DNA from: Glycomyces tenuis DSM 44171
GTDB taxonomy: Bacteria > Actinomycetota > Actinomycetes > Mycobacteriales > Micromonosporaceae
DNA length: 64,000 nt
NCBI RefSeq assembly: GCF_000427885.1
Contig: NZ_ATYW01000015.1
Coordinates: 62,001-126,000, forward strand
Reading direction: 5' to 3'
Positions within the stretch are counted from its first letter, which is position 1. Each line of letters opens with the position of its first letter. The position numbers were made by a program, and so were the translations under genes. This document shows positions 1 to 64,000 of the stretch, one piece after another. The notes under the pieces were generated by a model that saw only the letters and a program-made list of their open reading frames with translations, made no database searches and was not told the origin of the DNA.

Positions 1-523
1 CTCGCTCCCCCGCGTCGCCGCGCTCGGCGAGACCGGACTGGACTACTACCGCACCGACGAGACCGGCCGGGCCGCCCAGCAGGCGTCCTTCCGCGCCCAC
101 ATCGAGATCGCCAAGCGCCGCGGCAAGGCCCTGGTGATCCACGACCGCGACGCCCACGCCGACGTCCTGTCGATCCTGGACGAGGAGGGCGCGCCGGACC
201 GGGTGGTCATGCACTGCTTCTCGGGCGATGCCGCGCTCGCCGCCGAGTGCGCCCGGCGCGGCTTCCACATGAGCTTCGCGGGGAACGTGACGTTCAAGAA
301 CGCCGAGTCGCTGCGCGGGGCGGCCGGTGCCGCCCCCGCCGAGCTGGTCCTGGTCGAGACCGACGCGCCGTTCATGGCGCCGGTGCCGGTGCGCGGCCAC
401 CGGAACCACCCGGCGCTGGCGAACTACACCGCGCGGTTCCTGGCCGAGCACCTCGGGCGCGACCTCGAGCAGTGGTGCGAGCGGCTCGCCCAGAACACGC
501 GGGACGCCTTCGGCGACTGGTAA
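1..523 (+). CDS. tatD: TatD family metal-dependent hydrolase, 3' end (5' truncated by window)
   Basis: The frame is open at the left edge and ends at the TAA at 521-523, so only the C-terminal part (about 173 residues) of the usual 260-300 residue protein is present. TatD enzymes are TIM-barrel metal-dependent DNases. The visible family signatures are GETGLDYYR near the edge, IHDRDA, MHCFSGD and the C-terminal ETDAPFMAP followed by a GHRNHP stretch. These carry the Glu, His and Asp metal ligands. The end FGDW is a normal TatD C-terminus. The antisense strand is open in exact codon register through the whole piece (see the CopC-CopD entry). Confidence 0.93.
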   Translation, partial: SLPRVAALGETGLDYYRTDETGRAAQQASFRAHIEIAKRRGKALVIHDRDAHADVLSILDEEGAPDRVVMHCFSGDAALAAECARRGFHMSFAGNVTFKNAESLRGAAGAAPAELVLVETDAPFMAPVPVRGHRNHPALANYTARFLAEHLGRDLEQWCERLAQNTRDAFGDW

Positions 524-2149
524 GGCGATGTCGACGGCGGCCTCGGCCGTCGCGGTGTTCCCTGCGGCGTCGGTGAGGGTGAAGACGAACACCCACCGCC
601 CGGCCTCGGTCAGGCTCACCTCGCCGCCGAGGATGCCGCCGCGCAGTTCGATGAGCCGCAGCGTCGCCGCCTCGGCGCCTTCGAGGCCGTAGGAGGCCTC
701 CCATTCGACGGCCTCGAACGGCTGCCCGTCGAGCCCGGTGGCGATGATCCGCACCGAGTTCGGGCCGGGCCGCCCCGGTTCGAGGGCGAGCTGCCCGGAG
801 AAGACGTCGGTGGTGACCAGCGTCGAGGTACCGGTCGACTCGGCGGACGTCGGGCCCTGCTCGGTCTCCAGCAGCGCGGTCTTGGCGGGCACGGCCTGCA
901 CGAGCACCACCACGGCCGCGAGGATCGCCGCGGCCAGGGCCACTTCGGCGCCCGCCAGGCGCCGCAGGGCGGTGCGGCCCGCGGCGCCGCGCAGCGTCGC
1001 CCGGCGGGTGAACAGGCCGACGGCGACGATGACGGTCAGGAGGGCGGCCTTGAGCGCGACCAGGCGCCCGTAGGTGGTGTCGGTGAGCGCCTCGACCGAG
1101 TCGATGTGGAGCAGGGCACCGGCGAGGCCGGCGGCGACGACGCAGGCGAGCAGCCACGGCACGAGCGCGACCCAGAAGCGGCGGCCGTCCTCGGGGACCT
1201 CGCCGCGCCGGTGGCAGGCGAGGATGAGCAGGACGGCGACGCCGCCGGCCCAGGCGAGGGCGGCCGCGACGTGGATCCAGTCGGCGGCGAAGGCGAGGGC
1301 GACCGGCTCGGTGGCCATGGGGTGCCCGGCGAGCGGCCAGGTCGCCGTCAGCCCCAGGGCCGCGCCGACGAGTCCGGCGAGGACGGGCCTACCGGGCGCC
1401 TCGCCGGTGGTCAGCAGGCGCAGCAGCGGCAGCGCGAGCAGCACGAGCAGGAGCCGCAGCAGCGCGGCCAGGCCGAAGTTGGAGGACATGACCGCTTGCA
1501 GGGCGGCGGCGTCGACGCCGGAGACGGCGACGCCCGACTCGTAGGCGGCCTGGAGGACGATGCCGGCGACGGCGGTGGCGGCGACGGCGCTGAGGCCGGT
1601 CGCGACGAGGCGGGCGGCGAAGTCGCGGGGCCGGGCGCCGACGGCGAGGAGGACGCCGGCGCCGAGCGCGAGGGCGAGCCCGGCGTAGCCGAGGCCGCGG
1701 TCGGCGTAGAGCAGGGCCTGGACGAGCGGGTCGGTCTCGGCGGCGAGCGCCTCGGCGCCGGGGGCCTCGGTCTCGTGGCCGACGGCGAAGGTGAAGGTCC
1801 CGGAGATGGGGTGCCCGTCGTCGGAGACGACGCGGTAGCCGACGAGGTAGGTGCCTTCCTGGTCGGCATCCATCGCGATGACCATCTCGTCCCCGCCGTC
1901 GCCGAGCTCGGTGCCCGTGTCGACTCGGTCACCATCGGGAGCGACGACGCCGGTGGCCGCGTCTACGGGGGTGACTGGCTCGTTGAACTCGACGATGACC
2001 TCGCCCGGAGGGGAGTCGAGGACGTCGCCCGAGGCGGGTTCGGAGCCGGTCGCGAGCGCGTGCGGGAAGGCCGGTGCGGCCCACAGCACGCCGATGACGG
2101 CCGCTGCGAACGTCAGCGGGCCGAGGCGGACCGGGTCGAGGCGAGGCAT
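1..2149 (-). CDS. CopC-CopD copper resistance fusion protein (3' end not resolved)
   Basis: The frame starts at the ATG at 2147-2149. A signal peptide is followed by a CopC domain (residues about 30-125) ending in the hallmark VGYRVVSDDGHPISGTFTF. Eight or so membrane segments with CopD features follow (ADWIHVAAALAWAGG, then TTYGRLVALKAALL). A periplasmic C-terminal domain finishes near GRWVFVFTLTDAAGNTATA, around position 545. The protein should handle periplasmic copper and import it across the membrane. No stop codon occurs in this frame between 545 and the left edge, because in-register antisense stops would require TTA, CTA or TCA codons in tatD. Recognisable homology stops near 530. The rest is either a long antisense overlap or the result of an indel close to the end. 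It is transcribed divergently from the DsbA-like gene. Confidence 0.8.
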   Translation of the reverse strand, partial: MPRLDPVRLGPLTFAAAVIGVLWAAPAFPHALATGSEPASGDVLDSPPGEVIVEFNEPVTPVDAATGVVAPDGDRVDTGTELGDGGDEMVIAMDADQEGTYLVGYRVVSDDGHPISGTFTFAVGHETEAPGAEALAAETDPLVQALLYADRGLGYAGLALALGAGVLLAVGARPRDFAARLVATGLSAVAATAVAGIVLQAAYESGVAVSGVDAAALQAVMSSNFGLAALLRLLLVLLALPLLRLLTTGEAPGRPVLAGLVGAALGLTATWPLAGHPMATEPVALAFAADWIHVAAALAWAGGVAVLLILACHRRGEVPEDGRRFWVALVPWLLACVVAAGLAGALLHIDSVEALTDTTYGRLVALKAALLTVIVAVGLFTRRATLRGAAGRTALRRLAGAEVALAAAILAAVVVLVQAVPAKTALLETEQGPTSAESTGTSTLVTTDVFSGQLALEPGRPGPNSVRIIATGLDGQPFEAVEWEASYGLEGAEAATLRLIELRGGILGGEVSLTEAGRWVFVFTLTDAAGNTATAEAAVDIALPVAEGVPRVLGEPLAPLLEVAPEVLGQEPRGVVRQRRVVPVAAHRHRRHERRVGLDQDQLGGGGTGRPAQRLGVLERHVPREAHVEAAPGALGGERGIAREAVHDHPVRRALLVQDRQDVGVGVAVVDHQGLAAALGDLDVGAEGRLLGGPAGLVGAVVVQSGLAERGDAGER

Positions 2150-2215
2150 CGCCGCCGAGCGTACTCGAATCCGCCTCGTGGATCGAGCACAGGTTTGAGA
2201 GAGGTGTTGATCGGC

Positions 2216-2941
2216 ATGGGGAAGTCCGGGCGCAGGCAGGCCGCCGAGGCCCTGCGGAGGCAGCGGGCGGCCGAGGCCAGACGGAAGAAGGTCCTGTTCG
2301 GAGTGGCGATCGGCGGCGCCGTCGTCCTCATCGGAGGCCTGCTGGGCCTCGGGATCTGGTTGAACCGCGACTCCGGCTACGAGGTCAACGACCCGGCGGC
2401 GGCCACCACGGACTCGTACGCGGTCCAGATCGGCTCGGGCCCCGTCGAGGTCGACATCTACCTCGACTACCTGTGCCCGGCGTGCAAGCAGTTCGAGTCG
2501 ACGTACGCCGGGAACATCCAGGCGTGGGTCGACGCGGGCTCGGTGACGGTGAACTACCACCCAATCGCGATCCTCGACCGGCTCTCGCAGGGCACCGAGT
2601 ACTCGACGCGGGCGGCCGCGTCGGCGGTGTGCGCGGCCGACGTCGGCGAGCAGGAGTTCCTGGACTACACCGTGGCGCTGTACGAGCACCAGCCGGCGGA
2701 GAACTCGCAGGGGCTGAGCGACGACGAGCTGACCTCGATCGGCGCCGACGTCGGCCTCGGCTCGGACTGGGAGCAGTGCGTCGCGGACGGCGCCTACAAG
2801 GGCTGGGTGCAGGCCGGGACCGAGTCGGCCACCGGGGACCAGGGCGTGTCGGGCACGCCGACGGTGAAGGTGGGCGGCGAGGAGGTCGACCCGGCGGACT
2901 TCGTCGCCGAGGTCGAGGCGGCGATCGCGAACGGCTCCTGA
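2216..2941 (+). CDS. Membrane-anchored DsbA-family thioredoxin-fold protein
   Basis: 241 residues. A basic, Arg/Ala-rich cytoplasmic N-terminus is followed by one membrane segment (about residues 27-48) and an extracytoplasmic DsbA/thioredoxin-like domain. The catalytic motif is CPAC (in DYLCPACKQF) and the cis-proline loop is SGTPTV. Such proteins form or exchange disulfides in exported proteins. The ATG was chosen because it follows a GAGAGG stretch at 2199-2204 and gives the usual anchored form. An in-frame TTG at 2207 is less likely. It is divergent from copCD and convergent with cbiO, with a small GC hairpin between them. Confidence 0.88.
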   Translation: MGKSGRRQAAEALRRQRAAEARRKKVLFGVAIGGAVVLIGGLLGLGIWLNRDSGYEVNDPAAATTDSYAVQIGSGPVEVDIYLDYLCPACKQFESTYAGNIQAWVDAGSVTVNYHPIAILDRLSQGTEYSTRAAASAVCAADVGEQEFLDYTVALYEHQPAENSQGLSDDELTSIGADVGLGSDWEQCVADGAYKGWVQAGTESATGDQGVSGTPTVKVGGEEVDPADFVAEVEAAIANGS

Positions 2942-2966
2942 GGCGCCGTTCGGCGCATCCGGCGTC

Positions 2967-2984
2967 CGGGCGCCGAGGCGCCCG
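2967..2984. terminator. Small GC hairpin between convergent genes
   Basis: CGGGCGC and GCGCCCG pair around a CGAG loop in the 48-bp gap between the convergent DsbA-like gene and cbiO. There is no T-run. The call rests on location and symmetry. Confidence 0.35.
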
Positions 2985-2989
2985 CCCGT

Positions 2990-3739
2990 TCAGCCTTCGG
3001 CGGCGAGCGCCGCCTCCAGGGAGAAGCCGAACGGCAGCTCGAGGCGGTGCCGCTCGAGCAGGGCGGCGTCGGCGAGGATCGCGGGGGTCGGCGCGTCGGC
3101 GACGATGCGGCCGCCGTCGAGGACGACGGCCCGCTCGCACAGCTGCAGCGCGTACGGCAGGTCGTGGGTGACCAGCAGGAGCGTGGGGGCGGTGCGGTGC
3201 AGGACGGCGGCCAGTTCGCGGCGGGCGGCCGGGTCGAGGCCGGCGCTCGGCTCGTCGAGGACGACGATCTCGGGGCGCATGGCGAGGACGCCGGCGAGCG
3301 CGGCGCGCCGCTGCTGCCCGACCGAGAGGTGGTGCGGGGGCCGGTCGGCGAGCTCGGTGAGGCCGACGTCGGCGAGCGCGGCGTCGACCCGCCGCCGCAG
3401 CGCCGCGCCCTCGAGGCCGAGGTTGGCCGGGCCGAAGCCGACGTCGTCGGCGACGGTGGGCATGAACAGCTGGTCGTCGGGGCTCTGGAAGACGATGCCG
3501 ACGCGGCGGCGGATCTCGGCGAGGTGCCGCTTCTCGACGGTCAGGTCGCCGACGGCGACGGTCCCTTCGGCGGCGTCGAGGAGCCCGACGAGGTGGAGCA
3601 TGAGCGTGGTCTTCCCGGCCCCGTTGGGGCCCAGAACGGCCACGCGCTCACCGGTTTCGACGCGCAGGTCGACGCCGTCGAGGGAGCGGTGCCCGTCGGG
3701 GTAGGCGTGCCGGAGCCCGGCGACGGTCAGCGCGCTCAT
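2990..3739 (-). CDS. cbiO: Energy-coupling factor ABC ATPase, cobalt/nickel transport (CbiO/NikO)
   Basis: 249 residues, a single ABC ATPase domain. Visible motifs are Walker A GPNGAGKTT (about residue 37), a Q-loop in FQSPDDQLF, the signature LSVGQ and Walker B IVVLDEPSAGLDP, followed by the switch His in LLVTHDL. FQSPDDQLF is typical of ECF-type ATPases. This is the last gene of cbiM-cbiN-cbiQ-cbiO. Its ATG overlaps the TGA of cbiQ (ATGA), so translation is probably coupled. It powers uptake of nickel or cobalt with the three upstream membrane subunits. The signature has V in place of the usual G (LSVGQ). Confidence 0.93.
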   Translation of the reverse strand: MSALTVAGLRHAYPDGHRSLDGVDLRVETGERVAVLGPNGAGKTTLMLHLVGLLDAAEGTVAVGDLTVEKRHLAEIRRRVGIVFQSPDDQLFMPTVADDVGFGPANLGLEGAALRRRVDAALADVGLTELADRPPHHLSVGQQRRAALAGVLAMRPEIVVLDEPSAGLDPAARRELAAVLHRTAPTLLLVTHDLPYALQLCERAVVLDGGRIVADAPTPAILADAALLERHRLELPFGFSLEAALAAEG

Positions 3740-4497
3740 GCGCCCACCGCCGCCCAGAGGGCGACGCCCGCGGCGACGGCGGGGACGGCCATGGCGGCGC
3801 TCCACTGGCCGATGCCGGCGCCGGCGGGGCCGACGTCGAGCGGCAGCCGCCCGGTGTAGCCGCGGGCGGCCATGGCCTGCCAGACGCGTTCGCCCCGTTC
3901 GTAGGAGCGGATGAAGACGACGCCGAGGCTGCGGGCGAGCGCCCCGGCCTGCCACAGGAAGCGCGGGTCGTCGCAGCGGGCGAGGCGGGCGCGCCGCATC
4001 TGCGCGACTTCGGCGGCGCTCACGTGGGCGTAGCGGATCGCGAACGCGGTGATCTGGAGGAGGATCTGCGGGCAGCGCAGCCGCGTCAGCCCGGCGAGGA
4101 GGCTCGCGACGGGCGTGGTGGCGGCGAGCAGCAGCGCGGCCCACACCCCGAGGGTGGCCTTGGCGATGAGGTTCCACCCGGCCCACAGGCCTTCGACCGA
4201 CAGCTCCACCGGGCCCCAGTGGACGGTCTCGCCGCCGCCCAGGAACGGGAACGCGAGCGCCAGCAGCGCGAACGGCGCCTCGACCAGGCTCCGGGAGGCG
4301 ATCCATCCCGCCGGGACGCGGGCGAGCGCGAACAGGCCCGCCAGCAGCGCGGCGTAGACGCCGAAGGCCCACACCGCTTCGCGCGGGGTGGCGACGACCG
4401 CGAAGGTGAGCGCCACCAGCGCCGTGAGCTTGGCCTGCGGGGCGAGCCGGTGCAGCGGGCTCGCCCCGGGCCGGTAGAGCCCTTCGGCGCCGTTCAC
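3736..4497 (-). CDS. cbiQ: ECF transporter transmembrane subunit CbiQ
   Basis: 253 residues from a GTG that overlaps the preceding TGA (GTGA). Hydrophobic segments are spread through the protein. The C-terminal coupling region carries two Ala-Arg-Gly-like helices typical of ECF T components (MRRARLARCDD and WQAMAARGYTGRLP). It connects the ATPase CbiO to the metal-binding membrane protein CbiM. The ORF extends further upstream without a plausible start. The GTG puts the N-terminus at MNGAEGLYRPGASPLHRL, which matches the family (a short soluble head before the first helix). Confidence 0.9.
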   Translation of the reverse strand: MNGAEGLYRPGASPLHRLAPQAKLTALVALTFAVVATPREAVWAFGVYAALLAGLFALARVPAGWIASRSLVEAPFALLALAFPFLGGGETVHWGPVELSVEGLWAGWNLIAKATLGVWAALLLAATTPVASLLAGLTRLRCPQILLQITAFAIRYAHVSAAEVAQMRRARLARCDDPRFLWQAGALARSLGVVFIRSYERGERVWQAMAARGYTGRLPLDVGPAGAGIGQWSAAMAVPAVAAGVALWAAVGA

Positions 4498-4847
4498 GCC
4501 CCGCCGCTTCCCGCGTCGGCCTTCCCGCCGCGGGCGAGCAGCCGGAACAGGCCGGTGGCGAGGCCGAGGACGAGCAGGACGCCGAGGATCCCGGCGAGCG
4601 AGCCGCCGAGGGTCTCGGAGCCGACGAAGCTGATGCCGTAGTCGGCCAGGGGGCCGCCGATCTCGTGCCCGCCGGCCTGCTGGAGGGTGCATTCGCCGCC
4701 GGTGATCTCGCCGTCGGCGCCGGTCTCGCAGCCTTCGAGCATGACCGATTCGAGGCCGTCGGGCGAGGAGGAGGCGAACAGGGCGACGCCGCCGGCCAGG
4801 ACGAGGGCGACCAGCGCCCCGATCAGTGTGAACCGTGAGGTCGTCAT
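4494..4847 (-). CDS. PDGLE-domain (CbiN-like) metal transport subunit
   Basis: 117 residues with an N-terminal membrane segment (residues about 8-27), the family motif SSPDGLESV right after it, an extracytoplasmic loop with two cysteines (GCETG and GECTL) and a second membrane helix near residue 85-105. PDGLE proteins take the place of CbiN as the accessory membrane subunit in many actinobacterial cobalt and nickel ECF importers. The start overlaps the cbiM stop (ATGA) and the stop overlaps the cbiQ start, so the four genes form one tightly coupled operon. Confidence 0.88.
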   Translation of the reverse strand: MTTSRFTLIGALVALVLAGGVALFASSSPDGLESVMLEGCETGADGEITGGECTLQQAGGHEIGGPLADYGISFVGSETLGGSLAGILGVLLVLGLATGLFRLLARGGKADAGSGGA

Positions 4848-5551
4848 GGGCGGGCGGTCTCCTTCGCGGTCGGGGCCTCGGCGAGCCGGGCTCCTTTGAG
4901 GGCGTGGACGAGGTCGGGGCGGGCGAGGGCGACGGCGACGACGGCCGCGGCGGCGATGGCGCCTTCGCCGACGCCGATGAGGACGTGCACGGACAGGATC
5001 GCGCCGGCGACCTCGCCGAGCGTCTGGCCGGGGGCCTCGCCGCCGATCGCGAACTGGAGGACGAACCCGGCCGAGGCGGCGACGACGCTCACCACCGAGG
5101 CCGCGAAGACCGCGACCGTGAGGCCGACGCGGGTGCGCGGGAGGAGCTTCAAGGCCAGGGCGATGACGCCGTAGGCGGCGACGGTGGCGATGACGGCCAT
5201 GTTGACGACGTTCAGGCCCAGGGCGGTGACGCCGCCGTCGGCGAACAGCAGCGCCTGGACGGCGATCACGACGGTCACGCACAGCACGCCGAGCCACGGC
5301 CCGAGGAGCGCGGCGGCGAGGGCGCCGCCGAGCAGGTGGCCCGAGACGCCGGCGGCGACCGGGAAGTTGAGCATCTGGGCGGCGAAGATGAACGCGGTGG
5401 CCAGGCCCGCGAGCGGGACGAGCCGCTCGTCGAGGCCGCGGCGGGCCGCCACGGTGCAGGCGCCGACCGCGAGGACCGCGACTAGGCCGAACGCCAGTGA
5501 GGTGGGGATGTCGACGATGCCGTTGGGTATGTGCAGTGCGAGCTCGGACAT
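4844..5551 (-). CDS. cbiM: Cobalt/nickel ECF transporter substrate-binding subunit CbiM/NikM
   Basis: 235 residues with about seven hydrophobic segments. It is the metal-recognising S component of the importer. The N-terminus reads MSELALHIPNG. In characterised CbiM/NikM proteins the metal site uses Met1 and His2 of an N-terminal MHIPDG, so here the His follows a Leu and six extra residues. The CTG codon directly before the His could be the true start, which would restore MHIPNG. A NFPVAAGVSGHLLGGAL segment matches the conserved second metal-site helix. It is the first gene of cbiMNQO, and a candidate nickel-regulator site lies about 92 bp upstream. Confidence 0.9.
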   Translation of the reverse strand: MSELALHIPNGIVDIPTSLAFGLVAVLAVGACTVAARRGLDERLVPLAGLATAFIFAAQMLNFPVAAGVSGHLLGGALAAALLGPWLGVLCVTVVIAVQALLFADGGVTALGLNVVNMAVIATVAAYGVIALALKLLPRTRVGLTVAVFAASVVSVVAASAGFVLQFAIGGEAPGQTLGEVAGAILSVHVLIGVGEGAIAAAAVVAVALARPDLVHALKGARLAEAPTAKETARP

Positions 5552-5642
5552 GGGCGTCGCCGCCTTTCGACGGGGGTAGGGGCCGGGGCCGCGCCGGATG
5601 CGGGGCGCCGGCAGGTGGCTTCAAGCGTCCACCATTGGGCTA

Positions 5643-5659
5643 TTGCAATCATTTTGCGT
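5643..5659 (-). promoter_or_regulatory. Candidate Nur (nickel, Fur-family) operator upstream of cbiM
   Basis: TTGCAA, five bases (TCATT), then TTGCGT. The published Streptomyces Nur box is tTGCaa-N5-ttGCAA, so both TTGC cores and the N5 spacing are present. It sits in an AT-rich island about 92 bp before the cbiM start, where repression of a nickel importer would be expected. A Zur-type reading is possible because the core AAATGATT is Fur-family-like. Confidence 0.55.
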
Positions 5660-5740
5660 TAAGCGGGCGCCTCGTGTCCAGTCGAGTGCGCGCAGCTACC
5701 GTCGAGCGAGCTCCCAGGGGATTGTCAGGGACGGACGGTA

Positions 5741-6223
5741 GTGTTCCCTGCTGTGAACGTACGACTTCAGCCTGGTGACGCCGCACCTGACTTCACGCTG
5801 ACCGCCGACACCGGTGACACGGTGACCCTGTCGAGCCTGCAGGGCCGCAAGGTCATCCTCTACGCGTATCCGCGCGCCATGACCCCCGGCTGCACGAAGG
5901 AGGCCTGCGACTTCCGCGACAGCCTCGCGGGGCTCCAGCAGGCCGGGTACGCGGTGCTGGGGATCAGTCCCGACGAGCCCGCCGACCTGGCGAAGTTCGT
6001 CGAGCGCGACGGCCTGACGTTCCCGCTGCTGTCCGACCCCGAGCACAAGGCGCTCGAGGCGTACGGGGCGTGGGGCGAGAAGAAGAACTACGGCCGCACG
6101 GTCCAGGGCGTGATCCGCTCGACGTTCGTCATCGACGAGACGGGCACGGTCGCGTTGGCGCAGTACAACGTGAAGGCCACCGGCCACGTCGCCCGCCTCA
6201 AGAAGCAGCTCGGCCTCGACTGA
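5741..6223 (+). CDS. bcp: Thiol peroxidase, BCP-type peroxiredoxin
   Basis: 160 residues from the GTG at 5741. A second in-frame GTG at 5753 gives MNVRLQPGD, which matches relatives better and may be the true start. The AhpC/TSA fold is clear. TPGCTKEACDFRDS carries the peroxidatic Cys, with a second Cys five residues later as in atypical 2-Cys BCP enzymes. The upstream Thr and the downstream Arg (in IRSTFVID) complete the active site. It reduces hydroperoxides with thioredoxin. It is transcribed divergently from cbiMNQO. A second peroxiredoxin of the same class is at 12185-12646. Confidence 0.92.
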   Translation: MFPAVNVRLQPGDAAPDFTLTADTGDTVTLSSLQGRKVILYAYPRAMTPGCTKEACDFRDSLAGLQQAGYAVLGISPDEPADLAKFVERDGLTFPLLSDPEHKALEAYGAWGEKKNYGRTVQGVIRSTFVIDETGTVALAQYNVKATGHVARLKKQLGLD

Positions 6224-6288
6224 CGCCGCGCGGACCGGGTTCCCGCCGGCGGTTCGGGGCCCGGCGCGATGGCGTGCCCGCGGCGCGG

Positions 6289-6573
6289 TCACCGCCCTTC
6301 GCGGCGGCGCGTGATCTTGCGCCTGGTCAGGCGCAGGTGCTTGCCGGTGCCGTGGCAGCACCAGCACGGCCGGTACGTGCGGGGCTGGTACCACGTGCGC
6401 CGGGAGAACCGCTTCCCCGAGCCGTCGCACCAGCGGCATTTGCGCCAGGGGAAGATCGCCGCGTGCACCGCTGCGTAGAACAGGGCCGCCAAGACGCCGA
6501 GTACGAGCAGCTCGAAATCCTCGGCCGGAAGTATCCACATGCCGACCGCCGTCAGTTCGCTGGCGAGCCCCAT
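6289..6573 (-). CDS. Small membrane protein with two CxxCxGxG zinc-finger-like repeats
   Basis: 94 residues. A membrane segment (about residues 20-42, VLGVLAALFYAAVHAAIF) is followed by a basic cytoplasmic tail with CRWCDGSGK and CWCCHGTGK. These pairs match the DnaJ-type CxxCxGxG zinc-binding unit, two copies of which can bind one zinc. The tail is very basic (KHLRLTRRKITRRREGR), which could suit nucleic-acid or lipid-head contact. No function is known to me. The cysteine-rich pattern and the hydrophobic segment argue that it is a real gene. It is convergent with bcp. Confidence 0.65.
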   Translation of the reverse strand: MGLASELTAVGMWILPAEDFELLVLGVLAALFYAAVHAAIFPWRKCRWCDGSGKRFSRRTWYQPRTYRPCWCCHGTGKHLRLTRRKITRRREGR

Positions 6574-6765
6574 GCTCCTGTTTATACCCGAAGAGCGATG
6601 AATCCGTCACGTTTCGCCATAATTGCTGGCCTAGGGGCTGGTGCGCATCTACCGGTGAGTCAGTTACCCGGCGGTCGGGAGCGGCGGAACCGGCGTCCGG
6701 GCGTCTTGGCCGGGCTCCGCTAACCTAGGCGGGATCCAAACCGATCGATGTTGAGGATCACCCCC

Positions 6766-7860
6766 ATGTCCTTCCCGCCGCCGCGGCAGCCCGCGCACCA
6801 GCCTCCCTCCCCTCCGGCCGCGGGCCGGCCGCCGCGGCTCGTGCAGCTGTCGATGACCAAACCGGGCGCGGTCACCGCCGCGCAGGCCGTGCTGTGGGTC
6901 TTCGTGGCGCTCGCCGCCGCCGGCGAGATCTACTCCGCCGTGCACCTCGCGACGGCTCCCAGCCCCGTCGGTGTGCTCGGGCTGGTCGGCGCCGTCGCCG
7001 TCACGGCGCTGTCGGTCCTCTTCCCGGTCAACCTCGGCCGAGGCAGGCGCTGGGCGTGGGTCTGGCCGGTGATCGGATCCTCCATCGGCCTGCCGGTGGC
7101 GGTCCTCATGATCGTCGCCGCGCTGGAGAACCTCGAGCACACACTGCCGACGCTGGTCATCGGCGCCGTCCAGGCCGGTGTCTACGGCTCGCTGCTGCGG
7201 CTGCTGTGCGCCGGGCCCACGCGGCGGTGGATCCTCGTCAACCGCATCCGACGCGGCGAGGTCGAGGTCGAGACCGCGCCGCACGGCACGGTCCCGCCGG
7301 GTTCGGTCGCCGTGGCCGAATCCGAGCGTCCGGCGAAGCGGCCGGTGTCCGTGCCGCTGCTGCAGATCGCCGTCGGACTGATCGCGCTGACCTCGTTGAC
7401 GACGGTCAACGCCTCGATCACCGAGGCCCGTGGGGACCTGGCGTCCAGCACCGAGCAGCCGGAGCCGACGCTCGCCGAGCTGCTGCTCGGTGAGCACCTG
7501 CCGGAGCTCGTCCTCTCGCTCGTCGTCGTGCTCGCGCTCGCGCTGCCGGCCGCCGTCTCGATCGTGGGGCTGCGGCGGGGACGGGCCTGGGCCCGCGTCC
7601 ACACCGCGATCTGGGCCGGCGTCGCAGCCGCGGGCTCGCTGCTGTGGGTCCAGCTCTCGCTCGACTGGCTGAACGACGCGGACCTCACCGGTCACGAAGC
7701 GGTCCTGGCGCCCGCCCTGGTGGCGATGTCCTTCGCCGCTGCCGCCGCCTGCGTGCTCGCCATCGCCGCGTTCTGCATGGCGTTCTCCCGCGGCGTGCGC
7801 AGGTGGACACCGGGGCCGCGGTACCTCGCCGCCCCGGCGGGGCCTGCGCCCGGCCCGTAG
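6766..7860 (+). CDS. Polytopic membrane protein of unknown function
   Basis: 364 residues from the ATG at 6766, which follows GAGGA at 6753-6757 with 8-nt spacing. The ATG at 6748 lacks this site. A Pro-rich cytoplasmic head (residues 1-30) is followed by roughly eight membrane segments in two halves separated by a soluble stretch near residues 160-195. Each half contains a Gly-Arg-Gly-Arg-x-Trp-Ala loop between helices (LGRGRRWAWVW and LRRGRAWARVH), suggesting an internal duplication. No enzymatic motif was seen. It stands alone between a divergent small membrane gene and a gene-free stretch. Confidence 0.75.
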   Translation: MSFPPPRQPAHQPPSPPAAGRPPRLVQLSMTKPGAVTAAQAVLWVFVALAAAGEIYSAVHLATAPSPVGVLGLVGAVAVTALSVLFPVNLGRGRRWAWVWPVIGSSIGLPVAVLMIVAALENLEHTLPTLVIGAVQAGVYGSLLRLLCAGPTRRWILVNRIRRGEVEVETAPHGTVPPGSVAVAESERPAKRPVSVPLLQIAVGLIALTSLTTVNASITEARGDLASSTEQPEPTLAELLLGEHLPELVLSLVVVLALALPAAVSIVGLRRGRAWARVHTAIWAGVAAAGSLLWVQLSLDWLNDADLTGHEAVLAPALVAMSFAAAAACVLAIAAFCMAFSRGVRRWTPGPRYLAAPAGPAPGP

Positions 7861-8216
7861 TCGCGGGGATCGGCTCGCGTCCGACGGCCCTCTCGGCGGT
7901 CCCGGCCCGCGCGACCGGCCGCCTCCGGGACCGACGCCGGGAGGTCGCGGCGGTAGGCGGCTCCCGGCAATGCCTCGGTTCTCGCATCGAGGCGTTGCGA
8001 AACGACGGCTTGTCCGGAACGCTTCGCCCGGTCCTCGCGCCGCTTCCCGCGGCGTCTCGAGGCGCCGGCCCGGCCGCCCCTTGGGCGAGGGGCGGTTCGC
8101 GGGCCTCGAACCGGCCGGGCGACGGCACCGGAACGGGTCCGGCGGGTGGTCCTGCCGGACCCGGATGAGGAAGTCCGTGCACCTGGCAACCGCCTACCTG
8201 AACCCGTCACCCCAGG
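7861..8216. other. 356-bp gap, no gene recognised
   Basis: This GC-rich gap lies between the membrane protein and the stop of the XRE gene. No convincing codon pattern, RNA gene or repeat is seen. It separates core-type genes from the toxin-antitoxin-like pair. Confidence 0.4.
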
Positions 8217-8681
8217 TCACGGCCCTGATTTTGCGACTTTCTGACGAGCTGCCTCCGCGGCGACCCGCTCAATGCGCACCATGAGCGCCGCCGACGGCAC
8301 GACCTTGCCGGTGGCATAGGTCGACAGGCGGGAGACCGAGGTCCCGATACGCGAGGCGAAATCGGCGCGTGTCAGTCCCGAGTCGGCTATGGCCTGCGTG
8401 ATCCTCCCGGCCACGACTTCACGCTCGGCGCGTTCGGCACCTGTCCGGGCGCTCTGCAGCACCCGCTCCATCAGGTTCGCGACACCGTAGGGGCGGCTGT
8501 AGGTCAGAACGTGCTCGACCTGGCGGGCGGTCTTGCCCCAGGGATCGCGGTCGATGGCCTGGATCAGCCGCTGCCAGTCCCGCACCGAGCCGCGCTCCAG
8601 CGCGGTCTGGACGGCCTCGACCGGCCATCGCTCCACTGGATCGTCCGGTGAGACGTTCAGGTTTCGGAATCGAAGTGCCAT
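8217..8681 (-). CDS. XRE/HTH-domain protein, probable antitoxin or regulator of the adjacent nucleotidyltransferase
   Basis: 154 residues. The N-terminal ~85 residues are unrecognised (RNLNVSPDDPVERWPVEAV, then DPWGKTARQVEHVL). The C-terminal half holds a helix-turn-helix of the Cro/C1 type (ITQAIADSGLTRADFASRIGTSVSRLSTYATGK). It begins 3 bp after the nucleotidyltransferase gene on the same strand. The order is toxin-like first, HTH second, the reverse of most AbiE systems. It probably binds the TTATCA inverted repeat ahead of the pair. Confidence 0.8.
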   Translation of the reverse strand: MALRFRNLNVSPDDPVERWPVEAVQTALERGSVRDWQRLIQAIDRDPWGKTARQVEHVLTYSRPYGVANLMERVLQSARTGAERAEREVVAGRITQAIADSGLTRADFASRIGTSVSRLSTYATGKVVPSAALMVRIERVAAEAARQKVAKSGP

Positions 8682-8684
8682 CGC

Positions 8685-9386
8685 TCATCCCCTTGCGATC
8701 TGCTCGGCAAGTTCAGCACAGGCGGCGACCACATTCGACCAATGGGTCCACCGCTCGCTGAGGTTGCGATAGGCGCCGAGCTCAGCGGTGACTCCGAAGT
8801 CCGCCGGACGCGGCTCGCTGAGCTGGCGGATCAACTGCGACCGGACCCCCTCCTCTTCGCTGCCCTGATCGGCATAGAACTCGTCGATGCCGCCCAGGAC
8901 CGCTGCCGCGCGCTCGATGCCGTATCGATCGCTCAAGGCCGCCACGTCGAGATAATCCCGGGTCTGGTTCCGCCGCACGATCAAGAACGCCTTCACCCGC
9001 AAAGTCTCGGCGGGCGTGGGCACCCGAAGCACCCGACCACTGCCCAACTCGATCTCGGCGGTCTCCAACGGCCGCCGGCGGATCAGTTGCCGTACACCGG
9101 TCTCTATGTCACCGAGACTGCCGAGGATGATCTTGCCCGGACGCACTCGATTGGTGACCCACTCCCCCTCGGACTCGAGCGCCTCGAGCACGACATCGAA
9201 CCGATCCCGCAGGTCAGCCATTACATGGTCGTGATCATACGAATCTCGATGCCCGGCATACAGCGCCGCGGCCGAGCCACCCACCAGGACCGCATCCGGA
9301 ACCAGTTCCTGAAGCCGCGCAGCCGAGTCCAATACGGCCCGCAGGTCAAGGCTGGCCTCCGCATATGCGTGCTCGGTCTCATCCAT
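8685..9386 (-). CDS. Nucleotidyltransferase, AbiEii/AbiGii toxin-like
   Basis: 233 residues. The N-terminal nucleotidyltransferase core is visible as VLVGGSAAALYAGHRDSYDHDHVMADL, where the GGS motif and the acidic and His residues 15 or so positions later match the AbiEii / DUF1814 family. A family-typical RVPTPAETLRVKAFLIVRRNQTRDYLDVAAL segment follows (Lys in the second conserved helix). Members act as toxins that modify RNA or as phage-abortive proteins. This one pairs with the downstream XRE gene. The metal-binding pair reads DHDH and not the canonical DxD, so activity is uncertain. Confidence 0.8.
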   Translation of the reverse strand: MDETEHAYAEASLDLRAVLDSAARLQELVPDAVLVGGSAAALYAGHRDSYDHDHVMADLRDRFDVVLEALESEGEWVTNRVRPGKIILGSLGDIETGVRQLIRRRPLETAEIELGSGRVLRVPTPAETLRVKAFLIVRRNQTRDYLDVAALSDRYGIERAAAVLGGIDEFYADQGSEEEGVRSQLIRQLSEPRPADFGVTAELGAYRNLSERWTHWSNVVAACAELAEQIARG

Positions 9387-9395
9387 GACTCAAGA

Positions 9396-9411
9396 TTATC
9401 ACTTCTGATAA
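9396..9411 (-). promoter_or_regulatory. Inverted-repeat operator of the nucleotidyltransferase/XRE operon
   Basis: TTATCA-CTTC-TGATAA is a perfect 6-4-6 inverted repeat, unusually AT-rich for this genome, starting 9 bp upstream of the toxin-like ATG. On the minus strand it contains a -10-like TGATAAT. Binding there would block the operon promoter, as in autoregulated toxin-antitoxin pairs. Confidence 0.6.
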
Positions 9412-9558
9412 ACCTGGCAATTGTCCAACGATGCGCAGCTCGCAGCGAGCGCCACCCGTCCTCAGGCCATACAGCCCCGACTTCACGAACATGCCGACGA
9501 GCCGACGAAGGGGGTCCAATCCGGGCGTTGATCGCCGAAGGGTCCGGCCATGACAAGA

Positions 9559-9580
9559 ACCCGGCAGTCACCTGCCGGGT
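9559..9580 (-). terminator. Rho-independent-type terminator after tRNA-Leu
   Basis: ACCCGGCAG and CTGCCGGGT form a 9-bp stem around a 4-nt loop, followed on the minus strand by TCTTGT. It lies 18 bp beyond the 3' end of the tRNA. Confidence 0.65.
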
Positions 9581-9597
9581 CCTGATAAGAAATCCTG

Positions 9598-9679
9598 TGC
9601 ACGAGGGGGGACTCGAACCCCCACGCCCGAGGGCACAGGAACCTAAATCCTGCGCGTCTGCCAGTTCCGCCACTCGTGC
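9598..9679 (-). tRNA. tRNA-Leu (anticodon TAG)
   Basis: 82 nt, minus strand. The acceptor arms are GCACGAG and CTCGTGC with discriminator A. The D-arm contains GGCAGACGCG. The anticodon stem CAGGA/TCCTG encloses the loop TTTAGGT, giving anticodon TAG (reads CUA/CUG). A long variable arm and a T-arm GGGGG-TTCGAGT-CCCCC follow. The 3' CCA is not encoded. Confidence 0.95.
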
Positions 9680-9783
9680 GAAGCCGAGCCGTGCGGCCGC
9701 AGAGCACGGTCGCCGCTCGAACGCGGCCCCCGCCGAGGGGCGGAGGAGCAGCAACCAGTGTGTCACACGCCTGTTCGTTCCCG

Positions 9784-9789
9784 TACGCT
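9784..9789 (+). promoter_or_regulatory. -10 box (TACGCT) for a leaderless rph transcript
   Basis: TACGCT ends 7 nt before the rph ATG and there is no Shine-Dalgarno sequence at the usual spacing. This matches the leaderless arrangement common in actinobacteria. Confidence 0.5.
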
Positions 9790-9796
9790 GGTGGAG

Positions 9797-10522
9797 ATGA
9801 CTCGACCCGACAAGCGCGCGGCCGATGAGCTGCGCCCCGTGAAGTTCACCCGCTCCTGGACCGACCATCCCGAGGGCTCCGTCCTCGTCGAGTTCGGCCG
9901 CACTCGAGTACTGTGCACCGCCTCCGTCACCCCCGGTGTCCCGCGGTGGCGCCGCGGCAGCGGCGAAGGCTGGGTGACCGCGGAGTACTCGATGCTCCCC
10001 CGCTCGACCCACTCCAGGTCCGACAGGGAGTCGATCCGCGGCAAGATCGGCGGGCGCACGCACGAGATCTCGCGGCTCATCGGACGGTCCCTGCGCGCCT
10101 GCGTCGACTTCAAGGCGCTGGGCGAGAACACCATCACCCTCGACTGCGACGTCCTCCAGGCCGACGGCGGCACCCGCACCGCCTCGATCACCGGCGCGTA
10201 CGTCGCCCTCCACGACGCGGTCACCTGGCTCAAGGAGCAGAAGCTGGCGCGCAAACCGGAGAAGGTCCTCACGACCTCGGTGTCGGCGATCAGCGTCGGC
10301 GTCGTGCGCGGCGTCCCGGTCCTGGACCTGCCCTATGAGGAGGATGTCGCCGCGTCGGTCGACATGAACGTGGTGTGCACCGGCGAGGGCGACTTCGTCG
10401 AGGTGCAGGGCACCGGCGAGGAGTCCACGTTCAACCGCTCCGAGCTCGACGAGCTGCTCGATCTGGCCGTCAAGGGCTGCAAGGAGCTCGCCACGCTCCA
10501 GGCCCGGACGCTGCTGTCGTAG
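9797..10522 (+). CDS. rph: Ribonuclease PH
   Basis: 241 residues, full length. It is a phosphorolytic 3'-5' exoribonuclease that trims tRNA 3' ends. The family signature is present: [10 protein letters not shown], then [20 protein letters not shown] (phosphate-binding region), then [24 protein letters not shown]. The ATG at 9797 gives [19 protein letters not shown], the usual N-terminus. Upstream in-frame codons have no support. It is followed after 5 bp by rdgB, a pairing conserved in many bacteria. It lies just downstream of the tRNA-Leu promoter region but is divergent from that tRNA. Confidence 0.97.
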
Positions 10523-10527
10523 TCGCC

Positions 10528-11112
10528 ATGAGGATGCTGCTGGCCACCCGCAACGCGGGCAAGATCGCCGAACTGCGCCACATCCTGGCCGAGGCCGCGC
10601 CCTCGGTGGAGCTGGTGGGGCTCGACGCCGTCGAGGACTATCCCGAGACGCCTGAGACCGAGCTGACGTTCGCGGGGAACGCGCTGCTCAAGGCCCGTGA
10701 CGGCGCGACGCGGACCGGTCTGCCGACCGTCGCCGACGACTCCGGTCTCGCCGTGGACGCGCTGAACGGGATGCCCGGTGTGCTCTCCGCGCGCTGGGCG
10801 GGCCGCGCCAAGGACGACGAGGCGAACAATGCGCTGCTGCTCGATCAGCTCGCCGACCTCGACGACGACAAGCGCGGCGCGACGTTCGTGTGCGCGGCGG
10901 CCCTGGTGTGGCCCGACGGTCGGGAACTGGTGGTCCACGGTGAGATGCCCGGCCGCCTCGGCCGTGAACCGCGCGGCGCGAACGGCTTCGGTTACGACCC
11001 GCTGTTCATCCCCGATGGGTACGACATCACCAGCGCCGAGATGAGCACCGACGAGAAGAACGCGATCTCGCACCGCGGGAGGGCATTCCGCGAGCTCGCG
11101 AGCGGAATCTGA
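10528..11112 (+). CDS. rdgB: XTP/dITP diphosphatase (RdgB/HAM1)
   Basis: 194 residues. It hydrolyses non-canonical purine nucleoside triphosphates (dITP, XTP) to monophosphates, keeping them out of DNA and RNA. Motifs: LLATRNAGKIAELRHIL at the N-terminus (nucleotide binding), ADDSGLAVDALNGMPGVLSARWAG (metal and base pocket), GANGFGYDPLF and the final SHRGRAFREL. It starts 5 bp after rph and is probably cotranscribed. Its last nine codons are duplicated as a 32-bp tandem repeat immediately downstream. Confidence 0.97.
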   Translation: MRMLLATRNAGKIAELRHILAEAAPSVELVGLDAVEDYPETPETELTFAGNALLKARDGATRTGLPTVADDSGLAVDALNGMPGVLSARWAGRAKDDEANNALLLDQLADLDDDKRGATFVCAAALVWPDGRELVVHGEMPGRLGREPRGANGFGYDPLFIPDGYDITSAEMSTDEKNAISHRGRAFRELASGI

Positions 11113-11151
11113 GGCCCAGCCGCGAGCTCGCGAGCGGAATCTGTGGCCCGG
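11088..11151. repeat. 32-bp tandem duplication at the 3' end of rdgB
   Basis: Two copies with a 32-bp period start at 11088 and 11120. The first 24 bases are identical and the remaining eight differ slightly. Each copy contains the perfect 12-nt palindrome CGCGAGCTCGCG. The first copy encodes the end of RdgB and the second is intergenic. Confidence 0.85.
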
Positions 11152-11246
11152 TCGTGAACCGCCGCCGCTGACTTCCCTCTTGCCCTGACAGGTGCTGCCG
11201 ACTGTGTTTCGATGGGCGGTGGGGCAAGTGTGAGGGGGAATGCGAC

Positions 11247-12101
11247 ATGATCGCCGTCACCGGTGCGACCGGGCATCTCGGTCGTCTCGCCGTCGAACGT
11301 CTGCTGGACCGCCAGGTGCCGCCGGGCGAGATCATCGCGCTGGTCCGCGATCCGGCGAAGGTGTCCGATCTCGCCGAACGAGGCATCGAGGTGCGCCACG
11401 CCGACTACGACCGGCCCGCCACGCTCCAGCCCGCGCTCGCGGGCGTCGAGAAACTGCTGCTGGTCTCGAGTCCCGAGGTGGGCAGGCGGCTGCCTCAGCA
11501 CTCCAGTGTCATCGACGCGGCGAAGTACGCCGGTGTCGGTCTGCTGCTGTACACGAGCATGCTCCACGCCGACACTTCGCAGGTCGCCCTCGCCACCGAG
11601 CACATCGGAACCGAGCGGTACCTCCACGGCGCGGGCGTGCCGTACCTGGTCCTGCGCAACGGCTGGTACATGGAGAACTACACCCGGAACCTCGACCAGG
11701 TCATCGAGTCCGGGGCCCTGTACGGCGCGGCCGGCAAGGGCCGGGTGGCGGCGGCGACCCGGGACGACTACGCCGAGGCCGCGGCGGTGCTGCTGACCGA
11801 GGACCACGGTGCGGGCCGGGTCTTCGAGCTGTGCGGGGACGAGCCGTTCACCTATGACGAGCTGGCCGCGACGATCGGGAAGGTCGCCGGGACCGACGTG
11901 GTCTACCAGAACATGGACCCCGAGGCGTACACGCGGGCGCTGGTGGAGTCGGGCCTGCCGCTGCCGGCGGCGACGATGGCCACCGACGCCGACGAGGGGA
12001 TCGCCCGCGGCGATCTGGATTCGGACTCGACGGACTTGAGCGATCTGATCCACCGGCCGACGGTCTCGCTGCACGACGTCCTGCGCGACGCCGTCATGTG
12101 A
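11247..12101 (+). CDS. NmrA-like/SDR NAD(P)-dependent quinone oxidoreductase (QorB/YtfG-like)
   Basis: 284 residues. It is an atypical short-chain dehydrogenase fold with the nucleotide motif VTGATGHLGRLAVERLL at the very N-terminus, YTSMLHADTS in place of the classical YxxxK region, and RNGWYMENYTRNL, a hallmark of the YtfG (QorB)/NmrA group. Relatives reduce quinones with NADPH or act as redox sensors. It stands alone, with a GAGGGGGAA ribosome-binding site before the ATG. It is convergent with the second peroxiredoxin gene. Confidence 0.88.
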   Translation: MIAVTGATGHLGRLAVERLLDRQVPPGEIIALVRDPAKVSDLAERGIEVRHADYDRPATLQPALAGVEKLLLVSSPEVGRRLPQHSSVIDAAKYAGVGLLLYTSMLHADTSQVALATEHIGTERYLHGAGVPYLVLRNGWYMENYTRNLDQVIESGALYGAAGKGRVAAATRDDYAEAAAVLLTEDHGAGRVFELCGDEPFTYDELAATIGKVAGTDVVYQNMDPEAYTRALVESGLPLPAATMATDADEGIARGDLDSDSTDLSDLIHRPTVSLHDVLRDAVM

Positions 12102-12184
12102 GCGATCCGGTCTCCGGTGCTCCGCTCGGCGTCGCCCTGCGGAGGCCGTGTCCTGGTCGGGCGGTCGTGGGCTCCCCGTGTCCC

Positions 12185-12646
12185 TCAGCGAGAGTTCCGG
12201 CGTTCGCGCAGGATGTCGAGGGCCTTGTCGGCGTGGACGTTCATCTTCACTTCGCTCTTGACGACGCCGATGACGGTGCGGTCGGTGTCGATGACGAAGG
12301 TCTTCCGCTTGGTCGGCAGGGCGCTGATCTTGCGTTTGACGCCGAACGCGGCGGCGACCTCGCCGTCGGGGTCGGACAGGAGCGGGTAGCCGAGGGAGTG
12401 CTTGGAGGCGAACTCGGCCTGCTTGGCGACGTCGTCGGTGGAGATCCCGACCGCCTGGGCGCCGAGTTCGGTGAGCTCGGCGGCGAGGTCCCGGAAGTGG
12501 CAGGCCTCGACCGTGCAGCCGGCCGACAGCGCCATCGGGTAGAAGAACAGCACCACCGGGCCGTGCTCGAGCAGCTCGCCGAGGCCGCGTTCCCGTCCGG
12601 TCTCGTCGGGAAGGGTGAAATCGGGAGCGGTGTCGCCGGTGTCCAT
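12185..12646 (-). CDS. Peroxiredoxin, BCP/PrxQ type
   Basis: 153 residues. A second AhpC/TSA-family peroxidase. The active site reads MALSAGCTVEACHFRD, with the peroxidatic Cys and a second Cys five residues on. The usual Thr-Pro before it is replaced by Leu-Ser-Ala. The C-terminal RKTFVIDTD strand is conserved. The ATG at 12646 gives MDTGDTAPDFTLPDETG, a standard N-terminus. It shares the class but not close sequence with the enzyme at 5741-6223, so the two may differ in substrate. Upstream is an AT-rich stretch (about 12690-12735) that could hold its promoter. Confidence 0.92.
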   Translation of the reverse strand: MDTGDTAPDFTLPDETGRERGLGELLEHGPVVLFFYPMALSAGCTVEACHFRDLAAELTELGAQAVGISTDDVAKQAEFASKHSLGYPLLSDPDGEVAAAFGVKRKISALPTKRKTFVIDTDRTVIGVVKSEVKMNVHADKALDILRERRNSR

Positions 12647-12802
12647 GGAGACGAGTCTATCCGCATCCGACGTCGGGCGCCCCTGCCGTTGCACTGACAC
12701 CTTTATATCGATAGACTCGAATATTAGAATAACCTTGGCGGTGTCCGCAGGACGCCGGATCTCCAGGACAGCAGTACAGCGCGGGTTCGAGAAGAACCAG
12801 GT

Positions 12803-12816
12803 TGGGAGCGCTCCAT
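12803..12816 (+). promoter_or_regulatory. CebR-type operator upstream of the LPMO gene
   Basis: TGGGAGCGCTCCAT matches 12 of 14 positions of the palindromic CebR site TGGGAGCGCTCCCA that controls cellulose utilisation in Streptomyces and Thermobifida. It sits 20 bp before the start codon, between promoter and ribosome-binding site, where repressor binding in the absence of cellobiose would block expression. Confidence 0.75.
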
Positions 12817-12835
12817 ACCGACAGAGGAGAACCTC

Positions 12836-13984
12836 ATGTCCACAGCGACAGCCGTGGGCCTGCGCAGAAGGCACCGCAGGCTCATCGCGATAGTGGCCGT
12901 CGCCATCGCAGCGGCGATGGCGGCCGCCCTGTCGACGGTCTTCACACAATCCAAAGCCGAAGCGCACGGCGCCACGGTGTTCCCCGGCTCGCGGCAGTAC
13001 TTCTGCTACTTCGACGCCTTGGCGGGCAACGGCGCGCTGGACCCGACGAACGAGATGTGCCAGCGGGCCCTCGACGAGGCCGGCCCGAACGCGTTCTACA
13101 ACTGGTTCGGCAACCTCGACTCCAACGGCGCGGGCCAGACCGTCGGCTACATCCCCGACGGCCGCCTGTGCGACGGCGGCGGCCGCGGCCCGTACGACTT
13201 CGAGCCCTACAACGCCCAGGGCGACTGGCCCAAGACCCATGTCACCTCCGGCGCGACCTACGAGTGGCGCTACAACAACTGGGCCCACCACCCGGGCCGG
13301 TTCGACCTGTACATCACCAAGCCGGGCTGGGACCCGAACACGCCCATCGGCTGGGACGACATCGAGAAGTTCGAGACCATCCAGGACCCGCCCCAGTCGG
13401 GCGGACCGGGCAACGACGGGAACTACTACTACGCGAGCCTCACCCTGCCGGAGCGCTCGGGCTACCACATGATCTTCACCCACTGGGTGCGGTCTGACAG
13501 CAACGAGAACTTCTACGCCTGCTCCGACCTGATGTTCGACGGCGGCAACGGCGAGATCTCGGGCGTCAACCCGAACGCGGACTTCCCGGGCAACGACGGC
13601 GGCGTGAACGACCCGGACCCGACCGACCCCGACGACCCGACCGACCCCGACGACCCGACCACCCCGGACGAGCCCACCGACGGCACCTGCACCGCCGAGG
13701 CCAGCGTCAACAGCTGGGGATCGGGGGCGACCGTCGAGATGACGGTCACCAACACGGGCGCGAGCAACATCGGCGACTGGATGATCCACTGGCTGTGGCC
13801 TCCGGACTCGGGGATCACGATCACCAACGCGTGGAACACCGAGATATCCACTATGGGCGACATGCAGATGGCCGGCCCGGCGGGCTGGAACGCCAGCATC
13901 GCATCGGGCCAGTCCGTGACCTTCGGTTTCAACGTCAACGGCTCGCTGACGTCGATGCCGGAACTCGACTGCATACCGTCATAG
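12836..13984 (+). CDS. Secreted lytic polysaccharide monooxygenase AA10 with C-terminal CBM2
   Basis: 382 residues. The twin-arginine-rich N-terminus (RRRHRR) and hydrophobic segment form a signal peptide ending in KAEA, so His44 becomes the first mature residue. That is a requirement for the copper histidine brace, with the second His in NWAHHPGRFDLYITKPGWD. Domains are AA10 (about 44-235), a D/P/T-rich linker built of PTDPDD units (245-282), and a CBM2 (283-382) with the expected Trp residues and terminal Cys pair. It should oxidatively cleave cellulose or chitin outside the cell. A CebR-type operator and a GAGGAGA ribosome-binding site precede it. No other glycoside hydrolase lies in the window. 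Confidence 0.93.
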   Translation: MSTATAVGLRRRHRRLIAIVAVAIAAAMAAALSTVFTQSKAEAHGATVFPGSRQYFCYFDALAGNGALDPTNEMCQRALDEAGPNAFYNWFGNLDSNGAGQTVGYIPDGRLCDGGGRGPYDFEPYNAQGDWPKTHVTSGATYEWRYNNWAHHPGRFDLYITKPGWDPNTPIGWDDIEKFETIQDPPQSGGPGNDGNYYYASLTLPERSGYHMIFTHWVRSDSNENFYACSDLMFDGGNGEISGVNPNADFPGNDGGVNDPDPTDPDDPTDPDDPTTPDEPTDGTCTAEASVNSWGSGATVEMTVTNTGASNIGDWMIHWLWPPDSGITITNAWNTEISTMGDMQMAGPAGWNASIASGQSVTFGFNVNGSLTSMPELDCIPS

Positions 13985-14071
13985 CGCCGACGGCGAAAAA
14001 TCATCACTTATGCTCCTCCTCCCGGAACGCCGCTGCGATACTGATCGCAGGACGATTCGGGAGGAGAAGCC

Positions 14072-14953
14072 GTGTCGACGACCGCTGCCGCCGGTGACGC
14101 CCGCACCGGCCCGATGACGCCGTCCACGCCCGCCGGCGTCGTCGTCCGCGCCTACATCGGCGAGCAGGTCGACGTGCTGAACCGGGCCATCGCGCAGACG
14201 CAGCGCTACGAGCCCGGATCGGTCGGCCTCACCTGCGCGACCGTCCACCGCGTCCGCACCGCCGTCCGCGGCTACCGGCACCTGTTCATCGGCACCCCGC
14301 ACGGCGGCCCGCAGCTCGACCAGCTCCTGGCCGCACTCAAGCACACCGAGGACCTCGAGGCGCTCCGCGTCCACTTCGCCGACCGCTTCGACCAGCTCGA
14401 CCTGACCGTCGCCGAGTACCCGCGCTGGTACGGCACGCTCCAGGCCGAGCAGGAGGACTCCTACCGGCAGATCGACCGGATCAGCACGCAGGCGTGGGTC
14501 GCGGCCCTGCTGGGGCAGGTGCGGGTCTTCGCCGAACACGCCGAGTTCACCCGCGAGGGCCGCAAACCCGCCGCCTCCCTGATGGGGGCGCTCACGCGGG
14601 CCAAGACGCACCTGCTGGACGCCTACGCCGGGCTCCGCCACGCCGCCGACCTGACGGTCGCGCGCGACGAGGTGCGCCAGGCCGCCCGCGACGCCCGCTC
14701 CATGGCCGAGGCCGTGCGCCCGGCGATGGGACGGGCCGCGGACGACGTGATCGCACCGGTCACCGGCCTCGAGCACCTCCTGGAGCAGTACCGGCTCTCG
14801 GCCGTCGCCCGGAACTGGCTGCTGCGGCTGCCCGGCGCCGACCGGGCCAGGCGGTTGAACGCCCGCCTCGCCGAACTCGAGCAGCAGCGGCTGCACCAGC
14901 TCGGCGACGAGACCGACCAGGCCGCCGCCGCGATGGCCGAGCGGTGGCGCTGA
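14072..14953 (+). CDS. CHAD-domain protein
   Basis: 293 residues, mostly alpha-helical. CHAD domains carry conserved histidines and basic residues and bind polyphosphate. Here VHRVRTAVRGYRHLF and LKHTEDLEALRVHF match the N-terminal signature helices. The domain covers most of the protein, without the N-terminal CYTH phosphatase found fused in some relatives. The GTG start follows a strong GGAGGAGAA site. It is a single gene, followed by a perfect 20-nt palindrome. Confidence 0.85.
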   Translation: MSTTAAAGDARTGPMTPSTPAGVVVRAYIGEQVDVLNRAIAQTQRYEPGSVGLTCATVHRVRTAVRGYRHLFIGTPHGGPQLDQLLAALKHTEDLEALRVHFADRFDQLDLTVAEYPRWYGTLQAEQEDSYRQIDRISTQAWVAALLGQVRVFAEHAEFTREGRKPAASLMGALTRAKTHLLDAYAGLRHAADLTVARDEVRQAARDARSMAEAVRPAMGRAADDVIAPVTGLEHLLEQYRLSAVARNWLLRLPGADRARRLNARLAELEQQRLHQLGDETDQAAAAMAERWR

Positions 14954-14966
14954 GCGTACGTCGAGC

Positions 14967-14986
14967 GGCGTAGCCGCGGCTACGCC
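14967..14986 (+). terminator. Perfect palindrome after the CHAD gene
   Basis: GGCGTAGCCGCGGCTACGCC, 14 bp after the stop codon, can form a 9-bp hairpin. There is no T-run, so it is an intrinsic terminator of the GC-only type or a protein site. Confidence 0.45.
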
Positions 14987-15161
14987 GGCGCGACCGCGGG
15001 CGTCGCGCCCGTGCGGCACACCGGTACCGCCCGCGGCCGTCGTCCTACGGCGGACGACGCAGGCGGGTTTACATCACTCGGCCGATTCGGCTGGGCGTGC
15101 CCGAGCGGAACTCTGGAGACCGTCAACGACATGCTTTCGCAACGGAATCCAGGAGGTTCCA

Positions 15162-15647
15162 ATGTCCACTCCCACCATGACCGCTCCCCCGTCCGGCTCA
15201 GTGCCCGTGCGCCGCCGCGTCGCGGCGGCGCTGGCCCCCTCCAGCATCGACGTCCTGCGCGTCAGCCTCGGCCTGGTCTTCCTCGTGTTCGGCGCGCTCA
15301 AGTTCGTCCCCGGCCTCAGCCCGGCGGAGGGCCTGGTCGTCCAGACCGTCGACGCGCTCAGCTTCGGGCTCATGCCCGACCGCCTCGGCATGATCGCGGT
15401 GGCGGCCCTGGAGACCTTCATCGGGCTGGCGCTCATCACCGGGCGGCTGCTGCTGCTGGGCCTGGTGGCCCTCGTCGGCGCCGCGGCGGGCTTCTTCGCA
15501 CCGCTGTTCCTGTTCGCCGACGAACTGTTCGCCTCGGGGCCGACGCTCGAAGTGCAGTACATCGTCAAGGACATCGTGCTGGTGGCCGCGGCCCTGGTCG
15601 TCGCGGTGAAGGCCCTCGGAGCGAGGCTCGAGATCACCGATGAATGA
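15162..15647 (+). CDS. DoxX-family membrane protein
   Basis: 161 residues with four membrane segments: LRVSLGLVFLVFGALKFVPG (DoxX signature, first helix), ALETFIGLALITGRLLLLG, a third hydrophobic segment near residue 100, and YIVKDIVLVAAALVVA. Related proteins (DoxX, YkgB, MauE-like) are quinone-linked or redox-associated membrane subunits, but this group has no assigned reaction. A GGAGG site precedes the ATG. It is convergent with the DUF885 gene across a strong terminator. Confidence 0.85.
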   Translation: MSTPTMTAPPSGSVPVRRRVAAALAPSSIDVLRVSLGLVFLVFGALKFVPGLSPAEGLVVQTVDALSFGLMPDRLGMIAVAALETFIGLALITGRLLLLGLVALVGAAAGFFAPLFLFADELFASGPTLEVQYIVKDIVLVAAALVVAVKALGARLEITDE

Positions 15648-15657
15648 CCGCACGAGC

Positions 15658-15696
15658 ACGACGGGGGCCGGGACGATGCGTCCCGGCCCCCGTCGT
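15658..15696. terminator. Strong bidirectional hairpin between convergent genes
   Basis: An 18-bp perfect stem (left arm 15658-15675, right arm 15679-15696) with an ATG loop lies between the convergent DoxX and DUF885 genes, 9 bp before the DUF885 stop codon. It probably terminates both. Confidence 0.8.
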
Positions 15697-15704
15697 CTTC
15701 GTCG

Positions 15705-17348
15705 CTAGCCGCGCAGGACGGCGGCGAGGTTGTCGAGGCCGATCGGCCCCAGGTTCAGCGCCCTGGTGTGCCAGGCCTTGAGGTCGAAGTCGGCCCCGGC
15801 GGCGGCCTTCGCCTCGTCGCGGGCGGCGAGCCAGGCCCGCTCGCCGAGCTTGTAGCAGATGGCCTGTCCGGGCCAGCCCGCGTAGCGGACGATCTCGGCG
15901 TGGGCCCGGTGGCCGGCGATCCCGCCGCGTTCGCGCAGGACCTCCAGGGCCACCTCGAAGTTCCAGCGCTCGCCGTGCCGCGCGGCCTCGGCCGCGGGCA
16001 GCGGCAGGTCCAGGTGCCAGCCGATGTCGATGACGACGCGGGCGGCCCGCATCGCCGAGCCCTTGAGCATCCCCAGGCGCGTGGCCGGGTCGGAGTGCCA
16101 GCCGAGGTCGTCGGCGAGGCGCTCGGCGTACAGCGCCCAGCCTTCGCTGTGGCCCGAGAGGGACCCGTAGTTCTTCGCGAAGCGGCTGAGGCCCTCGCCG
16201 GCGATCTTCGTCTGCCCGATCTGGAGGTGGTGGCCGGGGACGCCTTCGTGGAAGACGGTGGTGAGTTCGCGCCAGACGGCGAAGTGCTCGCGCTCGGCGA
16301 CCGGCCACCAGGTGCGGCCCGGGCGCGTGAGGTCCTCGCTGGGGCCGGTGTAGTAGGGCGATCCGGCCGAGGAGCCGTGGACGAGTTCGACGTCGAGGGC
16401 CATCAGGCGCGGGTCGATGTCGAAGTGGACGCCGTCGAGGGCCTCCAGGGCGGCCTGGTGGCGTTCGGTGAGCCAGCCGAGGTAGGCGTCGTGGTCGGTG
16501 AGGGGGGCCGCGGCGTCGAGGTGCGCGGCGACCTCGTCGAGGCTCGCGCCGGGGAGGATCTTGGCGGCCTCGGCGGCCATCTCGTCCTCGATGCGGTGCA
16601 GCTCGTCCCAGCCCCAGGCGTAGGCGTCGCGGGGGTCGAGGGCGGCGCCGAGGGTGTGGCGGGCGTGGAGGAGGTAGCGCTCCTCGCCGACGCCGTCGCG
16701 GTCCTCGGCGTGGGGCGCGTAGTCCGCCTCGAGGTAGGCGGCGGTGGCGACGAACGCGGCGTAGGCGGCCTCGGCCGCGTCGGCGAGGTCCTGGAGCTGC
16801 GGCCCGTCGCCGTAGGCCTTGACGTGCTTGTCGAACACGCGGGCGTCGGCGTTGCGGCGGGCCTGCTTGACGCCCTCGGCGACCTGCCGTTTCGCGACGG
16901 TCTGCCCGGCGGCGATGCCGGCGTCCATGGTCCGGCGCCAGGTGGCGAGCATCTCGGGGATGGCCCGGATGCGGGCGGCGGTGGTGCGCCACTGGTCCTC
17001 GGTGCCGCGGGGCGCGAGGTCGACGTACGAGCACAGGCTCTGGAGGAAGCCGTACGGGACGCGCAGGGCGCGGCGCCACTCGCCGGCGTCGTGGAGGGCG
17101 AGCTGGGACTCGAGCCGCTCGGTCATGTGGAGCCGGGCGAGATCGTCGGCCGAGCCGGTGGATTCGAGGGCGCCCAGCCGGGCGAGGGTGTCCCGGGCGA
17201 GCTGTGCGCGCTCGGCCTCGGCGTCGGGCCCGAGGTCGGAGGCGACGCCGAAGTCGCCTGTGATGCCAATGGAGCCCGCGACCATGGGATGCAGCCGTGC
17301 GAACGAGGTGATGTACTCGTCGGCCAGTGCGAAAATCGGTGAGGTCAT
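15705..17348 (-). CDS. DUF885 family protein, predicted metallopeptidase-like
   Basis: 547 residues, the usual length for DUF885. The key motif is VFHEGVPGHHLQIGQ, an HExxxxHH-like putative zinc site, followed downstream by SEGWALYAERLADDLG, where the Glu would be the third ligand. Such proteins are often annotated as dipeptidase-like, though substrates are mostly unknown. There is no signal peptide, so it is probably cytoplasmic. It follows nuoJ by 21 bp on the same strand and may be cotranscribed with it. Confidence 0.88.
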   Translation of the reverse strand: MTSPIFALADEYITSFARLHPMVAGSIGITGDFGVASDLGPDAEAERAQLARDTLARLGALESTGSADDLARLHMTERLESQLALHDAGEWRRALRVPYGFLQSLCSYVDLAPRGTEDQWRTTAARIRAIPEMLATWRRTMDAGIAAGQTVAKRQVAEGVKQARRNADARVFDKHVKAYGDGPQLQDLADAAEAAYAAFVATAAYLEADYAPHAEDRDGVGEERYLLHARHTLGAALDPRDAYAWGWDELHRIEDEMAAEAAKILPGASLDEVAAHLDAAAPLTDHDAYLGWLTERHQAALEALDGVHFDIDPRLMALDVELVHGSSAGSPYYTGPSEDLTRPGRTWWPVAEREHFAVWRELTTVFHEGVPGHHLQIGQTKIAGEGLSRFAKNYGSLSGHSEGWALYAERLADDLGWHSDPATRLGMLKGSAMRAARVVIDIGWHLDLPLPAAEAARHGERWNFEVALEVLRERGGIAGHRAHAEIVRYAGWPGQAICYKLGERAWLAARDEAKAAAGADFDLKAWHTRALNLGPIGLDNLAAVLRG

Positions 17349-17369
17349 GGCCGCTAGCTTACCGCGCGG

Positions 17370-17897
17370 CTAGTGAGGCTCCGTTATGCGTTCGTTGCCA
17401 GCCGAGCCCCTGGTGGAGACGGCTATGGCGCCGACGAGGGCGGCGAGGAGGAGCAGCGAGAGGACCTCGAACGGCAGGACCCAGTCGGAGAAGATCGCCT
17501 CGCCCATGGCGGCCGCGTCGCCGCTCTCGCGGCCGGTGAGGCTCACCCGGGTCCACCCGAACGCGCCGACGAGGACGGCGGCGAGGCCGAGGCCGACGCC
17601 GCCGGCGATGACGGCGCCGGGGAGCCGGGGGCGGTCGAGCTCGTCGGAGGGGTCGGTGGGGGCCTTGGTGAGCATGGTGGCGAACAGGAGCAGCACGACG
17701 ATCGCGCCGACGTAGACGAGGACGAGCACCCAGGCGAGGAACTCGGCGGTCAGGACGAGGGCGGCGCCGGCGATGCCGGCGAAGGCCACGGCGAGCCACA
17801 GGCCGGCGCGGACGATGCGGCGCGTGGTGACCACGGCCAGGGCCGCGCCGAGCGCGAGCAGCCCGAAGGCCAGGAGCAGCACGTCGGCGAGGGTCAC
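17370..17897 (-). CDS. nuoJ: NADH-quinone oxidoreductase subunit J
   Basis: 175 residues with five membrane segments. NuoJ is one of the small antiporter-adjacent membrane subunits of complex [20 protein letters not shown] is the family signature (the pi-bulge helix). The GTG start overlaps the nuoI stop (GTGA). Unusually, nuoK-N do not follow, because the next gene is the DUF885 protein. Confidence 0.9.
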
Positions 17898-18373
17898 CGC
17901 TGCTCACCGTCCGCCCGGGCCGTCTCGGGCAGCGCCGAGGCCGGGACGCCGTCCATCCACTCCCCCAGGTGCTCCTTGTCGTGGAGCAGGTCGCGGATGT
18001 CGCCTTCGGCGTAGTCGAAGTCGGGTGCCCAGAACAGGGCGTCGAACGGGCAGACGTCGACGCAGATGCCGCAGTACATGCACAGCGAGAAGTCGATGTC
18101 GAAGCGGTCGAGGACGTTGACCTGGCGGGGGCGGGCAGCCCCTTCGGCTTCGACGGTCTCCTTGTGGGAGTCGATGTAGATGCACCAGTCGGGGCATTCG
18201 CGCGCGCAGAGCATGCAGGAGGTGCAGTTGCTCTCGAGCAGGGCGATGACGCCTCTGGTGCGCTCGGGCAGTTCGGGCTCGTGCTCGGGGTACTGGCGGG
18301 TGACGGCGCGGCGCGTGGCGGTGCGCGCGGTGGCGGCGAGACCGCTGACGAGGCCGCTCCCGGGAAGCTTCAT
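17894..18373 (-). CDS. nuoI: NADH-quinone oxidoreductase subunit I (two 4Fe-4S ferredoxin)
   Basis: 159 residues. Both cluster motifs are intact: [15 protein letters not shown] (about residue 50) and [17 protein letters not shown] (about residue 97), which bind clusters N6a and N6b in complex I. The ATG at 18373 gives [19 protein letters not shown]. An upstream in-frame ATG at 18409 is possible. It is translationally coupled to nuoJ. No other nuo genes occur within the window on either side, so this is an isolated nuoI-nuoJ pair, possibly serving a partial or alternative complex. Confidence 0.9.
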
Positions 18374-18540
18374 GACCTCATCGTGGCAGATGGCCCCGAA
18401 GTTATCCACAGGCCCAAAACTTTTTCTTGCCCCCTATTGACAACGGGGTGATGATCTTGTGAAAAACCCGGACAAGGCTTCATTCCCACCTCTGTAGGCA
18501 CGGCGGTGCAGTGGGATCTGCAGACACCGCCACCACAAGT

Positions 18541-18565
18541 CCGCGCGGGGTCGCTCCCCGCGCGG
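18541..18565. repeat. Inverted repeat (hairpin)
   Basis: CCGCGCGGGG and CCCCGCGCGG pair around a 5-nt loop. It is in the nuoI/VOC gap and is not adjacent to any stop codon, so a terminator role is not obvious. Confidence 0.6.
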
Positions 18566-18593
18566 CGCCTACGGAGGTCCCGCGGGAAGGGGA

Positions 18594-18624
18594 CCGGCCG
18601 GCTCGATCCGGACGAGCCGGCCGG
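18594..18624. repeat. Inverted repeat (hairpin)
   Basis: CCGGCCGGCTCG and CGAGCCGGCCGG form a 12-bp stem around a 7-nt loop. It is the second of two strong hairpins in the same gap. Confidence 0.6.
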
Positions 18625-18774
18625 CCACCTCGCGGCAATGCTCGTGTTCGACCCGAGCCGCCGACGGCCGGGGGCGCTTTGAGCGACACGGGCTTCGGCT
18701 CGCTCCAGGCGACCGCCCCGCGCCGGTGCCTCGCCCGCCTCGACTTGTCGGAGGCGGCGGCTACGTTGGCCGGC

Positions 18775-19131
18775 ATGGATTTGAGCATTGTGAACGTCAC
18801 GGTGAACACCGATCGCCCTCGCGAGCTGGCCCAGTGGTGGGCCGAGGCGCTGGGCGGCGAGATCACCACCGATTGGGGCGAGTACGTCATGGTCGGCTTC
18901 GGCTCGGGGACCGGGCTGGCCTTCCAGTACGTGGAGGGCACGGAGCCGGGGCGGGTGCATCTCGATCTGGCGGCCGACGACGCCGACAAGGAGGTGGGCC
19001 GCCTGATCGAGGCGGGCGCTTCCCGCGTCGCGGACCACGAGGCGCCGGGCGGGTCGTTCCGGTGGACGGTGCTGGCCGATCCCGACGGGAACCGGTTCTG
19101 CGTGGCGGGAGCCGCCGCGGAAGGGCACTGA
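18775..19131 (+). CDS. VOC-superfamily (glyoxalase/bleomycin resistance-like) protein
   Basis: 118 residues, one vicinal-oxygen-chelate domain. It begins with NVTVNTDRPRELAQWWAEALGGE (beta-alpha-beta half) and ends with WTVLADPDGNRFCVAG, the usual metal-ligand and substrate strand. VHLDLAADDADKEVGRLIEAGA is the second half. The family includes glyoxalases, dioxygenases and drug-binding proteins, and the substrate here is unknown. A TACGTT box ends 7 nt before the ATG without a Shine-Dalgarno, so the mRNA is probably leaderless. Confidence 0.88.
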   Translation: MDLSIVNVTVNTDRPRELAQWWAEALGGEITTDWGEYVMVGFGSGTGLAFQYVEGTEPGRVHLDLAADDADKEVGRLIEAGASRVADHEAPGGSFRWTVLADPDGNRFCVAGAAAEGH

Positions 19132-19214
19132 GCAGGAGCGTCAGCGGCGGTCGTCGAGCCGCGGTCCGGGTCTGGCCGCCCGGGCCGCGGCTCGACGGCC
19201 GCGAGGTTCGCGGT

Positions 19215-20042
19215 TCAGGACAGCACGCGCGCGAACGCCGCCCGTGTCTCCTCGAAGACCTCGGCGCCGGGCCTGGCCCACAGGGCTTCGTTGAACAGTT
19301 CGACCTCGATGGGGCCGTCGAAGCCGGTCGCGTCGACGGCCTCGAGGTAGCGGCGCATGTCGATGCAGCCGTCGCCGAGCTGGCCGCGGCCGGTGAGCAC
19401 GCCGGCGGGCAGCGGGGTGATCCAGTCGGCGAGCTGGAAGGAGGCGATGCGGCCTTCGGCTCCGGCGCGGGCGATGCCGTTCCACACCTCGGGGTCCCAC
19501 CAGATGTGGTAGGTGTCCACGACGACGCCGACGGCCTCGGCGGGGTGGGGTGCGGCGAGGTCGAGGGCCTGGGCGAGGGTGGAGACGACGCAGCGGTCCG
19601 AGGCGAACATGGGGTGGAGCGGTTCGATCGCGAGGGTCACGCCGCGTTCGGCCGCGTACGGGGCGAGCTGCGCGAGGGCTTCGGCGACGCCGTCGCGGGC
19701 GCTGTCGATCGTGCCGCCTTCGGGGATCGCTCCCGCGACGAGGACGAGCGCGGGGGCGCCGAGTTCGGCGGTCTCGTCGATGGCGCGTTTGTTGTCGTCG
19801 ATGGCCTGCGCGGTGGGGTCGGTGAAGAACCCGGCCCGGCACAGGCTGGTGACGCGGACGCCGGTGTCGCGGACCAGCTTCGCCGTGGCGGCCAGGCCGT
19901 GTTCGGCGACGGGTTCGCGCCACAGGCCGATGCCCGAGCCGGTGCGGGCGCAGCGTTCGATGGCCTCGCTCTGGTCCCAGAACTTGGCGGTGGCGTGGTT
20001 GAAGGAGAACCGGTTGAGCGGGAAGTGTTCGCGGTTGCTCAT
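19215..20042 (-). CDS. Sugar phosphate isomerase/epimerase (xylose isomerase-like TIM barrel)
   Basis: 275 residues. It has an AP-endonuclease-2/IolE-type barrel with metal ligands in LAIEPLHPMF, VVVDTYHIWW, FQLADW and the late IEVELFNEALW. The enzymes isomerise or epimerise sugars, often in inositol-like catabolism. It is the last gene of a three-gene operon (dehydrogenase, DUF993, isomerase), and its ATG overlaps the DUF993 TGA. The context suggests breakdown of a carbohydrate through a keto-sugar intermediate. Confidence 0.9.
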   Translation of the reverse strand: MSNREHFPLNRFSFNHATAKFWDQSEAIERCARTGSGIGLWREPVAEHGLAATAKLVRDTGVRVTSLCRAGFFTDPTAQAIDDNKRAIDETAELGAPALVLVAGAIPEGGTIDSARDGVAEALAQLAPYAAERGVTLAIEPLHPMFASDRCVVSTLAQALDLAAPHPAEAVGVVVDTYHIWWDPEVWNGIARAGAEGRIASFQLADWITPLPAGVLTGRGQLGDGCIDMRRYLEAVDATGFDGPIEVELFNEALWARPGAEVFEETRAAFARVLS

Positions 20043-21130
20043 CGCGGGCCCACCGGGGCTTGGCCCGCCACTTTCAGCAGGGCGTCGAAGCGTTCTTCGG
20101 CCACGGCGGGGTTCGGGAAGAGGTCGATGGCGGCGGCCAGTTCGTAGATCGCTTTGAGGTGGGTGATCGAGCGGGCCGATTCCAGGCCGCCGACCATCTT
20201 GAAGTGGTCCTGGTGGCCGGAGAGCCAGGCGATGAAGACCACGCCGGTCTTGTAGTTGAACGTGGGTGCTTCGAAGACCTTGCGGGCCAGGGGGACCGTG
20301 GGGTCGAGGATCGCGTGGAAGCCGTCGGTGTCGTGTTCGTCGAGGCGTTTGGCGGCCTTGGCGGCCAGGGGGGCGAGCGGGTCGAAGATGCCGAGGAGGG
20401 CGTCGGAGTGGCCCTGTTCGTCGCCGGCGATGAGTTGCGGGTAGTTGAAGTCGTCGCCGGTGTAGCAGCGGACGCCTTCGGGGAGCCTGCGCCGCAGGGC
20501 GATCTCGGCGTCGGCGTCGAGCAGGCTCATCTTGATGCCGTCGACTTTGTCGGCGTTCTCGGTGATGATCTCGACGAAGGTGTCGGCGGCTTCGTCGAGG
20601 TCGCTCGAGCCCCAGTAGCCGTCGAGGGCCGGGTCGAACATGGGGCCGAGCCAGTGGAGGATGGCTTTGCCGCTGACTTCGCCGAGCAGTTCGCCGTAGA
20701 GGGCTTTGTACTCGTCGGGGCCTTTGGCGGTGGCGGCCATCGCTCTGGAGCACATGAGGATGGTGCCGGCGCCGGCGTCTTCGACGATGGCGAGCTGGTC
20801 GAGGTAGCTCGCTCGGATCTGGTCGAGTGCGGCGGGCGCGGCGGGGAGCTGGTCGGTGCCCACGCCGCAGGCGAGGCGGTCGTCGGGTCCGGCGGTGTCG
20901 GCGGAGCGGCGGATGAGTTCTTTGGTGGCTTCCCAGTCCAGGCCCATGCCCCGTTGCGCGGTGTCCATGGCGTCGGCGACGCCGAGGCCGAGGTCCCACA
21001 GGTGGCGCCGGTATTGGAGGGTGGCGTCCCAGTCGACGGCGGCGGGGCGGCCGGGTCCGTTGTCGGCGAGGGGGTCGGCGACGACGTGGGCGGCGGAGTA
21101 GATGACGCGGGAGTGGAATGCGCGGCTCAC
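20039..21130 (-). CDS. DUF993 / dihydrodipicolinate synthase-like protein
   Basis: 363 residues from the GTG at 21130, which overlaps the dehydrogenase TGA (GTGA). The length and stretches such as KAILHWLGPMFDPALDGYWGSSD and GIKMSLLDADAEIALRRRLP fit DUF993, a family of predicted class I aldolase-like barrels related to DapA. The Lys in GIKMS occupies the expected Schiff-base strand. The reaction is probably aldol cleavage of a keto-sugar acid, but the substrate is unknown. It lies between two sugar-modifying enzymes. Confidence 0.85.
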   Translation of the reverse strand: MSRAFHSRVIYSAAHVVADPLADNGPGRPAAVDWDATLQYRRHLWDLGLGVADAMDTAQRGMGLDWEATKELIRRSADTAGPDDRLACGVGTDQLPAAPAALDQIRASYLDQLAIVEDAGAGTILMCSRAMAATAKGPDEYKALYGELLGEVSGKAILHWLGPMFDPALDGYWGSSDLDEAADTFVEIITENADKVDGIKMSLLDADAEIALRRRLPEGVRCYTGDDFNYPQLIAGDEQGHSDALLGIFDPLAPLAAKAAKRLDEHDTDGFHAILDPTVPLARKVFEAPTFNYKTGVVFIAWLSGHQDHFKMVGGLESARSITHLKAIYELAAAIDLFPNPAVAEERFDALLKVAGQAPVGPR

Positions 21131-22281
21131 AGCTGGAGCTCCTCGAGCTCGATGCGGCGTCCTTCGCGGGCGGAGCGGTAGCCGGCCTCGGCGAGTTGGA
21201 CGCCGCGGGCGGCGGCGAGGAAGTCGTGGTGCCAGGGCGCGTCGTCGACGACGTGGCGGAGGAACTCTTCCCATTGGAGTTTGAAGCCGTTGTCGAAGTC
21301 GTCGTTGTCGGGCACTTCGAACCATTGGCTTCTGAAGGAGATCGGCTGGTCGATGTCGGGGTTCCATACGGGTTTGGGGGTGTGGGCGCGGTGCTGGGCG
21401 CGGCATTTGCGCAGGCCGGCGATGGCCGATCCTTCGGTGCCGTCGACGTGGAATTCGACGAGTTCTTCGCGGTCGACTCTGGTGCACCACGAGGAGTTCA
21501 TCTGTACGACGGTGCCGTCGGTGAGTTCGAAGATGGCGTAGGCGGCGTCGTCGGCGGTGGCGGCGTAGGTCTTGCCGTGTTCGTCGGTGCGTTCGGGGAT
21601 GTGGGTGGTGACGTGGGCGGTGACGGTTTTGATGGGGGCGATGGTGCCTTCGAAGACGTAGGACCAGTGGGGGAACATGTCGAGTACCATGCCGCCGCCG
21701 TCTTCGGCGCGGTAGTTCCATGAGGGGCGCTGGGCGTCCTGCCAGTCGCCTTCGAAGACCCAGTAGCCGAACTCGCCGCGCACGGACAGGACGCGGCCGA
21801 AGAATCCGGAGTCGACCAGTCGTTTGAGTTTGCGCAGGCCGGGGAGGTAGAGCTTGTCGGCGACGGCGCCGTTCTTGACGCCGGCGTCGCGGGCGGCCCG
21901 GGCGAGGTTGAGGGCGTCGTCGAGGTTGGTCGCGATGGGTTTCTCGGTGTAGACGTGTTTGCCGGCTTTGATGGCGGCGCCCACGGCGCCGAGGCGGTGC
22001 TGGGTGGTGAGCGCGTCGAAGTAGATGTCGATGCCGTCGTCGGCGAGGGCTTCGTCGAGGCTGGTGGTGTATCGGTCCAGGTTGTGGCGTTCGGCGATCT
22101 CGGCGAGTTTGTCGGCGTTGCGGCCGATGAGGGTCAGTTCGGGCCAGATGACCGTTCCGTCGGTGCGCTCGACGCCGCCTTGCTCGCGGATGGCGAGCAG
22201 TGAGCGCACCAGGTGCTGCCGGTATCCCATGCGCCCGGTGACGCCGTTGACGGCGATGCCGACGGGAATTCGTTCTGTCAT
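21127..22281 (-). CDS. Gfo/Idh/MocA family oxidoreductase
   Basis: 384 residues. The N-terminal Rossmann domain (GIAVNGVTGRMGYRQHL) carries a slightly unusual glycine-rich loop. YTEKPIA is the family hallmark with the catalytic Lys, and GGGMVLDMFPHWSYVFEG is the C-terminal substrate domain with the conserved Asp and His. It oxidises a hydroxyl group of a sugar or polyol with NAD(P)+. The ATG at 22281 was chosen, because upstream codons lack family-like residues. It is the first gene of the operon, with a LacI-type operator 62 bp upstream. Confidence 0.9.
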   Translation of the reverse strand: MTERIPVGIAVNGVTGRMGYRQHLVRSLLAIREQGGVERTDGTVIWPELTLIGRNADKLAEIAERHNLDRYTTSLDEALADDGIDIYFDALTTQHRLGAVGAAIKAGKHVYTEKPIATNLDDALNLARAARDAGVKNGAVADKLYLPGLRKLKRLVDSGFFGRVLSVRGEFGYWVFEGDWQDAQRPSWNYRAEDGGGMVLDMFPHWSYVFEGTIAPIKTVTAHVTTHIPERTDEHGKTYAATADDAAYAIFELTDGTVVQMNSSWCTRVDREELVEFHVDGTEGSAIAGLRKCRAQHRAHTPKPVWNPDIDQPISFRSQWFEVPDNDDFDNGFKLQWEEFLRHVVDDAPWHHDFLAAARGVQLAEAGYRSAREGRRIELEELQL

Positions 22282-22342
22282 AGGGGCTGCTCCAGACGGT
22301 TGCTGCTGTGCCGGTTCGCGGCTCCTCGGACGACACGGGAGC

Positions 22343-22356
22343 GGCAAACGCTTTCT
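22343..22356 (-). promoter_or_regulatory. LacI-family operator upstream of the sugar dehydrogenase operon
   Basis: GGCAAACGCTTTCT contains the LacI/GalR core AAnCGnTT and sits 62 bp before the first start codon. A -10-like TATGCT (minus strand, about 22369-22374) lies just upstream, so a bound repressor would block transcription. No LacI gene is in the window. Confidence 0.55.
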
Positions 22357-22473
22357 TGCGGTTTCCTGAAGCATACAGCAAAACGGCGGCCGCATGAAAG
22401 CGGTCGCTGCCGGTTTTTCACCTGACGAGGGGCCCTGCCGAGTGCTCCTGCGCGCTAGGGGGACCGCTCGGTT

Positions 22474-22836
22474 CTAGAGGTACTGCTCGGCGATCTCGCT
22501 GACCTCGCCGACGGGCGCCCAGATCTGGTACACGCCGGTGTCGTAGGGCTCCAGGCCCAGGCGCATCGCCACGTCGCTGCGTCCGCCGCGGTACTCCAGG
22601 CGCAGCCAGTCGCCCGACTCGCCGAGCACGAAGAACGGCTCGCCGCGCCAGACGCAGGCGGTGCGCACGTAGAAGAAGTCCTCGAGCTCGCCGATCGGCA
22701 CGCCGCGCCGGTAGCGGCCCTCGGCGACCTGCACGAAGCCGTCGCCGCCGGTCGGCGAGTACAGCCGCACGTGGGCGCCGTCGGGGCTGGAGTCGTATTC
22801 GGCGCCGTTCCAGCGCGCGATGTAGCCGTCCCTCAC
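22474..22836 (-). CDS. Small conserved protein downstream of the SseB-domain protein, possible partner or immunity-type protein
   Basis: 120 residues from a GTG 2 bp after the SseB-domain gene. The sequence is rich in aromatic and charged residues (RDGYIARWNGAEYDSSPDG, then VRTACVWRGEPFFVLGE, ending WAPVGEVSEIAEQYL). No membrane segment or catalytic motif was seen. It resembles the compact single-domain proteins that follow polymorphic-toxin-like genes in actinobacteria, which suggests a binding partner, but I do not recognise a named family with certainty. Confidence 0.65.
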   Translation of the reverse strand: MRDGYIARWNGAEYDSSPDGAHVRLYSPTGGDGFVQVAEGRYRRGVPIGELEDFFYVRTACVWRGEPFFVLGESGDWLRLEYRGGRSDVAMRLGLEPYDTGVYQIWAPVGEVSEIAEQYL

Positions 22837-22838
22837 GC

Positions 22839-25235
22839 TCAGGCGCCCTTCCACTCGCGGTTGTCCAGCACCGACGCGGCCTTGTCCTCGGGGGCGGGCC
22901 GCACCAGGTCGTAGTGGCCCTGGGCGGGGTCGGAGCCGAAGGCGTCGCCCAGGGCGGAGCTCTCGTAGCCAGCGGCGTCGTAGCCGGGGGCGGCCTCGCC
23001 CATCGGCCCGGTCGGCATCGGGGCGTCGCCGGGCGGCGCGGCCGGGAGCGCCGGCGCCGCCTCGATGGCGGCCGGTCGGCCGCCGCCGTCGGCGCGGTGG
23101 GAGGTGTGGCGGCCGGCGCCGTCGACGGGCGCCCATTCGCGCGTGTCGGCGTCGAAGACGGCGATCTCGGTGACGTCGCCGCGCGAGTCGATCCTGAAGA
23201 TCTGGGCGCCGTGCGGCAGCCGCACCGAGTCGACCTTGTGCTCGGGGATCTGGTCGTCGGCCGATTCGGAGGGGGCCAGGCCGTCGCCGCGGAAGGGCCC
23301 GGGTTCGATGATCCAGCCGCCGCGCGCCTGGGCGGCGGCCTCGTCGCCGCCGCCGAGGGCGAGCGGGTACAGGTCGGTGCGGTAGCCGATCCAGCGCAGG
23401 ACGTGGACGGCGTCGTCGGTGGGGCTGAAGGCGTCCGAGCCCCGCAGGAGGCCGAGCGCGAGGTAGAGCTGGGCGGGGGTGCGCAGGTGGTCGACCGCTT
23501 CGGCGGGGTGGACGAAGCCGCCGACGCGGTCGTAGCCGCGTTCGAGGTAGAAGGGGACCTGCTCGTGGGGGATGGTCTTCTGCCACAGGACGGGTTTGAC
23601 GCTCTGCGAGGGGTCCTTGGCGCGCGCTTCGGCGGCCTGGCGGCGCTCCATCTCGGCGGCGAGGGCGAGCAGGTCCTTGGCCTCGGCCCATTTGATGAGC
23701 GGTTCGACCTCGGGGCCGGACATGTTGGCGCCGACCTCGGTGCCGGGGTTGACGTAGAGGGCGTACTCGACGCCGGGCCAGTGCTGGATGAGCCAGCCGA
23801 AGGGCACTTCGGTGTGGGGGGCGTCCTCGCCGGCGCGGGCGCGCATCCGCTCGAGCGTGGTGTAGACGGTGATGCCGTGGATGCCGTCGACGATGTCCGA
23901 GGCCCACCGGAAGGCGGGGTCGCCGACGCGGATGGCGACGGCGTCGGGGTCGGCGACGGGCAGGATCACGGTGGTGCACAGCAGGGTCTGGAGGAACGCG
24001 GCGGTGTCGCCGACGGCGGCCGATTCGGCCAGGAGCGGCTCGGCTTCGGTTCCGGACAGTTCGACGGGGGCCGGCGGTGCCGGTTCGCTGTGCTGCGGTG
24101 CGGCTTCGCCGGGGGCGGGCTGGCTGTGCGAGGAGGGCCTGCGGCCGAAGGCGCTGGACATGGAGGCGAAGGACTCGGCCGATGGCGGCCCGGAGGGGGG
24201 CTGCTCGCCGGAGGGGGCGAAGGAGCCGGACGGCTCGAAGGAGTTCGATGCCTCGAAGGAGCCGGTGGGGGCGGGGGGTTCGAAGGAGTTCGGGGGGGCG
24301 AACGCCGAGGAGCCGGGTTGGGGCTGGTAGGGGTCGGCCGGGGCGTGGTACGGCTCGGCCGGTTCGCGCTGCGGGAGGGCGCCGGCGGGGCCGGTCTGCT
24401 GTTCGCGGAGCCAGTCGGGGGCGTCGGGCCAGTCGGTCTGCTCGTCGGGCCACACGGGCTGCTCGGGGAAGGCCTGCTCGGGTTGGGAGGTGTGGTGCTG
24501 CGCTCCGGGCTGGGAGGTGAAGCTCTGCTCGCCGAAGGAGCCCGGCGAGGGCGCGAGAGGCGGCGGGGGCGCGGGGGGTTCGGTGCCGGGCGGTTGGCGC
24601 AGCGGCAGGCCGGCGTCGGTGGTGCCGGCGACGGTCGAGTAGGCCCCGGAGGCGGCGGTGCCGGGCTCGGGTGAGCGGCGCGGCACGGGCGGGACTTCGG
24701 GGACGGGCGGGGCGGCGGGCATGAAGCTGCCGCCGCGGGCGGGCGGGGCGGGCTCCATGGGGTTGGCGAAGGGGTCGGAGTGGGCCATGGTGGCGAAGGA
24801 CTGCTCGCCGGAGTGGGGCTCGGGCGGGGCGGGGTCGCCGGGGACGGTGGTCATGCCTTGGGCGACCTGTGAGACGAACCATGCCGGGAGGTATCCCTCG
24901 ATGGGCAGGCCGGGGTTGACCGCCAGCCACCAGTCCTCGTCGGGCCAGGCTTCGGCGAGGGCGCCGAAGCGGACGCGCCGGGAGGAGCCGGCGTTGTCCC
25001 TCAGGCATGCGGCGAGGGCGGTCTCGGAGGTGAAGGCGAGGATGTGGGTGCGGTCGTCGGTGGTCCAGGTGGCCCAGGTGTCGGCGCCGCCCAGCCCCGT
25101 CGGATCCTCATAGGAGAGAGGGAGGACGAGTTCGATCTGGGAGAGGATGCGGAAGTATCCGTCCTGGTCGTCGGCGCGCAGCACCTCCCGGAGGCGATGC
25201 TCGGTCTCGTTACTCGGTTCCCACATCGATCCCAT
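22839..25235 (-). CDS. Large SseB-domain protein with Pro-rich linker
   Basis: 798 residues. Two SseB-type N-terminal domains are separated by a long disordered P/S/E/Q-rich linker. The first is at about residues 1-130, with ILAFTSETALAACLRD and WWLAVNPGLPIEGYLP. The second is at about 395-530, with WPGVEYALYVNPGTEVG. The linker (130-380) repeats SFAPSGE- and FEPS-like units. The C-terminal 250 residues (LERGYDRVGGFVHPAEAVDHL and DSVRLPHGAQIFRI) are unrecognised. SseB domains occur around type VII secretion genes in actinobacteria. The ATG at 25235 follows GGGGGGAAGGG. The gene is divergent from a mycosin-like protease. Confidence 0.75.
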   Translation of the reverse strand: MGSMWEPSNETEHRLREVLRADDQDGYFRILSQIELVLPLSYEDPTGLGGADTWATWTTDDRTHILAFTSETALAACLRDNAGSSRRVRFGALAEAWPDEDWWLAVNPGLPIEGYLPAWFVSQVAQGMTTVPGDPAPPEPHSGEQSFATMAHSDPFANPMEPAPPARGGSFMPAAPPVPEVPPVPRRSPEPGTAASGAYSTVAGTTDAGLPLRQPPGTEPPAPPPPLAPSPGSFGEQSFTSQPGAQHHTSQPEQAFPEQPVWPDEQTDWPDAPDWLREQQTGPAGALPQREPAEPYHAPADPYQPQPGSSAFAPPNSFEPPAPTGSFEASNSFEPSGSFAPSGEQPPSGPPSAESFASMSSAFGRRPSSHSQPAPGEAAPQHSEPAPPAPVELSGTEAEPLLAESAAVGDTAAFLQTLLCTTVILPVADPDAVAIRVGDPAFRWASDIVDGIHGITVYTTLERMRARAGEDAPHTEVPFGWLIQHWPGVEYALYVNPGTEVGANMSGPEVEPLIKWAEAKDLLALAAEMERRQAAEARAKDPSQSVKPVLWQKTIPHEQVPFYLERGYDRVGGFVHPAEAVDHLRTPAQLYLALGLLRGSDAFSPTDDAVHVLRWIGYRTDLYPLALGGGDEAAAQARGGWIIEPGPFRGDGLAPSESADDQIPEHKVDSVRLPHGAQIFRIDSRGDVTEIAVFDADTREWAPVDGAGRHTSHRADGGGRPAAIEAAPALPAAPPGDAPMPTGPMGEAAPGYDAAGYESSALGDAFGSDPAQGHYDLVRPAPEDKAASVLDNREWKGA

Positions 25236-25291
25236 TCAGCCCTTCCCCCCTACCGGTCCTCGATGGGGCAGCGACGAGGTAACGCGGCGTT

Positions 25292-25320
25292 CCCTCGCGA
25301 TCGTCACCGTAACGCGAGGG
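25292..25320. repeat. Inverted repeat in the SseB/mycosin intergenic region
   Basis: CCCTCGCG and CGCGAGGG pair around 13 nt. The motif GTAACGCG occurs twice here (about 25279 and 25311), with GTAACGAT nearer the mycosin start. It is a possible operator region shared by the divergent genes. Confidence 0.4.
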
Positions 25321-25424
25321 TGTTGTCAAGTTTCCGTCAGTAGGGCAAAAATAACGAATTCATAAAGACGAACGCGTGTCATTACCGTGGCCGTCCGGCC
25401 TCGCTGTGTAACGATCCCGTTCTC

Positions 25425-26570
25425 ATGAAGGACCGCTGTGCACGCACCACTATCGCATGTGTCTGCTCGACGCTGTTGGCAGTCATACTGATCGCTCCCA
25501 CCGCCGAGGGCTCGCCCGCCGCGGCGTGGCACCTGGCGGCGGTCGGCGCCGAGCAGGCGTGGACCTCGGCGACGGGCTCGGGCGTGACGGTCGCGGTGAT
25601 CGACTCCGGTGTGGACGCCGACCATCCGGACCTGGACGGCGCGGTCCTGCCGGGCCGCAGCTACGTCGACGCCGGCACCGGCGCCGATCCGCAGCTGCTG
25701 GCGCTGGGCTCCGATCCCGGCCCGGTCTACGAGCGGGCGTTCGCGCAGGCCGACCCGGTCGGCCACGGCACGGCGGTGGCCGGGCTCATCGCCGGGCGGG
25801 CCGCGACGGGCCACCCCGGCGTGGCGCCGGGCGCGGCGATCCTGCCGGTGCGGGTCCTCGACGACGAGAACCGGTACCACGATTCGGCGATGGTCGGCGA
25901 CGCGGTCAGGTGGGCGGTCGACAACGGCGCCGACGTCATCAACCTCTCCCTCGGCGGCCAGTACGACTCGGAGGCGTTCGCGGACGCCATCGACTACGCC
26001 GACCGCCACGACGTGGTCGTGGTGGCCTGCACCGGCAACCAGGACGAGGCCGGCGACGGCGACGCGGTGTGGTTCCCGGCGCGGCTCCCGGACGTCTTGG
26101 CCGTCACCGGCGTCGACCGGTCCGGTCACCTGTGGCCGACGGCCGTCACCGGCGCCGAGACGGACCTGGCCGCGCCGAGCGCGGGCCTGACGGTCGCCGC
26201 CGCGGGCGGGGGCCACAAGGAGGCCACCGGCACCTCGTTCGCCTCGGCGATCGTCGCGGGCGCGGCGGCGCTGGTGCGCTCGGCCCACCCCGGGCTCGAC
26301 GCCGACCTCGTCCGCCACGTGCTGACGGCGACCGCCGAGACCGGGCCGGGTGGGGACGGCCTCGGCGCCGGCGTGGTCGACGCGGCCGAGGCGGTGGCCG
26401 CCGACCCCGGCAGCCTCCCGCCGCCCCGGCCGGCCGCCGAACCCGCCGCCGAGCTCGCGCCGTGGCCGGCCTGGGCCGCGGCGGGCGCCGTGCTGCTGCT
26501 GGGCGCCTCGGCGGTGCTGCACGCGAGGCGGCGCGTCCCGGTGGGGCGCACGGCGCGTGCGCGCCGCTGA
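25425..26570 (+). CDS. S8 subtilisin-family serine protease, mycosin-like
   Basis: 381 residues. It has a signal peptide (residues 1-29), a peptidase S8 domain with the catalytic triad Asp in [17 protein letters not shown], His in [12 protein letters not shown] and Ser in [15 protein letters not shown], then a Pro/Ala spacer, one membrane helix (about 345-362) and a basic tail. This layout (secreted, C-terminally anchored) is that of mycosins, the MycP proteases of type VII secretion systems. No Ecc or WXG100 genes are in the window, so its secretion partner is elsewhere or it acts alone. It is divergent from the SseB-domain gene. Confidence 0.88.
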
Positions 26571-26615
26571 AGCGCGCGTGCGCTTCGCCGGGAGGGCCGC
26601 CTCGGCCCGGCCGCG

Positions 26616-26621
26616 TACCAT
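26616..26621 (+). promoter_or_regulatory. -10 box (TACCAT) for leaderless transcript into nth
   Basis: TACCAT ends 6 nt before the GTG at 26628 of a 10-codon frame that runs into the nth start codon. Confidence 0.35.
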
Positions 26622-26627
26622 GGCGGG

Positions 26628-26660
26628 GTGACCGCCGCCGACTCCCACTGGACCGACTGA
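26628..26660 (+). CDS. Putative 10-residue leader ORF coupled to nth
   Basis: GTG at 26628, ten codons ([10 protein letters not shown]), TGA at 26658-26660. The stop shares its A with the nth ATG (TGATG). No ribosome-binding site precedes nth at proper spacing, so translation of nth may depend on ribosomes finishing this leader. This is inference from position only. The frame is short and could be chance. Confidence 0.35.
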
Positions 26661-27418
26661 TGGCTCGCGCCTCCCACCGAGACGGAACCGAGAGCGAGCT
26701 CGCCAAGAAGCGGCGCGCCCGCCGCATCGACCGGCTGCTCGCCGCGGCCCACCCCGACGCCCGATGCGAGCTCGACTACGCCGACCCGCTCCAGTTGGCC
26801 GTCGCCACGATCCTCTCGGCCCAGTGCACCGACGTCCGCGTGAACCTGACCACCCCGGCGCTGTTCGCGAAGTACCGGACCGCCGTCGACTACGCGGGCG
26901 CGAACCCCGAGGACGTCGAGGCGATCATCCGCCCGACCGGGTTCTACCGCAACAAGACCAAGTCGATCATCGGACTGGGCAGGGCGCTCGTCGCCGACCA
27001 CGGCGGCACGATGCCCGACCGCATGGACGACCTCGTCAAGCTCCCGGGCATCGGCCGCAAGACCGCGAACGTCATCTTGGGCAACGCGTTCGGGCTGCCC
27101 GGCATCCCCGTCGACACGCACATGATCCGGTTGACGAACCGGCTCGGCCTCACCGACGGCAAGGACCCGGTCAAGCTCGAGTTCCAGTTGCAGCAGCTCA
27201 TCGAGCGGCGCGAGTGGACCATGTTCTCGCACCGGATCATCTTCCACGGCAGGAGGGTCTGCATCGCCCGCAGGCCGGCGTGCGGGGCGTGCACGCTCGC
27301 CTCCCAGTGCCCCGCGTTCGGCACAGGCCCCACCGACCCGGCCGAGGCCGTGACGCTGCTGCGCGGCAGCAACGTCGAAGCGCTCGCGAAGCTGGCCGGC
27401 ATCGAGGCGGCCCTGTGA
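26660..27418 (+). CDS. nth: Endonuclease III
   Basis: 252 residues. A DNA glycosylase/AP lyase for oxidised pyrimidines. Visible: [13 protein letters not shown], the helix-hairpin-helix [17 protein letters not shown] with the catalytic Lys, the catalytic Asp in [13 protein letters not shown], and the 4Fe-4S cysteines in C-x6-C-x2-C-x5-C ([17 protein letters not shown]). It heads a chain of overlapping genes (nth, TlpA-like, NUDIX, then marP) with the same order as Rv3674c-Rv3671c in Mycobacterium tuberculosis. Confidence 0.96.
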
Positions 27419-27999
27419 GCGGCGGTCCGGTGCGGCGGGCGCTCGCGGCCGCGGCGGCGCTGGCCCTGTTCGCGGGCTGCTCGGGCGGCGCCGACGACGG
27501 CGCCGGCGACCCGGGCGGCGCGGCCGGGCCCGAACCGAGCTGGTCGGTCGCCTGCGAGGCCGCCACGACGCCGGTCGAGCCGGTCGGCGAACTGGAGCTG
27601 CCGTGCCTCGGCGACGGGGCCCCCACGGCGTTCGGCGTCACGGACGGCCGCCCGCTCGTGGTCGTCCTGTGGGCCAGCTGGTGCGGCCCGTGCATCGAAG
27701 AGGCCCCCGAAGTCGAGGCGTTCTGGCAGGCCCACGGCGACCAGGTCGACGTCGTCGGCGTCGACAGCGCCGACGTCCGCGACAAGGGCCGCTGGTTCGC
27801 CGAGGACTTCGAGCTGAGCTACCCGTCGGTGTTCGACGCCGACGAAGCGGTCCGGATCGCCCTCGGCGTCCCGGCCCTGCCCGGGGTCGCGTTCGTCGCC
27901 CCCGACGGGACCGTCGCCGACGTCGTCAACGAGCCCGGCGTGACCGCCGGGAGCCTCACCGCGGCCGCCGAGGCCGCGTTCGGTCTGGAGCTGTCGTGA
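27415..27999 (+). CDS. TlpA/ResA-like thioredoxin-fold lipoprotein
   Basis: 194 residues from a GTG overlapping the nth TGA. The lipobox LFAGC ends the signal peptide (Cys about 22), so the protein is lipid-anchored outside the membrane. The redox motif is WASWCGPC, typical of TlpA/ResA reductants of disulfides in cytochrome maturation or other exported proteins, and GVPALPG holds the cis-proline. It is the second gene of the nth block. The next start overlaps its stop (GTGA). Confidence 0.92.
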
Positions 28000-28667
28000 G
28001 CGCCGCGCGGCGGCCCGCGCCCCCGGCCTGGTGGGGCCCGCTCGTCACCGCCGCCGACGAGGCGGGCGGCCCCGAGGTGCCGAGGGTCGCCGCCGACAAC
28101 GCGCGGCTCCGCTCCCCTGAGGAGGCCCGCTCCGCGTCCGTGCTGGTGCTGCTCAGCGACCGCGGCGCCGCGGGCGGGCCGTCGGTGCTGCTCCAGCAGC
28201 GCGCCAGCGGCCTGCGCCACCACCCCGGCGAGGTCGCCTTCCCCGGCGGCGCGGCCGACCCCGGCGACGCCGACGCCGCCGCCACGGCCCTGCGCGAGGC
28301 CGCCGAAGAGCTCGCCGTCGACCCGCGCACCGTCGCGGTCGGCGCGGCCCTGCCGCCGCTGTGGATCCCCGTGTCGGGTTTCGCGGTCACGCCCGTCCTG
28401 GCGCTGTGGACCGATCCGCATCCGGTGACGCCCGTCGACGGCGACGAGGTCGCCGCCGCCCACCAGGTGGCGGTCGCCGAACTCGCCGACCCCGGCTCCC
28501 GGGGCACCGTCCGCTACCGCTCGGGCCGGGCCGGGCCGGGCTTCCTCGTCCCCGGTGTGCCGCTGATCTGGGGGTTCACCGCGGGGGTACTGTCGTGGCT
28601 GCTCGACTTGGGAGGCTGGTCGCGCCCATGGAACACTGGCCGGATGATGGAACTCGAAGGGTGCTGA
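27996..28667 (+). CDS. NUDIX hydrolase, CoA-pyrophosphatase-like
   Basis: 223 residues. The Nudix signature is VAFPGGAADPGDADAAATALREAAEELAV. The GDADAAATALREAxEE layout with QQRASGLRHHPGEVAFPGG before it is that of CoA pyrophosphatase (NudL-type) enzymes, which cut CoA to phosphopantetheine and 3',5'-ADP. It is cotranslated with the preceding lipoprotein. The ortholog in M. tuberculosis (Rv3672c) occupies the same place next to marP. Confidence 0.9.
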   Translation: MSAARRPAPPAWWGPLVTAADEAGGPEVPRVAADNARLRSPEEARSASVLVLLSDRGAAGGPSVLLQQRASGLRHHPGEVAFPGGAADPGDADAAATALREAAEELAVDPRTVAVGAALPPLWIPVSGFAVTPVLALWTDPHPVTPVDGDEVAAAHQVAVAELADPGSRGTVRYRSGRAGPGFLVPGVPLIWGFTAGVLSWLLDLGGWSRPWNTGRMMELEGC

Positions 28668-28692
28668 GGCGCGGGCGAGGCGAGGAGGGGCG

Positions 28693-29889
28693 ATGGAGGC
28701 GGACAGTGCCGGCCTGATGGTCGACGTCGTCATCGTCCTGCTCGCGCTCCTGTTCGCCATCAATGGCTACCGGCAGGGCTTCATCATCTCCGCGGCGACG
28801 TTCCTCGGCTTCCTCGGCGGGGCGCTGCTCGGCGTCCAGCTCGCGCCGTTCGCCGCCGACATCTACACCGACCCGCTGGCCAAGCTCATCGCCGCGCTCG
28901 TCGTCGTCTTCGCGCTGGCCCTCGGCGGGCAGGCCGTCGCCACCGCGATCGGCTTCAAACTGCGCCGCAAGGTCAAACGGAACGGCTCGATGCGGCTCGA
29001 CCACCTCGCCGGGCCGGTCGTGTCCGTGCTCGCGGTCCTGCTGGTCACGTGGATGGCCGCCGCGCCGCTGGCGAACTCGAGCATGCCCGCCGTGGCCGCC
29101 GCCGTCCGCAACTCGAGTCTGGTCGGCGGCATCGACGAGTACATGCCCGAGGCCGTCAAGGGCGTCTACGACTCGATGCGGGAATCGCTGAACACCTCGC
29201 AGATCCCCGACGTGTTCTCCGGGCTCGACCCGACGCAGGTCCGCCCGGTCGACCCGCCCGACCCCGAGCTCGCGGCCTCCGGCGTGGTCGTGGGCGCCCA
29301 GGCGTCGGTGCTGAAGGTCCACGGCTCGGCCCCGCAGTGCGACCGGCAGATCGAGGGCTCCAGTTTCGTGTACGCCGACGGCCTGGTGGCGACCAACGCG
29401 CACGTCGTCGCCGGGACCGAGGACGTGCGGGTCGAATCCGACGGGGAGCTGCTCGACGCCGAGGTGATCGTGTTCGAGCCGGAGAAGGACCTGGCGGTGC
29501 TGTCGGTGCCCGGGCTGGACGCGCCGGCCCTGCCGTTGAGCGCGGAGGTCGGCGGCACCGGCGACGACGCGATCGTCGTCGGCTACCCCGGCGGGGGCCC
29601 CTACACGCCGACCGCCGCGCGGGTGCGGGAGGCCCGCACGGTCACCGGCCCCGACATCTACGACTCAGGGACGGTCACCCGCGAGGTCTACCAGCTGTAC
29701 GCGCGCATCATCGGCGGCAACTCCGGGGGGCCGCTGCTCACCCCCGACGGCGAGGTGTTCGGCGTGATCTTCGCGGCCGCCGTCGACGACCCCGAGACCG
29801 GGTACGCGCTCACCATGGCCGAGACGGTGCCGGTCCTCGAGGAGGGCGAGCGGGCCTCGGGTGCGGTCGACACCGGTTCGTGCACGTGA
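28693..29889 (+). CDS. marP: MarP-like membrane serine protease (CvpA plus trypsin domains)
   Basis: 398 residues. Four N-terminal membrane helices form a CvpA-like region (residues 1-135). The extracytoplasmic chymotrypsin-fold protease has His in TNAHVVAGTEDV, Asp in FEPEKDLAVLSV and Ser in GGNSGGPLLTPDGEV. A Cys pair (PQCDRQ and the terminal GSCT) may form the disulfide known in M. tuberculosis MarP, which supports acid and oxidative stress survival by acting on cell-wall hydrolases. GGAGGGG precedes the ATG. The synteny with nth and NUDIX supports orthology. Confidence 0.94.
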   Translation: MEADSAGLMVDVVIVLLALLFAINGYRQGFIISAATFLGFLGGALLGVQLAPFAADIYTDPLAKLIAALVVVFALALGGQAVATAIGFKLRRKVKRNGSMRLDHLAGPVVSVLAVLLVTWMAAAPLANSSMPAVAAAVRNSSLVGGIDEYMPEAVKGVYDSMRESLNTSQIPDVFSGLDPTQVRPVDPPDPELAASGVVVGAQASVLKVHGSAPQCDRQIEGSSFVYADGLVATNAHVVAGTEDVRVESDGELLDAEVIVFEPEKDLAVLSVPGLDAPALPLSAEVGGTGDDAIVVGYPGGGPYTPTAARVREARTVTGPDIYDSGTVTREVYQLYARIIGGNSGGPLLTPDGEVFGVIFAAAVDDPETGYALTMAETVPVLEEGERASGAVDTGSCT

Positions 29890-30215
29890 CGGCGGCCGAT
29901 TCGGCGCGCGCACGGCGCATGTCCCGCACCTGGCGTCAACTCGCCGTTGGGCGGATCGTCACAATGGCGGTAGGCTGTACCCGGTCGTCGCCGACGCTAC
30001 TGCCGTTTTCGAGCGAAACCCCTGCTCACCAGGTGAGTCTATGCTCACGATGTGGTACTCGGAAACGCCGGAACCCATTCGCTCGGGTACGAATGTCGAT
30101 TTCGGCGTCGACGGTGCGCATGTGGATTTACGGGGGTCTCGCTCCCGCAATGCGGACAAGAGGCATAGACTCAGTACTTGCACTAGCGGTGCGTTGAAGA
30201 AAGGTGCGAACGGAC
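29890..30215. other. 326-bp regulatory gap upstream of crp
   Basis: No gene is seen. It holds a clustered array of CTCAC/GTGAG pentamers (30025-30048) and a TAGACT -10-like box at about 30165-30170, 46 bp before the crp start. Long gaps ahead of crp are usual, since Crp often controls itself. Confidence 0.45.
30025..30048. promoter_or_regulatory. Triple CTCAC/GTGAG array upstream of crp
   Basis: CTCACC-A-GGTGAG (30025-30037) shares its right arm with GTGAG-TCTATG-CTCAC (30033-30048). This makes two overlapping perfect inverted repeats. The spacing differs from the Crp consensus TGTGA-N6-TCACA, so another regulator or a variant Crp site is possible. Confidence 0.45.
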
Positions 30216-30893
30216 ATGGAAGATGTATTGGCCAGGGCCGCCCTGTTCAAGGGCGTCGACCCCGAAGCTGTCGAGTCACTCATCAAGGAGATGGAGTACG
30301 TCGACGTCAACAAGGGCCAGACCGTCTTCACCGAGAACGAGCCGGGCGACAGTCTTTACATCGTCATGTCCGGGAAGGTGAAGCTCGGGCGCCGCTCCGC
30401 CGACGGCCGCCAGAACCTGATCGCGGTCATGGGCCCCTCGGACATGGTCGGCGAGCTCGCCCTGTTCGACCCCGGTCCGCGCACCGCCACCGCGACCGCG
30501 CTCACCGACACCCGCATGGCCCGGCTGTCCAAGACCGCGCTGCGGCCGTGGCTGGCCAACCGGCCCGAGATCGCCGAGCAGCTGCTGCGTGTGATCGCCC
30601 GCCGCCTGCGGCGCACCAACGACTCCATGGCCGACCTGATCTTCACCGACGTGCCCGGCCGCGTCGCCAAGGCGCTGCTGCACATGGCCAGCCGCTTCGG
30701 CACCCGCGACGGCGGCGTCCTGCGCGTGACGCACGACCTCACCCAGGAGGAGCTGGCGCAGCTCGTCGGCGCCTCCCGCGAGACGGTCAACAAGGCGCTC
30801 GCCGACTTCGCCGGGCGCGGCTGGCTGCGCCTGGACGGCAAGAGCGTCATCATCATGGACCCCGAGCGCCTCGCCCGCCGCGCCCGCGTCTGA
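30216..30893 (+). CDS. crp: Crp/Fnr family transcriptional regulator
   Basis: 225 residues. It is very similar in layout to M. tuberculosis Crp (Rv3676): [14 protein letters not shown], the cyclic-nucleotide domain with [17 protein letters not shown] (phosphate-binding cassette), a long dimerisation helix, and the winged-helix region with [29 protein letters not shown]. It should act as a cAMP-responsive or cAMP-modulated global regulator. The ATG at 30216 matches relatives better than the upstream GTG at 30204. A strong terminator follows at 30959. Confidence 0.95.
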
Positions 30894-30958
30894 CCGAGCG
30901 GCACGCGGCGGTCCGTGACCGGCGCCGCACCGCCGCCGACGCGGACCCGCACAGCGCC

Positions 30959-30987
30959 CGAGACCCCCGGCCGAGCCGGGGGTCTCG
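30959..30987 (+). terminator. Terminator after crp
   Basis: CGAGACCCCCGGC and GCCGGGGGTCTCG form a 13-bp stem with a CGA loop, then TCGTCTCT. It separates crp from atpC. Confidence 0.75.
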
Positions 30988-31032
30988 TCGTCTCTCATGC
31001 GGGTGATCCTCGGGTCCGCCCGGGGTGGTCGA

Positions 31033-31062
31033 TTCGACGCCGGCGCCCGCGGCGTCTAGACT
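31033..31062 (+). promoter_or_regulatory. Promoter of atpC
   Basis: TTCGAC (31033-31038) and TAGACT (31057-31062) with an 18-bp spacer, about 40 bp upstream of the atpC GTG and downstream of the crp terminator. It indicates independent transcription of atpC. Confidence 0.5.
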
Positions 31063-31101
31063 TCCCCCTATCCATCCTCGGAGTCTGCTTGAAGGAGCGT
31101 T

Positions 31102-31380
31102 GTGGCCAAGCAACTGAACGTCGAAGTCGTGGCCGTCGAGTCGAAGGTGTGGTCCGGCGAGGCGACGGCGGTCTACGCGCGCACCACCGAAGGCGAACTC
31201 GGCGTCCTCCCCGGCCACCAGCCGCTGCTCGGCGAGCTCCAGGTCGGCAGCCAGGTCCGCATCCACACCGGCGGGGCCGAGCACGCGTGGCAGATCGAGG
31301 GCGGCTTCCTGTCGGTCACCACCGACGGGGTGACCATCCTCGCCGAGACCGCCGAAGCGGTCGACTCCGCCGCGGCGTAG
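31102..31380 (+). CDS. atpC: F1Fo ATP synthase epsilon subunit, detached from the atp operon
   Basis: 92 residues from a GTG after GAAGGAGCG. The beta-sandwich core of the epsilon subunit is clear: LNVEVVAVESKVWSGEA, GELGVLPGHQPLLGEL, HAWQIEGGFLSVTTDGVTILAE. It lacks most of the C-terminal helical hairpin of E. coli epsilon, as is common in actinobacteria. It regulates and connects F1 to Fo. In other bacteria it follows atpD directly. Here the gene before it is crp with a terminator in between, so atpA-H-G-D must be elsewhere. The following DUF2550 gene is its usual neighbour. Confidence 0.94.
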   Translation: MAKQLNVEVVAVESKVWSGEATAVYARTTEGELGVLPGHQPLLGELQVGSQVRIHTGGAEHAWQIEGGFLSVTTDGVTILAETAEAVDSAAA

Positions 31381-31383
31381 GCC

Positions 31384-31818
31384 ATGGTCAAGGCACTGCT
31401 CGTCGCCGCCGCCCTGGCGGTCGCCGTCGCGGTGTTCCTCCTGCTGACCTACGTCCGCCGCTCCGTGCTGTCCAAGCACGGCTCGGTCGCGATGGCCGCG
31501 AGGCTGTCGCGGCGCATGGCCGGACGCGGGTGGGCCCCCGGTTTCGCCGTGTACGAGCGCGGTTCGCTGCGCTGGTACCGGATGTTCTCCTTGGCGTACG
31601 GGCCGCGCTACACGCTCGCCCGCGCCGACCTCCAGGTGGCCGAGCGGCGCGAGCCGGCCGGCCCCGAGGCCCAGATCTTCCCGCCGGAGGTGGCGATCCT
31701 GCGGTGCAAGAGTTCCACCGGTGAGGTGGAGTTGGCGATGACCGACTCGGCCGTCACCGGTTTCCTGTCCTGGCTCGAGGCCGCTCCTCCGGGGGCGGCC
31801 TTTTACGAAGGCCGCTGA
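31384..31818 (+). CDS. DUF2550 membrane-anchored protein
   Basis: 144 residues. It has one N-terminal membrane helix (about residues 4-26) and a soluble domain (RGSLRWYRMFSLAYGPRYTLARADLQV) typical of DUF2550. In mycobacteria this protein (Rv1312) directly follows atpC. It starts 3 bp after atpC here, so that half of the neighbourhood is preserved. The function is unknown. Confidence 0.88.
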   Translation: MVKALLVAAALAVAVAVFLLLTYVRRSVLSKHGSVAMAARLSRRMAGRGWAPGFAVYERGSLRWYRMFSLAYGPRYTLARADLQVAERREPAGPEAQIFPPEVAILRCKSSTGEVELAMTDSAVTGFLSWLEAAPPGAAFYEGR

Positions 31819-31859
31819 GCTCCGCCGTCCGGCAGGGCGTGTGTAGGACCTCAGTCCGG

Positions 31860-32282
31860 TCACCGGTCTTTCGGCAGCAGCCGGAACGCTCCGCCCTGCA
31901 GTGGTGTCACTGGCCGGAAATCCCGTTCGTCGCGGGTGAGCAGGTCGGTGGTGTGATAGCGGTGGGCGAGAACGACCAGGCTGGCATCGGCGAGGCCGAG
32001 ATCCAGGGCTTTGTACTCGGCGTCGACTTTGATCGCCGTCAGCAGATCCGCGTGCGACAGCGACGGGACTTCGATCATTCCCCCCTCCAGCAGCCGCACC
32101 AGAATGCCGCGCGCCGCCGCGCCGCTCACGACCTTTCGCACCAGGTAGTCGAACTCGGCCAGCACCAATGGGCTCACGAGCAGCGGCCGCGGTTGCGAAG
32201 TGGCGAGTTCGCGCACCGCCATGTGGTGCGGATCGTCAGCGTTGACCAGACTGAGGAGGCAGTTCGTGTCGCAGACGATCAC
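31860..32282 (-). CDS. vapC: PIN-domain toxin ribonuclease VapC
   Basis: 140 residues, a single PIN domain. Acidic active-site residues: Asp5 (IVCDTNCLLSL), Glu in LVLAEFDYLV, Asp in GLADASLVVLA and Asp in TRDERDF. VapC toxins cut specific tRNA or rRNA. The GTG start overlaps the vapB TGA (GTGA). Antitoxin first, toxin second, as usual. It lies between core genes and the ABC-2 exporter, at the left edge of an accessory-looking stretch. Confidence 0.92.
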   Translation of the reverse strand: MIVCDTNCLLSLVNADDPHHMAVRELATSQPRPLLVSPLVLAEFDYLVRKVVSGAAARGILVRLLEGGMIEVPSLSHADLLTAIKVDAEYKALDLGLADASLVVLAHRYHTTDLLTRDERDFRPVTPLQGGAFRLLPKDR

Positions 32283-32503
32283 TCGCCGAAGCCACTCGAT
32301 CGCAGGAACTCCTCATCGTCGTCCAGCGCCGCGAGTTCAGGGCTGTGGATGGTCGGCAGCTTGTCCCACTGCGGCGCTTCGGACGCCAGCCCGGCCGCGA
32401 GAAGCTCACGGATCAACTCGGCCTCGGCCACGCCGCGCTGGGCGGCGCTTCGCCGGAGGGCGTCCTTGAGGTCCTCGGGCAGATAAACCGTGGTCTTCAA
32501 CAT
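32279..32503 (-). CDS. vapB: Ribbon-helix-helix antitoxin VapB
   Basis: 74 residues. The N-terminal ribbon-helix-helix (KTTVYLPEDLKDALRRSAAQRGVAEAELIRELL) binds DNA. The acidic C-terminal tail (ALDDDEEFLRSSGFGE) should wrap the VapC active site. It is translationally coupled to vapC. A perfect 18-bp palindrome starts 9 bp upstream of the start codon and is the likely autoregulatory site. Confidence 0.9.
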   Translation of the reverse strand: MLKTTVYLPEDLKDALRRSAAQRGVAEAELIRELLAAGLASEAPQWDKLPTIHSPELAALDDDEEFLRSSGFGE

Positions 32504-32512
32504 GACTCAAGA

Positions 32513-32530
32513 ATGCCATACGTATGGCAT
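32513..32530 (-). promoter_or_regulatory. VapBC operator palindrome
   Basis: ATGCCATACGTATGGCAT, perfectly symmetric over 18 bp, immediately ahead of vapB. Such sites bind the VapB-VapC complex. Confidence 0.75.
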
Positions 32531-32667
32531 GCCTGCGGTCGATGAAGGCGGGCGGTCCCGCTCCCGGCGGCCTGTGGGTGTTGTGGCCGATCGGGGAGCG
32601 GAACCGCCCCTGATTCAGGTTCTGTGCGCGGCTGGGCTCATGTTCCCTCGCCGAGGCGCGGCCGTAC

Positions 32668-32901
32668 TCACGTTCCCTCGCCGAGTCTCGGGAACGGCTT
32701 GGTGGAGAAGACGACCTCCACGGCGACCTCGAAGTACTCGGCGATCTTCAGCGCCAGGTACAGACTGGGGCTGTACTCGCCGCGTTCGAGGTAGCCGACG
32801 GTCTGGTAGTGGACGCCGAGGGCGTCGGCGAGCTGGCGGCGCGAGATGCCCCGTTCGGCGCGCAGCATCGCGATGCGGTTGTGCACGACGTCGTCGGCCA
32901 C
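32668..32901 (-). CDS. Small XRE-family regulator (YozG/YgzD-like)
   Basis: 77 residues, a single helix-turn-helix: NRIAMLRAERGISRRQLADALGVHYQTVGYLERGEYSPSLYLALKIAEYF. The last 20 residues (VEVVFSTKPFPRL) match the small XRE regulators that follow ABC-2 exporters in many Gram-positive bacteria. It begins 5 bp after the permease gene on the same strand and is probably the operon's own regulator. Confidence 0.88.
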   Translation of the reverse strand: MADDVVHNRIAMLRAERGISRRQLADALGVHYQTVGYLERGEYSPSLYLALKIAEYFEVAVEVVFSTKPFPRLGEGT

Positions 32902-32906
32902 GTGCC

Positions 32907-33754
32907 CTACCCCCAGTTCTGCTGCATCTTCTCGCGCCGGGCCGTCATCGTCGATCCCGACTCACGGCGCGCCATGCGGCTCAACAGCTTCGGCGCGAAC
33001 GCCAGCGACGCCACCGCCCAGGCCGCGAGCACGATGAACATCGTAAGCGTCCGCCAGTCCCCGCCGATCTCCACCGCCACGGCACTGTCGGGCAGCAGGG
33101 CGTGCCGCATGCCGAGCCCGGTCCAGTAGGTGGGGAAGACCTGCCCGATGACCTGGAGCCACTCCGGCAGCGCCGTGACCGGGTAGAAGATGCCGGAGAT
33201 CGCGACGAGCCCCATGAACGGCATCATCACCAGCGCCATGCTGCTGGGGTTGTCGAACAGCGCCCCGAGGACGGCGCCGAGCGGGATGGTCGCCACCAGG
33301 CCGAGCGCCAGCACCGCCAGGAACAGCAGCCAGCGGTCCGGGGAACCGAATTCCACGCCGTCGAAGAACACCAGGCCCACGACCAGGAGCACCACGACGT
33401 TGAAGGCGGTGACGAGCGCCGTCATGCCGAGTTTCCCGACCAGGTAGCCGGTCATGCCTCCCGGCATCGACTTGGCGCGCAGCATGGTGCCGTTGGTGCG
33501 GTCCAGCAGCATGGTGCTGAGGACACCGAGGGCGCCGCCCCAGACGATCATCATGCCGATCAGACTCGGCATGTTCATCGAGCCGAGGGAGACAGGGGAG
33601 TCGTCGACGTCGACGCCGCGCAGGAACAGCAGCACCGTGACCGCGAGGGCGAGCGGGAAGACGATGCCCACTACCTCGGACGGCGTGGCCAGGGAGATCC
33701 TGGTCTCGATCAGGGCCCGGCGCCACCCGGTCTTGTAGGCGTTCACAGCGGGGT

Positions 33755-33758
<4 letters not shown>
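32907..33758 (-). CDS. ABC-2 type transporter permease
   Basis: 283 residues with six membrane segments, starting from a GTG overlapping the ATPase stop (GTGA). A conserved ABC-2 motif lies in MALVMMPFMGLVAISGIFYPVTALPEWLQVIGQVFPTYW. It should form the exporter with the adjacent ATPase. The substrate (drug, lantibiotic or lipid) cannot be told from sequence. The small XRE gene follows it. Confidence 0.9.
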
Positions 33759-34711
<953 letters not shown>

Positions 34712-34862
34712 GATCACCTCCATCATAGGAGTCGTTCGATTGATAGCAGGAATACTACATCTTGACGAACAACTCCGCAATCCGTTATGGCGTCGTGCCG
34801 GTTTCAGGCCGAGCGAGCCGGGCATTCGAGGAGTCGCAGTGGCGTTCGGCACCTTGGAATAT

Positions 34863-34879
34863 ATACCCCCCTAGGGTAT
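34863..34879 (+). promoter_or_regulatory. CsoR-like copper operator upstream of the CopB ATPase
   Basis: ATACCC-CCCTA-GGGTAT is an inverted repeat of the type bound by actinobacterial CsoR (GC-rich core flanked by ATAC/GTAT). It lies 40 bp upstream of the ATPase start. No csoR gene is in the window. Confidence 0.65.
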
Positions 34880-34919
34880 GTTGTGCTGAGGCGTACGACG
34901 ACCCTCGAAGGAGCCGACG

Positions 34920-37103
34920 ATGAGCGACCACCACGCCCCGCACGGGCACCACGGCCACCACCAGGCCGAACACGCGGACCACGAGCGCCACCGGGCCGAG
35001 CACGGGCACCACGGCCATGAGGCCCGCGAGCCCGGGGCCCCCGTTCCGCACGAGCACCGCCAAGCGCACCCCGACCACACCGCCCAGGCGGGCCACGGCT
35101 CCCACGCGGGGCACGACAAGCACGCCGGACACGACCCGGAGGCCTTCCGCCGCAAGTTCTGGCTGACGCTGGCGCTGACGGTCCCGCTCGTCGCCACCAG
35201 CCCCATGATCATGGACTGGTTCGGGTACACACTGGACTTCCCCGGCATCGGGCTCGTCGGCCCCGTGCTCGGCACCGCCGTGTTCGGCTACGGCGGCCGG
35301 CCGTTCCTCGTCGGCGGCGTCCGCGAGATCCAGAGCCGCGCCCCCGGCATGATGCTGTTGATCGCCACCGCCATCACCGTCGCCTACGCCGCCTCCCTCG
35401 CCACCGCGTTCGGCCTGTTCGACCTCGACTTCTGGTGGGAGCTCGGCGCGCTGGTGACGATCATGCTGCTGGGCCACTGGCAGGAGATGAAGGCCATCGG
35501 CCAGGCCCAAGGGGCGCTCGCCGCGCTCGCGGCCCTGCTGCCCGACGAGGCCGAACGCATCGGCCCCGACGGCCGGGCCGCTTCGGTCCCGGTCGCCGAA
35601 CTGGCCGTCGGCGACCTCGTCCTGGTCCGCTCCGGCGCCCGCGTCCCCGCCGACGGCCAGATCGCCGAAGGCGAGGCCGAACTCGACGAGTCCATGATCA
35701 CCGGCGAGTCCAAGCCCGTCCCCAAGGGCCCGGGCGAACGCGTCGTGGCCGGGACGGTCGCCACCGACTCGGCGATCCGCGTCCGCGTCGACGCCGTCGG
35801 CGACGACACGGCCCTGGCGGGCATCCAGCGCCTCGTCTCGCAGGCGCAGTCCTCGCGCGGCAGAGGCCAGGTCCTGGCCGACCGCTTCGCCGCCGCCCTG
35901 TTCTACGTGGCGATGGGCGTCGGCGCCGTCACCTTCGCGGTCTGGTCCCTCGTCGGCGACGTCGCCTCCGGCGTGGTCAGGACCGTCACGGTCCTCGTCA
36001 TCGCCTGCCCGCACGCCCTCGGCCTGGCGATCCCGCTCGTCATCGCGATCACCACCGCGGTCTCGGCGAAGTCCGGGATCCTCGTCAAGGACCGGCTCGC
36101 GATCGAGCGGATGCGCACCGTCGACGCCGTCCTGTTCGACAAGACCGGGACGCTCACCAAAGGCGAGCACACCGTCGCCGGGATCGCCGGAGCCGACGGC
36201 GTCGACTCGGGCGAGGTCCTGCACCTGGCCGCCGCCGTCGAGTCCGACTCCGAGCACCCGCTCGCGCGGGCGATCGTCGCCCACCACGGCCACGCGCACG
36301 GCGAAGGCGCGCACGCGAGCGACTTCCGCTCCCGCACCGGCAGAGGCGTCGAGGCCACCGTGGACGGGCGGCGCCTGGCCGTCGGCGGGCCCGCGCTGCT
36401 GCGCGAGCTCGGCGCCGAGGCCCCGCGCGAACTCGGCGGCGAGACCGAGCGCTGGTCGGCCCGCGGAGCGACGGTCCTGTACCTGGTCGATCTCGGGCCG
36501 TCCCGGGTGCTCGGCGCGATCGCGCTCGAAGACGAGATCCGGCCCGAAGCGAAGCAGGCCATCGCCGAGCTGCGCTCGCAGGGGATCGAGACGATCGCGA
36601 TGATCACCGGCGACGCCAGAGCCGTCGCCGAGGCCGTCGCCGCCGACCTCGGCTTCACCGGACGCGACGAGGTCTTCGCGGACGTGCTGCCCGCCGACAA
36701 GGACCGGGCCGTGGCCGAACTCCAGGGCCGGGGCCTGACCGTGGCGATGGTCGGCGACGGCGTCAACGACGCGCCGGCGCTCGCCAGGGCCGACGTCGGC
36801 ATCGCGATCGGCGCGGGCACGGACGTGGCGATCGAGTCCGCCGGAGTGGTGCTGGCCTCCTCGGACCCGCGCGGCGTCAGCGGCGTGATCCGGCTGTCGA
36901 AGGCGAGCTACCGCAAGATGATCGAGAACCTCGCGTGGGCGGCGGGCTACAACGTCGTCGCGATCCCGCTCGCGGCGGGCGTGCTGGCCTGGGCCGGGTT
37001 CACCCTGAGCCCGGCCGTCGGAGCGGTGCTCATGTCGGCCTCGACGATCGTCGTGGCGCTCAACGCGCAGCTGCTGCGCCGCGTCGAGCTCGCGCCGCGG
37101 TAG
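34920..37103 (+). CDS. copB: CopB-type (P1B-3) copper-translocating P-type ATPase
   Basis: 727 residues. The first ~72 residues contain 23 histidines (HHAPHGHHGHH and similar runs), a metal-binding tail. About eight membrane helices follow. The transmembrane metal motif is CPH (VIACPHALGLAIPL), which defines P1B-3 pumps, not the CPC of CopA. The phosphorylation site is DKTGTLT, the actuator loop reads TGES, and the hinge is GDGVNDAPAL. It should export Cu(II)/Cu(I) or silver. There is no classical CxxC metal-binding domain. A CsoR-like operator and GAAGGAG precede the ATG. Confidence 0.94.
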   Translation: MSDHHAPHGHHGHHQAEHADHERHRAEHGHHGHEAREPGAPVPHEHRQAHPDHTAQAGHGSHAGHDKHAGHDPEAFRRKFWLTLALTVPLVATSPMIMDWFGYTLDFPGIGLVGPVLGTAVFGYGGRPFLVGGVREIQSRAPGMMLLIATAITVAYAASLATAFGLFDLDFWWELGALVTIMLLGHWQEMKAIGQAQGALAALAALLPDEAERIGPDGRAASVPVAELAVGDLVLVRSGARVPADGQIAEGEAELDESMITGESKPVPKGPGERVVAGTVATDSAIRVRVDAVGDDTALAGIQRLVSQAQSSRGRGQVLADRFAAALFYVAMGVGAVTFAVWSLVGDVASGVVRTVTVLVIACPHALGLAIPLVIAITTAVSAKSGILVKDRLAIERMRTVDAVLFDKTGTLTKGEHTVAGIAGADGVDSGEVLHLAAAVESDSEHPLARAIVAHHGHAHGEGAHASDFRSRTGRGVEATVDGRRLAVGGPALLRELGAEAPRELGGETERWSARGATVLYLVDLGPSRVLGAIALEDEIRPEAKQAIAELRSQGIETIAMITGDARAVAEAVAADLGFTGRDEVFADVLPADKDRAVAELQGRGLTVAMVGDGVNDAPALARADVGIAIGAGTDVAIESAGVVLASSDPRGVSGVIRLSKASYRKMIENLAWAAGYNVVAIPLAAGVLAWAGFTLSPAVGAVLMSASTIVVALNAQLLRRVELAPR

Positions 37104-37160
37104 CGCCGAGCGCCGGGGCCGCCGGCCAGTGGGGGGCCTGCGGCCCCGGCGCCGTCCCGG

Positions 37161-38186
37161 TCAGCCTTTGCGCTTCTCCCCCGAGCGGGCCAGGACCCGT
37201 TGCAGCAGGATGAAGGCCAGCAGCAGGACGCCGACGACGATCCTGGCCCACCACGAGGACAGGTTCCCCTGGAAGGCGATGATCGTCGAGAGCAGGCCCA
37301 TGACCATGACGCCCGCGACCGTGCCGAGGACGAAGCCGGCGCCGCCGGTCAGGAGCGTCCCGCCGACGACGACGGCCGCGATCGCGTCGAGTTCGAAGCC
37401 GACGCCGGCGAGCGGGTTGGCGCTCTTGGTGTAGAACGCGGCGACGACGCCGCCGAGCGCGGCGCAGAAGCCGCTGATGGCGTACACGCCGATCTTGGTG
37501 CGCGCCACCGGCAGGCCCATGAGCAGCGCCGACTGCTCGGAGCCGCCGACGGCGTACACGCCGCGCCCGAACCTGGTGTAGTGCAGGACGACGAACGCGA
37601 CGATGACGACGGCGAAGGCGATGAACGAGATGTACGGCAGGCTGAAGCCGCCGTCCCGCGGGTCGCCGAACTCGACGCGCTCCATGCCCCACGAGAAGAA
37701 GTCGATCTCCCTGATGGACACGTCGTGGTCGGAGATCTGGAGCGTCAGGCCCCGGTAGAGGAACAGGCCCGCCAGAGTCGCGATGAACGGCTGCACGTTG
37801 AAGTAGTGGATGACCGCGCCGGTGAAGGTGCCCGAGAGGACCCCGAAGGCGAGCACGGCCGGGACGGCGACGCTCGCGGGGAGTCCGGCGTCGACGGTCA
37901 GCCAGGCGCAGGCCATCGTCGAGAACGCCATCACCGAGCCCACCGACAGGTCGATGCCGCCCGAGAGGATCACGAACGTCATGCCGACGGCGACGATGAG
38001 GAGCGCGGCGTTGCCGATGAACAGGTCCGGGATCAGCTGCGGGTTGTCGAAGTTGCGGTAGCGGGCGATCCCGCCGAGGTACATGGCCGCCAGCAGCACC
38101 ACGGTGGCGCCGACGGGGATGTAGCGGCTGAGGCCGTCGAAGAGCGTGGAGCGGGTCGGCCGCTCGGTCAGCGTGGTGCTGCTCAT
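37161..38186 (-). CDS. yjfF: Sugar ABC transporter permease (YjfF-like)
   Basis: 341 residues with about eight to ten membrane segments. The BPD_transp_2 signature SGGIDLSVGSVMAFSTM is typical of ribose/galactofuranose-type permeases. The ATG overlaps the stop of the preceding permease (ATGA). It is the fourth gene of a four-gene importer, matching the E. coli order ytfQ-ytfR-ytfT-yjfF for galactofuranose. The substrate here is inferred only from that order. Confidence 0.88.
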   Translation of the reverse strand: MSSTTLTERPTRSTLFDGLSRYIPVGATVVLLAAMYLGGIARYRNFDNPQLIPDLFIGNAALLIVAVGMTFVILSGGIDLSVGSVMAFSTMACAWLTVDAGLPASVAVPAVLAFGVLSGTFTGAVIHYFNVQPFIATLAGLFLYRGLTLQISDHDVSIREIDFFSWGMERVEFGDPRDGGFSLPYISFIAFAVVIVAFVVLHYTRFGRGVYAVGGSEQSALLMGLPVARTKIGVYAISGFCAALGGVVAAFYTKSANPLAGVGFELDAIAAVVVGGTLLTGGAGFVLGTVAGVMVMGLLSTIIAFQGNLSSWWARIVVGVLLLAFILLQRVLARSGEKRKG

Positions 38187-39280
38187 TTGGCGAGGGCTTT
38201 CTCGGGGTCGGGGTCGGTGGGCGCCGGCTCGGCCGCTCTGGGCCGGAACGGTCTGAGGATCCAGGCGCGGAACTCCGGCGACTGGAGCATCGCGACGATG
38301 AACACCACGATCGCCTTGGCGGTGAACTGCCACTGGCTGGACAGGCCGACGTTGATGATGGTGACCTCGAGGGTGCCGATGATGACCACGCCGACAGTGG
38401 TGCCCAGCAGGAAGAACCGGCCGCCCATGAGCGCGGTGCCGCCGATGACGACCGCGAGGATCGCGTCCAGTTCGATCCACAAGCCGCCGTTGTTGGCGTC
38501 GGCGCTGCCGAGGTTGGCCGCGCCGATGAGCCCGGCGAGCCCGGCGCAGGTCCCGGCGATGAGGTAGGCCAGGACGGTGATGCCCTTGGAGCGGATCCCG
38601 GCCAGGCGGGACGCCTCGGGGTTGCCGCCGACCGATTCGAGCAGCATGCCCAGGGCGGTGGTGCGGGTGAGCAGGACGAGCGCGGCGAAGACGGCGGCGC
38701 CGATCCAGATCGGCACCGGGACGGTCGCTATGGCGCCGCGCCCGAGTTCGACGAACGGCGAGCTGTCGGCGACGGTCGGGATCTGCCCGCCGGTGATGAG
38801 CTGGGCGATGCCCCGTCCGGCGATCATGAGGATCAGGGTCGCCACGATCGGCTGGACGCCGAAGTGGGCGACCATGGTGCCGTTCCAGGCGCCGATGAGG
38901 GCGGCGATCGCGAGCGCGAGCGCGACGGCGGCGGCGACGGCCCCGACCGCGGACTGGTCGCGGCCGGCCAGGTACTGGCAGGCGATGGCCGCGCCGATGG
39001 CGTAGACCGCGCCGACCGACAGGTCGATGCCCTTGGTGGCGATGACGAGCGTCATGCCGAGCGCGATCAACAGCAGCGGCGCGGCGCGGCGCAGGATGTT
39101 GACGAACGCGCCGGAGAGCCGGTCGTCGTGGACGTCGGGGACGATGAAGTCGAAGCCGGTGACGGCGATGTTGACGATGAGCAGGGCCGCGAGGACGATG
39201 AGCGGCCACATGAGCCGCTTGAGGTAGGCGCCGGCCCGCCCCTCGCCCGCCGTCCGGCCCGCGTTGGACGCCTTGCTCAT
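38183..39280 (-). CDS. ytfT: Sugar ABC transporter permease (YtfT-like)
   Basis: 365 residues. The first permease of the pair carries TKGIDLSVGAVYAIGAAIACQ (family signature) and a longer N-terminus than YjfF. It heterodimerises with the next permease. Its start overlaps the ATPase stop (ATGA), and the whole operon is coupled. Confidence 0.88.
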   Translation of the reverse strand: MSKASNAGRTAGEGRAGAYLKRLMWPLIVLAALLIVNIAVTGFDFIVPDVHDDRLSGAFVNILRRAAPLLLIALGMTLVIATKGIDLSVGAVYAIGAAIACQYLAGRDQSAVGAVAAAVALALAIAALIGAWNGTMVAHFGVQPIVATLILMIAGRGIAQLITGGQIPTVADSSPFVELGRGAIATVPVPIWIGAAVFAALVLLTRTTALGMLLESVGGNPEASRLAGIRSKGITVLAYLIAGTCAGLAGLIGAANLGSADANNGGLWIELDAILAVVIGGTALMGGRFFLLGTTVGVVIIGTLEVTIINVGLSSQWQFTAKAIVVFIVAMLQSPEFRAWILRPFRPRAAEPAPTDPDPEKALAK

Positions 39281-40797
39281 TCGGCGCCCCCTCGGGTGAC
39301 GATCGTGTCGACGATGCGTTCGGTGGTCATGTCGGACTCCTGGTGGAGGACGTCGATGAGCTCGCGGTCGCGCAGGACGGCGATCCGGTCGGACAGCCGG
39401 GTGACCTCCTCGAGCTCGGCGGAGACGAACAGGACGGCCATGCCGCCCTCGGACAGCTCGGCGACCAGGCGCTGGATGTCGGCCTTGGCGCCGACGTCGA
39501 TGCCGCGGGTGGGCTCGTCGAGGATGAGCAGGCGCGGCTCGATGAGCAGCCAGCGGGCCAGGAGGACCTTCTGCTGGTTGCCGCCGGAGAGGTTCTTGAC
39601 CGGCAGGTCGCCGTTGGCCGGCCGGATGTCGAGTTTGGCGATGAACTCGGCGACCAGTTCGGCGCGGCGGGCGGGCGGGATGGCCCTGGCCCAGCCGCGG
39701 GAGGCCTGCATCGCGAGGATCATGTTCTCGGCGACGGTCAGCTCCCCTACGAGCCCTTCGGTCTTGCGGTTCTCAGGGCAGAAGCCGATGCCGCGCGCGG
39801 CGGCGGTGCGGGGGTTGTGGCCGCCGAGCCTTCGCCCGTCGAATTCGATCGCGCCCGAGTCGTGGCGGTCGGCTCCGGCGATGAGCCGGACGGTCTCGGT
39901 GCGGCCCGAGCCGAGGAGCCCGGCGAGCCCGACGACCTCGCCTTCGCGGATGTCGAGGTCGAAGGGGGCTATGGCGCCCTTGCGGCCCAGGCCCTTGGCG
40001 GAGACGAGCGGCGCCGCTTCGGCCGCGCCTCCTGCGGAGGAGCGCCGTTCGAGCGCTTCGAGCGCCTCGATCTCGCGGCCGAGCATGTGGCCGATGAGCT
40101 CGTTCTCCGGCAGTTCGGCCGTGGCCCATTCGCCGACGAGCCTCCCGTTGCGCAGCACGGTCATCCGGTCGCAGATCTCGTAGACCTGGTCGAGGAAGTG
40201 GGAGATGAACACCAGGGCGCAGCCGTTGTCGGCGAGGGTGCGCATGACGCGCAGCAGCACGGCGACCTCTTCGCGGTCGAGCGAGGAGGTCGGCTCGTCG
40301 AGGATGAGGACCTTGGCCTCGATGTCGACGGCGCGGGCGATGGCGACGAGCTGCTGCGTGGCGATCGAGTAGGACGACAGCGGCGCGGCGACGTTGAGGT
40401 CGACGCCGATGTCGGACAGCAGGGCCTGCGCGCGGCGGCGCATGGCGCGGAAGTTGATGAACGGCCCCAGGCGCGGCTCGCGCCCGGCGAAGAGGTTCTC
40501 GGCCACCGACAGGTTGTCGGTGAGGTTGACCTCCTGGTAGACCGTGGAGATCCCGCCGGACTGGGCGTGGCCGGGGCTGTGGAAGCGGACCGGCCGGCCG
40601 TCGAGGAGGATCCGTCCGGCGTCGGGGCTGTGGACGCCGGTGAGGACTTTGATCAGTGTGGACTTCCCGGCGCCGTTCTCGCCCATGATGGCGTGGATCT
40701 CGCCGGGCCGGAGGGTGAAGTCGACGCCGTCGAGGGCGCGGACTCCGGTGAAGTCCTTCGTGATGCCGGTCATCTGGACGATCGGCTCGTCGGACAT
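39277..40797 (-). CDS. ytfR: Sugar ABC transporter ATP-binding protein, double ABC domain (YtfR-like)
   Basis: 506 residues with two ABC domains. The N-terminal one has GENGAGKSTLIKVLTG and LILDEPTSSLDREE, but its signature region reads YSIATQQLVAIARA, divergent as in RbsA-type ATPases. The C-terminal one has GLLGSGRTETVRL as Walker A (degenerate) and LSGGNQQKVLLARWLL with LLILDEPTRGIDVG. This layout is that of carbohydrate importers of the RbsA/YtfR class. It lies between the binding protein and the permeases. Confidence 0.92.
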   Translation of the reverse strand: MSDEPIVQMTGITKDFTGVRALDGVDFTLRPGEIHAIMGENGAGKSTLIKVLTGVHSPDAGRILLDGRPVRFHSPGHAQSGGISTVYQEVNLTDNLSVAENLFAGREPRLGPFINFRAMRRRAQALLSDIGVDLNVAAPLSSYSIATQQLVAIARAVDIEAKVLILDEPTSSLDREEVAVLLRVMRTLADNGCALVFISHFLDQVYEICDRMTVLRNGRLVGEWATAELPENELIGHMLGREIEALEALERRSSAGGAAEAAPLVSAKGLGRKGAIAPFDLDIREGEVVGLAGLLGSGRTETVRLIAGADRHDSGAIEFDGRRLGGHNPRTAAARGIGFCPENRKTEGLVGELTVAENMILAMQASRGWARAIPPARRAELVAEFIAKLDIRPANGDLPVKNLSGGNQQKVLLARWLLIEPRLLILDEPTRGIDVGAKADIQRLVAELSEGGMAVLFVSAELEEVTRLSDRIAVLRDRELIDVLHQESDMTTERIVDTIVTRGGAE

Positions 40798-40902
40798 GGG
40801 CTCTCACCTTCGCTCGGTGGACGGGTCGGAGGGCTGGGGCGTCCGGGCGGCCGGCGGGACTCGGTCTCGCCGTCGCCGCCCGGACGCGGGGCGGTCGACC
40901 GT

Positions 40903-41889
40903 CTAGAACTGCCGGTTGGGCAGCTCGGCCTCGAACTGGTCGGCGGTGAAGGCGCCCTCTTCGACGGGGGTGAACTTCTCGACGTCCTCGCCGTTCGCGA
41001 CCTGGACGACGAGGTCCATCAGCTGGTCGCCGAAGGCGGGGTTGCACTCGACGATGTAGTTGAGCTTGCCTTCGACGCCGGCCTGGAATCCGGCCTTGGA
41101 GCCGTCGACGATGATGATCTTGATGTCCTCGCCCGGCACGTACCCGGCCTCTTCGATCGCCTGGATCGCGCCGAGGCCCATCTCGTCGTTGTGGGCGTAG
41201 AGGAGGTCGATGTCGTCGAGGCCGTGGGTCGAGATGAAGGTCTCCATGACGGCCTTGCCGCCTTCGGCGGTGAAGTCGCCGGACTGGGAGTCGACCAGTT
41301 CGTACGAGAAGCCCTCGGAGTCGAGGACCTCGAAGAAGCCCTCGTTGCGGTCGTTGGCCGGCGCCGCGCCGACGGTGCCTTCGAGCTGGAGGATGCGGGT
41401 GGTGTCGTTCTCGGCGAACTCCTGTGTGGTCCAGGTGCCGGCCTTGCGGCCCTCCTCGACGAAGTCGGAGCCGATGCGGGTGACGTAGAGGTCCTCGTCG
41501 GCGGCCTCGATGCCGCGGTCGGCGAGGATCACGGGGATGCCGGCCTGCTCGGCCTCGGTGAGGATGTCGGTCCAGCCGGTCTCGACCACCGGTGCCAGGA
41601 CGATGACGTCGACCTTCTGAGTGATGAAGTTGCGGATCGCGTCGATCTGCTTCTCCTGCTCCTGCTGGGCGTCGACGAACTGGAGGTCGGCAATGCGGTC
41701 GTCGGCGGCGGCCGAGTCCTGCACGGACTGGGAGTTCGCGGTGCGCCAGGCCGATTCGGCGCCGACCTGGGCGAAGCCGACGACCAGTCCGTCCTCGGAA
41801 CCGCCGCCGCCGTCGTCGCCCGAGCCGCAGGCCGCCGCGCTGAGGAGGAGTGCTCCGGCCGCTAGGCCGGCAAGGGATTTCTTGAGCAC
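40903..41889 (-). CDS. ytfQ: Sugar ABC transporter substrate-binding lipoprotein (YtfQ-like)
   Basis: 328 residues. The lipobox LLSAAACGSG makes it a lipoprotein, with a Gly/Asp/Glu-rich tether after the Cys. The periplasmic-binding protein type 1 fold is visible: VGFAQVGAESAWRTANSQSV (typical of YtfQ), DVIVLAPVVETGW, LLYAHNDEMGLGAIQAIEEAG, and VECNPAFGDQLMDLV. YtfQ in E. coli binds galactofuranose. It is the first gene of the importer, with two tandem LacI-type operators upstream. Confidence 0.92.
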   Translation of the reverse strand: MLKKSLAGLAAGALLLSAAACGSGDDGGGGSEDGLVVGFAQVGAESAWRTANSQSVQDSAAADDRIADLQFVDAQQEQEKQIDAIRNFITQKVDVIVLAPVVETGWTDILTEAEQAGIPVILADRGIEAADEDLYVTRIGSDFVEEGRKAGTWTTQEFAENDTTRILQLEGTVGAAPANDRNEGFFEVLDSEGFSYELVDSQSGDFTAEGGKAVMETFISTHGLDDIDLLYAHNDEMGLGAIQAIEEAGYVPGEDIKIIIVDGSKAGFQAGVEGKLNYIVECNPAFGDQLMDLVVQVANGEDVEKFTPVEEGAFTADQFEAELPNRQF

Positions 41890-41947
41890 GGGAGTGCTGC
41901 CTTTCTACTGGAGTGAGATTTTGAGGGATTTGAATTCATTAGGTGCA

Positions 41948-41985
41948 TGTTACCGATCATATTTTTGCCGGTGTTACCGCTCAGG
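41948..41985 (-). promoter_or_regulatory. Two tandem LacI-type operators upstream of the sugar importer
   Basis: TGTTACCGATCATA (41948-41961) and TGTTACCGCTCAGG (41972-41985) share the TGTTACCG half and fit TGTTAnCGnTnAnA, the LacI-family palindrome with central CG. They are 24 bp apart, just over two helical turns, and lie about 60 bp before the ytfQ start. The repeat is exact in its first eight bases. Confidence 0.6.
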
Positions 41986-42057
41986 TCAAGGCTCGACGGT
42001 CCGCGAGGCGTAACAATTCAGCAACGCAGGGGCAGCAGTGTCCAGAATGAACCGGTG

Positions 42058-42639
42058 TTACTGCTGCGACTTCCGGGGCTGCCAGAGGATGTCGCCGCCG
42101 GGATTGGCGGTGCGCGCCAGTACGAACAGCAGATCGGAGAGCCGGTTGAGGTAGGTGACCGGAACCGGGTGGGTCGTCTCCGGCTCGGCCTCCAGCAGTG
42201 TCCACGTCGAACGCTCGGCGCGGCGGGCGACGGTGCACGCCTGATGCAGCAGGGCCGCGCCCGGCGAGCCGCCGCGCAGCACGAAGGACCGCAGCGGCTC
42301 CAACTCGGCGTTGAACTCGTCGATCCAGCCCTCCAGGCGCGTCACGTAGCCCTCGTCGATGCGCAGCGGCGGATGCCTCGGGTCCTCGGCGACCGGAGTG
42401 GACAGGTCGGCGCCCACGTCGAACAGGTCGTTCTGGACCGCCAGGAGGATCGCGGTCATGTGCTCGTCGATCTCGCCGCCGGCGAACGCCAGCGCCGTGC
42501 CGACGGCGGCGCCCAGCTCGTCGACGTCGCCGTAGGCGGCGAGCCTGGGATGCGTCTTCGGCACGCGGGAGAAGTCGGCGAGGCCGGTGGTGCCGTCGTC
42601 GCCGGTCTTGGTGTAGATCCTGGTGAGATTGACCGCCAT
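42058..42639 (-). CDS. Cob(I)yrinic acid a,c-diamide adenosyltransferase (PduO-type)
   Basis: 193 residues, four-helix-bundle PduO family. The ATP site is at the N-terminus: NLTRIYTKTGDDGTTGLADFSRVPKTHPRLAAYGDVDELGAAVG. RAERSTWTLLE and NRLSDLLFVLAR match the conserved C-terminal helices that hold the corrinoid. It makes adenosylcobalamin from cob(I)alamin and ATP. The ATG at 42639 follows GAAGGC, and an in-frame ATG at 42651 is an alternative. In mycobacteria this gene sits next to atpC-DUF2550. Here about 10 kb of other genes lie between. Confidence 0.92.
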   Translation of the reverse strand: MAVNLTRIYTKTGDDGTTGLADFSRVPKTHPRLAAYGDVDELGAAVGTALAFAGGEIDEHMTAILLAVQNDLFDVGADLSTPVAEDPRHPPLRIDEGYVTRLEGWIDEFNAELEPLRSFVLRGGSPGAALLHQACTVARRAERSTWTLLEAEPETTHPVPVTYLNRLSDLLFVLARTANPGGDILWQPRKSQQ

Positions 42640-42652
42640 GCCTTCGACCATA

Positions 42653-42658
42653 TAGCCT
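42653..42658 (+). promoter_or_regulatory. -10 box (TAGCCT/TATAGC) for a leaderless hbd transcript
   Basis: TAGCCT ends 6 nt before the ATG at 42665. The divergent gene starts only 25 bp away, leaving no room for a long leader. Confidence 0.4.
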
Positions 42659-42664
42659 CTGCCC

Positions 42665-43516
42665 ATGGCGCATGTGGCGGTAATCGGTTCGGGACTGATG
42701 GGTTCGGGCATCGCGCAGGTCGCGGCCCTCGGCGCTTGGGACGTGACGCTGATCGACAGCGATCCGCGCGCCCTGGAGCGGGCGAGGGCGTCCATCGGCG
42801 ACTCCCTCGACAAGTTCGTCGCGAAGGGCAAGGTCGCCGAGGACGAGGCGCGGGCGGCGCAGGGCCGCATCGCCTCCACCACCGACCTGGGCGCGGCCGC
42901 CGGCGCCGAGATCGTCGTCGAGGCGGTGTTCGAGCGCCTGAACGTCAAGCAGGAGGTCTTCGCGCGGCTCTCGGAGGTCTGCGGGCCCGAGACCGTGCTG
43001 GCGACGAACACCTCGGCCATCCCGATCACGGAGATCGCCGCGGCGGCCGCGCACCCCGAGCGGGTGGTGGGCACGCACTTCTTCTCCCCGGTGCCGATGA
43101 TGCGGCTGTGCGAGCTGGTGCGCGGGCTGCACACCGGCGACGAGGCGCTGGAGCGGGCGCGGTCCTTCGCCGAGAGCGCGGGCAAGACCTGCGTGGTGGT
43201 GAACCGGGACGTGGCCGGTTTCGCGACGACGCGGCTGATCTGCGCCTTCGTGAACGAGGCGGCGCGCCTGGTCGAAGACGGGGTGATCTCGGCCGAGGAC
43301 CTGGACACGGCCTGCCGCCTGGGCTTCGGCCACCCGATGGGGCCCCTGGCGACGGCGGACCTGACCGGTGTGGACGTGATCACGCACGCCACCGAGAACA
43401 TCTACGACGACACGGCCGACCCGAAGTTCTTCCCGCCGGCGCTGCTGCGCCGGCTCGTGGCGGCCGGTGAACTGGGCCGCAAGAGCGGCAAGGGCTTCTT
43501 CGCCTACGGCGAGTGA
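42665..43516 (+). CDS. 3-hydroxybutyryl-CoA / 3-hydroxyacyl-CoA dehydrogenase
   Basis: 283 residues. The N-terminal NAD domain begins at the very start (VAVIGSGLMGSGIAQVAA). The catalytic motif is VGTHFFSPVPMMRLCELVRG with the active-site His, and NRDVAGFATTRLICAFVNEA and GHPMGPLATADLTGVDV form the C-terminal dimer domain. It oxidises L-3-hydroxyacyl-CoA, in fatty-acid or butyrate metabolism. It is a single gene, divergent from the cobalamin adenosyltransferase. Confidence 0.93.
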   Translation: MAHVAVIGSGLMGSGIAQVAALGAWDVTLIDSDPRALERARASIGDSLDKFVAKGKVAEDEARAAQGRIASTTDLGAAAGAEIVVEAVFERLNVKQEVFARLSEVCGPETVLATNTSAIPITEIAAAAAHPERVVGTHFFSPVPMMRLCELVRGLHTGDEALERARSFAESAGKTCVVVNRDVAGFATTRLICAFVNEAARLVEDGVISAEDLDTACRLGFGHPMGPLATADLTGVDVITHATENIYDDTADPKFFPPALLRRLVAAGELGRKSGKGFFAYGE

Positions 43517-43608
43517 AGGAGGGGCGCGCTCGCCACGACAGGGCGGTAACGGCTTTCCGCAGCGGTGCGGGCGCGTCGGATCGCGCTTGCCGGACGGCGG
43601 CGCCCGCT

Positions 43609-44031
43609 TCAGTTCGAAGTGAGCGTGGCCCGCGCCGGGGCGACGACCTTCTCGCCGCCGCTGAGTGCCGTGATCGCGAGCTCGACCGAGCCGGTCTCGG
43701 CCTTGCGCACCTTGGCCTCCACGTCGACGACGGCCCCGGTCCCGGCCGGGACGACGACGGGCTTGGCGAAGCGCGCCGAGAACTCGCCGAGCGAGGCGTC
43801 AAGGCCGGCCTCGGCCGCCCATTCGAGCACGGCCCGCGAGATGAGGCCCATCGTGTACATGCCGTGGGCGATGACGTCGGGCAGGCCCGCGGCCTTGGCG
43901 GCGGCCTCGTCGAGGTGGATGGGGTTGCGGTCTCCGGAGGCCTCGGCGTACGCGGCGAGGTCGGCGCGCGAGACGGGGAAGGAGGCGGCGAAGACCCGGT
44001 CTCCGGGGGTGAGGTCGGCGAGCTCGGTCAC
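43609..44031 (-). CDS. hadB: MaoC-type hydratase, (3R)-hydroxyacyl-ACP dehydratase subunit HadB-like
   Basis: 140 residues, a hot-dog fold MaoC domain. The catalytic motif is YAEASGDRNPIHLDEAAAKAAGLPDVIAHGMYTMG, with Asp and His of the hydratase 2 motif intact. It starts with a GTG overlapping the hadA stop. In M. tuberculosis HadB is the catalytic subunit partnering with HadA. Here there is no sign of mycolic acid genes, so a general fatty-acid or polyketide role is likely. Confidence 0.9.
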   Translation of the reverse strand: MTELADLTPGDRVFAASFPVSRADLAAYAEASGDRNPIHLDEAAAKAAGLPDVIAHGMYTMGLISRAVLEWAAEAGLDASLGEFSARFAKPVVVPAGTGAVVDVEAKVRKAETGSVELAITALSGGEKVVAPARATLTSN

Positions 44032-44426
44032 TGGGGGTCTCCGGCGACGAAGAGGGTGGTCCACACCTCGGCGGCGAGCCCGTCGGCGTCGGCGACCTCG
44101 GTGCGCAGTGTCAACAGGTCATTGCCCGCGACGGTCTTGATCGACTCGACGACGGGCGTGCAGGTGACCTCGGCGCCCGCGCGCAGCTCGCGATGGTAGG
44201 CGAAGCGCTGCTCGCGGTGCAGGACCTTCGACCAGTCGAGCCCGAACTCGGGGTCGTCGATGAGCGGGTCCGCGGCGGGCAGCGTGAGGGTGATCAGATA
44301 CGTGGGCGGCACGGAGGCGGCGTCGCTCAGCCCGAGGGCGCGCGCGAAACGCGACACCGACTCGGCGGTGATCGCCACCGGTCCGGTGGTCGGCAGGGTC
44401 CGCCCTGCATACGAAGCGTTGAGCAT
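44028..44426 (-). CDS. hadA: HadA-like dehydratase subunit (MaoC N-terminal type)
   Basis: 132 residues. A hot-dog fold without the catalytic His motif, as in the accessory HadA subunit: VSRFARALGLSDAASVPPTYLITLTLPA and LHREQRFAYHRELRAGAEVTCTPVVES. The order rpmG-hadA-hadB on the same strand is that of mycobacteria. It starts 16 bp after rpmG. Confidence 0.88.
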   Translation of the reverse strand: MLNASYAGRTLPTTGPVAITAESVSRFARALGLSDAASVPPTYLITLTLPAADPLIDDPEFGLDWSKVLHREQRFAYHRELRAGAEVTCTPVVESIKTVAGNDLLTLRTEVADADGLAAEVWTTLFVAGDPQ

Positions 44427-44442
44427 GCCGGGCGCGCGGAGC

Positions 44443-44610
44443 CTAGCGGGTCTCTTTGTGAACTCGCGAGGTCTTGCAGCGCGGGCAGTACTTCTTGAGC
44501 TCGAGCCGGTCGGGGTCGTTCCGCCGGTTCTTCTTCGTGATGTAGTTGCGCTCCTTGCACTCCACGCACGCCATGGTGATCTTGGGGCGAACGTCGGTAG
44601 CCTTGGCCAC
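44443..44610 (-). CDS. rpmG: Large ribosomal subunit protein bL33
   Basis: 55 residues from a [21 protein letters not shown] then [17 protein letters not shown]. The two CxxC pairs (CVEC and CPRC) make this the zinc-binding (C+) form. Its neighbours hadA and hadB match the conserved cluster, with tRNA-Met and tRNA-Thr just upstream. Confidence 0.97.
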
Positions 44611-44710
44611 GATGAGTGCCTTCCTCGTGAAGCAGCGCGCCTCGGGCGCGCCGGTCGGACAAAACAAAAGCGTCGACTAGCCTAGCTCGGTAGTCGACGC
44701 TGAACAAAAG

Positions 44711-44782
44711 TAGCGATGGCCGGGATCGAACCGGCGACACAACGATTATGAGTCGTTTGCTCTACCACTGAGCTACACCGCC
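44711..44782 (-). tRNA. tRNA-Met, elongator-like (anticodon CAT)
   Basis: 72 nt, minus strand. It begins GGCGGTGTAGCTCAG, the anticodon loop CTCATAA gives CAT, and the T-arm contains GGTTCGATCCC. The acceptor stem has two G-U pairs. The D-arm and body match elongator tRNA-Met, not the initiator. CCA is not encoded. Confidence 0.96.
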
Positions 44783-44878
44783 GTGCGCCCACTGCCATCA
44801 GGATATTCGTCGGAGGCAGTCACAGGACACCGCGCGTGCGGTTCGCGAGGCTCGCCGCCGTATGTCGCAGTGTCTCCG

Positions 44879-44951
44879 AGCCCCAAAACGGAATCGAACC
44901 GTTGACCTTCTCCTTACCATGGAGACGCTCTGCCGACTGAGCTATTGGGGC
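44879..44951 (-). tRNA. tRNA-Thr (anticodon GGT)
   Basis: 73 nt, minus strand. The acceptor arms are GCCCCAA and TTGGGGC with discriminator T, the anticodon stem TCTCC/GGAGA encloses ATGGTAA (GGT), and the T-arm contains GGTTCGATTCC. It lies upstream of tRNA-Met in the same direction, and the two are likely cotranscribed with rpmG. Confidence 0.96.
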
Positions 44952-45041
44952 GCTCGCGCTCTCACGCGGCCTTGACAAGAGTACATGATTCGGCCCGCTC
45001 GTCCGAAGCGGGGCCGGTGATGCGGTTCAGGCCACATCCGC

Positions 45042-47558
45042 TCAGACGGCCCTGAGGCGGCCCGAGCCCTTGCCGCCGCCCTGGGTGTCCAGCCAGGCCG
45101 CGAAGCGGTCGGGCGGGAGCGGCCGGGAGAAGTAGTAGCCCTGGCCGATCTCGCACTCCATCGAGCGCAGCTGCTCGACCGTCTGGTGCGACTCGATGCC
45201 CTCGGCCACCACGTCGATCTCGAAGTGCCTGGCCAGGCCGAGCACGGCCTTGACGATCGCCCGGTCGTCGGCGTCGGTCGCCATGCCCTGCACGAAGCGC
45301 AGGTCGATCTTGATCTCCTGGATCGGCAGCCGCCGCAGGTACGCCAGCGAGGAGTAGCCGGTGCCGAAGTCGTCGACCGACAGCCGCACGCCCGTCTCGT
45401 GCAGCCGGTCGAGCCCCGGGGCCAGGCGCGAGCCGTCGGTGACCATGTCGTCCTCGGTGATCTCGAAGGTCAACCGGTCCGGCGGCACGCCGTGACCGGC
45501 CAGCAGCTCGGCCACCCGCTCGGGGAAGGCCGCGTCGGCCAGGGTCCGCGGCGAGAGGTTCACCGCCATGCGCAGCGGCCCGTCCTCCCTCGCCCACTCG
45601 ACCGAGTGGCGCAGTGCCTCGGCCAGCACCATCTCGGTGAGCCGCCCCAGCTGCCCGGTGCTGCCCGCGATCGCGATGAACTCCTCGGGCGAGAGCGGCC
45701 CGTACGTCGGGTGCGGCCAGCGCACCAGCGCCTCCGCGCCGACCAGGGCGCCGCTCTCGAGGGCGACCTTCGGCTGGAAGTGGACCTCCAGCTCCCCGCG
45801 GTCGAGGGCGCGCCGCAGGTCGGAGGCGAGGCCGATGCGGCGCAGGCTCTCCGATTCGAGTCCCGAGTGGTAGGTCTGGACGCCGTCGACGGCCTGCTTG
45901 GCCTGGCGGGTGGCGGTGTCGGCCCGCTGGAGGAGCTCGTCGGCGTCGGTGGCGAAGTCCGGGTGGGTGACGACGCCCACGGCGGCCGAGACCTCGACGG
46001 CGACGCCGCCGAACTCGAAGGGGCCCTGCACCTCGCTCCGCAGCCGCCTGGCGGTGTCGGCGGCGGCCTCGGTGGAGGGCAGCCGCGTCTGGAGGATGAA
46101 CTCGTCGGAGTCGATGCGGCCGATGAAGGAGGCGTCGGGGGCGTGCTCGGCGAGGCGGCGGCTGAACTCGGTGAGGAGGGCGTCGCCCGCCTCGTGCCCG
46201 AGGGCGTCGTTGATCTCGTGCATGCCGTCGACGTCGAACATGAGGACGGCGACGACCTCGCCGGGCACGGTGATCGCGATCGCTTCGGCAAGCGCTTCAA
46301 GGGAGCGGCGGCGGCTCGCCAGGCCGGTGAGCGGGTCGTGGAAGGCGTCGTAGCGGAGCTGGTCGACGAGCCGCTCGTTCTGGACGGCGATGCTGACGTG
46401 CGCGGCGATGGTCTCGAGGAGTTGGAGGTCGCCGGGCACGAAGTGGGACAGCTCACCGCCTATGCGGTCGGCCACTGACAGGCAGCCGTAGACCTCGTCG
46501 CCCGAGCGCAGCGGGACGAGCATGGCGCAGCGCAGGCCCGCGGCCTCCAGCTCGGCGTGCTGAGAACGGTTGCCGTTCTTGGGGGTCACGAGCACGCCCT
46601 CCCCGGAGGCCATGACCTGGTTCTGGAGGCTGCCGGGGACGGGGTCGAGGTCGGTCAGGCCGGGGTCGTCGACGCCGGAGGTGAGGCGGATCTCGGGGTA
46701 GCGGCCGCGGGCCGGGACCCAGACGGTGGCCGACTCGGCCGAGAGGATCTCGCGGAGGCGGCCGAGCATGGCGTCGATGAGGCGGTTGGAGCGCACCGAG
46801 TCGACGACGAGCTGCGTGAAGTCGTTGAGCTCGGAGAGCACGTGCCGCTGGCGGCGCAGCCGCATGTAATTGCGGGCCAGGTAGACCACGGCGACGACGA
46901 CGAAGCCGACGAGCAGGCCCGCCCAGAGCGTGGCGTCGAGCAGGATGAGGAAGATCAGCCCGACGCAGGCGGCGACGACGGGGCCGGCCATGGTGAGGGC
47001 GAAGCCGATCCAGGCTTTGACAACGCTGTCCCACCCGGACAGGAAGTACAGCATCAGTGAGATGAAGGCCGTGGTGACGATCCCCATGATGACGATTGCC
47101 ACGATGAGGACGAGCCACGTGTAGGGGTCGGTCGCCGCCCGCAGGCCCGCGTACTGGACGAACAGCGCCGCCGCGACGGTGCCGGTCGAGGTCAGGCCGA
47201 TGTTGAACAGCGGCTTGAGCGCACCGATGTCGGTGCGGAGGTAGCGGGAGCCGTAGAAGAGCGTCGAGGCCGCGAATTTGACGGCCACCACCCAGAACGG
47301 CGAGAGGTAGAACAGGGCGAGGGCGAGCGGGATGTCGGTGAGGTTGAAGGAGATGCGCATCCCGCGGGCGTGATGCTGCACCAGCAGGCCCTGGGCGACC
47401 GTGACGGCGGGCACGAAGAAGGCGAGTTCGAGCAGCGGGAAGCCGTCAGGAGGGCCGAACCCGATGAGTCCGGCGACGCCGCACGAGAGGATGAGGCCGG
47501 TGATCACCCATGGCATGACCCGGAATAGTCGGGGGTACCGCTCTCGGATCACCGGCAC
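45042..47558 (-). CDS. Membrane GAF-GGDEF-EAL protein (predicted c-di-GMP phosphodiesterase)
   Basis: 838 residues: about seven N-terminal membrane helices (1-235), a GAF domain (about 250-405), a GGDEF domain (about 425-560) and an EAL domain (about 580-825). The GGDEF active-site motif is degenerate (RIDSDEF in place of GGDEF), so cyclase activity is probably lost. The EAL site is complete: GAEALVRW, NLSPRTL, FEITEDD, SVDDFGTGYSSLAYLRRLP, IKIDLRF, AEGIES, and a late Gln in GQGYYFSRP. It should degrade c-di-GMP under control of the GAF and membrane domains. It follows the GSGEIA-repeat gene by 33 bp. Confidence 0.9.
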   Translation of the reverse strand: MPVIRERYPRLFRVMPWVITGLILSCGVAGLIGFGPPDGFPLLELAFFVPAVTVAQGLLVQHHARGMRISFNLTDIPLALALFYLSPFWVVAVKFAASTLFYGSRYLRTDIGALKPLFNIGLTSTGTVAAALFVQYAGLRAATDPYTWLVLIVAIVIMGIVTTAFISLMLYFLSGWDSVVKAWIGFALTMAGPVVAACVGLIFLILLDATLWAGLLVGFVVVAVVYLARNYMRLRRQRHVLSELNDFTQLVVDSVRSNRLIDAMLGRLREILSAESATVWVPARGRYPEIRLTSGVDDPGLTDLDPVPGSLQNQVMASGEGVLVTPKNGNRSQHAELEAAGLRCAMLVPLRSGDEVYGCLSVADRIGGELSHFVPGDLQLLETIAAHVSIAVQNERLVDQLRYDAFHDPLTGLASRRRSLEALAEAIAITVPGEVVAVLMFDVDGMHEINDALGHEAGDALLTEFSRRLAEHAPDASFIGRIDSDEFILQTRLPSTEAAADTARRLRSEVQGPFEFGGVAVEVSAAVGVVTHPDFATDADELLQRADTATRQAKQAVDGVQTYHSGLESESLRRIGLASDLRRALDRGELEVHFQPKVALESGALVGAEALVRWPHPTYGPLSPEEFIAIAGSTGQLGRLTEMVLAEALRHSVEWAREDGPLRMAVNLSPRTLADAAFPERVAELLAGHGVPPDRLTFEITEDDMVTDGSRLAPGLDRLHETGVRLSVDDFGTGYSSLAYLRRLPIQEIKIDLRFVQGMATDADDRAIVKAVLGLARHFEIDVVAEGIESHQTVEQLRSMECEIGQGYYFSRPLPPDRFAAWLDTQGGGKGSGRLRAV

Positions 47559-47591
47559 ACCGTCCGAGCGCTGTTCGGCCGCAGCGCGGCC

Positions 47592-47705
47592 TTAAGCGAT
47601 CTCGCCCGAGCCGCCGGCGATCTCGCCGGAGCCGCCGGCGATCTCACCTGAACCGGCGCTGGCGATCTCGCCCGAGCCGGCACTCGCGATCTCACCGGAT
47701 CCGGC
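47592..47705. repeat. Tandem repeats encoding GSGEIA
   Basis: Five units of 18 or 24 bp, alternating GGCGATCTCGCC/ACC and GAGCC blocks. They are inside the small secreted gene, and the repeat number is likely variable between strains. Confidence 0.85.
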
Positions 47706-47801
47706 GCTGGCCGCCGAGGCGGTTCCGGCGACGATGCCGAACGCGAGGAGACCAGCCGCGGCGGTGGCAGCGACCTTCTTGAGCAGTCTGACCGGTTTCA
47801 C
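47592..47801 (-). CDS. Small secreted peptide with five GSGEIA repeats
   Basis: 69 residues from a GTG after GGGAGG. The signal peptide (MKPVRLLKKVAATAAAGLLAFGIVAGTASA, cleavage near residue 30) is followed only by five GSGEIA units, joined by SA or G. The repeats are nearly identical in DNA too (47592-47705). No family is known to me. A secreted repeat peptide of this size could be a cell-wall or spore-coat filler, a signal precursor or a modified-peptide precursor. It is 33 bp before the c-di-GMP gene on the same strand. Confidence 0.7.
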   Translation of the reverse strand: MKPVRLLKKVAATAAAGLLAFGIVAGTASAASAGSGEIASAGSGEIASAGSGEIAGGSGEIAGGSGEIA

Positions 47802-48024
47802 GAGGCCTCCCGTGAGTTGCTGAGTTCCGTATTGTTCAAGGGGACCAGTACAGCCATCGTGCCACAGTCCTCTCGCACATGGAAAGTCCTGCGACGTGAT
47901 TCTCAGGCCATTTCTGGCTTCAGTCGAACGTGTGAGTACGACTCGCATTATTCTCTCCGATGCTCGATCCGTCCTTGATGACGGGTCCGGCGATCGCGTC
48001 CACGGCCCTCCGAGACGCGGTAGC

Positions 48025-48040
48025 TTAGGCTTGCCTTACC
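48025..48040 (+). promoter_or_regulatory. Iron box (DtxR/IdeR-like) upstream of heme oxygenase
   Basis: TTAGGCTTGCCTTACC contains the inverted TTAGGC/GCCTTA pair of actinobacterial iron boxes. It lies 37 bp before the ATG of the heme oxygenase gene, where iron-dependent repression is expected. Confidence 0.65.
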
Positions 48041-48077
48041 ATCGAATGGGAACGCTGATCACTTTGGGGGGCCGCAC

Positions 48078-49058
48078 ATGCCGGCGAACACCGCAAGCGA
48101 CATCGCGTCAACGCCGTTCTCGGTCCGCGTCCGCGAAGCGAGCCGGTCGAGGCATCGGGCACTCGATCCGGGCGACGGCGACGGCGAGGCGCCCGGCGTG
48201 TTCGGCCGGCTCTTCGAGGGCACGCTCCCACTGGGCGACTACACGCGCTGGCATGCGCAGCAATACTTCGTGTACGAGGCGATCGAGTCGGCCGCCGAGC
48301 ACTGGAGGGGCCACCCGGTCGCCGGGCCGTTCGTCTTCGGCGAGCTGGCGCGGCTCGACGCGCTCGCGTCCGATCTGGAATTCCTCCTGGGGCCCGACTG
48401 GCGCACCGCGATCGCGCCGCTCGCGGCCACCCGAGGCTACGTCGAGCGGATCGAACGGGCCGCCGGCGCCCGGCCCGGCGGCTACATCGCCCACGCCTAC
48501 ACCCGCTACCTCGGCGACCTCTCCGGCGGGCAGGCCTTCGGCAAGGCCGCGCGCCGGAGCTTCGACTTCGCGGACGGCGGCGCGGCCTTCTACGACTTCA
48601 CCGGCATCCCGGACCCGGGGGCGTTCAAGGACGCCTACCGCTCGCTGCTGGACGAGGCCGAGCTCGACGAGGCCGAGCGGGAGGACCTCATCGACGAGGT
48701 CCTCACCGCATACGACCACAATGGATCGGTCTTGGCGGCGCTGGCCTCGCACCTCAGCGAAGGCGAGAACCCGTTCGGCCCCGACGTCGTCGCCGCGGTC
48801 CGCCGGCACATGAACGAGGACCACGCCGCCGACACGCTCGTGATGTGCCGCGGGCTCGGCGGCCGCCCCGAGGCGACCGCGGCCCGCATGACCGGCCTCG
48901 ACGGCTCCGGCGGCGACTACGTCGTCACGGTCGGCGGCGTCGAGGAGGCCATCCGGATCCCTTGGGGCCGAACACTCACCGAACGCGCCGAGATCCGGCC
49001 CGAAGTGGTGCGGATCTTCACCGAGTCGCAGGAGGCGCTGCGACACACCGACCGGTGA
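48078..49058 (+). CDS. Heme oxygenase fused to DUF2470
   Basis: 326 residues. The N-terminal ~215 residues form a biliverdin-producing heme oxygenase (HmuO-like), with the proximal His near residue 26 (RSRHRALD) and the distal-helix signature YLGDLSGGQAFGK. The C-terminal ~85 residues are a DUF2470 (VRRHMNEDHAADTLVMCRGLGG), the domain found in HugZ/HutZ-type heme proteins. The fusion joins two heme-handling domains. It should free iron from heme, consistent with the iron box upstream. GGGGGG precedes the ATG. Confidence 0.93.
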   Translation: MPANTASDIASTPFSVRVREASRSRHRALDPGDGDGEAPGVFGRLFEGTLPLGDYTRWHAQQYFVYEAIESAAEHWRGHPVAGPFVFGELARLDALASDLEFLLGPDWRTAIAPLAATRGYVERIERAAGARPGGYIAHAYTRYLGDLSGGQAFGKAARRSFDFADGGAAFYDFTGIPDPGAFKDAYRSLLDEAELDEAEREDLIDEVLTAYDHNGSVLAALASHLSEGENPFGPDVVAAVRRHMNEDHAADTLVMCRGLGGRPEATAARMTGLDGSGGDYVVTVGGVEEAIRIPWGRTLTERAEIRPEVVRIFTESQEALRHTDR

Positions 49059-49171
49059 CGAATCTCGCTCCGCCGCGCGAGGCGGCGTTACGGTGTTCCG
49101 GTTGTCATGCTCACGTTTGCGCCCGCCCGCGGGCGCGTCGCGATGAGCGCAGCCACGAACCCGGAGGATAG

Positions 49172-49978
49172 ATGTCCCGACCCGGACCGGCCGGCGCCGG
49201 AACGATCCGACGCCACGCCACCCGGCCGCACCGCATGCGAGGCCAGCACCGCGCCTCGTGGGCGGCCGAACTCGCCCCGCTGATCGACGGAACGCAGCGC
49301 CGATACACCGCCGTCGTCGGCTCCGCCGTCGCGGCCTCCTCGATCGTCGCCATGGCCGGCGCCGCTGGCCTTCCCGCCGACGAGCCCGACCCGGCCGCCT
49401 CGGACGCCGTCGCCGACATCGCCGCGATCGCCGAGGAGACCGCCGCCCCCGCAACGGGTTCGGCCGAGCAGCCCTCCGGCGAGCGGTCCTCGCACGCGCC
49501 GGCCGAGGCGACCGCCGCGGCCGAGGCCGCGCCGAGCGAAGCCGCCGCCGAGCAGCGCGACTCGCCGATCGCCGCGCAGCCGGCGCAGATCGAATGGCAG
49601 CCGATGCTCGACGACATCAACATCACGTCCCTGTTCGGGCAGCGGTGGGGCCGCAACCACAACGGGATCGACTTCGCGGCGGCCACCGGCACGCCCGTCT
49701 ACGCCGCCTCCCCCGGCACCGTCGCCTACGCCGGATGGGAGTCGGGCTTCGGGAACCTCGTCGTCATCGACCACGGCGACGGCGTCGAGACCTACTACGC
49801 CCACAACTCGGAGATCGTCGTCGCCGAAGGGCAGTGGGTCGAGGCGGGCACGCACATCTCCGACGCGGGCAACACCGGCTTCTCGCTCGGCCCGCACGTG
49901 CACTTCGAGGTGCATGTGGACGGCGAGCCGGTGGAGCCGATCGGCTACCTCGAATCGGCCGGTCTGGAGCTGACCTAG
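49172..49978 (+). CDS. M23 (LytM-type) peptidoglycan endopeptidase
   Basis: 268 residues. It has a basic cytoplasmic head, one membrane anchor (about residues 47-65), an Ala/Pro/Glu spacer (70-130) and a peptidase M23 domain. The zinc ligands are in NHNGIDFAA (His and Asp) and GPHVHFEVHV (His), so it appears active. It should cut peptide cross-bridges of the cell wall. Its TAG stop is created by the edge of the MITE-like insertion that follows. Confidence 0.92.
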   Translation: MSRPGPAGAGTIRRHATRPHRMRGQHRASWAAELAPLIDGTQRRYTAVVGSAVAASSIVAMAGAAGLPADEPDPAASDAVADIAAIAEETAAPATGSAEQPSGERSSHAPAEATAAAEAAPSEAAAEQRDSPIAAQPAQIEWQPMLDDINITSLFGQRWGRNHNGIDFAAATGTPVYAASPGTVAYAGWESGFGNLVVIDHGDGVETYYAHNSEIVVAEGQWVEAGTHISDAGNTGFSLGPHVHFEVHVDGEPVEPIGYLESAGLELT

Positions 49979-50225
49979 GGCCTGGTTAAGCATCCCGGGC
50001 GAGGCGGTATCCGAGTCCATTTGTTCGCTCGCAGTGCCAAGGTATGGCTCGCAAGCGTCGCCACGAGGGCGGAGGGGCGCCCAGATCCCGGTGTTGGATC
50101 TGGTCGCCCCGACAACGCAGCCTTCCCTTCAGAGCGAGCGCAGCGAGCACGATGTCGGGTGGCGGTGGGCGACGGGCGGGGCAAACGGGCCGGATAACGC
50201 CCGTCCAGGATGCTTAACCAGGCCC
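49978..50225. mobile_element. MITE-like element with 18-bp perfect terminal inverted repeats
   Basis: The ends read GGGCCTGGTTAAGCATCC (49978-49995) and its exact complement (50208-50225). TA flanks both ends and is the apparent target duplication (CTA is also possible). Beyond the perfect repeat, the next ~35 bp of each end are still related (GGGCG, then ATCCG, then TTTG). There is no transposase and no real ORF. Both open frames that cross it end with the same PGCLTRP because of the symmetry. The element lies exactly between the stop codons of the M23 gene and pcrA. Removing it with one TA leaves CTGACC-TA-AAGCTT, where both genes still have stop codons. Confidence 0.8.
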
Positions 50226-52471
50226 TAAAGCTTCGTGATCGGGGCGAGCCTGAGGATCACCCATTTGGGCTCGCCGTCGCCGAAGTCGATGCGCGCCTGC
50301 GCCCTCGGGCCCGAGCCCTTGAGCTCGACGACCCGGCCCAGGCCCCACTTGTCGTGGGTGACCCTGTCCCCCACCTCCAAGGACGGCACGTCCGCCGGGT
50401 CGCGGATCGCGATCGGCTGCCCGAAGGAGGGCGTGCGGCCCTTCGGCGGGCGCGGCGGCGGCGCCGCCTCGGTCCATTCGATCAGCCCCGAGGGGATCTC
50501 GGAGAGGAAGCGGCTGGCGGCGTAGAACTCCGGCTGCCCGAACACGTTCCGCGTCCCGGCGCGGGTGACGTGCAGGTGCTTGCGGGCCCGGGTGAGGCCC
50601 ACGTACGCGAGCCGCCGCTCCTCCTCCAGCTCGCTCGGCTTCGACATGGACCGCTCGTGCGGGAACATGCCGTCGTCCATGCCGGTGAGGAACACGGTGT
50701 CGAACTCCAGGCCCTTCGCGGTGTGGAGCGTCATCAGCGTCACCACGCCGCCGTCCCCGGCCTCGGGGTCGGGAATGGAGTCCGCGTCGGAGACCAGCGC
50801 GACGTGCTCCAGGAACGAGGCGACGTCGGCGGCCATGTCGGGCTCCTCGTCGACGGCGTCGGCCGCGCCGCGCACGACCTGCTCGGTGAACTCGTGGGCG
50901 ACGGCCACGAGCTCCTGGAGGTTCTCCACGCGGCCTTCGTCCCTGGGGTCGGTGCTCTGCTCGAGCCCTTCGAGGTAGCCGGTGTCGGCGATGAGCTTGT
51001 CGAGGACCTCTTCGGGCCCGGCCGTGCGCGCCAGTTCGGTGGCCTCGTCGATGATCTCGCAGAACCGCTTGATGCCGCCGCGGGCCCGCGCCGAGACACC
51101 GGCGGCCTCGTCGGCGCGGTGCAGGGCCGCCGGGAAGGAGATCCGGTGCCGGGCGGCGAGCGCCTCGATCTCGGCGACGGCGCGGTCCCCGACGCCCCGC
51201 TTGGGCACGTTGACGACTCGCTGCGCCGAGACGGTGTCGTCGCCGTTGACGGTGAGCTTGAGGTAGGCCAGAAGGTCGCGGACCTCTTTGCGCTCGTAGA
51301 AGCGCACGCCGCCGACGACCTTGTAGGGGATGCCGCGGCGCACGAAGACCTCTTCGAAGGCGCGGGACTGAGCGTTCGTCCTGTAGAAGATCGCGACGTC
51401 GCCGAAGGCGGTCTCCTTGGCGTCGACGAGCTCGTCGATGCGGTTCGCGACCCAGGCGGCCTCGTCGTGCTCGTTGTCGCCGGTGTGGCCGAGGATGGGC
51501 GCGCCCGCGCCCTCGTCGCTCCACAGTCGCTTCTCGCGGCCGCGTTCGGTGTTGTTGCGGATGACGCCGTTGGCGGCGTCGAGGATCGTCTGCGTGGAGC
51601 GGTAGTTCTGCTCCAAGAGGATCGTCTTCGCGTCGGGGTAGTCGCGCTCGAACTCGATGATGTTGCGGATCGTGGCGCCGCGGAAGGCGTAGATGGACTG
51701 GTCGGCGTCGCCGACGACGCACAGCTCAGCGGCGTCCTCGCCGGTGCCGACGAGCTCCCGCACGAGGACGTACTGGGCGTGGTTGGTGTCCTGGTACTCG
51801 TCGACCATGACGTGGCGGAACCGCATCCGGTAGGACTGGGCGACCTCCGGGAAGGCCTGGAGCAGGTGGACGGTGGTGCCGATGATGTCGTCGAAGTCGA
51901 CCGCGCCGGCCAGTCGCAGGCGCTCGTCGTACTGGGCGTAGACGTCGGCGATGAGCCGGCTGCGGGCGTCGTCGGCCTCGGCGGCGGCCCGCTCGGGCCC
52001 GATGAGCTCGTTCTTGAACCGGGAGATCTCGGCGGCGAACCAGCGCGGCGAGTGCTTCTTGGAGTCGAGGCCGAGTTCCTTGACGATCTGGGTGAGCAGC
52101 CGCCGGGCGTCGTCGGTGTCGTAGATCGTGAAGCTCGACTTCCAGCCGAGCCGGTGGGCCTCGCGGCGCAGGATGCGCAGGCACGCCGAGTGGAACGTGG
52201 AGACCCACATGGCCCGCGAGCGGGGCCCGACGAGGGCGTCGACGCGTTCGCGCATCTCGGCGGCGGCCTTGTTGGTGAAGGTGATCGCGAGGATCTGGCC
52301 GGGGTGGACGCCGCGCTCGGCGAGGAGGTGGGCGATGCGGTGGGTGAGGACGCGGGTCTTGCCCGATCCCGCTCCGGCGACGATGAGCAGGGGCGAACCG
52401 GCGTGCTCCACGGCTTGTCGCTGCGGTTCGTTGAGGCCGGTCAGCAGGGCTTCGATGGCGTCGTGACTCAT
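50225..52471 (-). CDS. pcrA: ATP-dependent DNA helicase UvrD/PcrA
   Basis: 748 residues, full-length superfamily 1A helicase. Motifs in order: Q-motif LNEPQRQAVEH, Walker A VAGAGSGKT, Ia ITFTNKAAAEMRERV, II VDEYQDTN, III GDADQSIYAFRGA, IV LEQNYRST, V LMTLHTAKGLEFDTVFLTGM, VI YVGLTRARKHL. It ends VILRLAPITKL, the normal C-terminus (Tudor-like). It unwinds DNA in nucleotide excision and mismatch-like repair and removes RNA polymerase. Its TAG stop overlaps the MITE edge. The chorismate mutase gene upstream matches the mycobacterial order Rv0948c-Rv0949. Confidence 0.96.
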   Translation of the reverse strand: MSHDAIEALLTGLNEPQRQAVEHAGSPLLIVAGAGSGKTRVLTHRIAHLLAERGVHPGQILAITFTNKAAAEMRERVDALVGPRSRAMWVSTFHSACLRILRREAHRLGWKSSFTIYDTDDARRLLTQIVKELGLDSKKHSPRWFAAEISRFKNELIGPERAAAEADDARSRLIADVYAQYDERLRLAGAVDFDDIIGTTVHLLQAFPEVAQSYRMRFRHVMVDEYQDTNHAQYVLVRELVGTGEDAAELCVVGDADQSIYAFRGATIRNIIEFERDYPDAKTILLEQNYRSTQTILDAANGVIRNNTERGREKRLWSDEGAGAPILGHTGDNEHDEAAWVANRIDELVDAKETAFGDVAIFYRTNAQSRAFEEVFVRRGIPYKVVGGVRFYERKEVRDLLAYLKLTVNGDDTVSAQRVVNVPKRGVGDRAVAEIEALAARHRISFPAALHRADEAAGVSARARGGIKRFCEIIDEATELARTAGPEEVLDKLIADTGYLEGLEQSTDPRDEGRVENLQELVAVAHEFTEQVVRGAADAVDEEPDMAADVASFLEHVALVSDADSIPDPEAGDGGVVTLMTLHTAKGLEFDTVFLTGMDDGMFPHERSMSKPSELEEERRLAYVGLTRARKHLHVTRAGTRNVFGQPEFYAASRFLSEIPSGLIEWTEAAPPPRPPKGRTPSFGQPIAIRDPADVPSLEVGDRVTHDKWGLGRVVELKGSGPRAQARIDFGDGEPKWVILRLAPITKL

Positions 52472-52610
52472 AGGTAAGCCATTATGCCCCGGCGCCCTGA
52501 CACGGCTCGCACCACAGCGGCCGCGGGTCGGGTCCGCGCCGTCTCGCGCGCTTCGCCGGACGGCCGCCGGGGGGGCGGCCCGCCGGACACGGCGGGCCTC
52601 CGCGCTCCCT

Positions 52611-52880
52611 CTAGAGCGGCCCGCGGCCGGCTCGGAGAATGAGCATCGCGATCTGCGTGCCGTCCTCGCCGAGGGCTTGGCGGTACTTGTCGAGGATGGC
52701 GCGTTCGCGGTCGAGGACGAGGCGGGTGCCGCCGCCCGCCATGCGGATCTCGCCGACGCGTTTGGACACGTCCGCGCGTTCCTTCCACAGGCGGATGATC
52801 TCGTTGTCGAGCGTGTCGATCCGGGTGCGCAGCTCGCCGAGCTCGTCGGTCCCGGTCTGGTCGGCAGTGGTGGCGGTCAT
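52611..52880 (-). CDS. Chorismate mutase, AroQ-delta type
   Basis: 89 residues from the ATG at 52880, which follows GAAGGAGAA with 8-nt spacing. An upstream in-frame ATG at 52955 lies in the terminator region and is not used. The helical AroQ fold shows LRTRIDTLDNEIIRLWKERADVSKRVGEIRM with the catalytic Arg and Lys, and a short C-terminus LILRAGRGPL, as in M. tuberculosis Rv0948c. Such short enzymes are weak alone and activated by DAHP synthase. It converts chorismate to prephenate for Phe and Tyr. A transcription attenuator with an aromatic leader peptide precedes it. Confidence 0.94.
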   Translation of the reverse strand: MTATTADQTGTDELGELRTRIDTLDNEIIRLWKERADVSKRVGEIRMAGGGTRLVLDRERAILDKYRQALGEDGTQIAMLILRAGRGPL

Positions 52881-52941
52881 CAGGGCTTCTCCTTCAATGT
52901 TTCGGATCGATTGTCCGGGTTCGGGCCCTGGGCGCGGAAAA

Positions 52942-52966
52942 AGCCCCGGGCTCATCGCCCGGGGCT
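52942..52966 (-). terminator. Attenuator terminator
   Basis: AGCCCCGGGC and GCCCGGGGCT with a 5-nt loop, followed on the minus strand by TTTTTCC. It is the 3:4 hairpin of the attenuator ahead of chorismate mutase. Confidence 0.85.
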
Positions 52967-52978
52967 GTAGGTCTGTGG

Positions 52979-53047
52979 TCAGCGCGACGACCTACGGCTC
53001 GGACGATCCGTGCCGTAGTAAAAGTAAAATCGCGCGTTCTGATTCAC
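52979..53047 (-). CDS. Leader peptide of the chorismate mutase attenuator (22 residues)
   Basis: GTG at 53047 and TGA ending at 52979. The peptide contains RFYFYYG at residues 6-12, that is two Phe and three Tyr codons in five positions, then a polar tail ending RRSSR. There is no ribosome-binding site. A CATACT box (minus strand, about 53050-53060) ends about 7 nt before the GTG, suggesting a leaderless transcript. The Tyr codons overlap arm 1 of the first hairpin, as required for attenuation by Phe/Tyr-tRNA levels. Confidence 0.75.
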   Translation of the reverse strand: MNQNARFYFYYGTDRPSRRSSR

Positions 53048-53060
53048 GTCGGCAAGTATG

Positions 53061-53095
53061 CCACACGCCCGCCGGTGACACCAGCGGGCGTGTGG
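53061..53095 (-). terminator. Hairpin after the first thioester surface protein gene
   Basis: CCACACGCCCGC and GCGGGCGTGTGG form a 12-bp stem around 11 nt, 65 bp downstream of the stop codon of the LPETG gene. There is no T-run. It also abuts the leader promoter of chorismate mutase. Confidence 0.55.
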
Positions 53096-53159
53096 GCCTT
53101 GTCTCAGATTCCGTGTCGCGGGTCGCGCTCAGGCGAGGGTCCGCGGCGGACGGGATCGG

Positions 53160-54299
53160 CTACTTCTCCTCGCCGTCCCCGCCCCAGTCGGCGCCCGCGG
53201 TGGCGGCGCGGCGGCGCATGAGCACCAGCGCGACGACACCGGCGGCCACGACGGCGGCGCCGATGCCGGCGACCATGGTCAGGCTGGTGCCGGTCTCGGG
53301 CAGCTGCGGCTGGGCCGAAGGGCTCTCCGAGGGGACGTCCTCGACGACGATCTCGAACTCGAGCTCGGCGGCGATCTCCTCTTCGTGGGCCTCGGCCAGG
53401 ATGAGGTTCTGGCCGGGGATGTTCTCCTCGTTGACCGGGACGAAGACGCGGCCGACCGGCGTGGTCCAGATGACCGAGTCGGTCACCAGTGAGACGGTGC
53501 CGGACTTCTCCTCGTCGAATTCGACGTAGAAGGTCTGGCCGTCGGTGAACTCGGTGACCTCCTCGCCGTTCTCGTCGACGATGGTCGCGCCCTCGGGCTG
53601 GGTGAAGCTCACCGAGCCGAGGTTGGTGGAGACGGTGAAGGGACCGTAGGTGGTGCCGTCGACGACCGCTTCGGAGTCGTCGGCCTCGAAGTACGGGTCC
53701 ATGTCGGGCTCGTCGGCCGGCTCGGTCTCCAGCAGGTGCGTCTGGATGGCGGCGACGGCCTCGTCGACACCCTGCTCACCGCCGGTCGGGTCCTCGTCGA
53801 TGACCCACTTGTCGGTCAGGGCCCAGACCGCGGCCTGGGTGCCGGCGTAGGCGACCTGCTCGGGAGTGTAAGGGCTGATGTCCTTGTCGGAGACGCCGGC
53901 GGCCTCGATGAGCTCGGCGGCGTTGGAGCCGTTGTAGCCGGCGAGCAGCACGCCGAGCACCTTCGGCAGGTCCTCGACGGGCACCTCGTCCCAGGTGCGC
54001 TCCTCGTGGACGTCGCTGCCGCGCAGGCCCACTTCGATCTGGATGCAGTAGACGAGGCGGACGTCGCCCTCGCCCAGTTGGAGGCCCAGGAGGCTGGCCT
54101 CGACGTCTTTGTTGACCGACGAGCCTTCGCCGGGGAGCGATCCGTTGAGGATGATGCCGTCGCCGAGGTCGACGAAGGATCCGGTGACGGCCGTGGGGGC
54201 GTCGTCGCCGTCCTGAGCCAGCGCGACTCCGCCGGCTCCCAGGCCGACCGCGACGCCGGCGGCAACGGCCAGTGACCCTTTCAGGGCTTTTTTGATCAT
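53160..54299 (-). CDS. Sortase-anchored thioester-domain surface protein (LPETG)
   Basis: 379 residues. It has a signal peptide (1-28), a thioester domain (about 35-190) with the Cys in YCIQIEVG and the Gln in AGTQAAVWAL (the TQXA motif that makes the internal Cys-Gln thioester), an immunoglobulin-like region (200-330), then the sorting signal LPETGTSLTMVAG, a membrane helix and a basic tail (RRRAA). The thioester reacts with surface amines, so the protein likely acts as a covalent adhesin. It is paralogous to the gene at 54708. A -10-like TATAGT (54469-54474) lies upstream. Confidence 0.88.
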   Translation of the reverse strand: MIKKALKGSLAVAAGVAVGLGAGGVALAQDGDDAPTAVTGSFVDLGDGIILNGSLPGEGSSVNKDVEASLLGLQLGEGDVRLVYCIQIEVGLRGSDVHEERTWDEVPVEDLPKVLGVLLAGYNGSNAAELIEAAGVSDKDISPYTPEQVAYAGTQAAVWALTDKWVIDEDPTGGEQGVDEAVAAIQTHLLETEPADEPDMDPYFEADDSEAVVDGTTYGPFTVSTNLGSVSFTQPEGATIVDENGEEVTEFTDGQTFYVEFDEEKSGTVSLVTDSVIWTTPVGRVFVPVNEENIPGQNLILAEAHEEEIAAELEFEIVVEDVPSESPSAQPQLPETGTSLTMVAGIGAAVVAAGVVALVLMRRRAATAGADWGGDGEEK

Positions 54300-54707
54300 C
54301 TGTTGAAGTCCCTTTTGTTTTCCGAGGGATTGACGCGTTGATTCTGCTTACGACACGCTAGTAGCCTCGCGCAGGTTGCACCCGGCCCGGTTCGGTGGAC
54401 GAGCGGGCTTCTAGCAGGGATTTCGCCTGCGGCACAGGGTTTTCGGCGCGGGGCGCATGAGCGGCGACACTATAACGATTTAGCATCGGCGCCGATCGCG
54501 GTGGTGGACGATCACGCGTGTGGCGCAAAGCGAAACCGGGGGCCGGAACGCATTCGCGCTCCGGCCCCCGGCGCACCGTTCGCCCGAGTCATGGCGGCGA
54601 GCCGCCGGAACGCACCCGGCCTCGAACCTGAACGACATGCGCTGGAAGGCATCTGGAAAGACAGGTTCGGGCGTTCCGGCGGCGGCGGGGCTTTTGCCTC
54701 CCCGCGT
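54300..54707. other. 408-bp gap between the two thioester surface protein genes
   Basis: It holds the terminator of the downstream-placed gene (54536-54571) and a -10-like TATAGT on the minus strand at 54469-54474, 170 bp before the first gene's ATG. No gene is seen. The two surface genes are therefore probably separate transcripts. Confidence 0.5.
54536..54571 (-). terminator. Terminator after the second thioester surface protein gene
   Basis: CCGGGGGCCGGA and TCCGGCCCCCGG form a 12-bp stem around 12 nt, followed on the minus strand by TTTCGC. It lies about 137 bp past the stop codon at 54708. Confidence 0.65.
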
Positions 54708-55862
54708 TCACCTGGTCTGTTCGGCTGCGGCCTTCCGCCGCACCAAGGCCATCACGGTGAGTCCGCCGATGAGCATCGCGAGCCCGGTGGCGAAGACGAC
54801 GGTGAGGTTCGCTCCCGTCTCCGGCAGTTGCGGCCGGGCCGCTTCGGTGGCGCTCTCGCCGGGGCGCTCGTCGGCGGGCAGTTGCAGGGCGAAGGCCCAT
54901 TCGGCGGGGATGTCGGCCGCTCTCGGCTCGGCGAGGATGAGCATCTGCGAGTCGCCGGACTTGACCGGGTTGACCGCGTCGCCCGAGAGCGACTCGTCGG
55001 TGGTGGCCATGAAGATCCGACCCACCGGCAGGTCGTGGGAGGCGTGCCCGGTGATGGTGATCTCCTCGGAGCCCTCGTCGAGCACGATGTAGAACTCGTC
55101 GCCGTCGTCGAGCGAGGTCACCTCGCCGCCGTCGGCGTCGACCAGGCTTCCGCCGTCGGCGCCCAGCTCGACCGGACCGGCGTTCGAGCGGATCGTGTAG
55201 GGCCCGAACCTGCCGTCCTCATAGGAGGCCTGTTCGGTTCCTTCGAGCTCGATGTAGAACTCCGAGGGGTCGGGGACGCGCCCGGCGTTCGCGGTCAGGT
55301 GCTCGTAGATCGCGGCGACGCCCTCGCTCTGTGCCGCTTCGCCGCCGATGACGGCGTCGTCGGCGTCGAGCTTGAAGCCGTCGGTGAAGTGCCACACGGC
55401 GGCCTGCGTGCCCGCGTAGGCGACGCGCTCGGTCTCGGCCGGGTCCCAGTCGGCGGCGGGCGCGGCGCCCGCGGCCTCCAGCAGCGCCTCGGCGGTGACG
55501 TTCGGGTGGCCGTTGAACAGGACCCAGCGGACCTTCTCGAGGTTGGCCACGCCCGACTCCTCCCAGTCCCCTTCGGTGTAGGGGCTGTCCTGGTCGAGCT
55601 CGGTGCGGATGTCGACGCAGTAGACCTGGAGCGTCTCCTCGCCGCCGTGCGGCGTGAGGCCCAGGACGTTCGCCCAGGTGTTCCACTCCTCGCCGTCGAG
55701 GGTGCCGCGCAGCTCGAGGCCTTCGTCGATGACGATGTCGCCGCTGACCGGCTCGGCTTCGGCGTCCTCTTGGGCGCCGGCCGGGCCCGCCGGGGCGAGC
55801 GCGGCGAGGGCCGCGGCGGCGAGCGTCGCGACGAGTGGGGCGGGGCTCGGGTGTCGTCTCAT
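54708..55862 (-). CDS. Sortase-anchored thioester-domain surface protein (LPETG), second paralog
   Basis: 384 residues with the same architecture as its neighbour: signal peptide ending AGAQ, thioester domain with Cys in VYCVDIRTELD and Gln in AGTQAAVWHFTD, a beta-rich stalk (VGRIFMATTDESLSG resembles VGRVFVPVNEENIPG in the paralog), then LPETGANLTVVFATG, a membrane helix and a basic end. Overall similarity to 53160-54299 is moderate, so the duplication is old. Paired thioester adhesins suggest surface attachment, possibly to plant or fungal material. The sortase is not in the window. Confidence 0.88.
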   Translation of the reverse strand: MRRHPSPAPLVATLAAAALAALAPAGPAGAQEDAEAEPVSGDIVIDEGLELRGTLDGEEWNTWANVLGLTPHGGEETLQVYCVDIRTELDQDSPYTEGDWEESGVANLEKVRWVLFNGHPNVTAEALLEAAGAAPAADWDPAETERVAYAGTQAAVWHFTDGFKLDADDAVIGGEAAQSEGVAAIYEHLTANAGRVPDPSEFYIELEGTEQASYEDGRFGPYTIRSNAGPVELGADGGSLVDADGGEVTSLDDGDEFYIVLDEGSEEITITGHASHDLPVGRIFMATTDESLSGDAVNPVKSGDSQMLILAEPRAADIPAEWAFALQLPADERPGESATEAARPQLPETGANLTVVFATGLAMLIGGLTVMALVRRKAAAEQTR

Positions 55863-56082
55863 CGTTCTTCCGTCCTCCTGGAGTGGCGGGGATCCACTTG
55901 ATACGAAAGGGAAAACGAGGCGGTCCGGCGACGGGCGCGGCCGCTCATACGAATGATTCTTAGGAACCGCCGAAAGTACGATGCCGAATCAGGGCATTGG
56001 ATTCGTTCCACCACTGGAGCCACGGCCTTCGCGGAGGGCGCCCGGCGGTCCCGGCAGCGCCAGGACGGCGGCCGGAGCGCTC

Positions 56083-56088
56083 TATAGT
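56083..56088 (+). promoter_or_regulatory. -10 box (TATAGT) for a leaderless psd transcript
   Basis: TATAGT ends 7 nt before the ATG at 56096, with no ribosome-binding site. It matches the same pattern at rph, the VOC gene, hbd and the FUSC gene. Confidence 0.5.
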
Positions 56089-56095
56089 CTGGGAT

Positions 56096-57343
56096 ATGCC
56101 GATCTCGAAAGCCGCGGCTCGCGGCATCACCGACGAATTCAGCCGCCGGCGCGGCCCCAAGAGCGGCCTCGTCGTCGACGCCGCCTGGGGGAACCCGGTG
56201 CTGACGGCGGCACTCGAGGCGCTCATGCCGTCCGACCGGCTCACCGTCGTCGCCGACCGGTCCTCCACCTCGGACCTGCGCGCGGCGCTCGACGCCGAAG
56301 GCTCCTGGACCGCCGGGAACGTCACCGTCGTCGCCGACCTGTCCGAAGCCGAAGCGGCCGAGCAGGTGATGCTCGCCGCACCCGTCACCGTCGAGGCCGA
56401 GGCGTTCATCGCCGACATCGAGACGCTGCGCGCCAAGGTCGCCCCCGGCGGGGTCCTCTCCTTCGCCGCGACGCTCACCGCACCGGCCCGCGAGGAGATC
56501 GCCGAACTGGTCGCCGAGTACGGCATCGGCACCGACCTGATCCTCAGATCCCTCCCGCCGCTGCGGATCCACAAGCTGCGCATCGGCTCCGCCGCCTCGG
56601 AGGCCGAGCCGCGGGGCATCGCGCCCGCCGAGGACCTCGCCCCGTCGTGGCGGGCCTCCTCGGTGCCGCTGACCCCCGGCATGCACGTCGACTCCAACGG
56701 CATGATCGTCGGCGGGCTGCTGCTCGGCGCCGCGTGGGCGGCCAAGCGGATCCGCCCCTCCTCGAAGGCGTGGCTGCTTCCGGCCGCGGCGGCCGTCCCG
56801 GCCGCGGCGTTCTTCCGCGACCCGCAGCGCGAGGCGGACCTGCGCGGCGAGGACGACGAGCCCGAGGCGGTCCTGGCCGCCTCCGACGGCAGGATCATGG
56901 GCGTCGAGACGGTCGTCGACGAGCGGTTCGGCGCCGCCACCGGCACCGCCGGCGCCGACTGGCTGCGGATCTCGGCGTACCTGTCGGTCCTCGACGTCCA
57001 CATCAACCGCTCCCCCGTCGCCGGGGAGGTCGTCGACGTGTTCCTCGAGAAGGGCGGCTACGCGAAGGTCTCGGCGCCCGAGGCCGAGCACAACGCCGCC
57101 TGCTACACGGTCCTGGCGACCCCGAGGGGCCGCGTCGTGGTCGCGCAGCGCACCGGCGCGGTGCTGCGGCGGATCGTCAACCGCACGAAGGTCGGCGCGA
57201 CCCTGGCGAAGGGCGAGCGGTACGGGCTCATCCGCTTCGGCTCGCGCACCGACGTCTACCTGCCGGCCGGCGCCGCCGACGCGGTCTGCGCTCCCGGCGA
57301 GCCGATCCGCGCCGGCGAGACCGTCATCGCCCGGTGGCGTTAA
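56096..57343 (+). CDS. psd: Phosphatidylserine decarboxylase with N-terminal methyltransferase-like domain
   Basis: 415 residues, nearly twice the usual 230. The C-terminal ~220 residues are a decarboxylase of the short type: FFRDPQREA after a membrane segment, SDGRIMGVE, AYLSVLDVHINRSPVAGEVV, and FGSRTDVYLP, where the Gly-Ser is the self-cleavage site that makes the pyruvoyl group. The first ~190 residues resemble a Rossmann/methyltransferase fold (LVVDAAWGNPVLTAALEALM, LTVVADRSSTSDL, AKVAPGGVLSFAATL). The extra domain has no assigned role. No pssA is adjacent. It is convergent, overlapping by 3 bp, with the double-NUDIX gene. Confidence 0.9.
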   Translation: MPISKAAARGITDEFSRRRGPKSGLVVDAAWGNPVLTAALEALMPSDRLTVVADRSSTSDLRAALDAEGSWTAGNVTVVADLSEAEAAEQVMLAAPVTVEAEAFIADIETLRAKVAPGGVLSFAATLTAPAREEIAELVAEYGIGTDLILRSLPPLRIHKLRIGSAASEAEPRGIAPAEDLAPSWRASSVPLTPGMHVDSNGMIVGGLLLGAAWAAKRIRPSSKAWLLPAAAAVPAAAFFRDPQREADLRGEDDEPEAVLAASDGRIMGVETVVDERFGAATGTAGADWLRISAYLSVLDVHINRSPVAGEVVDVFLEKGGYAKVSAPEAEHNAACYTVLATPRGRVVVAQRTGAVLRRIVNRTKVGATLAKGERYGLIRFGSRTDVYLPAGAADAVCAPGEPIRAGETVIARWR

Positions 57344-58269
57344 GCGGCGCGACGCGGCGCGGCCGCGAGCTTGGCCAGGTCCACGACCTGGAGGGCGTCC
57401 TCGACGGCCGCGGACAGCGGCAGGTCGGCGAGCGCGCCCGCCTCGAACCAGCGCGAGTCCGAGGTCGAGCCGCCGGCGGCCTCGACGACCTGCGCGGCCG
57501 AGGGGTCGGCGACCGTCGCCGAGTAGATGGCCCGCACCCCGTGCCAGTCGAGCGGATAGCCTTCGGGGCCGATGGCGCGGCGGTGCCGGAACGAGGTGAC
57601 GTTCAGCAGGGCCCCGACGCCGGCGTCCTGCCCGGTCTCCTCGTAGATCTCGCGGAAGACCGCCGCCCGGGGCGACTCGCCGAAGTCGACGCCGCCGCCG
57701 GGCAGGTGCCATGTGCCCGCCCCCGGGTAGCCGTCGGCGATGCGCGCCAAGAGGATCCGCCCGGCCGCGTCGGCGACGACGCCGTAGGCGCCGAAGCGCT
57801 GGCCCCTCCTGCGGCGGCCCTTCTTGGCCTTCGCGGGCGGCGTGGGCCGCAGCTCGGTGGGGGTCTTGTCGACGCGGCCCGCGAGCCGGTCGTCGGCCAG
57901 CCCGAGGCACGCCGAGACGAACGGCGAATGGGCCTCCTGGGCGGCCTTGGCGGGGTCGACCCATTCGACGGCCTCGCCGTCGGCGGCGCCGAGGCCGCCC
58001 CGGGCGACGGCCCGGTAGATGATCGCGTTGGTGTGGGTGCCGCGCCTGGCGACGGCGACCGCTTCGAGCGGCTGGGCGACGGCGACCTCGAGGCCGGTGT
58101 GCTCGGCCACCAGGCGCTGGGCGGCGCTCGCGGGGGGCTCGCCGTGGTCGATGACGCCGCCCGGCAGATGCCAGGGGGCCGCCTCGCGTCCAGCGCGGCT
58201 TCGCCGGGTCAGAAGGAGCCGACCGTTCTCGTCACGTACCTCCCCGTACGCAGCTATCCGGAATTGCAT
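57340..58269 (-). CDS. Double-NUDIX domain protein
   Basis: 309 residues with two NUDIX domains in tandem. The C-terminal one (about 165-300) has an intact box, GGGVDFGESPRAAVFREIYEETG. The N-terminal one (about 1-130) reads GGVIDHGEPPASAAQRLVAEHTG, in which the RExxEE residues are lost, so it is probably a non-catalytic, binding or regulatory domain. A basic linker (KAKKGRRRRGQR) joins them. The substrate is unknown. It is divergent from nothing close and convergent with psd. Confidence 0.85.
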   Translation of the reverse strand: MQFRIAAYGEVRDENGRLLLTRRSRAGREAAPWHLPGGVIDHGEPPASAAQRLVAEHTGLEVAVAQPLEAVAVARRGTHTNAIIYRAVARGGLGAADGEAVEWVDPAKAAQEAHSPFVSACLGLADDRLAGRVDKTPTELRPTPPAKAKKGRRRRGQRFGAYGVVADAAGRILLARIADGYPGAGTWHLPGGGVDFGESPRAAVFREIYEETGQDAGVGALLNVTSFRHRRAIGPEGYPLDWHGVRAIYSATVADPSAAQVVEAAGGSTSDSRWFEAGALADLPLSAAVEDALQVVDLAKLAAAPRRAA

Positions 58270-58334
58270 CCCTCAACTGTACGACCTGATCATGGGATGT
58301 CTATCTATTCGTCGGAGCGCGGCGGGGCCGGGCG

Positions 58335-59879
<1,545 letters not shown>

Positions 59880-59933
59880 GCGGTCAAGCGTAACCGGTCG
59901 CAGCCGTCACACCACGAGGCGCGGCGGGGCGGA

Positions 59934-59939
59934 TAGCCT
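59934..59939 (+). promoter_or_regulatory. -10 box (TAGCCT) for a leaderless FUSC transcript
   Basis: TAGCCT ends 6 nt before the GTG at 59946, with no ribosome-binding site. Confidence 0.4.
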
Positions 59940-59945
59940 GGCGGT

Positions 59946-62033
59946 GTGGTTAATCCGGGGGTCGCCGAGTCGCTGCGGCGCGTGGGCGGGGACCTGCGGT
60001 CGTGGACCGCGGGCGAGGCGGCGCCGGTGCTCGCGACGCGCGCCGCCGCCGGGCTCGCCGTCGCCATGGTCGCGGTGCAGCTCCTCGGCCTGCCCGGCTG
60101 GAGCGAGGCCGCCGTCATCGGCGCCTGGCTCGGCGGCGTGGGGCTGCTCACGCCGGGCACGCGGACCGAGCCGGGCGTCCCGCTCCTGATCGGCCTGTCC
60201 AGCGCCGGAGGCCTCCTTCTCGGTGCGCTCGGGCACCCGGTGCTCCTGGTCGCCGCGGCGGCGGTCTACGCCCTGGTGCTGACGTTCCTCAGCTCGATCT
60301 CCCAGGCCGCGGGCGTGACCTTGACCGTCTCGGGCATCGCGTTCTTCCTCGCCGGGCACTTGACCGAGCACACCGCGCCGGGGGCGGCGGCGGCCGCGGT
60401 GGGCGCGGGCGCGGCGGTGCAGGCGCTCGGCTCGCTGCTGCCGCCGCGCTACCGGTGGGCGCACGACCGGGGAATCCTCGCCGAGGCGTGGCGGGCCCTC
60501 GCCGAAGACGCCGACACGCTCGCCGCCGAGCCGAACGCGCCGTTCCGGACCGAGGCGCTCGCCGAGGCCGCCCGCGAACTGGACCGGCGGCGGGCCCTGC
60601 CCGCCGCGGTCAGGGACGCGCGGATGCAGATCTACGCCCTGTCGGCGGCGATCGGGCGCGTCGCCTCGGCGCGGGCCCGCGCCGACGCCCGCGAGGCGGA
60701 CACGGTCGCCTTCCACTCCGAGGCGCTGCTGCTGGGGGCGCGGCTGCTGCGCCATTTCGCGGACGAGATCACCGCCCGCCGCCCCGCCGCGCTGGACTGG
60801 GACGAGCTCCTCGACGGGCTCGCCCGCAATCCGGTGGCGACCTCGACCGGGACGATCCCGACCGAGATCAGCGGCCTGTTGCGGACCCTGCACGACACCG
60901 AGGGCTACGCCAGCCGCATCGCGACCGGCTCGGACGACGTCATCGCCGACCCGGCGCTGGCGTACGCGACCGGGCAGGCGCGGGAGGAGGCCGAGCAGCT
61001 GCGCGGCCGGCTGCACTGGACCGATCCGACGGTGCAGCACTCCTTGCGCCGCGCGGGCGTCATCGCTTTGGCGACGGCGCTCGGCTTCGCCTGGCCGAGC
61101 GAGCACGGTTACTGGATCCCGCTGACGGCGTGGATCGTCCTCCAGGCGGACTTCGCGGGGACGCTGACGCGCGGGGTGACGCGAGCGCTTGGCACGTTCG
61201 GCGGTGTCGTCGCCGCTTCGCTGCTGGGATTGGCGATCCCTGAGGAGCCGCTGGGGCTGAGCCTCGTGGTGCTCGCGTGCGCGCTGCTGGCCTATTGGAC
61301 GCGGCCGGTGTCGATGCTGGTGTTCGCCGCGGCGGTGGCGGCGTTCACGGTGTTCCAGATCGACCTGTCGGGGGACGATCCGCTGCGGGCGGCGCTCGAC
61401 CGGGGCGTCTCGACGGCGATCGGGGCGTCGCTGGCGATCGGCTTCTACATGCTCGCGCCGACCTGGCAGACCCGCCGCCTGGGCGATCTGCTCGCCGAGC
61501 TGGTGGACGCCTACAGCGACTATGCGCGGCTGGCGCTGGACCGGCAGGCCCATCCGGGCGACTACGACTCGAAGCTCATGCACGCGGTGATCGACGAGGT
61601 GCGTCTGAAGCGGGCGGCTTTGACCACGGCCGCCGACCAGGCCAAGGCCGAGCCGGTGACCGCGCGCGGGCCGCTGTCGGCGGACGTGCTCGGCGCCGAG
61701 GAGGCCTTGTCGAAGGCGGCGCGGGCGCTGGTGGCGGTGAACGCGAGCGTCGGCAGGGACGAGGCGAAGCCGCTGCCGGGCGTGGAGGATTTCGCGGCCG
61801 CGGTGGACGCGGCCTATCGGCGGCTCGCGGCGCTGGCGAGGGGGGCGTCCTCGCCGGGCCCGGTCGATCTCGCCGCGGCGGCGCAGCGCCTGGACGCCGA
61901 ACTGGCCGAGGGGATCACGGAGACCAGGACCCGCAGGAGCGTGCTGCGCTGGGAGGTCGACAACCTCGTCGAGGCCCTCGACGACGCGGGCCTGCTGATG
62001 GCCGACTGGAGCGAGGGCTCGTCGGTTCACTGA
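59946..62033 (+). CDS. FUSC-family membrane transporter (aromatic acid efflux-like)
   Basis: 695 residues. Two sets of about five membrane segments (residues 30-165 and 365-490) are each followed by a long soluble helical region. The second set has the FUSC hallmark HGYWIPLTAWIVLQADFAGTLTRGVTRALGTFGGVVAASLLG. FUSC proteins such as AaeB export aromatic carboxylic acids, but the substrate here is unknown. The GTG start gives a leaderless message with TAGCCT. It overlaps nothing. Confidence 0.88.
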   Translation: MVNPGVAESLRRVGGDLRSWTAGEAAPVLATRAAAGLAVAMVAVQLLGLPGWSEAAVIGAWLGGVGLLTPGTRTEPGVPLLIGLSSAGGLLLGALGHPVLLVAAAAVYALVLTFLSSISQAAGVTLTVSGIAFFLAGHLTEHTAPGAAAAAVGAGAAVQALGSLLPPRYRWAHDRGILAEAWRALAEDADTLAAEPNAPFRTEALAEAARELDRRRALPAAVRDARMQIYALSAAIGRVASARARADAREADTVAFHSEALLLGARLLRHFADEITARRPAALDWDELLDGLARNPVATSTGTIPTEISGLLRTLHDTEGYASRIATGSDDVIADPALAYATGQAREEAEQLRGRLHWTDPTVQHSLRRAGVIALATALGFAWPSEHGYWIPLTAWIVLQADFAGTLTRGVTRALGTFGGVVAASLLGLAIPEEPLGLSLVVLACALLAYWTRPVSMLVFAAAVAAFTVFQIDLSGDDPLRAALDRGVSTAIGASLAIGFYMLAPTWQTRRLGDLLAELVDAYSDYARLALDRQAHPGDYDSKLMHAVIDEVRLKRAALTTAADQAKAEPVTARGPLSADVLGAEEALSKAARALVAVNASVGRDEAKPLPGVEDFAAAVDAAYRRLAALARGASSPGPVDLAAAAQRLDAELAEGITETRTRRSVLRWEVDNLVEALDDAGLLMADWSEGSSVH

Positions 62034-62158
62034 GAGCGGTCGCGATGAGGACAGCGCAGCGAAGGCGGCTCGCGGGCGGCGCGGTGCCCTGCCGGGAACG
62101 GCGGTCGTCCACGGAGACGGGTCCGCGCAGAGCCGGAGCCGTCCGCAGGTGCTCCCGC

Positions 62159-62653
62159 TCATCCGAGCAGGTCGAGTCCTTGCCGTCCCCTCGCCGCGGC
62201 ATGGCGTGCCACCGCCTGCGGAAGGAAGCGGTCGTGGCCCCAGTCGATCGCGGCCGACGCCGCGGGCCGGAACTCGCAGCGCATCCGAATGCCGTGGTCC
62301 CCGTCGTCGCTGACGATCGTATGGTCCCAGGCGTCCCGCGGGTCTTCCGTCGACAACCAGCTGTAGGTCGTCACCTGCACGCCCTCGAAGCTGCCGGGGG
62401 TCCGCAGGAGCGTGTTGCCGAGCACCTCCGCGAAGACCGCGCCTCGCACTCCCGTCTCCTCGACGGTCTCCCGGACCGCCGCCTCGGCCGGGGTCTCGTT
62501 CGGGTGCGCCCCGCCGCCGGGGACCTGGACTCCGGCCTCCGGATGGTCCCGGTGCACCAGCACCAGGACCTCGACCGGTCGTCCCGGCGATGATCGAAGC
62601 ACGTATGCGGCGGCCCGCTGGCGGAAGGCCATCGGCGTCGGGGGTGTGGACAT
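62159..62653 (-). CDS. NUDIX hydrolase
   Basis: 164 residues. The box GGGAHPNETPAEAAVRETVEETGV is intact, with all catalytic Glu residues. FRQRAAAYVLRSSPG precedes it. The substrate is not predictable. It is convergent with the FUSC gene and follows the small gene at 62697 by 43 bp on the same strand. Confidence 0.88.
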   Translation of the reverse strand: MSTPPTPMAFRQRAAAYVLRSSPGRPVEVLVLVHRDHPEAGVQVPGGGAHPNETPAEAAVRETVEETGVRGAVFAEVLGNTLLRTPGSFEGVQVTTYSWLSTEDPRDAWDHTIVSDDGDHGIRMRCEFRPAASAAIDWGHDRFLPQAVARHAAARGRQGLDLLG

Positions 62654-62696
62654 CTCACCAGTTTCGCAAAGCCGCCTGTGCGGCGGCGGATCGAGT

Positions 62697-63011
62697 TCAG
62701 AAGAGCCGTTCGCGGGCTCGCGCGATGGCCGCGTCGGCCGCTTCGCGCTGCTCGGCGGTGAGGCGCTCGGCCACGTCGAGGAGGTCGAGGCCGACGACCT
62801 GGAGCTGCTCGGGCAGGTGGAGGTCGCTGGCCAGGCGCGGGACGGGGCGCCTGGGCTCGCCTTCGGCCTCGGCGCACACGTCGGCCAGCGCCTGGACGAG
62901 CGCGTGCATCGACTCGGCCCGGCCGCCTGAGGACCAGCGAGCGGGCGACCAGTGGCGCGTGCCTTCGACGACGCGCCCGATCGCCCGCTCCAGGCTCGGT
63001 TCGGTGCTCAG
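62697..63011 (-). CDS. Small helical protein of unknown function (start uncertain)
   Basis: If it starts at the CTG at 63011, 2 bp after the Bax inhibitor-1 stop, it has 104 residues. The first in-frame ATG (62909) would leave only 70. The region before that ATG still looks coding (SLERAIGRVVEGTRHWSPARWSSGGRAESM), so an unusual start is possible. The end is a charged helix (RLTAEQREAADAAIARARERLF). No family was recognised. It is probably cotranscribed with the Bax inhibitor-1 gene. Confidence 0.55.
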   Translation of the reverse strand: MSTEPSLERAIGRVVEGTRHWSPARWSSGGRAESMHALVQALADVCAEAEGEPRRPVPRLASDLHLPEQLQVVGLDLLDVAERLTAEQREAADAAIARARERLF

Positions 63012-63013
63012 GA

Positions 63014-63832
63014 CTACTCCTGGAAGTAGCTCAGCAGCCGCAGCAGGTTCCAGTACAGGAAGATCAGCCCGGCGGTGAGGCCGAAGGCCCCGGCCCAGGC
63101 GTACTTCTTGGGGGCGCCGGCGGCGGCCGACTGCTCGATCATGTCGAAGTCGAGGATGAACGAGAACGCCGCCCACAGGGTGATGGCGATGGCGATGATC
63201 CACTGGAGCGCCGAGACCGACTCGCCGGGGGCGGCGAACAGGCCGAGGTCGGCGCCGAACATGCTGCCGACGAAGTTCACGAGGGTCAGCGCGAGGATGC
63301 CGAAGCCGGCGCCGACGATGACCTTGGTGAACATCGGGGAGTTCTTGAGGATGCGGAACTTGTACAGCGCCAGCATGCCGCCGAACACCAGGACCGTCGC
63401 GAGCAGCGCGTTGACGACGATGCCCGGGTACATGTTCTCGAAGACGGCGCTGACGCCGCCGAGGAGGAGGCCCTGTCCGATCGCGTAGACGAAGCACACG
63501 ATGGGGTTCATCACGGGCCTGAACATCGAGAACAGGATGACGCCGATGCCGACGACGGCGCCGATGCCGCCGAGGGTGAACGCCATCGAGACGGCGCTCT
63601 CGTCGCCGCTCTCGATGCCGCCGGCGACCATGCTCCAGGTGACGATGGCGGCGACGAAGGTCGCGCCGATCAGGGCGACGGTGCGGACGATGACATCGTC
63701 GATCCGCATGGTCTGCACCTGCGGCGCCTGGGTCATCTGCCCGTAATGCCCGTACGCCGCGCCCATGTGCTGCTGCTCGTTGTACTGGGTCTTCATCATG
63801 TTTCTGAGGGATGAGTTTCTGCTCTGAGGCAT
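63014..63832 (-). CDS. Bax inhibitor-1/YccA family membrane protein
   Basis: 272 residues. A soluble Gln/Met-rich head (1-45) is followed by seven membrane segments. The family signature VSALQWIIAIAITLWAAFSFILDFDMIEQSAAAG contains the conserved Asp pair of the pH-sensitive calcium-leak pore, and YWNLLRLLSYFQE is the usual C-terminus. Proteins of this family act as calcium channels and regulate membrane proteases. GGAGG precedes the ATG. Confidence 0.92.
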   Translation of the reverse strand: MPQSRNSSLRNMMKTQYNEQQHMGAAYGHYGQMTQAPQVQTMRIDDVIVRTVALIGATFVAAIVTWSMVAGGIESGDESAVSMAFTLGGIGAVVGIGVILFSMFRPVMNPIVCFVYAIGQGLLLGGVSAVFENMYPGIVVNALLATVLVFGGMLALYKFRILKNSPMFTKVIVGAGFGILALTLVNFVGSMFGADLGLFAAPGESVSALQWIIAIAITLWAAFSFILDFDMIEQSAAAGAPKKYAWAGAFGLTAGLIFLYWNLLRLLSYFQE

Positions 63833-63896
63833 GTCTGCGGTCCTCCGTATATGTCAGGGCCTTACCAACACTATCCGGTCGCTGCCCGAACGCGTA

Positions 63897-63931
63897 GGAG
63901 CGGCGGGGGATGCCGTTCCCTCCGCCGCTCC
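63897..63931 (-). terminator. Hairpin downstream of the last, partial gene
   Basis: GGAGCGGCGG and CCGCCGCTCC form a 10-bp stem around 15 nt, 10 bp beyond the stop codon of the partial gene at the right edge. Confidence 0.55.
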
Positions 63932-63940
63932 GCGGTGTCG

Positions 63941-64000
63941 CTAGATGACGTTCACTCTGCCGGGTTCGGGGGCCGCGACCGGCCCTTCCGCCGAGGAGTG
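63941..64000 (-). CDS. C-terminal end of a gene that continues past the right edge
   Basis: A frame on the minus strand is open from the edge to TAG at 63941-63943 (19 codons, ending GPVAAPEPGRVNVI). The hairpin directly after it supports a true gene end. Too little is visible to say what it encodes. Confidence 0.45.
   Translation of the reverse strand, partial: HSSAEGPVAAPEPGRVNVI

Follow-up and report, generated by a model that had tools for sequence, protein, structure and literature searches.

A predicted Phe/Tyr leader-peptide attenuator before the chorismate mutase gene of Glycomyces tenuis and its relatives

Analysis of a 64,000-nucleotide stretch of the Glycomyces tenuis DSM 44171 genome (the window, to which all positions refer) indicated that its chorismate mutase (CM) gene is preceded by what is probably a trp-type, ribosome-mediated transcription attenuator, controlling CM by the charging of tRNA-Phe and tRNA-Tyr, a reading to which we give a probability of roughly 88%. 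The leader, its control codons, the pairing arms and the spacing were conserved, and the alternative pairings were matched by lineage. At the level of sequence, these comparisons strongly support the element as a widespread new member of a known attenuator kind, and they both uphold and extend the reading of an earlier note on this DNA.

Results

Along the minus strand, the gene order was two thioester-domain proteins, the attenuator, CM and pcrA (Table 1). The CM passed both models of high-GC actinobacterial CMs, with 96.4 bits against a cut-off of 73 for NF005894 and 76.1 bits against 52.15 for TIGR01808. Its closest named relatives were those of Glycomyces species, such as G. arizonensis (88%), and its class label is presumably AroQ-delta. 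The two thioester-domain neighbors (PF08341) were located at 53160-54299 and 54708-55862, the first with an LPXTG-type anchor. A CATAAT was found 9 nt 5' of the pcrA ATG (52471-52486), giving pcrA a near-leaderless appearance; with this start of its own for pcrA, CM is perhaps transcribed alone.

Table 1. Features of the attenuator locus in the window
Feature	Position	Strand	Description and basis
Leader ORF	52979..53047	minus	GTG start, MNQNARFYFYYGTDRPSRRSSR, 22 residues; TGA stop 52981-52979; probably translated leaderless
Control codons Phe-Tyr-Phe-Tyr-Tyr	53015..53029	minus	codons 7-11, TTT TAC TTT TAC TAC; kept in alignment A1
-10 element CATACT	53055..53060	minus	7 nt 5' of the leader start codon
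Region 1:region 2 hairpin (anti-antiterminator)	52982..53035	minus	outer GCGCGA/TCGCGC and inner CTACGGC/GCCGTAG helices; MFE, RNAalifold consensus
Region 2, antiterminator 5' side	52989..53004	minus	GTCCGAGCCGTAGGTC; stalled-ribosome constrained folds, permutation test
Region 3 and terminator 5' arm, antiterminator 3' side	52957..52973	minus	GACCTACAGCCCCGGGC; constrained folds, permutation test
Intrinsic-type terminator	52938..52966	minus	AGCCCCGGGC-gatga-GCCCGGGGCT and T tract, 10-bp stem; sequence, fold, comparison
Chorismate mutase (CM)	52611..52880	minus	89 aa, AroQ type; PF01817, NF005894/PRK07857, TIGR01808
Shine-Dalgarno AAGGAG of the CM gene	52889..52894	minus	read from the sequence

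The 22-codon ORF with a GTG start and the run Phe-Tyr-Phe-Tyr-Tyr, on which the earlier note was built, was found in its place, with its stop codon directly 3' of region 2. The leader was preceded by CATACT or CATAAT in the Glycomyces loci, and among 96 distinct leaders there were 92 whose start codon followed the -10-like hexamer at a distance of 6-7 nt; because the leader finder pre-set this spacing to 5-9 nt, the informative part is the sharp peak at 6-7 nt. A Shine-Dalgarno (SD) core 4-mer was present 5' of just 3 of the 96. Given this spacing and the rarity of the SD core, leaderless translation of the leader, which had been described as apparent, is likely. It would be in keeping with the phylum, since several leader peptides in Streptomyces are leaderless according to the available text of PMC8079986. 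A simple promoter and terminator scan of 52800-53300 reported no promoter and no terminator, so that both calls rest on direct reading and comparison. A long near-perfect inverted repeat (CCACACGCCCGC...GCGGGCGTGTGG) at 53061-53095 adjoined the -10 element of the leader and filled the promoter spacer; it recurred, by eye, in Glycomyces loci and may represent either an operator or the terminator that ends the surface-protein gene upstream.

The attenuator RNA folded with -55.9 kcal/mol (z -6.4), and 0/200 shuffles were equally good. The hairpin that includes the Tyr codons was present as claimed earlier, with its inner arms CTACGGC at 53018-53012 and GCCGTAG at 52998-52992, and the competing pairing between GCCGTAGGTC and GACCTACAGC was confirmed with 9/10 pairs. 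The terminator, described earlier as a 10-bp GC stem with TTTTT, was likewise present 57 nt before the CM ATG at 52880. Its stem spanned 52966-52942 and TTTTT spanned 52942-52938, with one T closing the stem, so that only four T were unpaired. The terminator scan demanded five T in the eight bases past the stem and thus did not list it. The Glycomyces rows of alignment A1 showed a GC stem with four or more consecutive T, and the terminator arm CCCCGGGC was almost invariant in this alignment, which may be due to its pairing with region 2.

The fold with a stalled ribosome was calculated by masking the RNA up to 12 nt beyond the first nucleotide of the last aromatic codon and holding the terminator 3' arm unpaired. 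GUCCG.GC.GUAGGUC was then paired with GACCUAC.GC..CGGGC, in which GUCCG (53004-53000) was bound to CGGGC (52961-52957), which forms the terminator's inner 5' arm. The antiterminator had been said to take the base of the terminator; this overlap was seen, but the claim was an understatement, since the inner 5' arm was paired as well. At full length, the terminator together with a 7-bp partial region 2:region 3 helix reached -36.3 kcal/mol versus -22.3 kcal/mol for the antiterminator. With the terminator better by 14 kcal/mol, exclusion must be kinetic and the choice made during transcription. The structural choice of the trp attenuator is likewise made during transcription. Because the 7-bp core avoids the arm, the region 2:region 3 helix was at first suspected to be compatible with the terminator; this objection was dropped for the kinetic case once the constrained folds showed the extra 5-bp pairing with the arm.

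The pairings were examined across lineages by a partner test, in which the duplex energy of a segment with its own partner was compared with that obtained when partners were permuted among leaders (5000 permutations). The test preserves composition, not relatedness, and its sample of 32 CM leaders, about one per genus, avoided a structure-biased alignment. None of the 5000 permutations was as good as the real partners for region 1:region 2 or for region 2 with region 3 plus the terminator arm (z about -7), whereas region 1:region 3 showed no lineage matching in these representatives (1188/5000). This is the pattern of mutually exclusive structures, and the exclusion claimed earlier stood to that extent, although the 7-bp core by itself is compatible with the terminator. 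Outside the window's own family, f1 (20 leaders, with the window's retained), the values were 1/5000 for region 1:region 2 and 0/5000 for region 2 with region 3 plus the arm. Region 3 without the arm (150/5000) and the arm alone (328/5000) were each weak, and the joined stretch was strong; control tests on reversed sequences and flanking segments of the CM leaders were not significant. Two-sided covariation was thin in the close family (3/22 pairs, covariation term -0.33), where conventional pair counts say little because most pairs are invariant. A shuffle-based z-score of the antiterminator was discarded, as the hairpin finder had misplaced some terminators and the whole terminator had entered the folded piece. 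Terminators were still misplaced in at least L061, L108, L140, L170 and L179, none of them among the representatives, and the terminator bounds were loose in L065, L107, L112 and L120, all of them representatives. Alignment A2, in which a region 2 gap was misplaced, was left out of the results.

A protein search revealed CM in 59 of 61 genomes, including the window's genome, and the upstream region was inspected for 57 of the 59; G023, a match at a contig end, was left out, as was G041, whose match was weak and dissimilar. The strict leader rule called for an ATG or GTG ORF of 11-32 residues with at least three aromatics in seven residues and xAnnnT 5-9 nt upstream. Leaders before CM were found by this rule for 51/57 CM genes in the order and for 56 with five more by eye (L028, L155, L156, L157 and L158), which had fewer aromatics or an odd -10. 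All 15 families examined in the order had at least one leader; in f4, f10 and f14 it was recognized solely by eye or under a relaxed rule (two aromatics in five) that matched 3/143 reverse strands. The strict rule matched 0/96 and 0/143 reverse strands and 0/240 tiles of the window, in which a tile edge had cut through the real leader. A covariance model, R1, found one copy in the window's own genome (E 0.01, strict filters). Conservation in close relatives had been set beforehand as the check that could overturn the reading, and the reading came through it: an aromatic leader was seen by eye before CM in each of the first 30 loci (the window's and 29 relatives), and both alternative helices were lineage-matched across families.

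A class-wide sample of 118 genomes had 26 with a CM match, from which 23 further places were examined. By the strict rule, a leader was present in 14 of the 23 (3/4 in the same order and 11/19 in other orders), one of which, L179, was doubtful; the other 8 of the 19 CM places in other orders had no leader by this rule, among them L177 with just 64 nt upstream. The leader was absent before the CM genes L153 and L167 of the order. The CM of two genomes of family f8 with the genus label g35 (L153/L165 and L167) had no aromatic leader, and the four examined f8 genomes of g23 have one; a lineage-specific loss in the f8 g35 genomes is possible. In f8 (L161-L163 and L117), the leader RRFFYGYR.AVPV was kept and the T tract was poor (GTCTCTT, GTCTGTT), so that a mechanism other than intrinsic termination may operate there. 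The terminators of some distant CM leaders also had weak T tracts, and transcription attenuation may therefore not hold in every lineage.

Related leaders were found before aroF by R1 matches and direct inspection, for example MQRNFWRFYGYRPTGTVARRALR, MRTAWSFWYGDGP, MTRWFGYFTGSG and MQRNFWRFYGYR. The aroF gene of L036 matched NF006421 and TIGR01361, and the other aroF genes were recognized by their similarity to it; we take the product to be a class I-beta DAHP synthase. At E 1e-60, with three weaker matches left out of the set, aroF was present in 64/148 class genomes and had no match in the window's genome. The strict rule found leaders in 29 of 63 upstream stretches, two of the 63 being too short for a call (82 nt in L086 and 54 nt in L124). 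No leader was found at the aroF loci L072 and L080, and the ten aroF genes examined in family f34 had none by the strict rule. In the partner test on 22 aroF leaders, region 1:region 2 gave 3/5000 and region 2 with region 3 plus the arm gave 2 to 6/5000 in three runs; the values were 0/5000 for region 3 without the arm, 4460/5000 for the arm alone and 60/5000 for the reversed control, which was low enough that part of the aroF signal is composition.

Trp occurred within residues 4-14 in 27/32 aroF leaders versus 2/63 CM leaders, counts that are not independent since the leaders are related by descent. L149 (MDRCWYATWSRW) had been dropped as a chance aroF leader before this count. Counted by family, Trp was in the majority in 0/16 CM families versus 8/11 aroF families, the aroF exceptions being f52 (half), f43 (a minority) and f41 (none), and family f46 had both states on its two targets. 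The difference fits the logic of the pathway, since DAHP synthase serves all three amino acids and CM only Phe and Tyr. R1 matches with an aromatic leader and a recognized target were located upstream of CM or aroF, genes whose products agree with the control codons; those lacking a recognized aromatic target (L042, L047-L050, L054, L055 and L057-L059) were taken as chance. In the window's genome, neither the prephenate dehydratase gene nor that of the class II DAHP synthase had an aromatic leader by the rule used, so that, judging from these two other pathway genes, attenuation in Glycomyces may act at the CM step. This class II DAHP synthase (L186) was apparently leaderless itself (TAGGAT, 6 nt, GTG).

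The length and order of the aromatic run varied between lineages (FYFYY, FYGYY, FYFY, FFY, RFYG, FYLYY and FYFFY) at a constant block position, as is expected of control codons. Phe was encoded by TTT in 34/36 cases among 18 distinct Glycomyces leaders, and TTT made up 0/337 Phe codons in 27 non-overlapping ORFs of the window. The choice of these ORFs (at least 250 codons, GC3 > 0.85) favors GC-ending codons, but the absence of TTT is still striking. For Tyr, the Glycomyces leaders had TAC 52 times and TAT never, following the genome habit (220 to 9 in the window ORFs). Across 63 CM leaders, Phe was TTT in 91 cases and TTC in 36. The TTT codons may slow decoding or keep the run unpaired.

Discussion

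The locus combined a run of end-product codons, mutually exclusive pairings in which region 1 contains the control codons, an antiterminator that sequesters the terminator arm, and a GC stem with a T tract, which are the hallmarks of trp-type attenuation. The precursor formed by CM serves only Phe and Tyr, and the window's leader carries just these two; this match was counted in favor of an attenuator. From these features we infer a transcription start, ribosome stalling, read-through and a response to amino acids as follows. Transcription would start at or next to the GTG, and the ribosome would load straight onto the 5' end. A shortage of Phe-tRNA or Tyr-tRNA would make the ribosome stall in FYFYY and cover region 1, leaving region 2 (GUCCGAGCCGUAGGUC) free to pair with region 3 and the terminator 5' arm before the 3' arm is made; with this antiterminator formed, RNA polymerase would continue into the CM gene. 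With both tRNAs charged, the ribosome would reach the stop codon just past region 2 and cover region 2, and the terminator would form. If the leader is untranslated, region 1 would hold region 2 and the terminator would also form.

Other readings of the leader were weighed against this mechanism. In one, the nascent ARFYFYYG would be an arrest peptide that stalls the ribosome on its own or with a ligand such as free Phe or Tyr, and the switch would read the stall and not the charging. TnaC is a precedent for an arrest peptide with a free amino acid as ligand, and the core RF-(F/Y)n-YG recurs across families, with ARFYFYYG nearly invariant in the genus. However, the aromatics change in number and order (FYFYY, FYLYY, FYFFY, FYGYY, FYFY and RFYG), the region 1:region 2 helices account for the codons of A-R (GCGCGA) and Y-G (UACGGC), and TTT is held although TTC is the sole Phe codon in the sampled window ORFs, which points to selection at the codon or RNA level. 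An arrest peptide is thus improbable in our judgement.

We consider it just as improbable that the leader and hairpins set the access to the CM ribosome-binding site or act in reinitiation, with the terminator-like hairpin incidental. Weak T tracts in some distant members would suit such translational control, as would the translation attenuation by cysteine leaders in M. smegmatis reported in the available text of PMC13236596. Against it, a GC stem with at least four T is seen in the Glycomyces rows of A1, the SD at 52894-52889 sits 43 nt past the T tract and, by eye, the leader has no CUCCUU partner for it, and the lineage-matched pairing was strong only with the terminator arm included. Very unlikely, and the least probable of the three, is a promoter with an ordinary small protein or sRNA gene and its own terminator, CM being promoted separately. 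Such a leader could act in trans, for which peTrpL is a precedent, but families differ in the peptide sequence around the aromatic block, both the region 1:region 2 and the region 2:region 3 pairings are lineage-matched, and the R1 matches with an aromatic leader and a recognized target fall before CM or aroF, in agreement with their control codons.

Beyond this locus, the trp-type attenuator may belong to an old, class-wide set of leaderless attenuators of the Actinomycetia whose leaders encode the end products lying beyond the controlled step (Phe and Tyr before CM; Phe, Trp and Tyr before DAHP synthase) and in which the genome-avoided TTT heightens the sensitivity to Phe-tRNA shortage; we would bet evenly for and against this wider picture. 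The attenuator offers a possible and testable answer to how these bacteria adjust the chorismate-to-prephenate branch, and the Trp contrast between CM and aroF leaders is a natural test of whether control codons follow the logic of the pathway.

A survey from 2005 described actinobacterial attenuators for trp, ilv and leuS and, in its available text, no conserved RNA structures before the Phe/Tyr operons of its actinobacterial genomes (PMC1262725), as against an element found here before 51/57 CM genes in the order and 29/63 aroF genes in the class. The available text of PMC8079986 lists eight leaders in S. lividans, none of them for Phe or Tyr. A Phe/Tyr leader before a stand-alone actinobacterial CM was likewise absent from the available text of PMC5784534, PMC2965389, PMC1173090, PMC4633059, PMC9094748, PMC13236596 and PMC4833913. 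The suggestion that such an attenuator may be undescribed therefore holds for the open-access literature as far as searched, with a prior report in a subscription paper possible; a close relative is known in AroR of C. glutamicum. Rfam at the gathering threshold recognized only three tRNAs in the window, and a permissive search gave sub-threshold matches only. The sole leader-type family among these weak matches was the leader-peptide attenuator Leu_leader (RF00512), of which the element is not a member, with 22.6 bits against a gathering score of 50.

In E. coli, pheL-pheA is controlled by Phe-tRNA and has a leader with an SD of its own. The pheL-pheA system is leader-peptide attenuation, according to the available text of PMC11802643, and like the Glycomyces element it precedes a gene with chorismate mutase activity. 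Unlike it, the system is proteobacterial and its target is a bifunctional CM-prephenate dehydratase. The original paper on the aroR-aroF attenuator of C. glutamicum is reportedly that of Neshat 2014. Its leader peptide, AroR, contains F-Y-F and is located before aroF (available text of PMC4046766 and PMC11802643), whose transcription was raised under Phe limitation, with Tyr supply having no effect (available text of PMC11802643). Likened here by its published description, as far as available, the system resembles the Glycomyces element in being actinobacterial, in its F-Y-F leader and in regulating the entry to the aromatic pathway, and differs in that its target is DAHP synthase instead of CM; other aroF genes of the class have leaders similar to the CM leader. 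The trpL, leuL and ilvL leaders of Streptomyces and Corynebacterium share with it control-codon leader ORFs and hairpins, and several are reported to be leaderless, but they serve other amino acids and other targets, as described in the available text of PMC1262725, PMC8079986 and PMC5784534.
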